DNA from: Prorocentrum cordatum
Lineage: Eukaryota; Sar; Dinophyceae; Prorocentrales; Prorocentraceae
Reading direction: 5' to 3'
Length of the DNA stretch: 64,000 nucleotides
NCBI GenBank assembly: GCA_963575745.1
Contig: CAUYUJ010004758.1
Coordinates: 124,001 to 188,000 of the forward strand
The translations under genes were made by a program, and so were the position numbers. A model generated the notes under the pieces. It had not been told where the DNA came from, ran no database searches, and saw only the letters and a list, made by a program, of their open reading frames with translations. Below, piece by piece: positions 1-64,000 of the stretch (its first letter is position 1; the number at the start of each line of letters is the position of its first letter).

Positions 1-1197
1 CATCGACACAGTGAACCCCGCGACGCCGAGGATCTGCGCCACGAAGTTGATCCCCGCGTGGTTATTGACGTTGAAGAAATCAAGCTGGACAGGGCGACCT
101 GGACCGATCAGGTCCTCCACCTCGCCGAGTTTGTGGGTGTCGGTAACCGCACCCTTGTGGGGCAGCCTGTGCCCCGAAGGTAAGCCGAGCTCAGGGAAAT
201 CACACCAGGTGCCATATCCCCACAAGTCAGGATCGTGGCGGCAGCATCTCAGCAAGCGTTTGAACTGTGCCTTCGAAGTAACTGTAATCGTCTTCACCGC
301 TGAGCGCATCATTTCGGCGTATTGCACGGGGCCCTTGTCTACCCATGGGCAGCTCGCCACTGACAGAGGGAACTCAAATAGCTGGTCCTTGTGGCAATTG
401 CATGCCCAGCAAGGGTGCTCCACGTGATCCCACCGCTTGAATCCACACGCCTGGTGGATCTCTAAAAGATCAGCTCATCTCACAGACGGCGGCGCATAGC
501 CCGCCAGCCAACGCAAAACCACGTTTAGCCGCGCGGATCTCGCCAGCGAATGGCTTGTCGTCGTGGCCACGGTCGGGCAACATCCCTGTGGACATCACAT
601 TGAATGACCATACGATGATTCTCATGATGGCTGCCAAGGTGCACATCCCTCGGCAACCGCATTGGCACAAGTCGCTCTTTCGAACGATGGCGATTGTGTG
701 GCGGGCCGAGGTGACAAAGTTGCTCCACGAAAACGTGATGAAGCTATCTTTCTTTGCGTGGGGCACCCCGTCGGAGTAGTACCCCACTGGAAAAGCAAGG
801 TCTCCTTTCAGCTGCCTGTCAGCATGGTTGTCGAAGTGTGGCGGCATGTTCTGAGCGCCCAGGCGGCGAAGATCATAGCCCGAAGGGTTGGCCTCGTAGG
901 TGCTGCTGAAAGTCTCGTGCGGGAGAGACAAGGGGAAATTGCAGTAGGTGCGCGTCTGGGTGCCTGAATCCCACATGGGGACCTCAGTGGTGTAAAACGC
1001 TTCACGGCTGTTTCTATAAATAGTTCCATGATTCCAAGCGCTTCCGAATATGGGGTTAGGCCGGCGCGGAAACCTTCAGGGTCAACTCTAAAAAGTTCGG
1101 CCCAGCCACGGAGGTCAGGGCCCTCGCAAACGGTGCCACGCGATGTAACACAGGCCCAGAGAAATCCTGTCGAGAGGGGGGGGGATCGACACACCAT
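1..1197 (-). pseudogene. Frameshifted copy of a repetitive dinoflagellate protein family, cut by the window edge
   Basis: One protein-like reading runs leftward through three frames. The first segment covers about 1197-990 (CVTSRGTVCEGPDLRGW). The second covers about 990-475 and includes ATG 976. It holds YYSDGVPHAKKDSF, then RHTIAIVRKSDL and a Cys-rich block LCQCGCRGMCTL. The third covers 474-1 (LLEIHQACGFKRWDHVEHPC, then WACNCHK) and is still open at base 1. The first joint needs one extra base in a T run near 996; the second needs one base removed near 475. The paired Cys blocks and the DGVP and RHTIAIVRK motifs match, from memory, a family repeated many times in dinoflagellate genomes with no assigned function. 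A decayed transposase is possible but not shown. Two single-base breaks mean either a dead copy or assembly indels. Confidence 0.6.
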
Positions 1198-1460
1198 CCC
1201 TCGCCAACTCCAGTTTTTCGAAGATTAGTTTTCCGGGGGGGGGGGGGGGGGGTGATTGGGGAGGGGGGAGGAGAGTGAGGGGGGGGGGGGGGGGGGGGGG
1301 AGGGAGGGGGAGGGGGGGACGGGGAGGGTGGGGGGGGGAGAGGGGGGGGGGGGGGGGGGGGGGGAGGGAGAACGCGGGAGGGGAGAGGGGGGGGGGGGGG
1401 GGTGGACGGGGAGGGGGGGGGGGGGGGGGGGGTGGGGGGGGGGGGAAGGGGGGGGGGTGT
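1181..1460. repeat. G-run and GGGA low-complexity tract
   Basis: Near-continuous runs of G broken by A or GA. Open frames through it on both strands encode only Gly/Arg or Pro/Ser runs and are artefacts. It ends the readable part of the neighbouring pseudogene. Assembly errors are likely in the long homopolymers. Confidence 0.85.
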
Positions 1461-2125
1461 GCTTGCTGCAAATCACCCGACCTGGATAGAAAACTGCGTG
1501 GGTCAGATGTGGGCCCCAACGTCGATCAGCATCGATCGATTGGTTCGACCCCCCCTTGAAAAAATACAGAGGTGGGGCGAGGATGGTAATATGATCCCCC
1601 CTCCCTCCCCTCTCCCAGACACCCTGCGCCGCGACCTTGCCCTCGCCCCACCTGCTGAGCAAGTGCTCCCGCAACCCTTCCCCGTGCGGGTCCGCGGGCT
1701 GCCGTGCATCCTCTGACTTCCTGGCTGCCTCGATGGATACCGATGCTGCTGATGCGCGGGCTGCCATGGTGACAGGCGGTTCAAGCTCGAAAGATGGTGC
1801 AATCGAGGTGTAATCGATTCCAGGGATCTCCAAACAGCTTGATCGCGACAACGACTACGGACACTTGGTGCGGGATCTGACTGGCCAGCGCTAGTTCGAG
1901 AGCGCCTGCGCCGCTCGAGACCTCCTCGTGCTCACCCAGAGCGTGCGTCCCAATCCTCTTCGCTATGGAATGTGAGGATGTCTCAAGCGAGGGCGCTGGC
2001 CATATCTTCGGGATCGCTTCCAGAAGACACAAGCCGACGCCTGTTATGATACGCCTTGGGAGTGAGGATCGGCCCTCGGCAGCTCCAAGCTGCAACAGAT
2101 CTCACGTGGCGACCTGCATGTCCTA
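1461..2125. other. Unique sequence with no supported gene
   Basis: No convincing coding frame, splice pair or repeat was found. One short motif, GAGGATGTCTCAAGCG at about 1974, resembles the unit of the minisatellite at 59.7-60.6 kb. Confidence 0.4.
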
Positions 2126-2129
2126 CAAT

Positions 2130-2272
2130 CGGACTTGGTTGGACAGGACGCGCGGGAGGACACAACACCTTTCCGAGTGCCACGTTGCCACGGGAATGTA
2201 GGGAGCACGGGTCGCGAGGCGCATGATGCAAGGGCACCCTTGATTTGACAGGGTCGACCTACTCATCCGAGC
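2130..2272. repeat. Dispersed repeat, copy 1 (pair with 16890-17034)
   Basis: This stretch aligns with 16890-17034 in the same orientation. Shared landmarks are a CCTTTCCGA/CCCTTCCGA block, a TTGCCAC[A/G]GGAATGTAGG block, and an exact final AGGGTCGACCTACTC. Divergence is moderate, so both are old copies of one unnamed interspersed repeat. Confidence 0.7.
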
Positions 2273-2331
2273 CGCCTGTATTGCAATCTGTCGACCTGAA
2301 GGGACATGTCCCGCAGCGTCGAGGGACTCAC

Positions 2332-2487
2332 CTGCATCAGACTGGTCAGACTGTCCCGACTGTTCGACTGTAAGCATCAGGCCGTCCTTCCTTTTCCCCC
2401 GCGCTGGCTGGCGACAAGGCTCAAGCGTTGCTGCCGTTTCCTCGCGCGTCGAGCACTCCGCAGCAGCAAACGCTTGCACGTGCACAT
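2332..2487 (-). CDS. Exon-like island with a consensus splice donor
   Basis: The minus frame reads VQAFAAAECSTREETAATL and ends SGQSDQSDA just before CAG|GTGAGT, with the intron starting at 2331. No ATG precedes it; the open frame begins with GTG. The acceptor is not defined. It could be an internal exon of a gene whose other exons I cannot join. Function unknown. Confidence 0.2.
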
Positions 2488-2754
2488 CGCCCTTCCTCCC
2501 GCCCCCCCCCCTCCTTCATCCTCGATCCTCATGTACTTGCCCCCCTCCTCCGTTTCATCCTTGATCAGTTGCTTCCCCTGAACCCTATCCCCACCATGTG
2601 CTCCTCATCAGCCTCGTCACCGACGGGGCCAGAGAAACTGCGCGCGGTCCAAATATCGGCACCTGTCGCACTATGCACGTATAGTGCATTCACCGCTTGC
2701 GGTTCACCGCACGCCCCTTGAAATCTTGAGTTCCGAGAAGGGAGATGAACACCA

Positions 2755-2885
2755 GTCACATGCTTGCACGTTAGCGCACACATCACACACATCGCACACA
2801 CATCACACAAATCACACACATCACACACATCAAGATCTTACACACATCCCCCTATACACACACGCGCGCACACACACGCACTCGG
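2755..2885. repeat. CA-rich microsatellite
   Basis: Imperfect ACACATCACACAC and ACACACGC units. The histidine and threonine-rich frames through it are artefacts of the repeat. Confidence 0.85.
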
Positions 2886-3211
2886 AAACCCAGGCGAGGA
2901 CGACTGGCGCTCTACTGATCCGAAGCGTCTCCCAACGCCTTCGTCGCCGCGCTCACCGATGCCATCGCTGGGGCAATCAGGCTCCACAGCCGATTCGCCT
3001 CGCGAGGGCGGGATCGGAATCGTTGGTTCGAGTGGGGGGGGCAGTGGCGCCCAAGACTATAGATCGCCCCTGCAGGGGCTGGGGCCCCTCTTTAAAGACG
3101 GCACCCCCGTCTGTCGGCATCGATCTACTTGCCCCCCCGTCAATTGCGCGAGGATGCAAACCCAGCGGACGTCCAATTGATGCGAGGGAAAGTGGCTTGG
3201 GGAGGTTAGGT

Positions 3212-3319
3212 CTATAGGTACTGGAGGATTCGAATGCGAGCTCGGGGCGGGGCCTCGTCCAAGCCAGCATTGATCTCATCGCAGTCGACCGTCGACCCGG
3301 CGTGGCGGGGAGTGAGCAT
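3212..3319 (-). CDS. Small ORF or terminal exon, unknown function
   Basis: A 35-residue frame starts MLTPRHAGSTVDCDEINAG and ends RIRILQYL then TAG. It lies directly after a CACCACAG acceptor-like site, so it may be a terminal exon instead of a free-standing ORF. The composition is acidic then basic, with no recognised domain. It is the most downstream protein-like island of the minus-strand chain at 3.2-6.0 kb. Confidence 0.25.
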   Translation of the reverse strand: MLTPRHAGSTVDCDEINAGLDEAPPRARIRILQYL

Positions 3320-3339
3320 CTGTGGTGCCGCGTCCCTTC

Positions 3340-3530
3340 TCATCGACCTCGTCCCTCCTCCTCATACTCCTTCCTCCTCCTCCTCCTCCTCCTCTTCGAG
3401 TCCCCTCCTATCTCATATCTCATCCTCCTCCTCCTCATCCTCCTCCTCCTCTTCCTCCTCCTCCTCCTCCCCCTCCTCATCCCTCTCCTCCTCCTCCCCC
3501 TCCTCATCCACCTCATGTCTTGGATCCCTC
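3340..3530. repeat. CTC/TCC trinucleotide tract
   Basis: Imperfect CTCCTC repeat. Serine, leucine or proline runs on plus and glutamate runs on minus are repeat artefacts. Confidence 0.9.
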
Positions 3531-3539
3531 ACCGTCCTC

Positions 3540-4444
3540 CTACTCGGGCGCGAGATCGTCGGGCTCGAGTTTCGATCGGCTCTCGGCCAATTTACCCTTG
3601 AGTTTCCACCCTCACAGTGCAAACGCTAGAGAGTGGCACGGTGGCGGGGATGACTTGCCCTGGATGCCATCGGTCAATTGGCCCTTGAAATCGCTCAGTT
3701 GGTCGACCGCTTTGTCGATCTGGGGCGCGAACGGCGAGAGCACATACTTTGCATGAGTGGCTGCAAGTGCGCCATGCATGCACGGATTTATTGCGTGAAT
3801 TTGCCGAGCATACCATGGCCACCGGGACGCCTAAAGCCAGGCGGGAAAAGGACTGCGCAATCACAGCTTGAGAGCTATTCGATTTCATCGTGATGCTGCA
3901 GCGATATGCGAGCGGGCATCAAGTCTCGAAGCTGGCGCTGATCGCAGGGGCGAGCCCTCACCCCGGGCGTTCACGCCGGGCATGCGCGAACACCCTCCAA
4001 CTTCTTTCTTGGAAACGCGCTTCCCTGGGAGGAACAACCTGCGCCGGCTATTCGCCTGCGCCGGCTATGCGCCTGCGCGGCGAGAGCCACGGCACGTTCA
4101 TCACCTCCCCTGCGCAATTCATTTCACGCGCGAGGGGGCCGGCCCGAGGAGCGAGACCGAATCGACGACGGATTGATCGACGATGTCTGATCGATCATCG
4201 ATCTATTACATTGCCGACGGATTGGTCCGCGATGGATGGATCGACGGATCGATCGATGATGGGTCGGCCGATCCATCGAACGACCTTCGAAGCGGACATC
4301 GACGACGAGTCGATGATCAGATCGATATCGACGATGGAACGGTCAAGCTCCCCCCCCGCTCACGTCGATGCCAGTCAATTGCGCGTGCATCTGCGAGCAC
4401 AGACCCAGCAACGTGCCGTGCTGTGCAGCGTTCTTGTTCGCCAT
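3540..4444 (-). CDS. Small three-exon gene, predicted 79-residue charged protein, function unknown
   Basis: Three minus-strand exons join in frame. Exon 1 is 4444-4364: ATG in GCAATGGCG, starts MANKNAAQHG, ends LTGID, donor GTGAGC. Exon 2 is 3746-3659: starts YVLSPFAPQIDKAV, after acceptor GCAAAG, and ends in a GC donor (GGCAAGT). Exon 3 is 3610-3540: follows acceptor TGTGAG, begins WKLKGKL, ends EPDDLAPE then TAG. Exon lengths 81, 88 and 71 total 240 nt, exactly 80 codons. Intron 1 is 617 nt (GT-AG); intron 2 is 48 nt (GC-AG). GC-AG introns are common in dinoflagellates. The middle exon has an IDKAVDQLSDFKGQL stretch that could form an amphipathic helix. The frame is open upstream of the ATG (ASASSATKA), so these may instead be the last exons of a longer gene reaching towards 6 kb. 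Confidence 0.45.
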
Positions 4445-4694
4445 TGCTTTCGTGGCTGAGGATGCCGAAGCTGCACTCCGCTTCCGATCCTCTAGGCTAC
4501 GAGAGTGACGAGGAGGAGGAGGGAGAGGCGGAGGAGGAGGAGGAGAGGAGGAGGAAGGGGAGGAGGAGGGGCCCTGGAGACTGAGAAGAGGCGGGATGGG
4601 GCTCGACGAGGGTGACCCCAGGGATATCGAGGAGGAGAAGTCGGATCATTCTCCTCCACCTCAGCTCATCCTCGTGGATCCTCCGAGGGACCTG

Positions 4695-4931
4695 TTAGCA
4701 CGGCGTGTCTCGAAGGCTGCCTCGCCTGCGAATGCTCAGTCGCTTCCTCCTCGCTTCCACTGCTCCTCCACGTCCTCCTAGCTCCACTTCCTCTTCCACC
4801 ATCTCCTCCGCATCCCCGTCAATCCCCAATCGTGGGAGTTGTTCCTTCTCGAAGGTCGAGCCGCCCTCGCTGTCTGAGTAGGAGTACTCAGAATAGGAAT
4901 CGCTGTCGACGGTCTTCTTCGCCTCGCGCAT
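4695..4931 (-). CDS. Acidic Ser/Tyr-rich exon-like ORF
   Basis: The frame starts MREAKKTVDSDSYSEYSYSD, continues GGSTFEKEQLPRLGIDGDAEE, and becomes basic near its end. It is not a pure repeat translation: the Ser/Tyr/Asp block and the LPRLGIDG segment lie outside the neighbouring CTC tracts. An acceptor-like CGCGAG precedes codon 4, so it may continue exons at 5653-5324. No domain recognised. The donor is unclear because several GT and GC candidates are present. Confidence 0.3.
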   Translation of the reverse strand: MREAKKTVDSDSYSEYSYSDSEGGSTFEKEQLPRLGIDGDAEEMVEEEVELGGRGGAVEARRKRLSIRRRGSLRDTPC

Positions 4932-4984
4932 GCAGCGCGATGGGGGGGGGGGGGGGCATGGGGCGGGAGTGGGGGCCGTCGACG

Positions 4985-5080
4985 CTGGCTAGATCCCTCC
5001 TCCTCCTCCTCCTCATCATCATCTTCTTCCTCCCCCTCCTCCTCCTCCTCCTCATCCTCCTCCTTCTCCCCCCTCCCTCC
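4985..5080. repeat. CTC/TCC tract
   Basis: Imperfect CTCCTC repeat between exon-like islands. It would be GAG-rich intron sequence if the minus-strand gene model is right. Confidence 0.85.
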
Positions 5081-5105
5081 TCGATGATCCTCTGGGGGGG
5101 AAATG

Positions 5106-5160
5106 GCCCCGGGCCGACCGATCGATATCGACATCGCCGATCGATATCGATATCGCCCTA
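5106..5160. repeat. Short palindromic GATCGATATCGAT cluster
   Basis: Overlapping self-complementary GATCGATATCGA units. Similar clusters occur near 4185-4335 and 25010-25160. Function unknown. Confidence 0.6.
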
Positions 5161-5323
5161 ATGCAGACCCCCTTCCAGCTAGCTGCCCACGAGGAAGTTA
5201 GCTTGCAGGCTCGAGGGGGGGAGGCACTGGGTGCGCGATGCATGCGCGCACGATCTTAAGATGTAGCAGCTGCGCACCCCTTCCCTGGCAAGCCTGGGCG
5301 CCGCGAACATCCTTGGGGCCCAC

Positions 5324-5653
5324 CTGGCCCGTGCTCAGCCTCGTCTCCAAGGTCTGCTTCTTCATCTGGGCGGCGGCGGGAGTGGGCGGGGGGTGGAGCG
5401 GGGGCGATGCGAGATTAATATCGTGCCGTGATTCCCTCTCGTACCATTCTTCCCTCGTATATTCCTTTCCCACCGCCCTCCCCTCTCGTGCCGTGATTCT
5501 CCCTCGCACAGTCGTTCCCTCTCGCGCCATCACCCCTATCGATGGACTCCCCAAACATAACGATTCTTGTCCGCCCTCCCCTCGGCAGGCCTGGCGGTCC
5601 TCGCCTTCGAGCGTGCAGCGGCGGTAGAGCGTCTCCTTCGTCTGCGCGTCGAC
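5324..5653 (-). CDS. Two small phase-0 exons, unknown protein
   Basis: Exon-like block 5653-5591 is 21 codons (VDAQTKETLYRRC, then TLEGEDRQ) after an AG and ends CAG|GCCTGC, a GC-type donor. Block 5365-5324 is 14 codons (MKKQTLETRLSTGQ), preceded by GCCGCCGCCCAG and followed by GTGGGC. Both are phase 0 and would join in frame. The joined peptide is charged and has no recognised domain. It could continue into 4931-4695. The gene model is my inference from splice-site pattern and protein-like composition. Confidence 0.3.
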
Positions 5654-5841
5654 CTCCCTCCCTTCTCCTTCTCCTCCTCCTCCTCATCCTCATCTTCCCC
5701 ATCCTCCTCCTCCTCCTCCTCCTCTGATATCCTCATTCCTCCCTCCTCCTCATCTCCCTCCCCCTCCTATTCCTCCTCCTCTTCCTATACTCGCTGTCCC
5801 CCTCCAGCCTCGGGGGTTAATTGAGATGTTCATTGAGATGC

Positions 5842-6033
5842 TCATTGAAAAGGCTTTCTGAACTCGATCTCCTTGCTTGCGTGCCCCACCCATCCCACGC
5901 AGGTGTGCGTCTTCTTGCATTTGATGCAGAATGCCTTGATTGTCTCGGCCCGCTGGTACGCCCTCGACCGAGCCGATGTTTCGTGACAGGTTGGTTTCCG
6001 AAGGAGGTCTGACGAAAAGGGGAACCAGGAAAT
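5842..6033 (-). CDS. Cys/His-containing exon-like island
   Basis: A 63-codon frame without ATG contains AETIKAFCIKCKKTHTC then VGWVGHASKEIEFRKPFQ and a stop. The C-x2-C-x4-H-x-C spacing suggests a small metal-binding turn, but one pair of ligands is not enough to call a zinc finger. It lies at the upstream end of the minus-strand island chain and just outside the mobile element that begins at 6149. Confidence 0.2.
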   Translation of the reverse strand: MSWFPFSSDLLRKPTCHETSARSRAYQRAETIKAFCIKCKKTHTCVGWVGHASKEIEFRKPFQ

Positions 6034-6287
6034 TCAGAGATCGCATGCGAACAACGATCCATCATGTCTTTCGGCACCTCGTTAGCATCATTCCCCTTGC
6101 TCGTGCAAAGTGAAACTAAAAAAACATAGCGCCTGATCCCCGTCTCCGTTTTTACCTAACAGCGAAGACTGATAGGTTTCTAGTGGGATCAAAAGAAAGC
6201 AGCAGATCACTCCACAGGGGGGTCCGGGCAGGTGTTGGGAGTTGCCGGGCGGCAGTGAGCCGGGCTCGTTTTTCACCAACAGTCACG

Positions 6288-6645
6288 CACTTCGTGCTCT
6301 TCGCCTTCCCAGAACTCCATTCCCAGGCCACATTCTGGGGGGCCGGATGCAACTGTAGGCCACTTCGTGCTCTTCTATTTCCCAGAACTCCATTCCCGGG
6401 CCACATTCTGGGGGGCCGGATCCAACTGTAGGCCACTTCGTGCTCTTCCATTTCCCAAAACTCCATTCCCGGGCCACATTTTGGATGCCCGGAGCCAACT
6501 GTAAGCCACTTCGTGCTCTTCCATTTCCCAGAACTCCATTCCCGGGCCACATTTTGGATGCCCGGAGCCAACTCTAGTCCACTTCCTGGTCTTCGAGTTC
6601 CCAGAACTCCATTCCCGGGCCACATTTTGAATAGCCAGACGCTTC
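6288..6645. repeat. 73-bp tandem repeat, about five units
   Basis: CACTTCGTGCTCTTC recurs at 6288, 6361, 6434 and 6507, and as CACTTCCTGGTCTTC at 6580: exactly 73 bp apart. Each unit carries CAGAACTCCATTCCCGGG. The same array, seven units, lies at 51144-51630 in element B. It sits at the 5' end of both elements, a place where promoters or binding arrays are often found. Confidence 0.9.
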
Positions 6646-6759
6646 ATACTCCTTCCGCCACAGCTGTGTTTGGTTCAGGACTTGCTAGTGACACTGCAGT
6701 CCTCTGCATTCAATTGGCCACTACATTCATTCACTGCAGTCCACTGAGTTTTGATTGCA

Positions 6760-8945
6760 ATGGCGTTCCCCTGGCCGTACCCCCATGTCCAACGTTCATC
6801 CGCAGCCTCTGCTCCGCGAGGCTCGTCCGAAGTGTCGCCGCCTCGCGGTGCTTCTCAGCCTGCGCCGCCTCGCGGTGCTTCTCAGCCTGCGGAGGAAGGT
6901 GGACAGACGCCTGGTTCTGGCGCTGTGCAGCCTGCGTCTTTCACGGTCGCCTCGTTCAATTTCGGGTTCGAGCAGGGCATGATGACTGGTAAGCAGGCGG
7001 CCACTCACTGCGCTAACTTCGGAAGGTTGTGCGCCAAGATAGTGGAGACCGCTGATGCTGATATGGTCTGTGGCTGCGAGGTCGGTGCGTTCCGTGAAGG
7101 CTTTCGCCGAGCAGGGATCAACGTGACAGAGATCCTCAGTAAGCCTTTCGGTGATGGCATTCGCTTCTCGGAGGTCGACAACTACTTGACTCTCTGGGGG
7201 TTCCGCGGTGCTTCTCAGCCTGCGGAACTGACTCTGTGCGAAGACAGCAAAGTTTACAGGCCTCCTAGCGGCCGAGAGATTGATGCTGTTATTTCACATT
7301 TTGAGGTGAACAAACCAGGCCATGACAAGTTCCACGTGGTGATCGCCAACATGCACATCGTGTGCGGCAAGAAACCGCCGACCATCCAGACTCGAAAGCG
7401 GACAGTTCGCCATCTCCGCTTGCACCTGGACGGCCTGGCCAAGATTCTTGAGATCTAAACCAGGCAGTCGTTCTGCTTGTAGTCGGCGACGACAACCTCA
7501 CTTTCCAGGAGGCGCGGGAGGCTTACCAGCGCCAGCAGAACGACGAGAAGCTCTGGGAGGTCCATGCCACTCCGGCCGACCTCAAAGGCGACCACGTCGC
7601 GGTCTGCGGAGCAGTCGCCCGTTTCTGCTCCATTGCCGTTGGCGCGTCTTTTACGGATCGTGGCATGCGCAACGACGCACACGATGCGGTGGCGGTTGTG
7701 CTCACTCTCCCTGGTGCTATTCAGCCTGGGGAGAGCAAGAGGCGGAAAATTGTCGTCGAAAACGTCTCCGACGCCGACGTCAGCGTACAGGCGGACCGCG
7801 AGTCTTCTGTGCATTGGGATCGGTCGCCGAGTTCTGCTCCTCCGCTTTCACCGACTTCACCGGGTGATCCCGACTACGTCGAGGATGTCGTTCAGAATCG
7901 CGCGGACGACTTGCACAGGGAGCTGAGGCAGCTTTGGGACGACAGGTACGACGAGGAGTACGATCCGAAAGTCCTCCATCATCTCAGTCTCTTGCTTTTC
8001 AAAAAGAGGAAGTCCACGGAGCCAGCGGACACTAATCCAGCTGGCGCTCCTCAGCCTGGCTCGGAATATGACGCGGCCTTTGCGTCTCAGGAGGAGACTG
8101 GCCGAGCCATTCTCTCTGTCCTGAAGCTTCGACATGACTTTCTGCGGAGCAAGAACATCGACGACATGCGCTACGTTCTCACGGAGCCTGAGCGCCAGGA
8201 ATTGGTCAGAGTAGCTCGCGACCAGTACGAGCAGTCGCGGCAGCAGCGTGCGCTTCAGGAACGGGATATCGAAAAGGGAAAAGCGAAAGGCAAGTCTGCG
8301 CCACAAGGGGGCCATGCGGTTCCGCAGGGTCCTAACAAAGGGCCAGGCGGTAAGAAAGGTTCTCACGGTGCTTCTCAGCCTGCGGGAAAAGGTGGCCAGG
8401 CCAAGGGTGCAGGTCTGGGTAGCGTCGCCAAGTTTGTGAAAGACCAGAAGCGTAAGCGGTGGCATCGCCATTTGCAACGTGTGGCCGGTACCAAACAGAT
8501 CTGGGAGGTGCTGGCCTTCTCAGGGCGCTTCGACGTTGATTGGTTAACGCAAGCGTTGCAAGCTGATCACAGTGAGGGCCGTGATGCAGCAGTTCCCGAG
8601 GAAGCTCTGCGGCAACAGCGGCGCCGGCTGCACCACCAGAAGGCCGAGGCCATCGCGCGCTACAACGAGGGGGAGCGGCTTTCCCGCCATCTGTCTGCCC
8701 AGGCTGGCCAGCCAAAGCCGAACTTCACGCGCAGGCAGCTGGACGTGTTGCAGATGTTTGAGAGCGGAGCGCTGCTTCAAATCCGCAACCAAGCGATTCT
8801 GGCGTTGGGGCACGGCCGTCTGTTCAGGGCCGATGGCGACTACCTGGACATCGGCGGCAGCACGGGCGGTGGCTCCAGGCGCATCATCGATTCTTGGCAG
8901 CCGCCGGACTGGCGTGACTTCCTCCAAGACGATCAGGACATCTGA
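6760..8945 (+). CDS. EEP-like (endonuclease/exonuclease/phosphatase-fold) protein with long basic C-terminus, broken by one frameshift
   Basis: The first ATG is 6760 (GCAATGGCG). Frame 1 runs to a TAA at 7456 and the reading resumes one frame over (NQAVVLLVVGDDNL). A single missing base near 7456 explains the break. Across the joint the EEP landmarks appear in order: VASFNFG, DMVCGCEVG with the expected catalytic Glu, FHVVIANMHI, VVGDDNL in place of GDFN, and RNDAHDAV in place of SDHxPV. The rest (to 8945) is a Lys/Arg/Gln-rich region followed by a globular tail ending DFLQDDQDI. A complete in-frame piece starts at ATG 7665. The motif RGASQPA is repeated at several places and is encoded by a DNA repeat that also occurs outside the gene. 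Non-LTR retrotransposons carry EEP domains, but no reverse transcriptase follows here. Confidence 0.55.
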
Positions 8946-8965
8946 GTTTTGCAAGTCTCCCTGCC

Positions 8966-9215
8966 CGCGGTGCTTCTCAGCCTGCGGTCTGCCGCTCTCC
9001 AGCTGCGGTCTCGAGCAGTAGTGTTCGAAAGCATGCGAGTTCCTGCGGTGCTTCTCAGCCTGCAGGTTTCGCAGCCTGCGCTCTGCAGTACAAGTGCTTT
9101 TCAGCATGCGACATCCTGCGGTGCTTCTCAGCCTGCAGGGTTCGCAACGTGCGGTTTGCAATGCATTCCTTTTCAGTATGCGAGTTCCTGCGGTGTTTCT
9201 CAGGCTGCAGGGCTC
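8966..9215. repeat. Cluster of GCGGTGCTTCTCAGCCTGC units outside the reading frame
   Basis: Four units at about 8978, 9044, 9117 and 9189 follow the stop of the EEP-like gene. The same 19-mer encodes RGASQPA inside that gene. Further non-coding copies lie at about 9739, 11501, 11558, 11845 and 11918. Confidence 0.8.
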
Positions 9216-9487
9216 CGAGGCTCTTCGCTTCGATGCCAATGTTTTCAGACACCGTAGCTCCGTTCCGTAAACATCTTCCAAGAGCCGCTCGCAACCTTTT
9301 GCAGCTGGCTGTCTGCACGCTTCGCCGGCTTTTGCTGCGCGGACAATTTTCTCACACACGTCAGCGCCGTTTGTAGGCGTCAGAAAAACATGTAGACATT
9401 CACGAAGGGCTTAGTCTGTATATCGTCACATCATTACATACGCAGTCGTCGAACACATCGGTGTACATTCAGCGCTTTGTCCTTCTA
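9078..9487 (+). repeat. 410-bp direct repeat, copy 1
   Basis: Nearly identical to 11806-12248, from GCGCTCTGCAGTACAAG to TTTGTCCTTCTA. Each copy lies downstream of one of the element's two genes, like a shared 3' tail. Copy 2 differs mainly by a 33-bp insert near 12045. Confidence 0.9.
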
Positions 9488-9539
9488 CAGCATTCTTTCC
9501 GTTGATAACAGTGTTCTGATGGGTTCGCTTCGTTCTAAA

Positions 9540-10335
9540 AGCGTTGATAGCAGTGTCTCGTTTGCGGACAACTCATTCTATATCAACTCACTGATACCGA
9601 GTTTCCTTTCACCATAAGTGAATGCATACCAGTGTATGTTGGTTACTACAAAAGTGGGTTCCTACAACCGACTTCATGATCGCTATCATCATCGCAGATT
9701 TCACTCATCCTCATCACCACGACTGGTTCACGTTGGCCTGCGGTGCTTCTCAGCCTGCAGTTCCTTTCGTTACACTGTAGTTGAAGCCGTTCATGGCAGT
9801 GACTCGTTTAAAGACAACTTTAGTATTGGGGGAAGTGTCGATAGCAGCGTTTCTTTTTACTTATACAAGCGTTGATAGCAGTGTCTCGTTTGTGGACAAC
9901 TCATTATATATCAACTCATTCATACAGAGTTTCTTTTCGCAGCAAGTGAATGCACAGCAGTGTATCTGCATTACTGGCCCCCACTCCATTATCACTATCA
10001 TCATCAACTATTTCCTACACGCGTGTGCGCGGCGGTCGCCATGAGTGAATAGTTTGCAGAGACTTCTCGCATTGATACCCATGGGTCACTTCAGAGTGAA
10101 CTCATTTGTGATCTTCTTTCAATGGAAGTTGAATCGGTTGATGGCAGTGCCTCGTTTAAACTCCACTTTGGTATTGCTAGTAGTGTCAATGCCAGCGTTT
10201 CTTTTTAATTGTGCAAGCGTTGATAGCAGTGTCTCGTTTGTGGTTTGTTATAACAGCGTTGACAGCAGTGTCTCGTTTGCGGACACCTCATTGTACATCA
10301 ACTCGCTGATACCGGGTTTCCTATCAACACCATCA
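9540..10335. repeat. About 330-bp degenerate tandem repeat, 2.5 units
   Basis: The core GTTGATAGCAGTGTCTCGTTT recurs near 9542, 9868 and 10219, and again near 10258 in a variant. Each unit also has a CAACTCA[C/T]T[G/C]ATACxGAGTTTC block and a GTGAATGCA block. More AT-rich than its surroundings. No gene seen. Confidence 0.7.
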
Positions 10336-10414
10336 TCATCATCCTTAACCATGTTTGCTCGAGTTTCACCTGGCCGTCCAGCCGCGGCGGTGCTCCTCAG
10401 ACTGCCTTGTCACA

Positions 10415-11365
10415 ATGCCAGCACGCGGCAAGGCATCGCCCCCGCCACCCCCGGCCCCGTGCGATGGCCCGTGGGAGATTCTGCCGGATCCGCCCGCACC
10501 GACTCCTCAGCCAGGTGTCGACGTGGTCTTTGAGCAGGCTCACCTCGAAGACATCCGCCGTACACCAGGGATGGGCGGCAAGACCGCCTGCCAGTGTCAG
10601 CGCGCGCTGCGCGCCGAGTGCATTGTCAACAACTTGTCGTTCAAAGACGTAACAAACGACCCGTCCTACGACTGGAAGCAACTGCTTCGGTCTGCCGCTC
10701 CGGGTTTCGCTGAGCGCATAATCGGGCAGGGCATCGCCCAGGTTCTCTTCCGCATCATCGAGACAGAGCGCGACCCTAACTACTCCAACACGGATGGCCA
10801 CGGCAGGCACTTCTTCGAGTTCCGTCGTGCAGACGGTTCAGCCATGCGCCTGCATTACCATAAGAACGGCCGACCCGATGAGCCCACCTATGTCGGTCCA
10901 CCACGCGCCGTTGCTCAGCCTGCCGTGCCTGAGCCTGGCGCTGCTCAGCCTCATGTTCCTCGTGGCGTCGCTGCTCAGACTGCCGTGCCTGACGGTGGCG
11001 CTGCTCAGCCTGCCGAGACTGGCGGTGATGCCCCACTGCTCTTCACACAGGAGCACCTGCAAGAGGCAGCCTGCTCGCGCCAGATTGTGGGCCGCGACGA
11101 AGCCAGCGCCGCTCTCCAATCGCTGTTGCACTACCACCATGGCGAGACTGCCCCAGGTGCTGTTGACCTCACCGATGGCTCAGCATTTGACTGGCTTCGA
11201 TGGGTGGCACATATCGAAGATGCGCGCGACGTCATCCGCAATGGCGTCCACAGGGTCTACGCTGTCCGCTGGAATCCGCACTGGGCTCCAGAGGCCGTCT
11301 TCTGCTACGGCAACAACACCTACAGCACACTGGTGCCCCGCAAATCGCGCTACACAGGCTCGTGA
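10415..11365 (+). CDS. Hypothetical protein of element A, about 316 residues
   Basis: ATG 10415 opens MPARGKASPPPPP; an earlier in-frame ATG at 10355 is possible but encodes unconvincing sequence. After a Pro-rich start come a globular block (VDVVFEQAHLEDIRRTPGMG, later ERIIGQGIAQVLFRIIETE and GRHFFEFRRADG), then four imperfect AAQPAVP-type repeats, then a second globular block ending YSTLVPRKSRYTGS. The repeats are encoded by GCTGCTCAGCCTGCC units, a diverged form of the element's 19-mer. Both genes of this element therefore carry the same repeat as peptide. I do not recognise a family. The frame is intact, unlike its neighbour, and its stop is followed by the shared 3' tail. Confidence 0.6.
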   Translation: MPARGKASPPPPPAPCDGPWEILPDPPAPTPQPGVDVVFEQAHLEDIRRTPGMGGKTACQCQRALRAECIVNNLSFKDVTNDPSYDWKQLLRSAAPGFAERIIGQGIAQVLFRIIETERDPNYSNTDGHGRHFFEFRRADGSAMRLHYHKNGRPDEPTYVGPPRAVAQPAVPEPGAAQPHVPRGVAAQTAVPDGGAAQPAETGGDAPLLFTQEHLQEAACSRQIVGRDEASAALQSLLHYHHGETAPGAVDLTDGSAFDWLRWVAHIEDARDVIRNGVHRVYAVRWNPHWAPEAVFCYGNNTYSTLVPRKSRYTGS

Positions 11366-11805
11366 GCCACGCGCGAATTGTGACTCACCGGAACGCCAAT
11401 TGGGTGACCGAACCGTTGCTATCTGCGGCCCCTGTGGCAGCTACGCCGTGGCTGGTGTTGCGGGATCAAATAACCTGGGAGTGATCTCTGGCAAACGAGA
11501 TGTGGTGCTTCTCAGCCTGCACTCATGTGACACGCAATGCCGTGCCCTGCATTCGCGTGGTGTTTCTCAGCCTGCACTCGCAGGTCCTTCGGAGGTCAAT
11601 TGTTATGAGTTCGGCACGGTCTCGGTCAAGTACAGCGTGCTGTGGGGATCCCGAGATGGGGCCTGGCTCAAGGTGCTCAAGACGTACTGGAGTGTCCCAG
11701 AGCCGGAGTGCCAGCTGATCCTCGAGAGTTGGAACGGCATTTTCAGGCCGTGGCCGGACACGTTCTGGATCAGGACGGGGGGGTCCGAGCCCGAGATAGA
11801 TGCTA

Positions 11806-12248
11806 GCGCTCTGCAGTACAAGTGCTTTTCAGCATGCGACATCCTGCGGTGCTTCTCAGCCTGCAGGGTTCGCAGCGTGCGGTTTGCAATGTATTCCTTT
11901 TCAGTATGCGAGTTCCTGCGGTGTTTCTCAGGTTGCAGGGCTCCGAGGCTCTTCCCTTCGATGCCAATGTTTTCAGACACCGTAGCTCCGTTCCGTAAAC
12001 ATCTTCCAAGAGCCGCTCGCAACTTTTTGCAGCTGGCGGTCTGCAGACGTAGTCTGTCTCAGCATGCGAGCTCCCGCACGCTTCGCCGGCTTTTGCTGCG
12101 CGGACAATTTTCTCACACACGTCAGCGCCGTTTGTAGGCGTCAGAAAAACATGTAGACATTCACGAAGGGCTCAGTCTGTATATCGTCACATCATTACAT
12201 ACGCAGTCGTCGAACACATCGGTGTACATTCAGCGCTTTGTCCTTCTA
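11806..12248 (+). repeat. 443-bp direct repeat, copy 2
   Basis: Second copy of 9078-9487, with an extra 33 bp around GACGTAGTCTGTCTCAGC. Divergence is only a few substitutions, so the duplication is recent compared with the pair at 2.1 and 16.9 kb. Confidence 0.9.
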
Positions 12249-12257
12249 GCTGGGTCG

Positions 12258-12590
12258 CTTCGTGCTGAGGCTGAGGCTGATGCAGGCTGAGGCTGAGGCA
12301 GGCTGAGGCTGAGGCCGAGGCCGACGGCAGACTGAGGCTGAGGCAGGCTGAGGCTGAGGCAGAGGCAGGCTGAGGCTGAGGCTGAGGCTGAGGCAGGCTG
12401 ATGCTGAGGCAGGCTGAGGCTGAGGCTGAGGCTGATGCAGGCTGAGGCTGAGGCAGGCTGAGGCTGAGGCCGAGGCTGAAGGCAGACTGAGGCTGAGGCT
12501 GAAGCAGGCTGAGGCTGAGGCTGAGGCAGGCTGAGGCTGAGGCAGGATGAGGCTGAGGCTGAGGCAGGCTGAGGCTGAGGCTGTGACTGC
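12258..12590. repeat. GAGGCT/GAGGCA hexanucleotide repeat
   Basis: GAGGCTGAGGCAGGCTGAGG units for about 330 bp. In element B the matching place is filled by a GGAGGA tract, but the last AGGCTGAGGCTGAGGCTG and the following unique 3' end are shared. Confidence 0.9.
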
Positions 12591-13006
12591 GACTGCCGTT
12601 GCCACTGCGACTGTCCTCGCGAATGCGACAACGACTGCGAGAACAGCAGAATTCTACAACTGGATTCTCATCCGAATCTTAAGGGGAATGCTTCCAGATA
12701 TGCTCCTACACATGGCTGTTAGGTTGCTTTGCCGGGATACCCCTGTTCTCCTCCGTCCACCCGCACTCGTGGAGCAAGGCGTCCCAGTTGTGCCAATTGT
12801 CTTTTTTTCACTGTGTTTTGCTCGTGCGATTCTTGGTGGACTTTATTGCGCTCGCAGAAGCTGGAATCACCTCCAGGCCCGAGAGAGTGCCCACAAGATA
12901 AAACATGCGAAACAAGCGAATCACGCAAAACGTGCGAAACACATGCCCCCTCTCATGCATCAAGTGCTTTGCAGGGCCATCAAGTGCTTTGCAGGGTCCT
13001 CATTCA

Positions 13007-13443
13007 TCAAGTGCTTTGCAGTGTTAGAGGGCCACGACCCCAATCGCCGAATTTCTTCCACTGCTTCAGCCGGCGTTTCTTGTCCGTCTTGCGAACTCTG
13101 GCCCACTCCCGTTGCACGTCAGCTTTCTCTTGGGCAATGGCGCTCCTCAAAGCGCGGGCCAGCGCGCCAGCGCGCGGGATCCGAAACCAAACTCTACCGG
13201 CACACGGGCTGCGAAACATTGGTCGACCGATGTTTGCTCAACACAGCGGGCGCGTGCAGGAGAGGGGGAGGGGCGGCGCATACATGCTCGTCACAACGGG
13301 GCGCGGGATGTCCGCATGCGGGCCAAAGCGTTCTCGCGTTCGCTGTTCTCTTTGCGGAGCGCAGCCTTCTTTGCTTTAGCAGCCTTTTTCTCCTCGGGCG
13401 TCTGCACTTGTTTCTTCTTTGGCCCCATCGCCTCCCCTGCCAT
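13007..13443 (-). CDS. Small Lys/Arg-rich protein, probably two exons
   Basis: ATG 13443 (or 13428) starts MAGEAMGPKKKQVQTPEEKK and continues as an Ala/Lys helix to ENALARM near 13315. A second protein-like segment in another frame, from about 13144 to 13007, reads SAIAQEKADVQREWARV, RKTDKKRRLKQWKK, FGDWGRG and stops. A phase-compatible join uses a GC donor at CGCAT|GCGGAC and an acceptor TTTGAG or GAGGAG. Boundaries are not certain. The product would be strongly basic and helical, as in many nucleic-acid-binding or ribosome-associated proteins, but no family is recognised. Confidence 0.4.
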
Positions 13444-13639
13444 CGATGGGCCCGCGCGGGGCCTTTGGTTCCACGACCGCGACCCACATCCATGCGAATG
13501 CGTTTTGCTCAGCAATACCCGAGTCGGCTGCAAACGATCAAGGCAGCAACATCCACGCCATGACACATCACGAGACGCAATATCCAAGTCGGCAGCGGTC
13601 GAAAGAGCAATATCCAGGTCGGCTCCCGTCATCGCACAC

Positions 13640-13698
13640 TCTCCTCCTCCTTTTCCTCCTCCTCCTCGATCCCCTCCTTTTCTGTCTCTCTCTCTATC

Positions 13699-13754
<56 letters not shown>

Positions 13755-13765
13755 TCGTTCTCTCA

Positions 13766-13842
<77 letters not shown>

Positions 13843-13868
13843 TCTCTGTATCTCTTTCTCTTTCTATA

Positions 13869-13900
<32 letters not shown>
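13640..13900. repeat. CT microsatellite followed by a TA run
   Basis: About 190 bp of CT/TCTC with small breaks, then (TA)n at about 13867-13899. All long frames through it are Ser/Leu or Glu/Arg artefacts. Confidence 0.95.
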
Positions 13901-14084
13901 CCGTGCGCGCGTTTTTCTTTGCAATATCCAGGACGGCTGCACGCCGCCCTTTCGCCTGCGCGCGCCTCGCGATTGACCGTGCGCGGCCAGGGGAGTTCTC
14001 CGCGGCGCGCGCCGGTGCGCACATGGGCAATATCCAGGTCGGCCAGGGCGCGCTCCCGAAAACACCCCTGCAAATTCAAAACGA

Positions 14085-14400
14085 GGGGCTGCGGGGGGGG
14101 GCAGGGTGGGGGTGGAGGGGGGGGGGGGGGGGCGGGGGGGGGGCGGGCTTGGCGGGCCCAATATATATAACCGAGGCCCTAGACCTAGCTAGGCTAGGCC
14201 AATTAGCCCTCAGGCCCCAGCTTCGCCAGGTCCAAGCCTTTAGGCCTCTAGCCCTATAGCCCCGCGCAGGCCTACCCCTAGGGCCTAGGTAGACCCTGGG
14301 CCCTATAGGGGCTCGGCCAGGGCCTAGGCCCCAGACCCCAGGCCCTAGGCCTCGATCAGGCCCGCGGCGAGGGCGCGGGGGTGGGGCTGGGGGGGTGCTT
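14085..14400. repeat. G-run tract and CCTAGG-rich segment
   Basis: 14085-14150 is almost all G. From 14165 to 14375 the sequence is dense in CTAG, CCTAG and GGCCC words, many of them palindromic (CCTAGG, GGGCCC). No gene seen. Confidence 0.6.
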
Positions 14401-14424
14401 AGGGCCCCCCCCCCAACCGCGCGC

Positions 14425-15195
14425 TTTGAACGAAATTTGAGCAGGGTCATCCTTGAACGTTATTTGAACGTTAGTTGAACAGGATCATATTTGAACGTTA
14501 TTTGAACGTTATTTGAACGTTATTTGAACATTATTTGAACAGGATCACATTTGAACGTTATTTGAACGTTATTTGAACAGGATCATAGTTGAACATTATT
14601 TGAACGTTGTTTGAACATGATTTGAACGTTATTTGAACATGATCATATTTGAACGTTACTTGAACGTTATTTGAACATGATTTGAACGTTATTTGAACAT
14701 TATTTGAACAGGACCATATTTGAACATTATTTCAACGTTATTTGAACATTATTTGAACGTTATTTGAGCAGGATCACATTTGAACGTTATTTAAACGTTG
14801 TTTGAACAGGAGCATATTTGAACGTTATTTGAACATTATTTCAACGCTATTTGAACAGGATTATATTTGAACGTTATTTGAACGTTATTTGAATATTATT
14901 TGAACGTTATTTGAACATTATTTGAACGTTATTTGAACAGGATCATATTTGAACGTTATGTGAACATTATTTGAACATGGTTTTGAACAGGATCATACTT
15001 GAACGTTATTTGAACATTATTTGAACGTTATTTGAACATTATTTGAACAGGATCATATGTGAACGTTATTTGAACGTTTTTTGAACGTTATTTGAACAGG
15101 AACGTTATTTGAACATTATTTGAACGTCATTTGAACATTATTTGAACGTTATGTGAGCGTCAGTTGAACATTATTTGAACGTTATTTGAACACGA
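14425..15195. repeat. TTTGAACGTTA minisatellite
   Basis: About 770 bp of an 11-12 bp unit, TTTGAACGTTAT or TTTGAACATTAT, punctuated at intervals by TTTGAACAGGATCATA variants. It contains the palindrome AACGTT. It is AT-rich against GC-rich flanks and holds no gene. Confidence 0.95.
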
Positions 15196-15579
15196 CACGG
15201 TCGTTCAACTACCTAACTAGCCCCAGGTGCGGGGGATGCCCAGGGACGCAGACCGATCGGCCCCGAGGCGGCGTCGTCGGGCGCCCGCGAGGGTTCTGGG
15301 CCGCGGAGCGGTCTCGAGAGGCGCGCAGGGGGCCTGCGCGACCTGCCGAGACCATTCCGCTGCGCCAGATTATCCCCCGCGCGCGCCCGACGCCGCCACA
15401 GGGCCCAGCGGCGCGCTCCTGGGCGACCCCCCCCTTCCCCCCCCCCCCCCCCGCCCCCAACAAGGGCTGCTGGTCGAGATCGGCCATGTGTCGTCGCGCA
15501 GAAAATGTTTCGCCGAGGTCGGTGCGAGCTTGACCGCGGCCAACGAGGGCGGCCCAGAGATGTTGCACACTGGGCGGGG

Positions 15580-15892
15580 CGCTCTCTCTCTCTCTCCTTC
15601 TCTTCACACCTCTCCCTCCGTCCCCACCACCCGCCCCTCTTGACCCTCTCTCTCTCTCCTCCCATCTCTCTCTCATTCCTCCGCACTCCTCCTCTCTCTC
15701 CTCCTCTCTCCCACGTCCTGCTGTCCCATCTCGCTTCTCTTCTCTCCTCTCTCTCTCTCTCTCCCTCCGCTCCTCATCGTCCTCTCATCACTCCTCTCTC
15801 TCTCCTTCTCATCTCTCCATCGTACTTCCTGAACACTCTCCCTCTCTCCTCTCCTCTCTCTCTCTCTCTCTCTTGCTCTCTCTCTCTCCTCA

Positions 15893-15923
<31 letters not shown>

Positions 15924-15998
15924 TTCTCTCCTCTCTCTCTCTCATCTCTCTCTCACTCTCTCTCTCACTCTCTCCTCACTCAACTCTCCCTCTCTCTC

Positions 15999-16037
<39 letters not shown>

Positions 16038-16259
16038 TCCTCCTCTCTCTCACTCTCTCTCTCTCTCTCTCTCACTCGTCTCCTTCTAGGGCTCTCATCT
16101 CTTCGTCTCTCTCACTCTCTCTTTCCCTCTCTCTCTGTCTTTTTGCTAGTCTCTTGGTGCGGTTTGTCCCTCTCCCTCATCTCTCGCTCTCTCTCTCCTC
16201 TCTCTCTCTCTCTCGTCTCTCTCTTTCTCTTTAAAGCTATACTCTCTTCTCTCACCCTC

Positions 16260-16296
<37 letters not shown>

Positions 16297-16440
16297 CACT
16301 CACTCTGCACGCGCGCGCGCGGATCGAGCGCGCGTGCATGTCAGTATTGAGCAAGCGTGCGCGTACATCCATACATTAATACATATGTATATGTATATAT
16401 ATACATATACATATGTATACATATACATATGTATACATAT
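15580..16440. repeat. Long CT-rich microsatellite ending in CG and TATACA runs
   Basis: CT/TCTC repeats with interruptions to about 16295, a CGCGCGCG run near 16310, then ATATGTATAC repeats to 16440. No gene. Confidence 0.9.
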
Positions 16441-16889
16441 ACCCCTCTCCTCCTCGTCCTCGGTGGCCCCTTGCCTTGAACGTTCCCCATCGATCGATGA
16501 CATTATTCCTCTCCTACGTCTCTCCTCCGTCCTCCGGCCTCCGTGCGTTGCTCTTCTCCTCGGCCCTAGCCCTCGATCCTATCCTCGATTCTAGCCCTCG
16601 TCCTCCGTCCTCCGTGCCTCGCTCCTTCTCCTCGGTCCTAGCTCCTCGATCGGGATCCCTCCCCAGTCCTATCTTCGATCTTAGCTCTCCGCCTCGATCC
16701 CCCATCCCGTGGAACTCTGCCCCATCGAGTCGAGGCTCACATGCGCATGCCCCCTTTCGCCTGCGCAGCCGCGGCCTTGGGCGTATGCTCGAGGGGGCCA
16801 GCGCTGGACTCGGGCTTGGGCTGTCGGCAATGTCGCGAAACGATGGCAGCACATATATCGAAACAGGAGATGGTCAGTGGAAAGGGGGT

Positions 16890-17034
16890 GCACAGTCGGA
16901 CTCAATTGGACGGAGCGCGCGAGAGGGCGCAAGACCCTTCCGAAGGCCACATTGCCACAGGAATGTAGGAATCATGGGTCGCGGGGCACAGGACACAAGG
17001 GTACCCTTGATTTGGCAGGGTCGACCTACTCTGG
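16890..17034. repeat. Dispersed repeat, copy 2 (pair with 2130-2272)
   Basis: Same orientation and same order of blocks as 2130-2272, ending in the identical AGGGTCGACCTACTC. Confidence 0.7.
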
Positions 17035-17527
17035 GCCGACAAGGGCCACGCACTTCCTCCAGAACGTGGCTCAAGAACGCAAGCCCCTCGCAGCTACTGC
17101 CTCTCGCCTCCCCGTCCCTTTAACCCATGGGGGCCCGACTGCAGTGGGGCGGTGGCAAATTTCAACGTCAACGACGGGTCGACGACTCGATCGTGCTGCT
17201 GAGGAGCACTCCTGAGCGAGGGCATCGCCGCGGCTGGATCCAAGGCCCACCCTCAAAAACAAAAGTGTCGAAACAGGCCATGCAATTGAGCGAGCTACGA
17301 CATGTGTACACGTGCGCCCTCCGCGGTCTTGAGTGCACGAATGTCCTCGCTCAAACGCCCTCCAGGGGAAGCTAACCGCGTGCGCGTACATATGTTGCTG
17401 GCCTCTGAATAATTGAACGCTCGCCAACACGCCGTGCGTGCGTCCATGCATACTGAGGTCACTGCACGCAGCGCGAGGTCGCTCATGTTTGCAACTGGGC
17501 ACCGAGCAATCCGGCCCACGGCCAGGC

Positions 17528-17638
17528 ATGAGCAAGAGTCGTCGTCGCGACGCCGACTGCGCTGCTAGCGGCAACCCTCCCTCGATCGAGGAAGATGTTC
17601 TGCAGCGCGCTGTGGTGCAAGGTGCCCCGCTCGCCTGA
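17528..17638 (+). CDS. Possible first exon, unknown function
   Basis: ATG 17528 opens MSKSRRRDADCAASGNPPSI then EEDVLQRAVVQG. A donor-like CAAG|GTGCCC lies at about 17619, after which the frame stops at 17638. Protein-like and charged, but no second exon could be tied to it. Confidence 0.2.
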   Translation: MSKSRRRDADCAASGNPPSIEEDVLQRAVVQGAPLA

Positions 17639-17679
17639 AGGCCGTATGCGGGGGGAACGAACAGGGTCTTCTCATCCTC

Positions 17680-18240
17680 CTGATCCTCCTTCCTATACTG
17701 ATCCTCGAGAGCAGCCTCTCCTCCTCATCCTCGCCGCTCCCTGGGGCTCCTCGCTCCTGACCCTCCTAGGCTCAAGCTCTCTCCTCCTCCTCCTCCTCCT
17801 CCTCCTCGCCACTCCCTGAGGCTCCTGGTCTCCTAACCCTCCTAGTCTTCTATACTCAAGCTCTCTCCTCCTCTTGACGTCCTTGAGGCTCCTCGCCGAC
17901 CTCCTGACTCTTCCGCCTCTTCCTCGTCCTCGTCCCCCTCCTCCTCCTCCTTCTCTTCCGCCTCTTCCTCCTCCTCTGGTGCCTTGTCCCAGGTGCCAGC
18001 TATCATGCTTATGTATACTAGAACCACGCGCGCGCGCTTAGGTTCTAGCCTCCTCATCCCCCCTCATTCCCGTCCTCGTCGTTGTCCCTTCTCGGTCTCC
18101 TGATGCTCCTGCTCATCCTCCTCCTCCGCGTGCTCTTCGTCGTCCTCCTCCTTCTCCTCCTCTTCCTCCTTCTCCTTCTTCTTCTCCTCCTCCTCCTCCT
18201 CCTCGTCCTCCTCCTCTCGCTGGAAACATCCTGTCACCCC
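17680..18240. repeat. CTC/TCC-rich tract
   Basis: Interrupted CTCCTC repeats with short unique islands. A minus-strand Glu-rich frame (MIAGTWDKAPEEEEE) overlaps it and is probably a repeat artefact. Confidence 0.8.
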
Positions 18241-18310
18241 CAGTTCGGAGAGGCAGCGTGGACCTGCTCAGTGAAGGAAGTATCCATCTTGGAAAGATAT
18301 CGGAAGCTCG

Positions 18311-19205
18311 GAAGCCATGAAAGCCAACCTGGGACGTTCTCAGGCGCTTCTCAGGCTGTCCCAAAACGTCGGGAAGGTCAAAACCGGGCCGTCTTGGGGC
18401 TCTCTTGGGCTGGCTTGAGGCCCTACTTGGAGCTTTTTTGGCCATCTTGAGGCGGTCTTGGAGGCATAGGCTATCTTTGAGCGCCGGGAAACTGAAAAGG
18501 CGAGGAGGCCGAACACCTGCAAAATCCCGGGGGAAATAAATGATTTCGACCCTGGTGGCACTCGTGGGAGACCTCTTGGAAGCCTCTTGGGCCGCCTCAG
18601 CGACCTCGTGGGCTGTCCTTGGGCCATCTTCGGTCGGCTTGGAGTATATTCTTGGGCGCTCTTGGGCGCCTTCTGGGTCGTCTGGAGTTCCTCTTGGGCC
18701 GTCTTAGGGGTGCTCTGGAAAGCCAATTCTGAATTTCAATAAAACAATGGAAAATCAACAGTGCTTGCCTGTTGAGGCCCTCCTGGGAGTCCTGGAGGGC
18801 CTCAACGAAAGTTGCGAGCCGTCGAGGAGCTCTCTGGGGCTGTATTGGGGCTCTCTGGGGCACGTCCTGGGCCGGACCGACAGCGAAAACAAACAACATG
18901 TTTAAAGTATACGTTTTACAAAGGGAATGGGGCTATTTGGGCCACTTGGAGCTCTCTTTGGAGCCCTATTGGGAGTCGCTTGGAGTGTCTTGTGGACTTC
19001 TGAAGGTGCCTTCGAGGCCATGTTGGACGTCTGGGAGCGACCTTCGAGCGTTCTGGGTCTGCTCCCGAGCCTCTTGGGGCCTCCTTGGCGCCTCCTGTGA
19101 GGCCTTGGAATGCCGAAACCCTGTAAAAATACAAGGAAAATGAGCGTCCAGGCCACACATTTGTGGTCGAGGTCCTGGCCCCGGGGCCCCGGGCCCCGGT
19201 GCCCC
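18311..19205 (+). repeat. CTTGGGGCC-type interspersed repeat with conserved 3' block, copy 1
   Basis: Degenerate TCTTGGGGCC/TCTTGGGCC words surround a core GAAAACAAAC...GTTTTACAAAGGGAATGGGG at 18886-18930. It ends in CGAAACCCTGTAAAAA, GGAAAATGAGC, CACATTTGTGGTCGAGGTC and a CCCCGGGGCC run at 19110-19205. The same ordered modules occur at 22840-23170, and a shortened version at 35440-35765. Confidence 0.75.
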
Positions 19206-19254
19206 GGGGCCAGGTGAAGGTCCAACACCTGCACGAACAGGAAGACATGACAAA

Positions 19255-20048
19255 AGCCAATCCACATCTCATTATCTCTGTTATCGCCGGTCCGAAGGAA
19301 GCCCCGTCCGTAAAAAAAGATGTTGTCCCAGGACGTCCAACATGAGCCCCAATCGCTTCATAGTGTATACGGCACCTGCATACTGGGGTCAGACCTGGGC
19401 ACCAGTAGCCAAGGAACGCCCACCGATAACTCAGATGCATCACAATTATGCTGGATTGCCTTAAGCACCGTGTCATACATGCAGGCACGCGTGGGCAGAG
19501 GATGAGCAGGAGGATTGGAAGGATTGGGGGGATGGCCAGCGGCGGCTCCCCCAATCAGAGGAGGATCGGGAGATGAGAGGGCAGGAGGAAGAGGAGGAGG
19601 GGGAAGAGGAGGAGGGGGAAAAGGAGGAGGAGGGGGAGGAGGAGAAGAGGAGAGAAGGAATGGGTGGGTGCCATGACCCGTACTCACTCATCCATGAACA
19701 AACATAAGCCGCGCCAGTGCCCTTTCATGGTCTTGGGGGTGACATGACCGATACTGAGCAAGCTGCAATCAAAAAGCTGATCGACTTCCCATCAGAACCG
19801 AAGATAATCAATATAAGCAGCGTGTGATACGAGGGAAACCGTACCATTGCACCCACGAAAACAATCAACCTCAGACCCTCCCAGGCACTCTGAAGGAGAG
19901 CCTGCAACCACTGGCAGAACACTGACAACGAGGCACCACCAGGCCTCCCCTTGAAGGGTCTGGGGCATTGCCCGTCCTGAAGAACACCATAGAAACACAT
20001 CATCTCATCCCTGTTGACGGTCAAGGGCATAACCGATATAGAAGACAC
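19255..20048 (-). pseudogene. Degenerate retroelement pol fragment (RT/RNase H-like)
   Basis: The frame 20048-19725 contains FKGRPGGASLSVFCQW and EGLRLIVFVGAM, where a VDD-type active site would be expected in a reverse transcriptase but is absent. A second frame at about 19480-19250 holds TTSFFTDGASFGPAITEIMR then CGLAFVM, resembling the first strand of an RNase H domain (TDG). The two parts are separated by a GGAGGA tract at 19500-19665 and lie in different frames. The resemblance is to RT-RNase H polyproteins and is weak, so this is a tentative call of a dead copy. Confidence 0.25.
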
Positions 20049-20309
20049 CCATCAATCGGTGCTAGAACCATCGCGCGCTTCGCGCGTGCTCATGCTCTAC
20101 ATATCTTGGAGTCGAACGCTTGCCGACGAAGAGGCCCCAGCGGTCTCCAAGAGGGCCCCCCAAAAAAACACAAGTTGTCCCCAAGAGCGCACGAAGGGCG
20201 GCCCAAGAGGCATTCAAGAGGCGATTTTTCGGAGCTCCTGCATGTGGACTTCCGAACGGAGAGGAGCGACTTCTGCTCCCTGGGGCTCCCTCAGGATCGC
20301 CCGGGGTGC

Positions 20310-20975
20310 TTCGGGGCGTCCGGGAAGCAAGCTCTAGGCTCTAGGGGGCGTTTCGGAGCTTCATGGGGGCGTCTTGGGGGCCTCTTCGGCGCTTCTTGGG
20401 CGCCTCTTGGGTGCTTCTCAAGGCCTCCTGGGGACCTCCAGGGACGGAGACTTCCGTTCCAATACCCCCTCTGGCCCCCTTCTTGGAACTGTCCTGGGGG
20501 CTTCTTGGGCCGTCTTGGGGTCCCTTCAAGCCGTGTTGGGGCGCTCCCGGCGTGTTTTGGATCTGTCTTGTGAGCCTCTTTGGCTGCCTTGGTGCGATAT
20601 TCGGAGCCGTCGTGGAGCAGCGTCAAGCCGAAAAGGCGGGAACCCAAAAAAACTAATAAAAACCAATCGGCCAATTAATAAAATTGGTGTCTTTATGCCC
20701 TCTTGGGGCCCTACTGGGGAGCGTCTTGAAGCCTCCGTGGGCATCTTGAAGCTTTTTGGGCCGTCTCGGGGCTACCTTGGGCGTCTTAGAGCGGACTCTT
20801 GGCGTCTCGGGTCCCTCCTTGAGCGTCTTCGGATTCTTATGGCGCTTTGTTGTCACGTTTTGCGAGCCTCTTGCGCCGTCTTGGGAACCCTTTGGGCCGT
20901 CTGGGAGCGCTCCTGGGCTATCTTGGAGCCCTCTTGGGAGCCTCTTGGGCAGTTGTTTTTTCCCACCCTGAGCCG
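20310..20975 (+). repeat. CTTGGGGCC-type interspersed repeat
   Basis: TCTTGGGGCC-type words on both sides of a core GTCAAGCCGAAAAGGCGGG with an AT-rich piece (AATTAATAAAATTGG) at 20610-20690. The GTCxxxCCGAAAAxGC core also occurs near 34195 and 36470. Confidence 0.7.
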
Positions 20976-21089
20976 CACATGGTCTACCAAAAAAATGCTC
21001 AAGGACCTGCGCATGTCTCGCGTGCCACGCCTACTCTGTTTCAAGGGCTCTTTATATAGTGACACGGGTCCAGTGAGACACGAAAAGCA

Positions 21090-21320
21090 GCATGCAGAAA
21101 CACACCCCTAGCACATGCAATCGACCCTGCATCGGCTCTCCGATTCATGTGGAAACATGTCGCAATTGTCTGCTCCCCGTCGCGGCCTGTGTTGGCCAAG
21201 ACAAAAAATCGCAGGACCCGCTGGCCAGTCACAGCGTGTGCTGGCTGGGGATACAACGACGTGCAGACTCAGCATGCTGAATCGCACCCCTAGGACGTGC
21301 AATCGACCCTGTGATGGTCT
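21090..21320. repeat. Imperfect local duplication
   Basis: CAGCATGCxGAAxC[A/G]CACCCCTAG and TGCAATCGACCCTG appear at 21088-21128 and again at 21268-21312, about 180 bp apart. No gene seen. Confidence 0.6.
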
Positions 21321-21449
21321 TGTCCTCGTCGGGGCCTGAGCCAGCCACGTATTAAACTATAGCCTCCATCATTTCCGTTTCTTGATTGAAGCCCCTTTGG
21401 GCCGTGTTTTGTTTTTTTTTTGGGGGGGGAGCAATAGGGACGACTGGGC

Positions 21450-21755
21450 ATGTTTGCGCGGCCACCGCGCAGGACCTCTGGCGGCGCCACTTTAAAAATA
21501 TTAAGTTCCCTACCGCGCTGGCATTCAGCGAGGCGTTGCTGCCCGCGCCATATGCCCGATCTGTCTGCCACGCCCGCCAGCTCCCGAGTCACTTTTGCCG
21601 ATGAGCGACGGGCGGTCCAGCAGGCTGAAATGAAGACTCTGCTGCCCAGATATACCGGGCCACGCCTGCGAGAAGAGGCAACGGTCGCAAGCCAGCTGAC
21701 TGCCAGAATAAAGGCCCGCGACACATACCACGAACAGAGCTACGAGTCTCAATGA
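21450..21755 (+). CDS. Protein-like ORF of uncertain status
   Basis: The last 57 codons read SRVTFADERRAVQQAEMKTL, LPRYTGPRLREEATVASQL and TARIKARDTYHEQSYESQ, with balanced charge unlike the surrounding repeats. No splice pair or family was found. The opposite strand is also open, so direction is not certain. Confidence 0.2.
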   Translation: MFARPPRRTSGGATLKILSSLPRWHSARRCCPRHMPDLSATPASSRVTFADERRAVQQAEMKTLLPRYTGPRLREEATVASQLTARIKARDTYHEQSYESQ

Positions 21756-22688
21756 ATATGGCTGGGTAACCAACAAGTCAACACCTTCGATGCTACGATC
21801 CCCGTGAGAGAAGCGGCAGACCCGCATCAAGTCCCGAGCCCTTGCAAATACATACAAAGCTGGAAGGTCCGCACCCCAATGGCTACGAACCCTCGTCAAT
21901 TACGGCCCAAACATGGCACAACATTGCTCAAGATGCGTGCAAGACGTCCTCGGGACGGCCCAACCGGCCACCGAAGCGGCCCAACCCTGCTTTGCGAGGC
22001 CTTTCCAAGAAGAGTCAAGGAAAACGCGAACTATTCGTTTCAATTTGCTTCTTGAACGAATTGGGACACCTCGCCGGTTCGGCCCCCCGACGCTCCACAA
22101 CGGCTCGGAGAATCCCCAGGACGACTACCAAACGGCCGAAGATCCCCCCCCGCGAAGAAGGCCCCGAGGCGTCCCAAGAGAACTTCCAAGCCGCCCTCCT
22201 GCTCCTCCTACTCCTCCTCCTTCTCGTCCTCACCATCCTCCTCATCCTACTGCATATCTGCTGCTCATCTTCCCCTCCTCCTCCTCCTGCCTCTCCTCCT
22301 CCTCCTCCTGCCGAAGACTGCGGCAAAACGGCCCCAAGAGAAGAGCCCCACCAAAGAAACGGCAAGCCGCATATTCAAGCTTTTGGCCTCGAGAAAGCCA
22401 GCGCCGCCACAAGAGGCCTCCAGGAGGCCACAACCATAGAACCCGTTGAAACTCGAGTAGTTTTGAAGCGCGTGGGACTTATCGCTCCAGAGGCCCAAGA
22501 GGCCCCAGGGCGGCCTAAGAAAATGCCCAAGACGGCCACAAACGTTCCCGAAGACGGCGCCGCAAGCCGGAAACGCAAGCCTTCCGTGCCGAGAGGGCTC
22601 CCGGAGGCTCAACGACGAGCTCTGTAGGCCCGATAGGACCACTCCTAAGAGGCATCGCGGCTTCTATTCGTCTCTCTTTTTGTTGATT

Positions 22689-22689
<1 letters not shown>

Positions 22690-22727
<38 letters not shown>

Positions 22728-22730
22728 GCC

Positions 22731-22815
<85 letters not shown>
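22690..22815. repeat. CT microsatellite
   Basis: About 120 bp of CT with two interruptions, immediately before a copy of the CTTGGGG-type repeat. Confidence 0.95.
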
Positions 22816-22839
22816 CTTTCGGGCTCCCCGAGATCCCCG

Positions 22840-23170
22840 GAGCCCACGTTTGCGAGCGTCTTGGGCCCTTCGTGGGCCGTGCCGACAGCGAAAACAAACT
22901 ACGTTTTACAAACAGAATGAGGCTATTTTGGCCGCTTGGAATTGCATTGGGGGCCCTATTGGGGGTCGCTTGGAGTGTCTTGGGGACTTCTGAAAATGTC
23001 TTCGAGGCCATGTTAAGCGTCTAAGAGCGACCTTCGGGCGTCCGGTGTCTGTTCTGGAGCCTCTTGGACCCTCCTTGACGCCGAAACCCTGTAAAATCAC
23101 ACGGAAAATGAGCCCCGGGGCCCACATTTGTGGTCGAGGTCCCGGCCCGGGCCCCCGGGCCCGGTGCGCC
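22840..23170 (+). repeat. CTTGGGGCC-type repeat with conserved 3' block, copy 2
   Basis: Same module order as 18886-19205: GAAAACAAACTACG...TTTTACAAACAGAATG, CTTGGAGTGTCTTG words, CGAAACCCTGTAAAAT, GGAAAATGAGCCCCGG, CACATTTGTGGTCGAGGTC, CCCGGGCCC run. It ends GGTGCGCCGTTA, as does 35700-35765. Confidence 0.8.
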
Positions 23171-23174
23171 GTTA

Positions 23175-23740
23175 CATGCATACAACCTCCTCCTCCTCCT
23201 CGCTCCTCCTCCTGCTTCTCGCCCACGCTCACATACAACAAACGCTCACACGCTGACAGTGCCCCCCCCCCCCCCCCCCATCCCGCACAAGGTGGCCTCA
23301 AGGATAACATACGATCGCCGTTCATGGCGTCGACGGGGTTCGCGCCGACGTTCACGAGCACCTCCCAGAGCCAGAGGTCTCCAGAGCGCTCGGGGAAAGA
23401 TGTAGAGCGATAGGTCGTTCCTCCTCATCCTCGCCCTCCTCATCATCACTCTCCTTCTCCTGATCATTATCATCCTCGTCCTCATCGTTCTCATTTCTAT
23501 TCCTCATCCTCCTCAGTCTTATCCTCCAGGAAACCTGCCTATATCTCCTCTCCTCGTTCCTTCGCCTCGTCATCTTCCTCCTGTTCCAGAAGGGCGTCGC
23601 CCTCTTCGACCTCCTCGTCCTCGATCCCCTTGCCACTCCTCGTCCGCCCCCTCATTCCCCTCCTCCGCCCCCCCCCCCTTCTCCTCGCTCTCGAGAAGCG
23701 CTTTCAACCATCCCTGCTCATCGACCCGCGTCCCAAGGCA
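23175..23740. other. C-run and CTC-rich spacer with no supported gene
   Basis: Contains a C run at 23262-23279 and CTC-rich stretches. A minus-strand frame (SGKGIEDEEVEEGDALLEQ, about 23635-23535) is protein-like and acidic but has no splice partner that I could justify. Confidence 0.4.
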
Positions 23741-23741
23741 C

Positions 23742-25066
23742 CTACTGCACGTCGAGCGACTTGAGCGCCTGGATCCTGATCAGCTTCGCGGCGTCCTTGT
23801 TGCGCGTCTTCAGCTTCATCAGGTAGTAGAAGATCTGCTTGAGCGCGAACTTCGGCAAGTCGGTCCTGGTCATGTTGTTCTTCTCGAGCTGCCAGGCCTT
23901 CCAGTCCTTGTCCGCCGTCTGGATGAGCTGCTTCCACTGGGGCGCCTCGTCATCGATGAAGGTCCTGAACGCGATGCACTGGTAGCCCTCGGAGGCGCGC
24001 TCGCGGTACTTCAGCTCGAAGTGGTTCCCCGCGTCGTCTTGGCATTTGTGCACACCGTTGCCGAGGAAGTTCGGCTCCTGGCCCCAATCGATCGGCGGCG
24101 TGAGCACGACAGCCGCCTCCTCAGCTGGGGCCGCCTCCCCATCCTCCTCAGCTGGGGCCGCCTCCTCCTTAGCTGGGTTCTCCTCTGGCGCTGGGGCCTC
24201 GCCCTTCTCAGCTGGGTTCTCCTCTGGCGCTGGGGCCTCATCCTCCTTGTCAGCTGAGTTCTCCTCTGGCGCCTCCTCCTTCGTCGCAGCCTTGGCCTTC
24301 GCGCGCGCCTTCTTCTTCGGCTGCATCACCAGCTTGGGCGGCGCACTCCTCTTGGGCGTCGCCTTGCCCTCCGCCTTGCCCTTCGGCTTGCCCGTCGCCT
24401 TGCTCTTCGCCGTGGTCGGCTTGTCCTGAGGCTTCGGGATCGAGCCGATCGACAGGCTCGGCGGGATCCAGCTGAGTTCTTCGGGCCCCTCCTTCTCCTG
24501 CTTGACCTCCTTCTTGATCACCTTCTTGCGCGGGCGGTGGCCCATGAGCTCCTTCATGAACGGCATGCTGATGCCTCCACCGCTGCTGCTCGACGCAGCT
24601 GTGCTGCTCGCAGCCTCCCCGAGCTCCTCCTTGGCCATCCCCTGAGTCATCCGAGTAGAAGCTGTCCGCCTCCGCCCCCTCGCAGTGTTCGCCCTCGTCC
24701 TGCGGGACCGCCGCCTCCTCGCCGTGCTCGTCCTCGATGGGGGGCAATCGCTCCCTCGCCGTCGCCCTCCAGGGGGACAGCCTCCGCCTCCTCGCAGTTA
24801 TCCTCGTCCTCGATGGGGGCCGCAGCCTCCTCGCCGTCATCCTTATCCTTGTCCTCGATGGGGGCCGCAGCTTCCTCGCCGTCATCCTCCAGGGGGGGCG
24901 CCTCCGCCTCCCCGCAGTGTTCGTCCTCTAGGGGGACAGCCGCCTCCTCGCCGTCGTCGGCCAGGGGAGCTGCCTCGTCGGGTTCGGCGGTGTCCTGTCC
25001 ACTAGCCACGTGCTCGATCTCGATATCGAGATCGCGGTCGAGGTGCCCCTCGATCGAGGTCGGCAT
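23742..25066 (-). CDS. Acidic-repeat protein with conserved-looking C-terminal domain, two single-base frame breaks
   Basis: ATG 25066 opens MPTSIEGHLDRDLDIEIEHV then acidic repeats of the type DDGEEAAAPIEDKD. At 24739-24744 a six-G run has one G more than the equivalent places in the other repeat units, and the next unit (PIEDEHGEEAAVPQDEG) continues one frame over. At 24638-24641 a CCCC shifts it again: SDDSG joins to MAKEELGEAA. From ATG 24650 the frame is intact for 302 residues: a Lys-rich segment (residues about 45-120), four EENPAxKxEAPAP repeats, then a globular end (about 180-302) with GVHKCQDDAGNHFELKYRER, EAPQWKQLIQTADKDWKAW and LIRIQALKSLDVQ. I do not recognise the domain. The breaks may be assembly indels in homopolymers, in which case this is one gene of about 440 residues. 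Confidence 0.6.
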
Positions 25067-25160
25067 CGATCTCGGCCTCGATCTCGAAATGGAGATCTCG
25101 AGATCGAGATCGACCCGCCCACATCCTCCTGGTCGACCTCGATCTCGAGATCGATATCGA
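25010..25160. repeat. GATCTCGA palindromic cluster
   Basis: Overlapping TCGATCTCGATATCGAGATCG-like words covering the start of the acidic-repeat gene. The encoded DLDIEIEH and SISISRS runs follow from the DNA repeat. Confidence 0.7.
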
Positions 25161-25379
25161 TGTGTTGTGTAGTTATACGCTCCTCTTCCAACCCCTCGAA
25201 CTCCTTCATCATCCCTCCAACTCCCTCAACTCAACCCCGCCCCCTCCAACTCCTCCTCCCTTCAGCCACCCCCTCCTCCCTCATCCAACTCCGCCCGCCT
25301 ACCTCGAAACATCGCTCCCTCCTCCCTCCTTCACCTCTGCTCTCTCCTCCAACTCTTTCCTCCTCTCGCCCTCCCCAGC

Positions 25380-25860
25380 GGCAGGCGCCCCCCCCCCCCC
25401 CCCCCTATGCCCTCGCCTGGCGCCGCGTGGGCGTTGCCTCGTCCTCGTCCTCGTCCTCCGCCCAGTAGCCGTACCGGCTGGCGGACGCGGACGCCCGGAT
25501 CGAGGGCCTCCCGAAAAACGTGCCTCGGTCGACGATGGGGGGCTGGGCTGGGAGGCTCGCCGGTGGGGGGGGAGGAAGGGGAGGGGGGGGGAGGGGAGGG
25601 AAGGGAGGGGGAAAGGAGAGGGGAGGAGGGGGGAGGAAGGGGAGGGGAGGAAGGAAGAGGGGGAGAGAGGGGGGGGAGAGGGGAAGGAAGGAGGGGGCAG
25701 GGGGGGGCTTCCGCCCCAGACCCGCCTCGGTCAGCACCTCGGGACAGACGCCCACCCCCGCAAGGGAGGGGAGGAGAGAGGAGAGGCGGGAGAGAGGGGA
25801 GGGGGCAGGGGGGGAGGAGGGAGGAGGGGGGCGGGAAGGACGCTAAGCATCGGCCTGTGT
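25380..25860. repeat. C-run and GGGA/GGAG tract
   Basis: A C run at 25387-25404 and a G-rich GGAGGGGAGG tract at 25560-25840. Frames here are Gly/Arg or Pro/Ser artefacts. Confidence 0.85.
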
Positions 25861-25970
25861 GTAGTGCGTGCAAAAGAAAAAAGTAACCAATCCCACCGCG
25901 TTCCACCGCGGCGCCGCCGGAGGTGCAGTGACGCCCCCTTATACTGCGACGCCGGCCCCGAGGGCGCACT

Positions 25971-26933
25971 CTACTGCCCCTTCCCCCCAGCCGGGGGGGG
26001 GGCCGCTGCTCCGTCGGGCGGCGCTGCTCCCCCGGCCGCGGCAGCCTGGGCCGCCGCGACCGCCTGGCTGGCTGCCTGGGCCCGCTCCACGGTCACCGGA
26101 GGGGCGGCGGCGGGAGCGCCGCCTCCGGGCGCGACTCCCTGGGGCCCGTCCTTGGCTCCCTTCTTGCCCTTGGCCCCCTTCTTGCCCTTGCCGCCGCCCT
26201 TGCCGCCCCCGCCCTGGCCGCCCTTGCCGCCCTTCCCGCCTTTGCCTCCCTTGGCCTGGCCCTGGCCCCTCCCTTTCTGGCCGGGTGCTCCTCCAGCCGC
26301 CCCCGCCTCCAAGCGCCTGCGCTTGCGCTCCTTCTCCTCGGCCGTAGCCTCGCAGTACATCAACCTGCGCTTAGGGGCGGGGGCCCCGTCTCCCCGCGCC
26401 GGCGGGGGCCTCCCGCGGACGGGAAGGCCCGCGGCCGCGCGCAAGGGCCCGTCCAGGGCGGCCAGCCCCCTCTGGACCGACAGCGCCTCCTCCCCGTACT
26501 TGAGGAACAACCGAAAGGTGCCCTCCACCCGGACCTTGCCGTTGGCACTGTTCCGACTCTGGTCCTTGACGGCGTGGAGTACGTCCTCCGCGGCCAGGCC
26601 ACACAGGACCCTCATGACCGCCTCGGCCTTCGGGCCCAACCCCGCGTACTCTGGGCTGCCCTGCTGCGGGAGCGGCCACGGCAGCTGGAGGGCCTCGCAG
26701 AGGTCTTCTCCAACCGCCGCCGGGGTGGCCTGCCGGAGCTGGGGCCACAGCTGGCCCGGCGCGTTGGCCTGCCACACTGCCTCGACCCTGTCGAACCCCT
26801 CCAGGACGAGGTGGCAGCACTTGCGCACCTCGTCCACGTCCCTCCGCAGCCGCGCCGTGACACCCTCCTGCGTCGTGACCCGGCTCTCGAGCGCCGCGAA
26901 GCGCTCCTCGTTGGCCGCCCGGCGGGTCGCCAT
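25971..26933 (-). CDS. Coiled-coil protein with basic Gly/Lys-rich tail, 320 residues
   Basis: ATG 26933 sits in GCCATGGCG. Residues 5-45 (NEERFAALESRVTTQEGV, TARLRRDVDEVRK) have coiled-coil periodicity. Residues about 50-165 are globular (YAGLGPKAEAVMRVLCGL, VEGTFRLFLKYGEEAL). From about 185 the chain is basic (KRRLMYCEATAEEKERKRR) and then becomes GGKGGKGGKG/GKKGAKGKKG, ending in an Ala/Pro-rich tail. A coiled coil followed by a basic nucleic-acid-binding tail is the layout of many LINE ORF1 proteins. However, this gene lies downstream, not upstream, of the LINE ORF at 33054-27613 on the same strand, so it may belong to another element or be a host gene. Single exon, no frame break. Confidence 0.6.
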   Translation of the reverse strand: MATRRAANEERFAALESRVTTQEGVTARLRRDVDEVRKCCHLVLEGFDRVEAVWQANAPGQLWPQLRQATPAAVGEDLCEALQLPWPLPQQGSPEYAGLGPKAEAVMRVLCGLAAEDVLHAVKDQSRNSANGKVRVEGTFRLFLKYGEEALSVQRGLAALDGPLRAAAGLPVRGRPPPARGDGAPAPKRRLMYCEATAEEKERKRRRLEAGAAGGAPGQKGRGQGQAKGGKGGKGGKGGQGGGGKGGGKGKKGAKGKKGAKDGPQGVAPGGGAPAAAPPVTVERAQAASQAVAAAQAAAAGGAAPPDGAAAPPPAGGKGQ

Positions 26934-26999
26934 GGCTAGCGTCGGGAGCCGGGAGCTGGGACCCCGGGGGGTCGGACCAAAGGCGCCGGGAGCCGCTGC

Positions 27000-29900
27000 C
27001 AGGGCGCGCGGCGGGCGGCCAGCATCGAACGAGGTACTTTGCGCACTCTACAACGTGTTCCGAACGCATGCGGTGGTCATGCTCCAACGATGGGTGTGGG
27101 AGTAGGAAGAGGGTGTAATGGCCTGCCGAAGGCTCGGGACGATGGTTTTTGGGGCGTCAAGAGACACCCGGGCAAAGCTCCGCTCCGTAACCGACCACGA
27201 GGACGACGACGACGCCGAAGACGACCGACGACGAAGAGGACGACGGCGGCGACGACGACGGCGACGACGACGACAGACCCAAAGATCCCCCGGTTCGGGG
27301 GGGGCCCTCCTGCTGCTGAGGGCCGGGGGGGAGGGCTGTGTCGAAGGCCAGCAGACCAACGACGGCGCAGTGTGGAACCCGGAGGAACCGTGGCCCTCCC
27401 CCCGGTGTAGGTGGAACCTACACCGACGCAAGGGGCAGCGCCCCTGGGCTGCAGCAGACCCCAGACTAGATGCCACGAGCAATGCCCTGGGAGAAAAAAC
27501 GGGAAAAAACGAATGGCCATTAATGTGGAGGAGGAGGCATGGAGGGACCGCAAGGAGGATGATGAAGGGCTCTTCTCTTCAAAAAACTCGTCGCTCTCGC
27601 CTTCAGGACAGTTCACCTCCCTCGCCCCCTGCCTCGGGCAGCCGTCTGCCCCGCCTTCGCTTTTGCTCCACGGCCCCGCGCCGGGCCCGGCGCCTGTCCC
27701 CCGTTGCCTGTTTTGGCGGCGGGGCGGCGCTTCACGATGGCCCGCTGAACGGCGCCTGCCAATCGGCCTGGCGGTTTCGCCGCCGGTTTCGCTTTGCCCG
27801 CAGCAGGCGCCAGGCCGGGAGCCCCTGCCGCCGCGCCAGGAGGGGGGGGGACGGGAGCAGGGGCGGGGAAGAGAGGGGGAGCCGCCGGGGGAGGAGGGAG
27901 AAGGGGAGGGGGGGGAGGAGCGAGGGGCGGAAGGGGGAGAGGAGCCAGGGGCCCCCCGGCCGGCGGCGGAGGTTTCGGCGCCCCCTTACACTTGACCTCA
28001 TGATTCCTCATGGGTCTGGACAGCTCCCCAGGCGGGGGTTCGGGAAACTCTTTCCCACATTTGCCACACGTGCGGTTTGCCAGCCGCGAGCCGCGGCACT
28101 TGCCCTCATGCTGAGTACGGTGCGATGCAAGTATCATGACATCACACTTGCGGCATTTGGTGTAGCCCTCCGGGAGGACTGGAACGGTTGCGGTGCAGCG
28201 CCGAACATGCCATTTGATGTCTTTGGTCAAGACTCGCTGGCCGCACTTCTTACAGAGGTCCGTTTCAGCATAATGCAAGTCGCAAACCGCTGGTGGCGGT
28301 GCTGACCACCGGCTGGACTGCGCAGAAGCGAATCCGCGCCGTCCGATGTCGGCGGCTCGGTCTGCTAATTCGTTGTCATGGGCTCCAGTATGGCCATACA
28401 CGTGTTCCCAAGTAATCTGACGGGTCCGCTGGACCTCCTGCGTGAGTTCCATGACAGCCTGGGCCAACTCCTCATTGGTGCTCGGCGTCCAGATGCCCTG
28501 TGCCATGTTTGCTGCGTATTCCGAATCGTACCGGATGTGGACGGGTACGCCCCCTGGGTCGGGGGCCTCGTCGAGCAACCACTTCATGACTTCCCCAATG
28601 GCTGATAATTCAGCCGTATTGTTGGTCTCATCTCGGGCCCCAAGCCATCGGTGGTCCCACTGTGCAGTGACTACTGGAGCGTGTAACACATAGTCCGGAA
28701 CTCGATCCGGGCCCTCGGGGCCGTCGTATCGAAAGATCACTGCACCCCACCCCGCCGAATCATCCTTACCCGAGCCGTCAGTGGCGATCCACCACCCCCG
28801 GGGCGGGGCGGGACAGGGGCCCCGCACTGGTCCCATGACATAGTTTTGGTGAACCTGTAGAGCCTGACGGAGCTCCAGTTTAGCTGGGCACTGCGGCTTG
28901 TGGAGGCGCAGAGCCTCTCTAGAGAACCATCGCTTGCAATCTGTGCACTGGTGTGAGGCCCATGTAACGAGAGACGGATCACGCACTGAGTGTGCACTGT
29001 CGTAATGGCAAGATAATTGGTTGCCGGCTGTGAACTGTTTCGGGCAAACAGGGCATTTGTAGATTCGGTCCTCCTGGAGCGGGTCCCCTCCGAAGGGAGG
29101 GGGAGGAGGAGGAGGAGGAGGAGGAGGAGGAGGCCCCGGGGCCGGGGCGGGATCCGCTCCCGGGAGGGCCATACCCGGTCCCCACGCGACCAATTGATTC
29201 CTCCGCTCCTCACCGCGGCCTTTGACCGGGAATGCCTTGTTAATCGCGCTCTGCCAACCCTTGCGGGACTGCGCCCGGCGGAACCAATCCATCTCTTCAA
29301 TAGACAGGCGACGAATGCATCTCCGGAGCCACGGAATCTGGCCGTGCGGATTCGAATGCTCCTCGACCCCTCCACCGCGACACGATAAGAAGCCGAACAG
29401 TACCTGTTTCGGAGCCCGCCATGTCGGCATTCGAGCGACGTGACCCAGCCACTGCAGGGACAGCCGGGCCACCTGATCCTCAACCGTCCGCCATTGCGCC
29501 GCGGCGTACATGTCCGCATCGGTGACATGGTACTCCTGCATGATCCATGTGTCCATGCCGAACGCCCTCCGGACTGCGTAATTAGCTACTCTCTGGAGTT
29601 TGCGAAACTCCTCCTTGTTCCACCCGCGCGACCGGCAGCTAAAAAGTAAACAACCCACTATGCAGGATTCGAGCACCTGGAGGCGCGTGGCGATATCCAC
29701 CCCACTGGTTCGGCCCCGGCCGTGTGCTGTCCCCACCGCCCATCCTTTGGCGATTGCTTGCACGAGCAAGCGAGCGGTGGACGCGCGCCGCGCGGTGTCG
29801 GCGGTCCGCAGGCCAGTTTCCATATGTATGGCGCCAATGTGTTTCAGCTGGTTCGTCTCGAATTCTCGTCTGACGTCATAGGGCAGTCGTGGATCCCTCG

Positions 29901-32900
29901 GGAACCGGAGCTCCTCCGTTTTGCCCCTATTCACCCGCTCCTCCCAATCGTTCATAGTTTCGATAAGGAGGGGGCGAGCGACTTGCATCTCAGAGTCAAA
30001 GCCCACAATGGCCGTGTCGTCCGCAAACCCCACGTCGCCTATAATGGCTTGGCGGAAGCCCAGATCCTTGGGGTGGTCCTCTTTTTGTGACTGAATCCGA
30101 TTCCTGGCCTTCTTCTGCAATCGACCATCCACCTGGTACGTGAGCTCCAAGCCCGGGGTGCGATCGTGGGCCTCAGCCGCCCGCTTGCGCCGGGCTCTGT
30201 AGTCGGTCATCACTGCATCATGGTACACGTTAAAAAGGGGAGGGGAAGATGGATCCCCCTCCCGGAGCCCGCGCTCTGGGGTCCACGAGTCAGAGACTCC
30301 TCCGAGCACACGGACCCGGCACTCCGTGTAGTTGCGTAAAGCTTTACAGACCCTGATCATGCCTTCGGGGCAGCCTCTGCGCGCCATAAGGGTCCACAAA
30401 GCGGAGCGGCAGACCCGGGGGTACGCTTTTTCGATGTCGAAAAAATCGAAGATGACTGCCTCATCATGTTGGAGGGCGGCGGCCTCCTCAACCAATCGAC
30501 GGGTGACTTGGAGAGCGTCGTCCGTGCCCCGGCCGCGCCGGAACCCGGACTGTTGTTCTCCCATCCAGGGCTCTGACCAAGCACTGACGCGGGACGCGAC
30601 AACCCGTGCTAGCAGCTTGCTTCCTACCGACAATAGGGTGATCCCCCGCCAAGTGTTTTTGTCTTTCCGGGCCCCCTTCTGTTTCCAAAGTGGGATGACC
30701 AGTGCCTCCCGCCACTCTTGGGGCCAAGCGGCCGCCTCTGCTCCGTCCGCGGCCGTCGCGGCGCAGTTCCACATCTTGCGGGTTAGTTCGTAAACCTCCC
30801 CGCGGAACGCCGCCCCTCCGTATTTGAGGGCCTCCGCTACGAAACCGTCAGCCCCCGGTTGCCGCCCCGTTTTCATCTTGCTCACACTCTGATCCAATTC
30901 TATGTCTGTGGGTGGTTCTGCTAGCCACCGTGCCGCTGTAGAGGCTAGAGGGATGTGCTGCCACACGCGGTCGGCGACCGCACCCGGTGTGCCCGAGATC
31001 TGTGCGAAGTGTTTTCGCCATGCTTCTCGCTCCTTATCTATGTCTCCCGTGGAGACCACGCCCGAGTCCCGGCGGTCGTGCCGGCGATTTTTCAGTTCGC
31101 CGAACAGCCTGAAGAGCTCAGACTGATCGCCCATCCGGGCCGCGGACGACGCCTGCGCCCCCATGTCCGTCCAATACGCCCTCTCCCAGGATCTCAGAAT
31201 TCGGCGACGTTCCCGGGCCACGCGGCGACGCTCTGCCAGGGCCGCAGGGGCCCCGGCGTCATCGGACAGGGCCCAAGCAGCCCGGGCGCGTTCGATCTCA
31301 GCGTCAAGTTTCGCCTTCTCCTCCTCATGTCCGCGTAGCCAAGGCACCTGGGCCCGGGCTTGGCGTTTGCCCAAGACCTGCATTCCCGCCGCACGAGCGA
31401 TGTTGCACAACTCGACCCACCCCAGGGGGGTGTCCTGAGCGAGAAGCATTTCGGAAACGGCCCGGCCGAATTGTGCTCGGGCCTCTTTGGCCGCGGGGGA
31501 CGACCCCCGCATGGCCGCGTAATTGGGCACTGCGGGGCGGTTGTCGCTGACGCGACCGCTGCCCAACCATCGACCTTTGATGGTGATCCCTACCTCTACT
31601 GGCTCGTGGTCCGTATATGCGGACCACGCTACGACCCCGTCCTCTCGGACGTGCCACACGTCGTCGGAACGACGTCTCTTCCGGCGTTTTGCCCTCCTCT
31701 CCCCCTGCATCCCCCCTCCCAGGCCGAAATGTAAGGTGTGCACATGGCGAACGATGCTACGATCCCGCGGCCGGACCATGATGTGGTCAAGCTGATGCCA
31801 CGACCGGTACCGCGGGTGAAGCCAGGTGCCTGGTTGACGTTGGGCAAAGGCAGTACTTGCGATGAATAGCGACTCGTTCTGACAAAAGGCCAGGAGCTCC
31901 TTACCCGACGCCGTGCGCCGAGGGTCCCCCTGTCCTCCGATTGCCGCACGCTCGTCGTCGTCCACAGGGCGACCTACTTCCGAATTCCAGTCACCCCCGA
32001 GGACTAGGAGGTTGTTCGCCCCACGGCACCGCTTCTCTACCCAACGGACCTCATCATAGAAGCGCTCTCGCGCCTCCGCGTGTTGAGATCCAGATATCGG
32101 TGCATAGACGCACATCAAAGAAACGCCTCGCCGGTAGCCTTTCCTAGGCAACAACACCCCCACGCACCGAGTGCTTTTCCTTTCGTGCCCACCTCTCACT
32201 ACGACCTTAGCCCCCCCTTCCCTCCAGACCCGTGCCAATCTTGCATTCAACACTATCCCGACGCGGCCGCGGACGATCAATGTCCACCGGTGCCCTTTGC
32301 ACAGGTACTCACGCACTCCGTTGTGCGTGAAGGATACGTCACTGAGCAGACCATACGACCACCCGCGGACCACCATCAGGGTCAGGATGCACTGGATTTT
32401 CATCTCTGGGTCTCCCACCCCCCCAAACGCCCCCAGCTTGCGAGTGTTCCACGTGCCGCCAAGAAGAGTCTGTACGCGAGGACGTTTGTGCCTACGCAAG
32501 ATGGATAGGCGATGCAATGCGAGAGAACGCTTACGCTTGCGACGCTGTTTCCGGCGAGCCTCGCGAGCCAGCCTCCGCCGCTCGCAGCGCTGTGCCCTCC
32601 CTCGGGCCTTCCGCGCGTGGTGGCCCGAAAGACCCAGCGAATCCGTAGATAGAGGAGGCAGCCACCCCTCCTGACCATGGCCGGAGCCACCGCCAGAAGA
32701 CACAGCCGCCTCTCCCAGGGTACCCTCAGCCGGGTCGCCTGGGCCAGTGGCGTCCCCGGGGTCCCCCATCCCCCTGGCAGCCGAGGAGGGTCCGGGGACC
32801 CAACCACCTCTACTGCCTGATAGTGGGGGTGGGGTGTGTGGAGTCCCGCCCCCTAACGGTTCCCAAAAAGACTCCGGAGACGGCTGAACCGAGACCGATG

Positions 32901-33164
32901 CGACAGACACGCTGCCCGAAACCGACAGCCGCTCCCCTGCTAGAGACCCCGAGGGGGCGCCCCCGGAGGGGCATGGGTTAGCCTGATCCCCATCCATGGC
33001 TGCAACCCCCGACCACCAGAAGATAAAACACAATCCGAAGACCCATGGATTCATCCTCCCCCCACGTCTGCTTTTGGACCCGGCTCGAAAAAAACCCGGA
33101 GAAGGGGAGGAGAGGGGACCGTTTCCCGCCGACCGCCCGTCCCGGGAGGGGATCCCGGGCTCAC
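27000..33164 (-). mobile_element. Non-LTR (LINE-type) retrotransposon insertion, approximate limits
   Basis: The protein-coding part is 33054-27613. The 5' limit must lie within 33164-33054 if the splice donor at 33164 belongs to the host. The 3' limit is not defined: there is no clear poly-A tail, and a GTCGTC-type simple repeat at 27195-27285 may be the tail or the insertion edge. No ORF1 was found upstream. Confidence 0.55.
27613..33054 (-). CDS. Non-LTR retrotransposon ORF2: EEP endonuclease, reverse transcriptase, RNase H
   Basis: One uninterrupted frame of 1813 residues from ATG 33054 (the frame extends to a GTG at 33180, unlikely as a eukaryotic start). It opens MNPWVFGLCFIFWW, hydrophobic, then Ser/Pro-rich sequence and an Arg/Lys block. 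The EEP endonuclease spans about 200-490: GTWNTRK, GGDWNSE (D355, N357), LDHIMV (D423) and TDHEPV (D482, H483). The RT has FDIEKAYPRV (D873), GDPSSPPLFNVY and FADD (D1012, D1013). C2H2-like fingers (KCPVCPKQF...H) follow. RNase H keeps all four acids: TDGSG D1426, TAELSA E1482, YDSEYA D1510, ELADRA D1565. Three Cys/His motifs and a Pro/Ala-rich, Arg-rich tail end it. All catalytic residues are present, so it could encode an active enzyme. It is longer than typical ORF2 proteins because of its termini. Confidence 0.93.
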   Translation of the reverse strand: MNPWVFGLCFIFWWSGVAAMDGDQANPCPSGGAPSGSLAGERLSVSGSVSVASVSVQPSPESFWEPLGGGTPHTPPPLSGSRGGWVPGPSSAARGMGDPGDATGPGDPAEGTLGEAAVSSGGGSGHGQEGWLPPLSTDSLGLSGHHARKARGRAQRCERRRLAREARRKQRRKRKRSLALHRLSILRRHKRPRVQTLLGGTWNTRKLGAFGGVGDPEMKIQCILTLMVVRGWSYGLLSDVSFTHNGVREYLCKGHRWTLIVRGRVGIVLNARLARVWREGGAKVVVRGGHERKSTRCVGVLLPRKGYRRGVSLMCVYAPISGSQHAEARERFYDEVRWVEKRCRGANNLLVLGGDWNSEVGRPVDDDERAAIGGQGDPRRTASGKELLAFCQNESLFIASTAFAQRQPGTWLHPRYRSWHQLDHIMVRPRDRSIVRHVHTLHFGLGGGMQGERRAKRRKRRRSDDVWHVREDGVVAWSAYTDHEPVEVGITIKGRWLGSGRVSDNRPAVPNYAAMRGSSPAAKEARAQFGRAVSEMLLAQDTPLGWVELCNIARAAGMQVLGKRQARAQVPWLRGHEEEKAKLDAEIERARAAWALSDDAGAPAALAERRRVARERRRILRSWERAYWTDMGAQASSAARMGDQSELFRLFGELKNRRHDRRDSGVVSTGDIDKEREAWRKHFAQISGTPGAVADRVWQHIPLASTAARWLAEPPTDIELDQSVSKMKTGRQPGADGFVAEALKYGGAAFRGEVYELTRKMWNCAATAADGAEAAAWPQEWREALVIPLWKQKGARKDKNTWRGITLLSVGSKLLARVVASRVSAWSEPWMGEQQSGFRRGRGTDDALQVTRRLVEEAAALQHDEAVIFDFFDIEKAYPRVCRSALWTLMARRGCPEGMIRVCKALRNYTECRVRVLGGVSDSWTPERGLREGDPSSPPLFNVYHDAVMTDYRARRKRAAEAHDRTPGLELTYQVDGRLQKKARNRIQSQKEDHPKDLGFRQAIIGDVGFADDTAIVGFDSEMQVARPLLIETMNDWEERVNRGKTEELRFPRDPRLPYDVRREFETNQLKHIGAIHMETGLRTADTARRASTARLLVQAIAKGWAVGTAHGRGRTSGVDIATRLQVLESCIVGCLLFSCRSRGWNKEEFRKLQRVANYAVRRAFGMDTWIMQEYHVTDADMYAAAQWRTVEDQVARLSLQWLGHVARMPTWRAPKQVLFGFLSCRGGGVEEHSNPHGQIPWLRRCIRRLSIEEMDWFRRAQSRKGWQSAINKAFPVKGRGEERRNQLVAWGPGMALPGADPAPAPGPPPPPPPPPPPPPFGGDPLQEDRIYKCPVCPKQFTAGNQLSCHYDSAHSVRDPSLVTWASHQCTDCKRWFSREALRLHKPQCPAKLELRQALQVHQNYVMGPVRGPCPAPPRGWWIATDGSGKDDSAGWGAVIFRYDGPEGPDRVPDYVLHAPVVTAQWDHRWLGARDETNNTAELSAIGEVMKWLLDEAPDPGGVPVHIRYDSEYAANMAQGIWTPSTNEELAQAVMELTQEVQRTRQITWEHVYGHTGAHDNELADRAADIGRRGFASAQSSRWSAPPPAVCDLHYAETDLCKKCGQRVLTKDIKWHVRRCTATVPVLPEGYTKCRKCDVMILASHRTQHEGKCRGSRLANRTCGKCGKEFPEPPPGELSRPMRNHEVKCKGAPKPPPPAGGPLAPLPLPPLAPPPPPLLPPPPAAPPLFPAPAPVPPPPGAAAGAPGLAPAAGKAKPAAKPPGRLAGAVQRAIVKRRPAAKTGNGGQAPGPARGRGAKAKAGQTAARGRGRGR

Positions 33165-33296
33165 CTGGAGGGCCCTCCACAACGCGTGGGCGTTGTGCAA
33201 GTACTGCGCGACGACCTCGTCATCTACGAACTCGACCTCGTCCGAGCAGTCGACCTGCCACCCCTTCTCAACGATCGATCGCTCGACAGTGCTGCG
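33165..33296 (-). CDS. Exon with consensus splice sites directly upstream of the LINE
   Basis: 44 codons, phase 0 at both ends. GAAGCAG precedes RSTVERSIVEKGWQVDCSD, followed by EVEFVDDEVVAQYLHNAH and ALWRALQ, then CAG|GTGAGC (intron from 33164). The sequence looks like a real acidic-amphipathic protein and differs from the flanking TCC repeats. No family recognised. The LINE start codon lies about 110 bp inside the following intron, so the retroelement appears to have landed just past this donor. Exon 34732-34661 is also phase 0 and could be the first exon of the same gene. Confidence 0.45.
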
Positions 33297-33299
33297 CTG

Positions 33300-33545
33300 C
33301 TTCCCTCTCGTTCCTCTTCCTCATCCTCCCCATCCTCCTCATCCTACGCCTCCTCCTCCTCATCATCCCCCCCCTTCGTTCCGTTTCCTCCGTTTCATCG
33401 TCTTCTTCGATATTCTCCCTCCTCCTCCTCCCCCTCGTTCCTCTTCCTCGTCCTCCCCCGCCTCCTCCTCATCGCGTTAGTATCCTCTGCGCGCCTCTTC
33501 GAACCTTCTCCTCCTCCCTCTTCCTTCTCCTCCTCGTCCGTCACC
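33300..33545. repeat. TCC/CTC tract
   Basis: Imperfect CTCCTC repeat, GAG-rich on the minus strand, occupying the putative intron upstream of the 33.2-kb exon. Confidence 0.85.
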
Positions 33546-33665
33546 CTGCCCTGACGTTGGGTCGATTCCCTCAAATTCGGCCGAAGTTCGATGTCAACTC
33601 CGAATCGGCTCCCCCAAGTTCGGCCACTGGCTGCTCGCCCCGACCCTCTGGTGACCTCTACGCCC

Positions 33666-33940
33666 ATGTCGCGGGGCCTCCTCGGGGCTGTTTTGTGGCC
33701 TCTTTAGGCCTCGTTTGGGCCTCCTGGGTGCCTCTTGAGGGCCTCCTGGGGCCTCTTGGGGGCTCCTTGGGGCCTCCTGGGGCACTCTTCAAGCGGGAGG
33801 GTCGAATTTTGGAGTCGTGGTCCCCCTCTTGGGCGCATCTTGGGGTCGTCTTGGGGCTCTGTGGGGCTGTCTTGGGCGACTCTGGGGCCGTCCTGGGGCC
33901 CTCTTGGACCGTCTTGGGGCGCTCTTGGGGGCTTATTCTT
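33666..33940 (+). repeat. CTTGGGGCC-type repeat
   Basis: Repeated CCTCTTGGGGGCC/CGTCTTGGGG words without unique core, ending where an AT-rich island begins. Confidence 0.75.
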
Positions 33941-34185
33941 AAAAATGATTATAACAAATTAATATTAACATAAATACTATGTATTCTCTCTAATTTTCTC
34001 ACTAATATAATTTATATTCTATTATAAAAAATAAACAAATATTAATCAATATATACTAACAAATCAAAATTTAACAAAATTTATATAGATTGCAACTAAA
34101 TTATTAAAATAGAGATACCATTAAAAAATAAACGGATAAAGACACATATATATCCAAAAAAAATATATAATATTGAGCCGTCGTG
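33941..34185. other. AT-rich island in GC-rich DNA
   Basis: About 245 bp almost entirely of A and T (AATTAATATTAACATAAATA, TTATAAAAAATAAACAAAT), with no open frame of note. It is inserted between two CTTGGGG-type blocks. Composition suggests organelle-derived DNA, an AT-rich transposon remnant or a structural region; the sequence alone does not decide. Confidence 0.8.
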
Positions 34186-34660
34186 GAACGTCGGACAGCC
34201 GAAAAAGCTGGAAGGTCAAAATCGTTCGAAAACCTTCGTAAAATTGACGATCTCGGCCTCTTGATGCGCTCTGGAGAGGCGTCTTGAAGCGTCGTGGAGT
34301 GCCTTGGGGGGCCTCTCGGGCCGTCTTGGGCCTTTCTTGGGCGTCCTGGAGCGGTCTTTCGGCGACTCGGGGCCCGCTTGGGCCGTCTTGGGAGCCTTTG
34401 GAGGCCCTCCTGGATTTTTTTGGACCTCCCCGGCCGCCCCGTCCTCCCATGGGGGGTCGGAGGCGGCGGCCTCCGAGGCTCAGGACGCCCGAAGATTGAC
34501 AAAAACCGCCGTCGTGATTTTTCCAAGACGTCGGAGGTCCAGGTCGTGCTTCCCGCCTCCCCAGACCTCCGACGTCGTAATTTTTGCGACCTCGGGCCCA
34601 GGAATCGATGGGGAAAACGCACATGGGAAGGCAAGAAATGATGGACCCATCATTTCGTAC

Positions 34661-34732
34661 CTGTGCCTTGATCAGTGGGACGGGCTTCGCACCGCCGCAC
34701 ATCACAAGACACGCTCGAGCGGATCCAGCCAT
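34661..34732 (-). CDS. Candidate first exon, 24 codons
   Basis: ATG 34732 in GCCATGGCT opens MAGSARACLVMCGGAKPVPL then IKAQ, followed by CAG|GTACGA at 34660. It is phase 0, compatible with the exon at 33296-33165. The short hydrophobic stretch is not long enough for a confident signal peptide. Function unknown. Confidence 0.35.
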
Positions 34733-34779
34733 GGCGACGTCGGGGACTGCAGAAGGTCGCAAGGACACGGAATCTGAAA

Positions 34780-34935
34780 GGAAGAGAGAGAAAGATAGAG
34801 AGAAAGAGAGGCAGAGAGAGACAGACAGTCAGAGAGCGAAGGAAAGAGAGAGAGAGAGAGAGAGATGGAGAGAGAGAGAGAGAGAGAGAAGAAAAAAAAA
34901 AAAAAAAGAGAGAGAGAGAGGCAGAGAGAGGCAAT
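34780..34935. repeat. GA microsatellite with an A run
   Basis: GAGAGA repeats interrupted by a run of 15 A residues near 34892-34906. Inverse orientation to the CT tracts at 13.7, 15.8 and 22.7 kb. Confidence 0.95.
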
Positions 34936-35019
34936 GGAGTGGAGGCGAGCTTGAGTCAACGAAAGTCGCAGGGAAGGGGGCAGGGGGAAGAAGGCCAGAG
35001 AGCGCTGAAAGATACAAAT

Positions 35020-35765
35020 ACTGGAACCCTCTTGGGATTTTTTGGGGGGCCTCGTCCGGCCGCTCGCTGGGAGTTTGACGTAGCTTCTCGGGAGCCTCTG
35101 AACCTGTCGGGGGCCTCTTGGAAACAGGTTCGAAGCATTTTGGGGGCCGATTTGGGGCTTCTCGGGGCCTCCTTTTGGCCTCTTGGGGGTCTCCTGGGGC
35201 CTCTTGAGGGGCCTCCTTGGGGCCTCCTGGCGGCCTCTTGGGGCGGAAGGCTCGAGCTTGCGGTTCGTGGTCCCCCTCTGGGCCCCCTCTTGGGCCCGTC
35301 TTGGGGCCCTCTTGGGCCATCTTGGGCGCCTCTTGGGCCGTCTTGGGGCCCTCTTGGGCTGTCCTGGGGCCCTCTGGGGAGCTTCTTGGGCCGTCTTGGG
35401 GCGGTCTTGGGCGCCTCTTGGGCCGTCCTGTAACGTCGGAAAGCCCAAAAGACAACTTTGTTGAAAATGTACGTTTTACGAAGGGAATGGGCAATTTTTT
35501 GCGTCTAGGGGCCCTCTTGGGACGCATGTTGGAGGCTTCTTGGGGCCTCTTGGGGGCGTCCTTGGACGTCTAGAGGCCATCTTCAGCATCTCGGAGCCCT
35601 CTTGGAGGCCTCTTGGACGTTTCTTGGGCCGCCTTGGGCGCTTCTTGGGCCGTCTTGTCTGACTGGGGAGGCCTCCGGCAAGCCCCGACGAGCCTCCGGG
35701 CCCCCCGGGGCGCACATTTGTGGTCGAGGTCCCGGCCCCGGGCCCCGGACCCGGTGCGCCGTTAT
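35020..35765 (+). repeat. CTTGGGGCC-type repeat with conserved 3' block, copy 3
   Basis: TCTTGGGGCC words, a core GTCGGAAAGCCCAAAAG with TGTACGTTTTACGAAGGG at 35428-35485, more words, then CACATTTGTGGTCGAGGTC and GGTGCGCCGTTA. It lacks the GAAACCCTGTAAAA block of copies 1 and 2. Confidence 0.75.
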
Positions 35766-35876
35766 ATGTATGTATGTTTGAATTGTTATGTAGTGCTATG
35801 TATGTATGTATTGTTTGTATGTATGTATGTATGTATGTTATGTATTTTTTTTTATTTTGGGTATTTTTTTGTTTTT

Positions 35877-35915
<39 letters not shown>
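35755..35915. repeat. TATG and TA microsatellites
   Basis: GTATGTATG repeats at 35765-35840 and (TA)n at 35880-35913. Confidence 0.95.
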
Positions 35916-35917
<2 letters not shown>

Positions 35918-36079
35918 CCATACGTAAGACATGTAGGATTGTGTACACAGGAGATGGACAATCTATAGAAACATACGCACGTCGTCCAGGGCGCCTCGGA
36001 AGGCGCCTCGGAAAGCGCAGAATTCTCCTCCAAGGCGCGGAATCATGTTCCCGGACCGCCTTCCGGGAACATGACGGGG

Positions 36080-36720
36080 ACGACCTCCTGAGGGCCTCCA
36101 GTGGGCCTCTTGGGGGCCTCTCGGAGGCCTGTTCGGCTCTCCTGGAGGCGTCTTGGGGCGCGTTCAGGGCCATTTTTGAAAGTCATGGGGGCATCTGGGG
36201 GCCTCCGTGGAAGCTCTTTGGGGCCTCTTTGTGGCCTCTTGGGGCCTCGCGGGGCCCTCTTGGGGACCGCTGGGCTCGCTTTGGCAGTCTTGAAGCCCTG
36301 TCGGGGCTCTCCTGGAACCGTCTTGGGCGGCTCCTGGGCCATCTTGGGGCTCTCCTGGGCCGTCTTGGGACGATTTTGGGGGTCTCTTGGGCCGTCTTGG
36401 GTCGGTCTTGGGGGCCTCTTCGGCCGCCTTGGAGCGGTTTTGGGAGACTCTTGGACGGTCTTGGAGCGTCGGAACTCCGAAAAAGCGAGAATGCCAAAAA
36501 CCAACGATTTTGGCTTGTCGGGGCTCTCTTGGGAGGCCTCTTGGGATGCCTTCGGGGCCTCATGGAGCTATCTTGGAACGTCTTCGGGCCTTCCTGGCCA
36601 TTCCTGAGGCTATGTATGCGCGTCTTGGAGCGCTCGCGGGCCGTCTTGGGCGGTTTCGAACTGTTCCTGGCGGTCCCAGGGGCCCTCCGGGACGCTTCGG
36701 ACGCTCCCGGGGGCGCCTTG
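36080..36720 (+). repeat. CTTGGGGCC-type repeat
   Basis: Words as above around a core GTCGGAACTCCGAAAAAGCG at 36467-36486. Confidence 0.7.
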
Positions 36721-36759
36721 CACACGCCATGGAGATGACAGGCACCGCCCCGGGGCCCT

Positions 36760-36915
36760 ACTCCGAACATCCGCAAGGAGCCCAGCCCTGGCACCCGAGG
36801 GCGCCCATGGCTTTCAGGCATGCGGGCGCCATGTTTTCCACGGCGGCTCGATCAGAGTCCAAGAAAACAGGGTGCCCTGGAGTGAAGCTGATGATTTCTT
36901 GGAAGGGGCTCCCCA
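36760..36915 (-). CDS. Exon-like island, unknown function
   Basis: Minus frame: FQEIISFTPGHPVFLDSDRA, then AVENMAPACLKAMGALG and GWAPCGCSE before a stop. Protein-like composition between a repeat and a CTC tract. No defined splice sites. Confidence 0.2.
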
Positions 36916-37591
36916 CTGTAGTCCCCGGTGCCCCCTCCCCCTCCTCCTCCGCTCATTCCTCCTCCTCCTCATCCATCTGCTGCTTCTCCTCCATCCTCCT
37001 CCTGAAGGGCAGGAGGAGGATGGAGGAGGAAGGGGAAAATGAGGAGGAAGAGGCCCCCAACGAGATCCCCCCCCCCCCCCCAGCTTTTTATGAGAAGGAC
37101 TCCATCGCGTCCACCCCTTATTCGCCTCCCCGTCTCCCCCTCCTAACCAGGCTTCCCATCCTCCGTGTTGTTCGCTCCATCCTCCTGTTCCTCCTCCTCC
37201 TCCTCCTCCTCCGCCGGCCCCTCCTTCTCCGCGTCCTCCTCGCCCCCCCCTCGCTGCGAAACCGATCGCGTTCCGGAAGAGCCTTGCCGGAACACGGTCA
37301 GTAGGAGGCGCGAGTCTGCTGGACTCCTGGATCGGCGCGCCACCCTCCCGCTGCGGCCTCCGAGACCGAGTTCGCGAAATCCCATGCAATCGCGGAATCC
37401 CTGGGGCCGTTTTGGCACCCTTGCGGGCTCGCCTGAAACCTGGTGGAACCGTTGGGGGAGTGGCCCTGGAGCTCTGTCGGCGGTGTCTGCAGCCGGAGGC
37501 GCTGGATGCCGCCCTCCTCATCTTCCCCCTCCTCCTCCTCCTCCTCAGCTGCGTCGTGCTCCTCCTCCACGTCGTCCTCCTCGCGCCCCCC

Positions 37592-38264
37592 TCGCCCCGA
37601 CACCGATCGCGTTCCGGGGGAGTCTTGCCGGAACGCGGTCGGCAAGGGCGCCATCCAAAGCACCGCGTTCCCGGAGGGGAGCAGGAGGAGGAGGAGGTGG
37701 GGAGGAGGAGGGGGGGGGGGGGGAGGAGGTGGAGGAGGCGGAGGAGGAGGCGGAGGAGGATAATGCTGATGATGATGATGGTGATGATCTTGATGATGTT
37801 GATGATGATGATGCTGATGCTGATGATGATGATGATGATGATGATGGCGTTGATGATGATGATGATGATGATGGTGACGATGATGATTTTAAGAGGGCGA
37901 GGAAGAGCAGGAGGAGGGAAGTGAGCAACAGGCGGAGCAGGAGGAAGAGGAGGGCGAGGAGGAGGGGGAGGACCAGGAGGGGGAGAAGGAGCAGGAGGTA
38001 GGAGAAGGGAGGAGAGGGAGGAAAGTTGAGAAGGAGTAGGAGGAGGGAAGTGAGGGGCAGGAGGAGGAGAAGGAGGAGGAGGAGGAGGAGAAGCTGCAGC
38101 AGCTGTCCTGGAAACGTCTTGGGGGAAATGCGGCCTGAAATTGGTCGGGAACCTCCTCCTGCTCCTCCTCCTCCTCCTGGTCCTCCTCCTCCTCCTCGCT
38201 CTCCTCTTCCTCCTGCCCCGCCTGTTCCTCATTTCCCTCCTCCTGCTCCTCCTCGCCCTCTTAA

Positions 38265-38295
<31 letters not shown>

Positions 38296-38545
38296 GTCGT
38301 CATCATCATCAGCGTCAGCATCATCCTCATCAACACCATCATCATCACCGTCGCCATCATCATCATCATCACCATCATCAGCATTATCATCATCATCATC
38401 ATCCTCCCCCTCTCTCCCTCCTCCTCCTCCTCCACCTCCCCCTCCTCCTGCCCCCCTCCGGGAACGCGGTGCTTTGGATGGCGCCCTTGCCGACCGCGTT
38501 CCGGCAAGACTCCTCCGGAACGCGATCGGCATCGGGGCGAAGGGG
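37592..38545. repeat. Large inverted repeat at the head of the satellite array
   Basis: The left arm at 37592-37695 is the inverse complement of 38446-38545 (CGATCGCGTTCCGG, CTTGCCGGAACGCGGTCGG, CATCCAAAGCACCGCG). The inner GAT runs (37760-37890) mirror ATC runs (38262-38402). The centre is near 38070, inside GAG/CTC-rich DNA. One satellite unit is therefore flipped relative to all later ones. Confidence 0.85.
38461..38524. other. Double hairpin block of the satellite (example unit)
   Basis: GGAACGCGGT, a spacer, ACCGCGTTCCGG, a 10-nt loop, CCGGAACGCG. The central arm can pair with either neighbour: 10 bp with the left arm or 10 bp with the right arm. The block recurs in every unit of the array with little change, for example near 39090, 39760, 40615 and 41300. 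Confidence 0.75.
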
Positions 38546-38639
38546 GCGCGGGGAGGGCGACGAGGAGGCGGAGCGCGACGCAGGTGGGGAGGAGGAAGGG
38601 GAAGAGGAGGAGGGCAGCATCCAGCAGAGGCCCAGGGCT

Positions 38640-38927
38640 GTTCTGCAGATGGTTCCGCAAGCTGCGCCCTGGAGGGCTCCGGACGCGGAAACCAGGTGAA
38701 AACAAAAGGAAAATGATGCAGAATCGCTGCTCCCGTGAGGGCTTCAGCTCCGTCGGGCACCCCCGCTGGAGCCGTTTTGGGACCCTCTCGGAGCGCTCTG
38801 AGATTGTCCTTGGGCCTATTGGAACCATCTGCAGAACAGCCTTGGGCCTCTTTCAGCAGCCCCTGCGGCCTCCAGAGCCCGGGACGCGGAAACCCTGTGA
38901 AAACACATGGAAAATGAGCCCCGGTAC

Positions 38928-38962
<35 letters not shown>

Positions 38963-39572
38963 GCATCAGCATCATCATCATCAACATCATCATCGTCATC
39001 ATCAGCATTATCCTCCTCCTCCTCCTCCTCCTCCCCCATCTCCCTCCTCCTCCTCCTCCACCTCCTCCCCCTCCTGCCCCCCTCCGGGAACGCGGTGCTT
39101 TGGGCGGCGCCCTTGCCGACCGCGTTCCGGCAAGACTCCTCCGGAACGCGATCGGCCTCGGGGCGAATGATGCAAAATCGCTGCTCAAGTGAAGGCTTCA
39201 GCTCCGTCGGGCACCCCTGCTGGAGCCGTTTTGGGGCCCTCTTGGGGCCCTGTGAGGTTGTCCCGGGGCCAGGTGGAACCTGCGATTGGAACTCATTCCG
39301 CGTAGGCTGCGCCCTCGAGGGCTCCGGACGCGGAAACCTTGTAAAAACACATGGAAAGTGATGCAACATCGCTGCTCAAGTGAGGGCTTCAGCTCCGTCG
39401 GGCACCCCTGCTGGAGCCGTTTTGGGACCCTCTCGGAGCGCTCTGAGATTGTCCTTGGGCCTATTGGAACCATCTGCAGAACAGCCTTGGGCCTCTTTCA
39501 GCAGCCCCTGCGGCCTCCGGAGCCCGGGGCGCGGCAACCCTGTAAACGCACAAGGAAAACGAGCCCCGGTAC

Positions 39573-39609
<37 letters not shown>

Positions 39610-42600
39610 GTCATCATCATCAGCATGAGCATCATCATCATCAACATCATCATCATCAGCATCATCATCAGCATTATCATCATCATCATCATCATCATCA
39701 TCCCCCTCTCCCTCCTCCTCCTCCTCCTCCTCCACCTCCTCCTCCTGCTCCCCTCCGGGGGCGCGGTGCTTTGGATGGCGCGCCTGCCGGCCGCGTTCCG
39801 GCAAGACTCCTCCGGAACGCGATCGGCATCGGGGCGAATGATGCAAAATCGCTGCTCAAGTGAGGGCCTCAGCTCCGTCGGGCACCCCTGCTGGAGCTGT
39901 TTTGGGACCCTCTTGGGGCCCTGCGAGGTTGTCCCGGGGCCAGGTGGAACCTGCGATTGGAACTCATTCCGCGTAGGCTGCGCCCTCGAGGGCTCCGGAC
40001 GCGGAAACCATGTAAAAACATATGGAAAATGATGCAAAATCGCTGCTCCAGTGAGGGCTTCAGCTCCGTCGGGCACCCCTGCTGGAGCCGTATTGGGGCC
40101 CTCTTGGAGCGCTCTGAGATTGTCCTTGGGCCGGGCCGGGTGGAACCTGCGATTGGAACTCATTCCGCGCAGGCTGCGCCCTCGAGGGCTCCAGACGCGG
40201 AACCCCCGTGAAAACGCATGGACAATGACGCAACATCGCTGCTCAAGTGAGGGATTCAGCTCCGTCGGGCACCCCTGCCGGAGCCGTTTTGGGACCCTCT
40301 CGGAGCGCTCTGAGATTGTCCTTGGGCTTATTGGAACCATCTGCAGAACAGCCTCGGGCCTCTTTCAGCAGCCCCTGCGGCCTCCGGAGCCTGGGGCGCG
40401 GAAGCCATGAAAAAAAACAAGGAAAATGAGCCCCGGTACCATCATCATCATCATCATCATCACCAGCATCAGCATCATCACCATCATCATCAACATCATC
40501 ATCCTCATCATCATCATCAACATTATCATCATCATCATCATCATCCTCCTCCTCCTCCCCCTCTCCCTCCTCCTCCTCCTCCTCCACCTGCTTCTCCCCC
40601 TGCCCCCCTCCGGGAACGCGGTGCTTTGGGTGGCGCCCTTGCCGACCGCGTTCCGGCAAGACTCCTCCGGAACGCGATCGGTATCGGGGCGAATGATGCA
40701 AAATCGCTGCTGGTTTAGTGAGGGCTTCAGCTCCGTCGGGCGCCCCTGCTGGAGCCGTTTTGGGACCCTCCTGGGGCCCTGCGAGGTTGTCCTGGGGCCA
40801 GGTGGAACCTGCGATTGGAACTCATTCCGCGCAGGCTGCGCCCTCGAGGGCTCCGGGCGCGGAAACCTTGTAAAAAAAACACAAAGAAAATGATGCCAAA
40901 TCGCCGCTCAAGTGAGGGCTCCAGCTCCGTCGGGCACCCCTGCTGGGGCCATTTTAGGACCCTCTCGGAGCGCTCTGAGATTGTCCTTGGGCCTATTGGA
41001 ACCATATGCAGAACAGCCTTGGGCTCTTTCAGCAGCCCCTGCGGCCTCCGGGGCCCGGGGCGCGGAAACCCTGTAAACATAAAAAGAAAATGAGCCCCGG
41101 CACCATCATCATCATCATCATCAGCATCAGCATCATCATCATCATCAACATCAACATCAACATCATCATCATCATCGCCATCATCATCATCATCATCAGC
41201 ATTATCCTCCTCCTCCTCCTCCTCCTCCTCCTCCTCTCCCTCTCCCTCCTCCTCCTCCTCCTCCTCCACCAGCTCCTCCTCCTGCCCCCCTCCGGGAACG
41301 TGGTGCTTTGGGCGGCGCGCTTACCGACCGCGTTCCGGCAAGACTCCTCCGGAACGCGATCGGCATCGGGGCGAATGATGCAAAATCGCTGCTCAAGTGA
41401 GGGCTTCAGCTCCGTCGGGCGCCCCTGCTGGAGCCGTTTTGGGACCCTCTTGGGGCCCTGTGAGGTTGTCCTGGGGCCAGGTGGAACCTGCGATTGGAAC
41501 TCACTCCGCGTAGGCTGCGCCCTCGAGGGCCCCGGACGCGGAAACCTGGTAAAAACGCATGGAAAATGATGCCAAATCGCTGCTCAAGTGAGGGCTTCAG
41601 CTCCGTCGGGCACCCCCGCTGGAGCCGTTTTGGGACCCTCTTGGAGCGCTCTGAGATTGTCCTTGGGCCGGGCCAGGTGGAACCTGCGATTGGAACTCAT
41701 TCCGCGCGGGCTGCGCCCTCGAGGGCTCCAGACGCGGAACCCCCGTGAAAACGCATGGACAATGATGCAACATCGCTGCTCAAGTGAGGGATTCAGCTCC
41801 GTCGGGCACCCCTGCTGGAGCCGTTTCGGGACCCTCTCGGAGCGCTCTGAGATTGTCCTTGGGATTATTGGAACCATCTGCAGAACAGCCTTGGGCCTCT
41901 TTCAGCAGCCCCTGCGGCCTCCGGAGCCCGGGGCGCGGAAACCCTGAAAAAATACGGGGAAATGAGCCCCGGTACCATCATCATCATCATCATCATCAGC
42001 ATCAGCATCAGCATCATCATCATCATCATCATCATCATCAACATCATCATCATCATCATCATGAGCCTTATCATCATCATCACCATCCTCCTCCTCCTCC
42101 TACTCCTCCTCCTCCCCGTCTCCCTCCTCCTCCTCCTCCTCCTCCTCCACCTCCTCCTCCTCCCGCTCCCCTCCGGGAACGCGGTGCTTTGGGTGGCGCC
42201 CTTGCCGACCGCGTTCCGGCAAGACTCCTCCGGAACGCGATCGGCATCGGGGCGAATGATGCAAAATCGCCGCTCAAGTGAGGGCTTCAGCTCCGTCGGG
42301 CACCCCTGCTGTAGCCGTTTTGGGACCCTCTTGGGGCCGTGTGAGGTTGCCCCGGGGCCAGGTGGGACCTGCGATTGGAACTCGCTCCGCGTAGGCTGCG
42401 CCCTCGAGGGCTCCGGACGCGGAAACCATGTAAAAAGCAGAAGGAAAATGACGCCACATCGATGCTCAAGCGAGGGCTTCAGCTCCGTCGGGCACCCCTG
42501 ATGGAGCCGTTTTGGGACCCTCTTGGAGCGTTCTGAGATTGTCCTTGGGCCGATTGGAACCATCTGCAGAACTGCCTTGGGCCTCTTCCAGCAGCCTTTG

Positions 42601-44269
42601 CGGCCTCTGGGGCCCGGGGCGCGGCAACCTTGTAAAAAAACAAAGAAAATGAGCCCCGGTACCATCATCATCATCATCATCAGCATCATCATCATCAACA
42701 TCATCATCATCATCATCAGCATCATCATCATCATCCGCATTATCCTCCTCCTCCTCCTCCTCCTCCTCCCCCTCTCCCTCTCCCTCCTCCTCCCCCTCCT
42801 CCACCTCCTCCTCCTCCTGCTCCCCTCCGGGGACGCGGTGCTTTGGGTGGCGCGCTTACCGACCGCGTTCCGGCAAGACTCCTCCGGAACGCGATCGGTA
42901 TCGGGGCGAATGATGCAAACTCGCTGCTCAAGTGAGGGCTTCAGCTCCGTCGGGCGCCCCTGCTGGAGCCGTTTTGGGACCCTCTTGGGGCCCTGTGAGG
43001 TTGTCCTGGGGCCAGGTGGAACCTGCGATTGGAACTCGCTCCGCGTAGGCTGCGCCCTCGATGGCTCCGGACGCGGAAACCCTGTAAAAAACACAAAGAA
43101 CATGATGCAACATCGCTGCTCAAGTGAGGGCTTCAGCTCCGTCGGGCACCCCCGCCGGAGCCGTTTTGGGACCCTCTTGGAGCGCTCTGAGATTGTCCTT
43201 GGGCCGGGCCAGGTGGAACCTGCGATTGGAACTCATTCCGCGCAGGCTGCGCCCTCGAGGGCTCCGGACGCGGAAACCCTGTAGAAACGCGCGGAAAATG
43301 ACGCAACATCGCTGCTCAAGTGAGGGCTTCAGCTCCGTCGGGCACCCCTGCTGGAGCCGTTTGGGGGCCCTCTCGGAGCGCTCTGAGATTGTCCCTGGGC
43401 CTATTGGGACCATCTGCAGAACGGCCTTGGGCTTTCAGCAGCCCCTGCGGCCTCCGGGGCCCGGGGCGCGGAAACCTTGTAAAACACGGAAGGAAAATGA
43501 GCCCCGGCACCATCATCATCATCATCAGCATCAGCATCATCATCATCAACGTCATCATCATCATCAGCATTGTCATCATCATCATCATCCTCCTCCTCCT
43601 CCTCCTCCTCCCCCTCTCCCTCCTCCTCCTCCCCCTTCCACCTCCTCCTCCTGCCCCCCTCCGGGAACGCGGTGCTTTGGGTGGCGCCCTTGCCGCCCGC
43701 GTTCCGGCAAGACTCCTCCGGAACGCGATCGGTATCGGGGCGAATGGTGCAAAATCGCTGCTCAAGTGGGGGCTTCAGCTCCGTCGGGCACCCCTGCTGG
43801 AGCCGTTTAGGGACCCTCTTGGGGCCCTGTGAGGTTGTCCTGGGGCCAGGTGGAACCTGCGATTGGAACTCATTCCGCGCAGGCTGCGCCCTCGAGGGCT
43901 CCGGGCGCGGAAACCCTGTAAAAACACATGGAAAATGATGCAGCATCGCTGTTCAAATGAGGGCTTCAGCTCCGTCGGGCACCCCTGCTGGAGCCGTTTT
44001 GGAACCCTCTTGGAGTGCTCTGAGATTGTCCTTGGGCCTATTGGAACCATCTGCAGAACAGCCTTGGGCCTCTTTCAGCAGCCCCTGCGGCCTCCGGAGC
44101 CCGGGACACGGAAACGCTGAAAAAATGCGGGGAAATGAGCCCCGGTACCATCATCATCATCATCAGCAACAGCATCATCATCATCATCAACGTCATCATC
44201 ATCATCCTCATCATCGTCATCAGCATCATCATAATCATCAGCATTGTCATCCTCCTCCTCCTCCTCCTC

Positions 44270-44300
<31 letters not shown>

Positions 44301-45090
44301 TCTCCCTCATCCTCCTCCTCCTCCACCTCCTCCTCCTCCTCCTGCTCCCCTCCGGGAACGCGGCGCTTTGGATGGCGCGCTTGCCGACCGCGTTCTGGCA
44401 AGACTCCTCCGGAACGCGATCGGTATCGGGGCGAATGATGCAAAATCGCTGCTCAAGCGAGGGCTTCAGCTCCGTCGGGCACCCCTGCTGGAGCCGTTTT
44501 GGGACCCTCTTGGGGCTGTGAGGTTGTCCTGGGGCCAGGTGGAACCTGCGATTGGAACTCTTTCCGCGTAGGCTGCGCCCTCGAGGGCTCCGGGCGCGGA
44601 AACCCTGTAAAAACACAAAGAAAATGATGCAAAATATCGCTGCTCAAGTGAGGGCTTCAGCTCCGTCGGGCACCCCTGCTGGAGCCGTTTTGGGACCCTC
44701 TTGGAGCGCTCTGAGATTGTCCTCAGGTCGGGCCAGGTGGGACCTGCGATTGTAACTCATTCCGCGTAGGCTGCGCCCTCGAGGGCTCCGGGCGCGGAAA
44801 CCCGGTAAAAACGCATGGAAAATGATGCCAAATCGCTGCTCAAGTGAGGGCTTCAGCTCCGTCGGGCACCCTTGCTGGAGCCGTTTGGGGGCCCTCTCGG
44901 AGCGCTCTGAGATTGTCCTTGGGCCCATTGAACCGTCTGCAGAACAGCCTTGGGCCTCTTTCAGCAGCCCCTGCGGCCTCCGGAGCCGGGGGCGCGGAAA
45001 GCCGGTAAAAACACACGGAAAATGAGCCCCGGTACCATCATCATCAGCGTCAGCATCAGCATCGCCATCATCAACATCATCATCATCATC

Positions 45091-45121
<31 letters not shown>

Positions 45122-45131
45122 GAAGTGCAGT

Positions 45132-45171
<40 letters not shown>

Positions 45172-46390
45172 CCCTCTCCCTCCTCCTCCTCCTCCTCCTC
45201 CACCTCCTCCTCCTCCTGCTCCCCTCCGGGAACACGGTGCTTTGGATGGCGCGCTTGCCGACCGCGTTCCGGCAAGACTCCTCCGGAACGCGATCGGCAT
45301 CGGGGCGAACGATGCAAAATCGCTGCTCAAGTGAGGGCTCCAGCTCCGTCGGGCACCCCTGCTGGAGCCGTTTTGGGACTCTCTCGGGGCCCTGTGAGGT
45401 TGTCCTGGGGCCAGGTGGAACCTGCGATTGGAACTCATTCCGCGTAGGCTGCGCCCTCGAGGGCTCCGGACGCGGAAACCCTGTAAAAACGCAAAGAAAA
45501 TGATGCAAAATCGCTGCTCAAGTGAGGGCTTCAGCTCCGTCGGGCACCCCTGCTGGAGCCGTTTTGGGACCCTCTTGGAGCGCTCTGAGATTGTCCTCGG
45601 GCCTATTTGAACCGTCTGCAGAACAGCCTTGGGCCTCTTTCAGCAGCCCCTGCGGCCTCCGGAGCCCGGGGCGCGGGAACCATGTACAAATACACGGAAA
45701 ATGACCCCCGGTACCATCATCGTCATCGTCATCAGCATCATCAGCATCATCATCATCAACAGCATCATCATCATCATCATCGACGTCATCATCATCAGCA
45801 TTATCATCATCATCGTCATCATCGTCATCCTCCTCCTCCTCCCCCTCCCCCTCCTCCTCCTCCTCCTCCTCCACCTCCTCCTCTTCCTGCTCCCCTCCGG
45901 GGGCGCGGCGCTTTGGATGGCGCGCTTGCCGACCGCGTTCCGGCAAGACTCCTCCGGAACGCGATCGGCATCGGGGCGAATGATGCAAAATCGCTGCTCA
46001 AGTGAGGGCTTCAGCTCCGTCGGGCACCCCTGCTGGAGCCGTTTTGGGACCCTCTTGGGGCCCTGTGAGGTTGTCCTGGGGGCCAGGTGGAACCTGCGAT
46101 TGGAACTCATTCCGCGTAGGCTGCGCCCTCGAGGGCTCCGGACGCGGAAACCTTGTTAAAAACGCATGGACAAATGATGCCAAAATCGCTGCTCAAGTGA
46201 GGGCTTCAGCTCCGTCGGGCACCCCTGCTGGAGCCGTTTTGGGACCCTCTTGGAGCGCTCTGAGATTGTCCTTGGGCCTCTTGGAACCATCTGCAGAACA
46301 GCCTTGGGCCTCTTTCAGCAGCCCCTGCGGCCTCCGGAGCCCGGGACGCGGAAACTTGGTAAAAAACACATGGAAAATGAGCCCCGGTAC
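38640..46390 (+). repeat. Satellite array with a dimeric higher-order period of about 1.53 kb
   Basis: GGTACC or GGCACC followed by a TCA tract marks each unit at 38923, 39568, 40435, 41099, 41971, 42658, 43506, 44144, 45031 and 45710, with a last marker at 46386. Spacings alternate short and long: 645, 867, 664, 872, 687, 848, 638, 887, 679. Long units hold one extra copy of a roughly 190-bp monomer (AAGTGAGGGCTTCAGCTCCG to GCGGAAACC...TGTAAAAAC). Two-unit sums are 1512, 1536, 1535 and 1525. Each unit has a TCA run, a CTC run and a GC-rich hairpin block. None of the long open frames here is a gene. Confidence 0.92.
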
Positions 46391-46489
46391 CCCCATGGAG
46401 GGTCGGGGCGCTTTTTTTCGGGGCCCGGGTCTGCTCCCCCGGGATATATATGATCGCGGGCTCCGGGTCCTCAGCCCCCCCCCGCCCCC

Positions 46490-48299
<1,810 letters not shown>

Positions 48300-48300
<1 letters not shown>

Positions 48301-48330
48301 ACCATCGCGCGCGCTTCGCGCGCGCTCAAG
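48300..48330. other. CG-rich hairpin CGCGCGCGCTTCGCGCGCG
   Basis: Perfect stem with a CTTC-type turn. A similar AACCATCGCGCGCTTCGCGCG occurs near 20066, so this may be a dispersed motif. Confidence 0.5.
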
Positions 48331-48474
48331 TTCTAGCTGGGCCCGGCAGGCTAACGCATGGAATCGCAATTGTTGAAGCGCCTTGTGTATCTAACGACCT
48401 TGTTGGAGTCCCTGCGCAAGCCTCGGAAGCGTATAGAAGGGGGAATGCGGAAACCACAAAATCATCAATTTGCT

Positions 48475-48653
48475 TTAGGTGCTCGATGATTTGATGCCCT
48501 CGAAGGCTTCCTGGGATCTTTCTTCGATGGTGACGGGTGCCTTAATGATGGTCTGATGTGCAAAAATAGACGGGGGGTAAATTTGAATTGGCCTGGCGAA
48601 GGACCCAACCATAGGCATCGTCTTCGGTGGAGCCCCCTTGTAGGGCCACGAAA
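48475..48653 (-). CDS. Terminal exon of an unidentified gene
   Basis: After an acceptor-like TTTTTCTTGGGGCAG the frame reads VSWPYKGAPPKTMPMVGSFA, RPIQIYPPSIFAHQTIIKAP, VTIEERSQEAFEGIKSSST and TAA. It is clearly protein-like with normal residue variety. The frame is open upstream (FAEAVWGFSWGS), so the exon may start earlier. The DNA coding GSVSWPYKGAPPK resembles the 77-bp minisatellite at 58.8 kb (GCAGCGTTTCGT...GCTCCACCGAAG). Upstream on this strand lies the same element that fills the glycosyltransferase intron. No family assigned. Confidence 0.4.
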
Positions 48654-48784
48654 CGCTGCCCCAAGAAAAACCCCAAACAGCCTCCGCGAATCCCGAGAAA
48701 ATCGTAGTGTGTGGCTGTGCACGGACACACACTCAGGCATGCGCAGACATTTTCACATGCATCCGTACGAGTATGTGAGAATCC

Positions 48785-49885
48785 GTGATCCACCGCCGCT
48801 TTACTATGAAAAATTCCCCCCACCCCCCATCCCTGAACCCCCCCCCTCCGGAAAACCGGAAGGGGCCACTACCGGGCCCCCCCCCTCTCCGGAAAACCGG
48901 GGGGATCACTACCGGTTCGAACCCTTCCCCCCCCCTCGAAAACCGGGGGGGGTCACTACCGGTTCGAACCCCCCCCCCCCCTCGAACACCAGGGGGGGTC
49001 ACTACCGGTTCGAACCTCCCCCCCCCTCGAAAACCGAGGGGGTCACTACCGGTTCGAACCCCTCCCCCCCCCACGCTCACCGCCAACAAACAACTCTGGG
49101 TCCCTACCACCGTCCGCACCACATCCCCCTCTGCTGTCCCCAGCACCACTGTCCTCACCACCACTGTCCCCGCTGTTCCCACCACCGTCCCCACTGTCCC
49201 CACCAGTGCCCCCTCCACCCTCGCACTGACCCCACTGTCCCCGCCACTGTTCCGACCACGGTTCCAGTCTCCCCACTTTCTTCACGGCCCCAACCACTGT
49301 CCCACTGTCCCCGCTGTCCCACTGTCCCCGCCGCTGTCCCACTGAGCTGTCCCACTGTTCCCACCACTGCCCCCAGTGTCCCCACCACTGTCCCTACTGT
49401 ACCTCTGTCCCATTATCCCACCGCCGTCCTCGCCACCGCCCTCACCAATGTCTCCACCACCACTGTACCCTCCACTGTCCCACTGTTTCCACAACGTTCC
49501 CACTGTTCCCACACCACTGTCCCCACCACCACAGTCCCCACCACTGTCCCACTGTCCCAACTGTTCCCACAATTGTCCCCGCTGTCCCCACCAGTGCCCC
49601 CACCAGTGTCTCACTGTCCCCACTCTCCCCACCGTTGTCCCGCTCTCCCCTCTTTCCCCACGGTCCCCACCACTGTCCCACTGTCCCCACTGTTCCCACC
49701 ACTGTCCCACTGTCCCCACCGCTGTCCAACCGTGCTGTCCCACCGTCCCCACTGTCCCCATCACTGTCCCACTGTCCCCACTGCCCCCACCACTTTCCCC
49801 ACTGTACTACTGTCCCACACTGTCCTCACCACCGCCTTCACCACTGTCCCCTCCACTACCGTCCCCACCACTGTCCCACTGTCTA
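48785..49885. repeat. Intron-type element, copy 1: GGTTCGAACC units plus CACTGTCCCC minisatellite
   Basis: Starts GATCCACCGCCGCTTTACTATG, as at 54670 (GATCCACCGCCGCTCTACTGTG). About four units of GGGGTCACTACCGGTTCGAACC follow (48900-49065), then CAACAAACAACTCTGGGTCC and about 750 bp of a CCACTGTCCCCACTGTCCC minisatellite. GGTTCGAACC matches the consensus of a Pol III B box, but no A box or tRNA fold was seen. Confidence 0.75.
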
Positions 49886-50600
49886 CCAGGCTTGCGCGCA
49901 AAATGCTTCTCCGAATCCATTGGGCTGCGAGCGAAAACCTTATCCTAATTCAGCGGCTCCCCTACGAAAACCTTATCCTAACTCACTGGCCTCCCCACGA
50001 AAACCGTATCCTAACACCAGGCTTGCGCGCAAAATGCTTATCCGAATCCATTGGGCTGCGAACGAAAACCTTATCCTAATTCAGCAGCTCCCCTACGAAA
50101 ACCTTATCCTAACTCACTGGCCTCCCCACGAAAACCGTATCCTAACACCAGGCTTGCGCGCGAAATGCTTCTCCGAACCCATTGGATTGCTGGCGAAAAA
50201 CCTATCCTAACTCAGCGGCTTCCCTACGAAAGCCTTATCTTAGCACCAGGCTTACGCGCCAAATTACTATCCGAATCCATTGGGCTGCGAACGAAAACCT
50301 TACCCTAACTCACTGGCCTCCCTACAAAAACCTTATCCTACCACCAGGCTTACGCGCCAAATTCTTCTCCGAACCCATTGGGCTGCGAGCGAAAACCTTA
50401 TCCTAGCTCACTTGTTGCCTCCCTACGAAAACCTTATCCTAACTCACTTGCCTCCCTGCGACAACACTATCCCAACACCAGGCTTACGCGCGAAATTCGT
50501 CTCCGAATCCGTTGGGCTGCGAGCGAAAACCTCATCCTAACTCACTGGCCTCCCTACAAAACCCTATCCTAACTCACTGGCCCCACCTCGAGGACAACGA
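49886..50600. repeat. 33-bp based tandem array
   Basis: CCAGGCTT[G/A]CGCGC recurs at 49886, 50017, 50148, 50246, 50344 and 50478. Spacings are 131, 131, 98, 98 and 134, that is four or three multiples of a 33-bp subunit containing CGAAAACCTTATCCTAA. Open frames through it are repeat translations. Confidence 0.85.
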
Positions 50601-51004
50601 CGTCTAAACCTCAGGGGCCCAGCGTGAGAACCCAATCCGAATACCTTGGGTTCCGCTCAGCGCGCCTCCGAAAACCTTACCCTAACCTTATCGAAACTCC
50701 ACGGGTTCTACTCGAAGCGCGAATAACTTCGCGCCTCGCGCTGCAATCTCCTGCTGTCCTAGCTCCAAGGATGCGAAGCGCGTCCACCTTCGCTCTGCGA
50801 ACCGTCGTAGGCTCAGACCGCGAAGCGCGAATAACTTCGCGCTTTTGCGCCGCCACCCCGGGAGCGCGAAGCGCGACTAGCTTCGCACCCTCGAGGGAGC
50901 CCTTGCCTCCCAAAGAGTCGGCACCATCTCAGCCATGAGTTTTCTCTCGTCGTTTTTCCGATGGCTACAATTGGCACCTTACTCACATGTCGTAATTGTC
51001 AGCC
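50600..51004. other. Spacer with CGCGAAGCGCG motifs, no gene seen
   Basis: Contains AAGCGCGAATAACTTCGCGC at about 50716 and 50823, an imperfect palindrome present twice. No coding frame supported. Confidence 0.45.
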
Positions 51005-52600
51005 TTTTTACCTAACAGCGAAGACTGATAGGTTTCTAGTGGTCTCAAAAGAGCTCACAGATCACTCCACAGGGGGGTCCGGGCAGGTGTTGGGGAGTTG
51101 CCGGGCGGCAGGGTGCCGGGCTCGTTTTTCACCAACAGTCACACACTTCGTGCTCTTCGACTTCCCAGAACTCCATTCCCAGGCCACATTCTGAATACCC
51201 GGATGCAACAGTCACACACAAAGTGCTCTTCGAGATCCCAGAACGCCATTCCCGGGCCACATTTAGAATAACCGGATGCAACAGTCACACACTTCGTGCT
51301 CTTCGAGTTCCCAGAACTCCATTCCCGGGCCACATTTTGGATGCCCGGAGCCAACTGTAGGCCACTTCGTGCTCTTCGAGTTCCCAGAACTCCATTCCCG
51401 GGCCACATTTTGAATGCCCGGAGCCAACTGTAGGCCACTTCGTGCTCTTCGAGTTCCCAGAACTCCATTCCCGGGCCACATTTTGAATGCCCGGAGCCAA
51501 CTGTAGGCCACTTCGTGCTCTTCGAGTTCCCAGAACTCCATTCCCGGGCCACATTTTGAATGCCCGTAGCCAACTGTAGGCAACTTCGTGCTCTTCGACT
51601 TCCCAGAACTCCCATTCCTGGGCCACATTTTCAGCAGGTGCAAGAGCACGACGAGGAGGAGGACGAGCAAGACCAGGAGGACGAGGACGAGCAGGAGCAG
51701 GACGAGGAGCAGGAGGAGCAGGAGAAGAAGGACGAGCAGGAGGAGGAGGAGGACGAGCAGGAGGAGGAGGACGACCAGGAGGAGGAGGACGACCAGGAAG
51801 AGGAGGAGGAGGAGGAGGAGGGGAGGGGGAGGAGTACCAGGAGGAGGAGGAGGAGGAGGAGGAGGAGGAGGAGGAGGAGGAGGAGGAGGAGGAGGAGGAG
51901 GAGGAGGACGAGGACGAGGAGGAGGAGGAGGAGGAGGGGGGGGAGAGTACCAGGAGGAGGAGAACGAGGACCACCAGGAGGAGGAGGAGGAGGAGGAGGA
52001 GGAGGAGGAGGAGGAGGAGGAGAGAACACCAGGAGGAGGAGGACGAGCAAGACGAGGAGGACGAGAACGAGGACGACCAGGAAGAGGAGGAGGAGGAGGA
52101 GGAGGAGGAGGGGAGGGGGAGGACTACCAGGAGGAGGAGGAGGAGGAGGAGGAGGAGGAGGAAAGAGGGGAGGAGGACGAGGAGGAGGAGGAGGAGGACG
52201 AGAGGAGGAGGGGGGGGGAGGAGCACCAGGAGGAGAGAACGAGGACCACAGGAGGAGGAGGAGGAGGAGGAGGAGGGAGGAGGAGGAGGAGGAGAGAGGA
52301 GCAACCAGGAGGAGGAGACGAGCAAGACGAGGAGGACGAGAACGAGGACGAGCAGGAGGAAGAGGCGGAGGAGGAGGAGGAGGAGGAGGAGGAGCAGGAG
52401 AAAGAGGAGGAGGAGGAGGAGGAGGCAGGCTGAGGCTGAGGCTGTGACTGCGACTGCCGTTGCCGCCGCGACTGTCATCGCGAATGCGACTACGACTGCG
52501 AGAACAGCAAAATTCGAAAACTGGATTTTCATCTGAATCTTAAGGGGAATGCTTTCAGATATGCTTCTACACATCGCTGTTAGGTTGCTTTGCCGGGATA
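51005..52600 (+). mobile_element. 1.6-kb derivative of the 6.6-kb element (element B), no genes
   Basis: Same left end (TTTTTACCTAACAGCGAAG) and right end (CGCTGTTAGGTTGCTTTGCC) as element A. It keeps the roughly 130-bp leader (ACTCCACAGGGGGGTCCGGG), the 73-bp array with seven units at 51144-51630, and the 3' 170 bp from AGGCTGAGGCTGTGACTG onwards. Between these lies an 800-bp GGAGGA tract instead of the two genes. This is the structure of an internally deleted, non-autonomous copy. The inverted ends match over 12 bp (ACCTAACAGCGA). Confidence 0.65.
51640..52430. repeat. GGA/GAG tract inside element B
   Basis: Almost 800 bp of GGAGGA and GACGAG units. Glu/Arg/Gly frames on plus and Leu/Ser/Pro frames on minus are artefacts. 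Confidence 0.95.
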
Positions 52601-52734
52601 ATTTTTCTGAGCGCCCGAAATTGGCTTGTGACTCGCATGTTCGTTCCGCTTTTTATAGATATCTATGCTGGGACGTCACTCACCAGTCAGTGGGGGGAAA
52701 ATACCCAGCCATACGTTTAGACACGAAATATACA

Positions 52735-52960
52735 TGCGAACATAGACATGTTTAGACACGTTTAGACACGTTCAGACACGGCAGAATAGACACGGCGTAA
52801 AATTTTAGACACTGCTTGAAAAATGAACACGTTTAGACACTCGAGCACGCCGTGCAAGCGAGAGCGCCGCGCGTCTATTCATGTCTATAATAACTTGTTG
52901 TTTTAGACACTCGCGCACCGCGCTCGAACGAGAGCGCCGCGAGTCTATACGCGTCTAGCG
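52735..52960. repeat. TTTAGACACG repeat
   Basis: At least four TTTAGACACG or TTCAGACACG units, then dispersed TAGACAC and GTCTA words and two related CTCG[A/C]xCG...GAGAGCGCCGCG segments near 52855 and 52923. Confidence 0.7.
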
Positions 52961-53565
52961 CAAAAACCATTGACGATCATCTACAGGCGATCTATGTGAT
53001 GGCGTGTAACACTCGACCAATATCGCATCCTGACAGACGTGTCTATTCCTCAGAGCCCGAACGCTAGCTAGCGCCGTATAGACTCAGCTGCGCTCTCAGT
53101 TCTCGCGCTCGTTCTCTATTTTTTCCCCCCCCCTCTTCCTCCCCCTCCTTCTCCTCTCCCTTCTGCCCCCCCCTCCCACCCCCCTCTGTTTTCTTTCTTT
53201 TCCCCCCTTGGATGCGGAATGCCGTGTACACGCCCTCCTCTCCCGAGGGCTTCGTCTCTCGTGAAAACAAAACCATGGGGCCGCGCTCCCAGGGCCACGA
53301 CCCCTCGAAAACAAATGCGTCCTTTGCTCGAGGCCAAGATGGCCCAAAATGCCTAAGGCGCAGCCCAGCATGGCCTCTAAGACGACCTGGTGTGACCCAT
53401 GGACGGCGCCAACCAAACGTGCGCGGGCACCAGCACCTACCGGCAACTAACAGCAGCTAACTACAACTAAACGGCAAACAAGCAGCCATTAGGTTACAAA
53501 GTTGCGCCCAGCAATTGCCACATAATTGCTACGTCCCCGCTCGCTGATGGGAGCCATGGTGTTAT
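52961..53565. other. Mostly unique spacer, no supported gene
   Basis: Holds a C/T-rich stretch (53120-53200) and a short GCAACTAACAGCAGCTAACT-like repeat at 53441-53470. Two competing short frames near 53212-53460 were not convincing. Confidence 0.4.
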
Positions 53566-53569
53566 TGAT

Positions 53570-53890
53570 CGTCTCTTGGGCCTCGTGGGGGTCTTCTGGG
53601 GACCGTGTGGAGCCCTTCTGGAACGCTTTTGGGACAATTTTGGGCCGTCTTGGGGCCCTTTGCGGCCGTCTTGGGGCGTCTTGGGGCTCTCTTGGGGCCC
53701 TTTTGGGAGCCTCTTTGGGCCCTCTTTGGGCCTCTTGAGGCTCTCTTTGGGGCCGTCTTGGGCCGTCTTGGGGCCCTCTTGGGCCGTTTTGGGCCCCTCA
53801 GGGGCCCGTCTGGGAGCCCTGGTGGACCGTTGTCGGGCCCTTTTGGGGCGCCTCTGGGGCCGTCTTGGAACGATGGGGCGTCTTGGGCCG
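53570..53890 (+). repeat. CTTGGGGCC-type repeat
   Basis: CGTCTTGGGGCCC words without a unique core. Confidence 0.75.
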
Positions 53891-53894
53891 GCGG

Positions 53895-54225
53895 AGGCCC
53901 TCCCTATGGGGCCACGAAGCGCTGTACTGGGTGGGTGAAAATGCCAAATCGGGTGTGCGGGACGCGTGCGGACGGCAGCACTGGGATCTTCGGTGGGGCT
54001 CCCCATGGGGCCACGGAGCGCTGTACTGGGTGGGTGGAACGCAGGGAGGAGGGAGGAGGGGCCCACGAAACGGTGTAGTGGGTGTGCGGGACGCATGCGG
54101 ACGGCAGCACTGGGACCTTCGGTGGGGCTCCCTGTGAGGCCACGAAGCGCTGTGCTGGGTGGGACGCAGGGAGAAGGGAGGAGGGGGCCACGAAACGCTG
54201 TACTGGATGTGCGGGACGCATGCGC
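53895..54225 (-). repeat. Diverged copies of the 77-bp minisatellite, inverted
   Basis: Four imperfect units such as CTTCGGTGGGGCTCCCCATG and CACGAAGCGCTGTACTGGGT. Their inverse complement matches the perfect 77-bp array at 58740-59130, on the other side of the glycosyltransferase gene. Confidence 0.8.
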
Positions 54226-54316
54226 CATCATGGCATGTCCGAGCTCAGCCCGCGGGCTCAACGGTGTTCCGCACTGCATCCGAATGCCATGCCAGACCCG
54301 ATCCGACCCGAGAGCA

Positions 54317-57300
54317 TCACCACCCTGGCTTCCGACGCTTCTCCTCCCAGCCTGGCGAGAAGTCGTGATGCCCGCCCGGCTTCCCCACGAAGGGGTTCAC
54401 GTGCTCGTCGTGCCCCTTCCAGAAGATCTTCGCGGCCAACTCTGGCCTCTCCTCGAGCAGCGCGAGAGGCCTGTCGATCCCACGCCGCTGCTCCGCGGGC
54501 AGGTGGTACCGACGCGTGTTGGCCGGGTTGACGAGCTCAGTGGACGGCCTGACGTCCATGTACCAGCCGCCAGGCCCAATGTCAAATGCATTCGGGTCGC
54601 AGGCTCGCCAGCGCATCTCGTCAATCGTCGGGGCCGACAGCCCAGCGTCTAGACCTGGGAGAGAGAAGGATCCACCGCCGCTCTACTGTGGAAAATTTCG
54701 CCCTCCCCTTCCTCCGGAACCCGGCCCCCCCCCCCTCCGAAAATCCCCTCCCCCTGCTCGACAATTACACAATATGAAAATACTCTCCCACTTCCCCTGA
54801 TGGCGTCCCGAAGAAACCCGACACCCCCCCGCGTATTGTTTTTTACACACATGATTCCCGGGAAACGGGTTTTCGCTTGCGTTTGTTTTCAAAATGCTGC
54901 TCTCGCTGAGGCGCCGGCCTCATTTCTGCTCCCGAATCGTTCCGAATCGTGCTCCCTCTGCAGCGTGGGCCTCATTTTCGGATCTGTGTTTGGCCTCGTG
55001 TTCAGGATGGGTTCTCGCCCCAGCGCGGGCCTACTTCTCGCGCGCCCATCCGCCCGCCACCACCGCGCCCGCACCACCACCACCACCACCAACCACCACA
55101 ACCCACCACCAGCACCACCACCACCACCACCAGCCACACCACCACACAACCACCACCACCAGCCAGCAGCACCACTACCACAACAACCACAACCACGCAC
55201 ACACGCACGCACGCACGCCCACCACCACCCACTACGCACACGCGCGCGGAGCCACAGGTCCGCTACGACACGCGTCCGCGGATAGAGAAAATCAGCGCCA
55301 TGGTAAAGGATGGGAGGGAGGGGTAGGACGTCAGATATGACGCGAGCGCACATAGCTGTAACCCCCCCCTCCCCCCCCTCCCCCCTCCCCCGGGCACCCC
55401 CCCCCCTAAAACCCCTCTCCCCCCCCCGCTCTCGGGAAAACGGGGGGTGGTACTACCTGTCTCGAACTACCTGCCCCCCCCCCCCCCCCTCGCCGCCGGC
55501 AAAAGACTCCCGGGTCCCCACCACAGTCTTCACCACCGCCCTCACCACTGTCCCACTGTCCCCACTGTCCCCACCATTGTCCCACTGTCCCCACTGTTCC
55601 CACCACTGTCCCCAATGTCCCCACCAATGCCCCCACTACCGTCGCACTGTCCCCACTGTCCCCGCCACTGTCCCCACCACGGTCCCACTCTCCCCACTGA
55701 CCCCACTCTCCCCTCAACTCCCACAGTCCCCACTGGCCCCGCCACTGTTCCACCTTCCCCACTATGCCCGCCGCTGTCCCACTGAGCTGTCCCACTGTTC
55801 CCACCACTGTCCCGCTGTCCCCACCACTCTCCCCACTGTACCACTGTCCCATTGTCCCATCACCGTTCTCACCACCGCCCTCACCAGTCCCAACCACCAC
55901 CGTCCCCGCCACTGTCCCACTGTCCCAACCCCTGTCCCATTGTCCCCTCGCCACTGTCCCCCCCATCACCATCCCCACCACTGTCCCACTGTCCCCATTG
56001 TCCCCACCACTGTCCCACTGTCCCTACTGTTCCCACCACTGTTCCCACCACTGTCCCCACCACTGTCCCCACTGTCCCCGCCAGTGCCCCCACCACTGTC
56101 GCACTACCCCCACTGTTCCCACCACTGCTCCCACCACGATCCCACTCTCCCCACTGTCCCAACTGTCCCCACCACTCTCCCCTCTGTCCCCACTGTCCCC
56201 ACCACGGTCCCACTCTCCCAACTGTCCCCACTGTCTCACTGAGCTGTCCCACTGTGATGCCCCTCTGTCCACAATGTCCCTACCACCCCACCACTGTCCC
56301 ACTGTCCCCACTGTCCCCACCGTTCTCCCCACTGTACCACTGTCCCAATATCCTGACCACCGCCCTCACCACTGTCCCCACCACCACCGTCCCCACCACT
56401 GTCCCACTGTCCCCATTGTCCCCACATCTGTCCCATTGTCCCCAAAGTCCCCAACACTGTCCCCACTGTCCCCGCCAGTGCCCCCACCACTGTCGCACTA
56501 CCCCCCCTGTTCCCACCACTGTCCCCACCACGGTCCTGCTCTTGCCACTGTCCCCACTCCCAACCACCATCCCCACCACCGTCCCAACCATTGTCCCCAC
56601 CAGTCCCCCATCCGGAATGGGAGAGGACGGGGAGTCGTTGCGGCGAGGGAGGAGGGGAGGGGAGGGGGGGGGGTCGAACCGGTAACTAGTGACACCTCCA
56701 GATTTTCCAGGAGGGGGGGGGAAGGGGTTCGAACCGGTAGTGACCCCCCTCCATTTCATGATGGACGGGGGGAGAATTGGGGGGTCGGAACCCCCAGTGA
56801 CCCCCCCTGCTTGTCGAGAGGGGGGGGGGCGGGTTGGAACCCCCCAGTGACCCTCCCTGGTTTTCTGCCAGCAACGTTAGAACACGCTCTTTCAGACCTG
56901 GCACCCTAGGCTCCGCGTAGTGCGTGTACTTGAAGATGACCTCATCGTTAGACATCGCAAAATTGTGGATGTGACGGGAGGCCACGACAGGCGTCATACT
57001 GCCAGAGCTGCCAGTGCGGACCTCCTGCATGTCGATCCCGCCATCCATGACACAGACCGCGAGGATAGCGTCTGGGTGCCACCACGCAGGAACGGTGGTG
57101 GGACAATCGATGTAATACTCAAACACTTGGGAAAGCAACAGTACCTTCGCGTCCTTGACGCATGCGTCTTGTGGTTTTCTGCCCCCAGCCAGCTTGCGCT
57201 TCACCTCCGCGAACGCGGTGCTCTCACACTCAGCGAGGGCAACAAGAGACTCACGAAGCGGGATTTCGTCAGAGTCCGCGACGATGAGGATGTCCTCTTT

Positions 57301-58068
57301 GTGCAACTCCCATGTGCCCGCGGAGTCCTGCAAGCCCCTTTGGAATTGGGCGCGGATCCACTCCTCCAAGATGAACGGATCCGTGCTTTGGTGATGCCCT
57401 GGCCTGCTCAACTTATCCCGCTGCTCTGAAGACCATTTCGGAAATAGTTTGGGGTTCCACTCTGGAATCGGATTCTCCAACACGACGTGCCGCAGCTTGT
57501 CCCCATAGCGCTTCCACCTCGCGTCAGACATGTTCAAGCTCGGCTGCCTTGGAGCTCCTGTCAGGGTCACTAAAGGATCCAAAGCAACGATCCGATCAAC
57601 GAGCGGATAGATCTCTGCGAAAGTCAGGTCATAGACGTCCTGCTGGCCGTTGTTCCCGACGAGGGTGCAGTAAAATAGACGCGGTCTTCGCTGACCCTCT
57701 GGACGAGCTGTCCAGCCGAAATGCTTGCAAAGCCCATCGATCCCGAACTCCTGCGCCACGCTCGCCGCCGCCAGGACCAGGGGTCTGGCCCGCTCGGTCG
57801 CTGCCGCCACAGGCACGGCCACGCCAACGCCTGTGGTGGGCTCGCCCGCGCACAGGGCTGGCCGCCCGGGCGGCGACCCTGCGCTTTCCTGCAGCCCTTG
57901 GAAACCGAAGGAGATTGCGTACGAGGCTCCCGCCAAGTCGGACAATCTCGCCAGGCCCGCGGCAGCCCCCAGGCAGAAGCCGACCGTGAGCCCGGCGCCG
58001 GCTGTGAGAGCGTATCGGATGCAGTGGTAGCCCATGATTAACCGCTCATGGCCGCTCGTACGTCCCAT
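54317..58068 (-). CDS. Family-17 glycosyltransferase (beta-1,4-N-acetylglucosaminyltransferase-like), two exons
   Basis: Exon 1 is 58068-56856 and exon 2 is 54654-54317, totalling 1551 nt, 516 residues plus stop. ATG 58068 (MGRTSG) or 58035 (MGYHC) are both possible; the longer frame starts at GTG. A hydrophobic anchor at about 19-39 (YALTAGAGLTVGFCLGAAAG) suggests a type II Golgi protein. The catalytic region has ILIVADSDEIP with D265, D267 and E268, the DxDE signature of GT17 enzymes, which add N-acetylglucosamine to N-glycan cores. Further landmarks are ALDPLVTLTG, WEL and IHNFAMSNDEVIFKYTHY. The exons join through a GA donor (CAGG|GAGGGT) and an AG acceptor (CTCTCTCCCAG|GT). The C-terminus from exon 2 begins GLDAGLSAPTIDEMRW and ends EEKRRKPGW. 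Confidence 0.8.
54655..56855 (-). repeat. 2.2-kb GA-AG intron filled by an inverted-armed minisatellite element (copy 2)
   Basis: Near the acceptor end lie GATCCACCGCCGCTCTACTG (about 54670) and a CACCAC tract (55070-55190). At about 55430-55510 there is a CGGGGGGTGGTACTACCTG block followed by AAAGACTCCCGGGTCCCCAC. A CCACTGTCCCC minisatellite runs from 55520 to 56610. At the donor end, GGGGTTCGAACCGGTAGTGACC (about 56727) and related units are the inverse complement of the GGGTCACTACCGGTTCGAAC units of the 48.8-kb copy. The element therefore has inverted arms and spans almost the whole intron. Confidence 0.7.
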
Positions 58069-58134
58069 GATTAACCGCTCGGGGCCGCGCTTACTTGCCT
58101 GCTCGGACTCCACCTTGAGCCGAAAGGGTACGGA

Positions 58135-58340
58135 TCATGGTGGGGATGATGCTGCTGATGATGATGATGGTGCTGATGATGATAATGATAATGATGATAC
58201 TGATGATGGTGATGATGATGATGATGATGATGATGATGCTGATGATGCTGATGATGCTGATGTTGATGCTGCTGCTGATGATGATGGTGGCGGTGGTGAT
58301 GCCGATGAGCAGATGAGGACGTGGACGATAATGGTGGTGA
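58135..58340. repeat. GAT trinucleotide tract
   Basis: GATGATGATG with GCTGAT interruptions. Confidence 0.95.
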
Positions 58341-58429
58341 TGAGGGGGTGGGCGACAACGGCAACGACGAAGACGAATACGATTATCCCAGTGCGACCCT
58401 ACCTAGGAGTTGGAGCATCTAGGAAAGCA

Positions 58430-58605
58430 ACATCTACATCTACATCGACAGCTACATTAACATCTACAGCTGCATCTACATCTACATCAACATCAACAGC
58501 GATATTCACATCTACATCTACATCTACATCTACACCTGCATCTACATCTACATCTACATCTACACCTACATCTACATCTACATCTACATCTACACTTTCG
58601 CATTG
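58430..58605. repeat. CATCTA hexanucleotide tract
   Basis: ACATCTACATCTACATC units, some changed to ACAGC or ACACCTGC. Threonine/serine frames are artefacts. Confidence 0.95.
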
Positions 58606-58739
58606 GTTTTGTTCCCAACCATCATGTGGTGTTGGGTCCTCGTTTTGAAGAGACGGTGCCCCGCGTTCCTCTCCTTCCTTCCTTCCTTCCTTCCTTCCTT
58701 CCTCCCCCCTCCTCCCCACCCCCCCCTCCTCCTGCCCGC

Positions 58740-59130
58740 GTGCGGTTCCTCCACCCAGGGCAGCGTTTCGTAGCCCCATAAGGAGCTCCACCGAAGGCCA
58801 CAGTGGGGGTGTCCACATGCGGTTCCCCCATCCAGCGCAGCGTTTCGTAGCCCCATGGGGAGCTCCACCGAAGGCCCCAGTGGGGGTGTCCACATGCGGT
58901 TCCCCCACCCACGGCAACCCCTCGTAGCCCCATAGGGAGCTCCACCGAAGGCCCCAGTGGGGGTGTCCACATGCGGTTCCCCCACCCAGCGCAGCGTTTC
59001 GTAGCCCCATAGGGAGCTCCACCGAAGGCCCCAGTGGGGGTGTCCACATGCGGTTCCCCCACCCACGGCAACCCCTCGTAGCCCCATAGGGAGCTCCACC
59101 GAAGGCCCCAGTGGGGGTGTCCACATGGGA
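58740..59130 (+). repeat. 77-bp tandem repeat, five units
   Basis: GTCCACATG recurs at 58811, 58888, 58965, 59042 and 59119, exactly 77 bp apart. Alternate units share variants (GCAGCGTTTCG or GGCAACCCCTCG), hinting at a 154-bp dimer. Inverted relatives lie at 53895-54225. Confidence 0.92.
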
Positions 59131-59472
59131 AAGGACGAGGAGGGCTAGGTGGAACACGTAGAGCAGCATGAGAAGAATGAGTAACGGGATAGGGATTCGC
59201 TTTTAGCTTACACCACATAGCTTGACCACGGTGGACATAGCTTACACCACGGTGGGCGCGGCCCTTGGCGGCCAATATCCGGTCCTATTGGCTGACATCG
59301 GGTGCTATTTGCTGCTGTCGGCTCCCGGCGGCTACACTCGGCTGCTATACGAGACTGCAGGCTCACATCAAAACTACCGAGTGTTAAACCCAGGGTAAAG
59401 AGGGGGAAGAAATAAGGAGCATCCTCATTGATCCTCCTCTTCTTCCTCCGGTTTTCCTGCTCACGCGAGGGG

Positions 59473-59574
59473 ATGCCAATCGAGCGCGTCGTACGGGACA
59501 TCCCCACGACCTGCTCTGGTACAAGTCGCGTCACAATTAACTTGCCAAATGTGTCGATCGAGAGTTTGGCCTAA
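59473..59574 (+). CDS. Small ORF or exon, uncertain
   Basis: ATG 59473 opens MPIERVVRDIPTTCSGTSRV then TINLPNVSIESLA and TAA. Protein-like, and preceded by an AG after a T-rich stretch (GTTTTCCTGC), so it could be a terminal exon. The opposite strand also has a plausible frame (GDVPYDALDWHPLA), so the assignment is weak. Confidence 0.2.
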   Translation: MPIERVVRDIPTTCSGTSRVTINLPNVSIESLA

Positions 59575-59709
59575 AAGTGTCCCCATCCGCTTCTTACCCT
59601 TCGTCCTCCTCCCCCATCCACCTCCTCCTCCTCCTCCTCCTCCTCCTCCTCCTCCTCCTCCTCACTCCTTCCATTCAGCTCCCTCCATCCACCCATCCCA
59701 CTCGAGCGG

Positions 59710-60930
59710 TGGCGCAGGAGTTGTGAGGATGTCTCGAGCGGCGGCGCCCGAATTGTGAGGACGTTTCGAGCGGCGGCGCCGGAGTTGTGAGGATGACTCG
59801 AGCGGCGGCGCCAGACTTGCGAGGTTGTCTCGAACGGCGGTGCCAGAGTCGTGGACGCCCCTGACGCCCTTGGCTCTCCTGACGCTCCTGACGCTCTTGA
59901 CGCTCCTGACGCTCCTGTCGCCCCTGACGCTCCTGACGCCCTTGACGCTCCTGACGCCCCCCGGCGCAAGAGTTGTGAGGATGTCTCGAGCGGCGGCGCC
60001 GAAGTTGTGAGGATGTTTCGAGCGGCGGCGCCGGAATTGTGATGATGTCTCGAGTGGCGGCGCTGGAGTTGTGAGGATGTCTCGAACGGCGGCGCTGGAG
60101 CTGTGAGGATGTCTCGAGCGGCGGCGCTGGAGTTGTGGACGCCCCTGACGCTCCTGACGCTCTCCTGACGCTCCCTGACGCTCCTGACGCTCCTGACGCT
60201 CCTGACGCTCCTGACGCTCCCTGACGCTCCCTGACGCTCCTGACGCTCCCTGACGCTCCCGGCGTGCCCGACGCTCCCTGACGCTCCCTGACGCTCCCTG
60301 ACGCTCCCTGACGCTCCTGACGCTCTTGACGCTCCTGACGCTCTTGACGCTCTGACGCTCCGGAGTCTTTTGACGCTCCTGACGCTCGAGCGGCGGCGCC
60401 GGAGCTGTGAGGATGTCTCGAGCGGCGGCGCCGGAGTTGCGAGGATGTTTCGAGCGGCGGCGCCGGAGTTGTGAGGATGTCTCGAGCGGCGGCGCCGAAG
60501 TTGTGAGGATGTTTCGAGCGGCGGCGCCAGAGTTGTGAGGATGTCTCGGCGCCGGAGTTGTGAGAATGTCTCGAACGGCGGCGCCGGAGTTGTGAGGATG
60601 TCTCGAGCGGCAGCGCCGGAATGGTGGACGCCCCTGACGCTCCTGACGCTCCTGACGCTCTTGACGCTCCTGACGCTCCTGACGCCCCTGACGCTCCTGA
60701 CGTTCTGATGCTCCTGACGCTCCTGACGCCCCCCGGCGCCCCCGACGCTCCCTGACGCTCCCTGACGCTCCCTGACGCTGCTGACGCCCCTGACACTCTT
60801 GACGCTCCTGACGCTCTTGACGCTCTGACGATCCTGACGCCCCTGACACTCTGACGCCTGGAGCGTCAGGAGCGTCAGGAGCGCCAGAGCGTCAAGAGCG
60901 TCAGGAGCGTCGAAAGCGTCAGAGCATCAG
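59710..60930. repeat. Two interleaved minisatellites ending in a hairpin
   Basis: Unit 1 is about 31-33 bp (CTCGAGCGGCGGCGCCGGAG and TTGTGAGGATGT) at 59710-59850, 59955-60140 and 60385-60625. Unit 2 is TGACGCTCC, 9-10 bp, at 59868-59965, 60145-60380 and 60628-60865. From 60868 the second unit is inverted (GAGCGTCAGGAGCGTCAGGA), forming a fold-back with the preceding array. Long minus frames of Arg/Gln/Glu or Gly/Ala/Ser are artefacts. Confidence 0.9.
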
Positions 60931-60942
60931 CACTTTTTTCAG

Positions 60943-61123
60943 GGGCGCGCTGCGCCAGCTCTCCGAAACTGGAACCCAAGAGTCGGATCGGCCAGGAATC
61001 GAAGCTCCTGAGTTGGCCAAGCCTCTCAGGGGCAACTGGCGAAAGGCCATGAAAGGCCTGGCCAAGCTTGGTGCTGGCATATCACTGAACCCCCCCCCGC
61101 GAACTTCACGCGACGCCCCATGA
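60943..61123 (+). CDS. Terminal exon of a plus-strand gene, unknown function
   Basis: A strong acceptor CACTTTTTTCAG precedes a frame whose first base completes a split codon. It then reads GALRQLSETGTQESDRPGIE, APELAKPLRGNWRKAMKGLA, KLGAGISLNPPP and stops at TGA 61121. Residue variety and charge are normal, and the acceptor follows directly after the minisatellite, which would then be intron. The upstream exon was not found. Confidence 0.4.
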
Positions 61124-62280
61124 CTTTCGAACCAGCCGGCCTTGAAGGCGATGTGATATCACTTCTTTTTTGCGCAACGGCAAAGCGAGGTGCAGTAGCA
61201 GCAGTGGTCTGGCTGATGGGGCAACGTCGGGCCTATCCTCCGACGAAGTGCCACACAGCATCTAACGCAAGGACAAGGAAGTCCGCCCACCCCTTTGGGT
61301 GAATGGTGTGTGAAATCGACGGGCAACCCGCCTCATGCAATGCCCAGGTACCCTCGCCCATTTGACAAGTGGCCCCGATTGACAGATTTGCCACTGGGAA
61401 CAAGGAGGGTTCCAGTCTCCCGAGTGTCCACTGAAAAGTGACACAAATTGACAGGACATCTTTGAGCCCAGAAATGGGAGATCTCGGGCGAAATTGGTTG
61501 AACCACCTCAGGTCTGGGCATCCCCGAAAATACGATCCCGACGATGTCTCAAGCGAAAAAGATCGGGACCACGTGAGGTGAGGACATAAGACGTACATAA
61601 ACCTGGAGTGGCAATGAGATCTCAAGCGAAACGAACAGTCCACGGCAACTGCGAGCCCAGAGCAGCGAGGAAACGGGATCTGATACCGTGCGGCAAGAGC
61701 ATCGACGAATCCAGAATAACGAGGATGCACCGGGCGAAGATTGCTCTGCGAGGATGTTTCAAGCCAAAAAGCTGGACCGCCTCATGACAGCGGCGAAGAA
61801 GCCGAAGCGAAATGGGCTGGACTCTCTCGCGCGGCAACTCGAAACCCATAACTGCAGGGATGTCTCGAGACCGGCCGGACCGCCTCACAGGCGGCATCTC
61901 AGGGCCCAAATTACCGATGATGGCTTCGCCGAAACCGACCCAGACAACTTCTAGCATGTGGTCTCCTAACTCAAAGACCCAGCCGTCTTCTGGGCAGGAG
62001 ATGGTCAATCGCGGTTCCTTGTCCAACCCCATGTTTCCCCTTCGGGGATGGGGTCGTTGCTGCTCCTGGATGATACTTGCCACCTCGCCCAATCTACCGA
62101 CCGCTAACCCGAGTCACTGCCACCCCCCTCGATTCAAACCAAGAACGTGTCCTCAGGTCCTTGCCATCATCCTCTCAACCTCAACCATCACGCCTGAGGA
62201 GTCGTTCAGAGCCCCAGACCCCACATCGCGACATCTTCTCCTGGGGCTTCTCGCGGTTTCTCTCGTGACCGTTTCGGAGC
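61124..62280. repeat. Region with dispersed GATGT[C/T]TC[G/A]AG motifs
   Basis: Motifs such as GACGATGTCTCAAGCG (61537), GAGGATGTTTCAAGCC (61750) and GGGATGTCTCGAGACC (61858) are followed by similar GGACCxCCTCA-type text about 15-25 bp later. They look like old, diverged copies of the 31-bp unit at 59.7 kb. No coding frame is convincing. Confidence 0.45.
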
Positions 62281-62284
62281 GATG

Positions 62285-63175
62285 GCGGCCCCAAAACGGG
62301 CCCAAGAGGGCCCAAAGAGGCCCACGACGGCTCAGAACGCCCCGAGACGCCCAAAGATCGCTCCAAGACGCCCTAAATGGTCTCAAGATGGCCCAAGAGG
62401 CCTCTAAGATGCCCCAAGAGGCCTTGAAGATGCCCCCCAAGAGGACCCTGAGAGGCAAAAATCCGCCGACCCCTTGTGGGTCTCTAGGCGTGTGAGATAG
62501 TTCCCCCCCCAAAAGTATCCCCCCAGGGACCCCAAACCGGCGATTTGACCCCTCCCCCCGGGCCCGGGACGAGCGACTCACGGGCTTTTTTGGGCCCAAA
62601 AAGGGCTCAAGACGGGCCAAGAAGGTCCCAAGACGCCTCCAAGACGGCCCACGAGGGCCCCGATACGCCACACGAGCGCTCCAAGACGCCCAAGATGGTC
62701 ACATGACGAGCCAAGAGACCTCCAAGACGGCCCAAGCGGCCTCCAAGAGCAGTCCTCAGAAGGGCCTACGAGCTGAAAACTGTGAAATTCCTATGAAAAA
62801 CCTACATTTTGATGATATACGACTTGACGGCCTTCACGGCGTTGAAGACCGTCCAAGAGCACCCTAAGACCGCTCCAAGACGGCCCAAGAGGCCCCCAAG
62901 AGGCGCCCAAGTCGGCCCCAGAGGGTGCCAAGACGGCCCAATAGGCCCCCAAGACTGCCCAAGAGGGCCCCAAGACGGCCCCACGAGGGGCCCAAGAGGG
63001 GGAGCTTGAACCGACAATCCGAGCCTTCCGCCCCAAGACGGCACCAGAAGGCCCCAAGAGGCCACAGGAGGCCCCCAAGACGCCTCCAAGAAGCTCCAAA
63101 AGGCCCCCAAGAGGGCCCCAAACGGTCCCAAAACGGCCCCCAAGAGGCTTCGAAACTGCCTCCAAAAATCCCGCG
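62285..63175 (-). repeat. CTTGGGGCC-type repeat, inverted
   Basis: GGCCCCAAGAGGCCC and CCAAGACGGCCC words, the inverse complement of the blocks at 18-36 kb, around a core GAGCTGAAAACTGTGAAATTC near 62770. Confidence 0.75.
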
Positions 63176-63361
63176 AGAAGCCCCTCGCCCATTCTTCCTT
63201 TTCCTCCCTCGCCTCATCCTCATCCTCGTCGATTCTTTTCCCCCCGTTCTTCATTTTCTCTGTGTGCCCCTCCTCCTCCTCCTCACCGTCCTTGTCCACC
63301 TCGGCCCCCCGGTGGCTTCAAAATTGTTTTCCAGAGGTCCCCGAAAGGCGTGCCGCGAAAT

Positions 63362-63450
63362 CGCTATACACATACAACAATTTCTCACCCATAGACCATA
63401 CATCGCTATACACATACAAGAAGTTCTCACCCATAGACCATAACTCAGAG
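63362..63450. repeat. 44-bp tandem duplication
   Basis: ATCGCTATACACATACAA and TTCTCACCCATAGACCATA occur twice in a row with two differences. Confidence 0.9.
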
Positions 63451-63821
63451 CCTCATCTCAATGTCCCCCTCCTCCTCGTCCTCCTCCACCCTCTCCACGT
63501 TCCCCTCCTCCTCGTCCCCCTCCTCGTGTTCCTGGTCGGCTTCACCTCGTCATATTCGATGATTCGCCCCCCCCTATCCTCCGCCTCATCTCCATTCGCC
63601 TGTTTCCGTCCTCCTTTTTCTCACCAGTACGCGTGCCCGCTTTCGCCGTTGGGAGCCTTGGCGTGATGAGCCTTCTGCGTTACCGATCACTCTGTATTTG
63701 CCCTGTGTCTTCTGGGCCGTCCTCTTGGGGCCTATTAGGGGTTCTTTTGGACTGTCTTGGGGCCCTCTTGAACCGTCTTGGGACCATTTGGGACGTCCAA
63801 TTTTCTCGAATGCTGAGGGCT

Positions 63822-63984
63822 TAACCGATAACTCTCAGAAGGTCTTGCATGCTTCCCCGATTGCGGAAAAACGCCTGACGGGGAGCTGACCAGGTCTTCC
63901 AAATTGTGGTGAGAGTTTCACCGATAACTCTCAGAAGGTCTCGCGTACTTCCCCGATTGTGGGAAAACGCCTCACGGGTCGGCA
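63822..63984. repeat. Tandem duplication of about 100 bp
   Basis: ACCGATAACTCTCAGAAGGTCT, CTTCCCCGATTG and AAAACGCCT[G/C]ACGGG appear at 63824-63881 and 63919-63978. The region touches the right edge, so more units may follow. Confidence 0.85.
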
Positions 63985-64000
63985 GGCCCCTTAGGGGCGG

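Follow-up and report, generated by a model that had tools for sequence, protein, structure and literature searches.

A probable Helentron-like transposon family with a stand-alone EEP gene and an internal hairpin array in the dinoflagellate Prorocentrum cordatum

Canonical Helitrons are defined by a 5′ TC, a 3′ CTRR and an A/T target, whereas Helentrons and the non-autonomous HINEs (DINE-1) have 12-13-bp subterminal inverted repeats, the left of which also contains one side of a 5′ inverted repeat (Thomas et al. 2014, PMC4067079). According to the same study they insert into T-rich DNA with variable numbers of Ts and no other change of the target, contain internal tandem repeats and microsatellites and have a 3′ palindrome; an EEP-type endonuclease, fused to Rep/helicase, belongs to the biology of Helentrons. 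The Cg_HINE elements of the Pacific oyster consist of a left module with an 11-12-bp subTIR and a complementary IR 1-12 bp away, a satellite-like array, a microsatellite and a right module with a 3′ palindrome, and the accessible part of their description contains no coding units like those reported below (PMC7492417). No mention of Helentrons in dinoflagellates was found in the literature searched. Here, we describe a 6.6-kb unit of P. cordatum that probably belongs to a Helentron-like (Helitron2-type) family of rolling-circle elements inserting at Ts in T-rich DNA.

In the window, the whole 64,000-nucleotide stretch that was analysed, the unit (6149-12739) is bracketed by the same boundaries as a 1.6-kb unit, which is an ordinary gene-less relative (Table 1). 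BLASTN aligned 6149-6300 with 51005-51156 (93.5% identity) and 12561-12739 with 52422-52600 (93.3%), and the outer limits of the matches end at corresponding bases. The 12-mer ACCTAACAGCGA occurs with at most one mismatch at four sites in the window (6154+, 12713−, 51010+ and 52574−) against 0.11 expected, and none of 100 shuffles reached four. The mismatch in the right-hand repeat of the 6.6-kb unit is also present in a second composite copy, L070. A sequence-only reading had proposed a composite mobile element that is flanked by short inverted ends and contains an EEP-fold gene and a second gene, and had proposed that it shares its outer ends with the 1.6-kb unit; both proposals hold, and the other genomic copies read bear out that the ends define the unit. 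In the 4.13-Gb genome the 12-mer has 9829 forward and 9731 reverse occurrences, against 79 and 90 for its reversed control.

Table 1 Features of the 6.6-kb unit and its gene-less relative in the window.
Feature	Position	Strand	Remark
T-run, insertion point	6149..6153	+	host or terminal Ts; length differs among copies
Left end: subterminal inverted repeat ACCTAACAGCGA (6154-6165) and 5′ hairpin	6154..6177	+	
73-bp minisatellite, left module	6288..6629	+	in 20/20 gene-less units read
EEP gene, broken here	6760..8945	+	frames 6748-7458 and 7452-8945
410/443-bp 3′ region repeat, copy 1	9078..9487	+	91% to 11806-12248
Spacer with short direct repeats, EEP part to gene 2	9490..10340	+	
Gene 2 (no recognised family)	10415..11365	+	40 codons short here
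3′ region repeat, copy 2	11806..12248	+	closes gene-2 part
Bulged hairpins of a single type (20), core GGTGCTTCTCAGCCT	6847..11934	all +	≤3 mismatches
(GCTGAG)n-type microsatellite, right module	12264..12583	+	
Right end: inverted repeat (12713-12724), then TGCTTTGCCGGGATA	12713..12739	+	
Gene-less (HINE-like) relative	51005..52600	+	left module, minisatellite, (GGA)n, right module, same ends

The 12-bp inverted repeat is subterminal and asymmetric, lying 0 bases from the left end and 15-16 bases from the right; the latter distance is about 38-60 in the mite elements of PMC4067079. Length and placement agree with Helentrons and HINEs, whose repeats measure about 12-15 bp and lie at or near the 5′ end on the left and inside the 3′ end on the right. 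At the left, the first nine bases of the repeat pair with 6169-6177 with one mismatch, and a 5′ inverted repeat is thereby nested in it, as in Helentrons (PMC4067079). This hairpin (−4.2 kcal/mol) is modestly better than shuffles, with z values of −2.01 and −1.33 in the two units and 10/200 and 20/200 shuffles folding equally well. A 3′ palindrome, present in Helentrons, HINEs and Cg_HINE right modules (PMC4067079, PMC7492417), is missing: the last 51-52 bases of the two copies gave z values of +0.56 and +1.41 against shuffles, and at 12713-12739 no hairpin better than shuffles was found.

The target site could be parsed at 47 of 50 loci, leaving out L012, whose left side is rearranged, and L015 and L020, which have an aberrant right junction in common. 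Left flanks end in at least two Ts at 46 of the 47; right flanks open with at least one T at 45 and with at least two at 34, and flanks without any T were seen once on the left and twice on the right. The 13 right flanks with fewer than two Ts are unlike those of Helentrons as given in PMC4067079. Target-site duplications, which the sequence-only reading had named as a point to check, are absent beyond the Ts at 46/47 loci; at the lone exception, L058, 5 bp (TTATG) may be duplicated. Paralogous empty sites were sought for 45 loci (L025 and L029 had no full-length joined flanks). The clearest, for L040 (93.7%), is the opposite, uninterrupted arm of a palindrome in the host DNA and differs from the filled site by two Ts; those for L057, L032 and L055 are weaker (80-83%), and the alignment for L050 has gaps at the junction. 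Head-to-tail tandems were found at L011, L014, L016 and L022/L023. The ends and T target lack the canonical Helitron signature; insertion into T-rich DNA with changes confined to the Ts is shared with Helentrons and HINEs, as are internal tandem repeats and microsatellites (PMC4067079).

Three coding layouts have these ends in common: EEP, gene 2 and a composite of both. The subterminal repeat (≤2 mismatches) flanks the EEP gene on both sides at all 30 loci read, the top of 64 scored EEP copies, and the length of 23 of these 30 units deviates from 4.02 kb by at most 100 bp. A gene-2-only unit of about 3.1 kb was read in one diverged copy on C37. The window unit is a composite with both genes damaged, and in a copy 98-99% identical to it both frames are open. 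Further composites are L070 (read), C13379 and C19234 (from coordinates) and C381 and C414 (from hairpin spacing); the window copy is a fusion of an EEP unit with a gene-2 unit, probably at the common 443-bp repeat. All 20 end-pairs sampled, chosen as plus/minus pairs among the first 100 listed places, were gene-less; the 73-bp minisatellite is present in all of them and a long microsatellite, in addition, in 19, an arrangement of left module, array, microsatellite and right module like that of Cg_HINE (PMC7492417). Most members of the family appear to be gene-less passengers, although their share is not fixed by these 20 loci since both ends were selected for.

A fold search placed the EEP protein in the EEP superfamily, as the sequence-only reading had supposed, and conservation agrees: among the rows covering each position, N34 is found in 10/11, E74 in 13/15, D211 in 19/19 and H275 in 22/24, which we take to be the motif positions N, E, D/N and H of the superfamily. 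TDP2, nocturnin and other EEP phosphodiesterases (PDB 4fva, 6bt2, 3mpr) are 12-16% identical to it in these three structures; the fold search barely bears on about 400 further residues of the protein, whose function is putative. In the window the gene is not whole but split into two overlapping frames; against an open genomic copy it has 98.9% identity, 21 mismatches and one gap. Stop-free frames of 713-742 amino acids were present in 64/64 EEP copies scored among 14,935 first-look candidates, and 125/125 gene-2 copies scored among 2,019 match all 320 residues of the relative P0057 with no stop. Because only a subset of candidates was scored, both sets favour open frames and high identity. The second gene had been called intact; this is not the case, for the window frame stops at 11365, 40 codons before the end of P0057.

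The twenty hairpins are spread over coding and non-coding parts on the plus strand only, and show covariation. The peptide they encode is present in 34/35 aligned EEP and 26/29 aligned gene-2 proteins, and this suggests that both families have long been associated within one element lineage. Apparently, the array is a nucleic-acid motif that shapes protein sequence; to our knowledge, no transposon has a comparable covarying internal hairpin array.

Neither a reverse transcriptase, a known transposase nor a Rep/helicase was found in the four scanned frames of the window unit, nine homologues and the two genes of L070; for the first two this agrees with the sequence-only reading. Rep/helicase genes are abundant, with 151 matches in the genome after scoring of 150 among 1,615 candidates. 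The end repeat (≤2 mismatches) was absent from ten Rep/helicase loci, several near-identical, that were read together with 1.5 kb of flanking sequence, and from one further 5′ region; these stretches need not reach the element ends.

It is unlikely, though worth considering, that EEP and gene 2 were captured from the host and, with no role in movement, are passengers in a gene-less Helentron-like carrier. Helentrons do carry extra, likely captured genes (PMC4067079), and the hairpins characteristic of the coding units were in 0/20 sampled end-pairs. Yet both genes form database families with long frames (56 matches, 29-65% identity to the first row, for EEP; 29 matches, 32-83%, for gene 2), the hairpin peptide recurs in both and the repeats enclose every EEP locus read.

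EEP nucleases serve LINEs, and the window contains, at 27613-33219, a LINE-type ORF encoding RT and RNase H. Together with insertion at T-runs and hairpins on one strand that fit an RNA, this could be taken to mean that T-rich DNA is nicked by the EEP protein and that the hairpin-bearing element RNA is copied by a LINE reverse transcriptase. We consider this very improbable. Of the two LINE hallmarks, a reverse transcriptase is absent from the scanned ORFs of the unit, and 5′ truncation was unseen among the EEP loci read, as repeats stand on both sides of 30/30 (the 20 gene-less loci, picked as pairs, are not counted), and inverted subterminal repeats, head-to-tail tandems and T-only flanks at 46/47 loci are not LINE features. 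Just as remote is a cut-and-paste terminal-inverted-repeat transposon with the EEP protein or gene 2 as a transposase that escaped recognition in the scanned ORFs: inverted repeats and apparent internal-deletion derivatives are in line with it, but the lack of a direct flank match beyond Ts at 46/47 loci, the asymmetry of the repeats and the two-T difference at the best empty site, L040, argue against it.

A Helentron-like rolling-circle family is the reading we favour, with good though not full confidence. The element would move as a single strand by rolling circle and draw on a Rep/helicase provided in trans. The EEP protein may act as the nicking or end-processing nuclease that known Helentrons carry as a fusion to Rep/helicase, and an element protein could bind the hairpins as tags on RNA or on a single DNA strand. 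The sequence-only reading had seen no class that could be named, but the ends match Helentrons and HINEs in most features tested. The element nevertheless remains outside the standard Helentron class in having a stand-alone EEP gene with its own C-terminal region, gene 2 and a hairpin array, the last two being extra compared with the Helentrons of PMC4067079, and in lacking a 3′ palindrome and, in the units scanned, a Rep/helicase. More tentatively, and with the odds against it, one could speculate on a multipartite rolling-circle transposon, in which Rep/helicase, EEP and gene 2 reside in separate common-end units acting in trans and an element protein recognises the hairpin array, imposing the GASQPA peptide on element proteins. 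With the nuclease separate from Rep/helicase, the proposed role of the Helentron endonuclease would become testable alone. Nearly ten thousand end repeats per strand and near-identical open coding units among those scored suggest that the family was recently active in a dinoflagellate.

The element occurs twice in the window, and the sequence-only reading, which had seen common ends bracketing a 6.6-kb and a 1.6-kb unit, was right in this: the two units share their boundaries. The 12-mer that forms the subterminal inverted repeat has four matches in the window (0.11 expected). On the two strands of the genome assembly (4,128,499,153 bases, 21,875 contigs) it has 9829 + 9731 matches, versus 79 + 90 for the reversed 12-mer. 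If each element contributes one forward and one reverse match, there are nearly ten thousand elements, the counted items being 12-mers and not elements.

Features of the window and their positions
Feature	Position	Strand	Remark
Larger, gene-carrying unit	6149-12739		boundaries common to both units
Smaller, gene-less unit	51005-52600		boundaries common to both units
LINE-type ORF	27613-33219	-	1,868 aa
Tandem arrays	39837-43401		196-bp unit, three arrays

In 20 end-pairs with 300-bp flanks the usual layout, with slight variants, is a T-run, ACCTAACAGCGAAGACTGATAGGT, the interior, TCGCTGTTAGGTTGCTTTGCCGGGATAA and then Ts. A left-end hairpin takes in the repeat and folds modestly better than shuffled sequences. 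Target sites were parsed for 47 of 50 loci; two or more Ts close the left flank in 46 of these, and the right flank starts with at least one T in 45 and with at least two in 34. Target-site duplications beyond Ts, for which a search had been suggested, are nearly absent: 46 of the 47 parsed loci have no direct match other than Ts, and the single exception is TTATG at locus L058.

Mobility has left traces in the form of empty sites, seen when 45 joined flank pairs were compared with the sequence in hand. The clearest is at L040, where the element lies within one arm of a host palindrome; the mirror arm is uninterrupted, 93.7% identical and two Ts shorter than the filled arm. Junction-spanning alignments to element-free places were also obtained for L057 (82.8%), L032 (82.6%), L055 (80.2%) and L050 (81.3%), the last being gapped at the junction. 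The remaining printed spanning alignments (69-77%) are too diverged to be weighed as empty sites, and among them those of L011 and L022 simply run into another element copy.

The copies fall into several classes. The gene with the EEP endonuclease fold is flanked on each side by the subterminal repeat (≤2 mismatches) at all 30 loci read, and the unit is within 100 bp of 4.02 kb in 23; the seven with larger deviations include L012, which is rearranged on its left side. In the 12 of these 30 loci for which alignments were listed, matches to the window unit take up most of the sequence and leave little space for a Rep/helicase gene. None of 64 scored EEP copies, drawn from 14,935 first-look candidates, has an internal stop. 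Mean divergence among the 30 ORFs is 0.1%, with 8 synonymous versus 8 non-synonymous variants at 1470 versus 4567 opportunities, a ratio of 0.32 that comes from few variants and a biased sample. Two EEP units (L015, L020) have a common aberrant right junction, in which the right repeat abuts the point of a left module that corresponds to position 6211 of the window.

Gene 2, the second gene of the window unit, also occurs in a unit of its own: on contig C37 the left and right repeats (one mismatch each) are about 3.1 kb apart, the gene is 87% identical to the database relative P0057 over residues 43-320, and only three exact hairpin matches are listed, without the EEP cluster. All 125 gene-2 copies scored, from 2,019 candidates, are 99-100% identical and free of stops. 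The composite of both genes is found in the window and at L070, and for the most part the two copies agree at 98-99% of bases; L070 has both frames open and the same right-repeat variant. Contigs C13379 and C19234 each hold an EEP copy followed, 1,581 bp downstream and in the same orientation, by a gene-2 copy, and C381 and C414 have the same hairpin spacing as these composites. The fusion point coincides with the repeat 9078-9487/11806-12248, so EEP and gene-2 units were likely joined at this common 3' region. Near a divergent gene-2 relative at L060 (C15:471274; 51.5% to the database protein P0081) there is a hairpin core; recognisable element ends are absent from the 3 kb read, and the locus possibly represents another subfamily.

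Gene-less units carry a 73-bp minisatellite (20/20 sampled), which in 19 leads on to a microsatellite of considerable length, usually (GCTGAG)n or (GAG)n; L053 has short microsatellites only. The hairpin core (≤2 mismatches) is found in none of the 20. Head-to-tail tandems are present at L011, L014, L016 and L022/L023, with 29-31 bp from the start of the right repeat to the start of the next left repeat; arrangement in tandem has been described in the Helitron superfamily (PMC7492417).

The hairpin core GGTGCTTCTCAGCCT (≤3 mismatches) occurs 20 times in the larger unit (6847-11934, all on the plus strand) and twice elsewhere in the window. Its arms covary: positions 3-7 of 17 non-duplicate hairpins form 48 Watson-Crick pairs versus 25.1 ± 4.1 with right arms shuffled, and 0 of 20,000 shuffles reached 48; copies at 9093, 10937 and 11821 are among those that pair poorly. 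Fold energy averages -12.0 versus -9.0 ± 0.5 with arms swapped (lowest of 200 swaps, -10.4), and the typical fold comprises a stem with a single bulged T/U, a second stem of GCT/AGC and a loop of four bases. The genome contains 4067 + 3953 exact matches to a 17-base version of the core versus 0 + 0 for the reversed control; from these 8,020 matches, at about 7-10 per unit, our guess is that coding units number of the order of a thousand, an estimate and not a direct count. With ≤4 mismatches the 17-base version matches 23 times in the unit. Eleven of these lie within the EEP and gene-2 frames, in one common reading frame encoding G-x-x-Q-P-[AG] or near variants. Of the aligned proteins, 34 of 35 in the EEP family contain this peptide (79 times in all; mean 0.9 after shuffling), as do 26 of 29 in the gene-2 family (43 times; mean 0.5 after shuffling). 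The presence of hairpins in non-coding parts as well points to additional selection on the nucleic acid, or to spread of the hairpin as a small palindromic insert. A search of the main texts of papers, few of them from subscription journals, gave no match for GASQPA.

Ends and T target resemble those published for Helentrons, rolling-circle transposons, and their non-autonomous relatives (HINEs): a T-rich target, at least two Ts at each end and an otherwise unchanged target (PMC4067079), and a HINE left module of a subTIR with a complementary IR (PMC7492417). In known Helentrons the endonuclease is fused to the Rep/helicase (PMC4067079), whereas here it is separate. Because weak tests found no Rep/helicase partner element among the genomic Rep loci checked, and folding of right ends revealed no 3' palindrome, the element is only Helentron-like, short of a confirmed Helentron. 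In the same set of main texts no paper combines "dinoflagellate" with "Helentron" or "Helitron" with "Prorocentrum". Helitron Rep genes, L071-L080 among them, are abundant in the genome (at least 151 matches, with 150 scored out of 1,615 candidates), and several fall into families with like scores and equal frame lengths above 1,000 aa.

The element may move by a rolling-circle mechanism with a Rep/helicase acting in trans, and the hairpins may serve as binding tags. The EEP protein may nick T-rich targets or, because its fold is TDP2-like, might instead free a 5'-tyrosine-linked Rep.

The LINE-type ORF of the window encodes reverse transcriptase and RNase H; GASQPA is absent from its translation, and an N-terminal endonuclease region was read by eye. 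Between the tandem arrays of the 196-bp unit lie (CAT)n and (TCC)n arrays.
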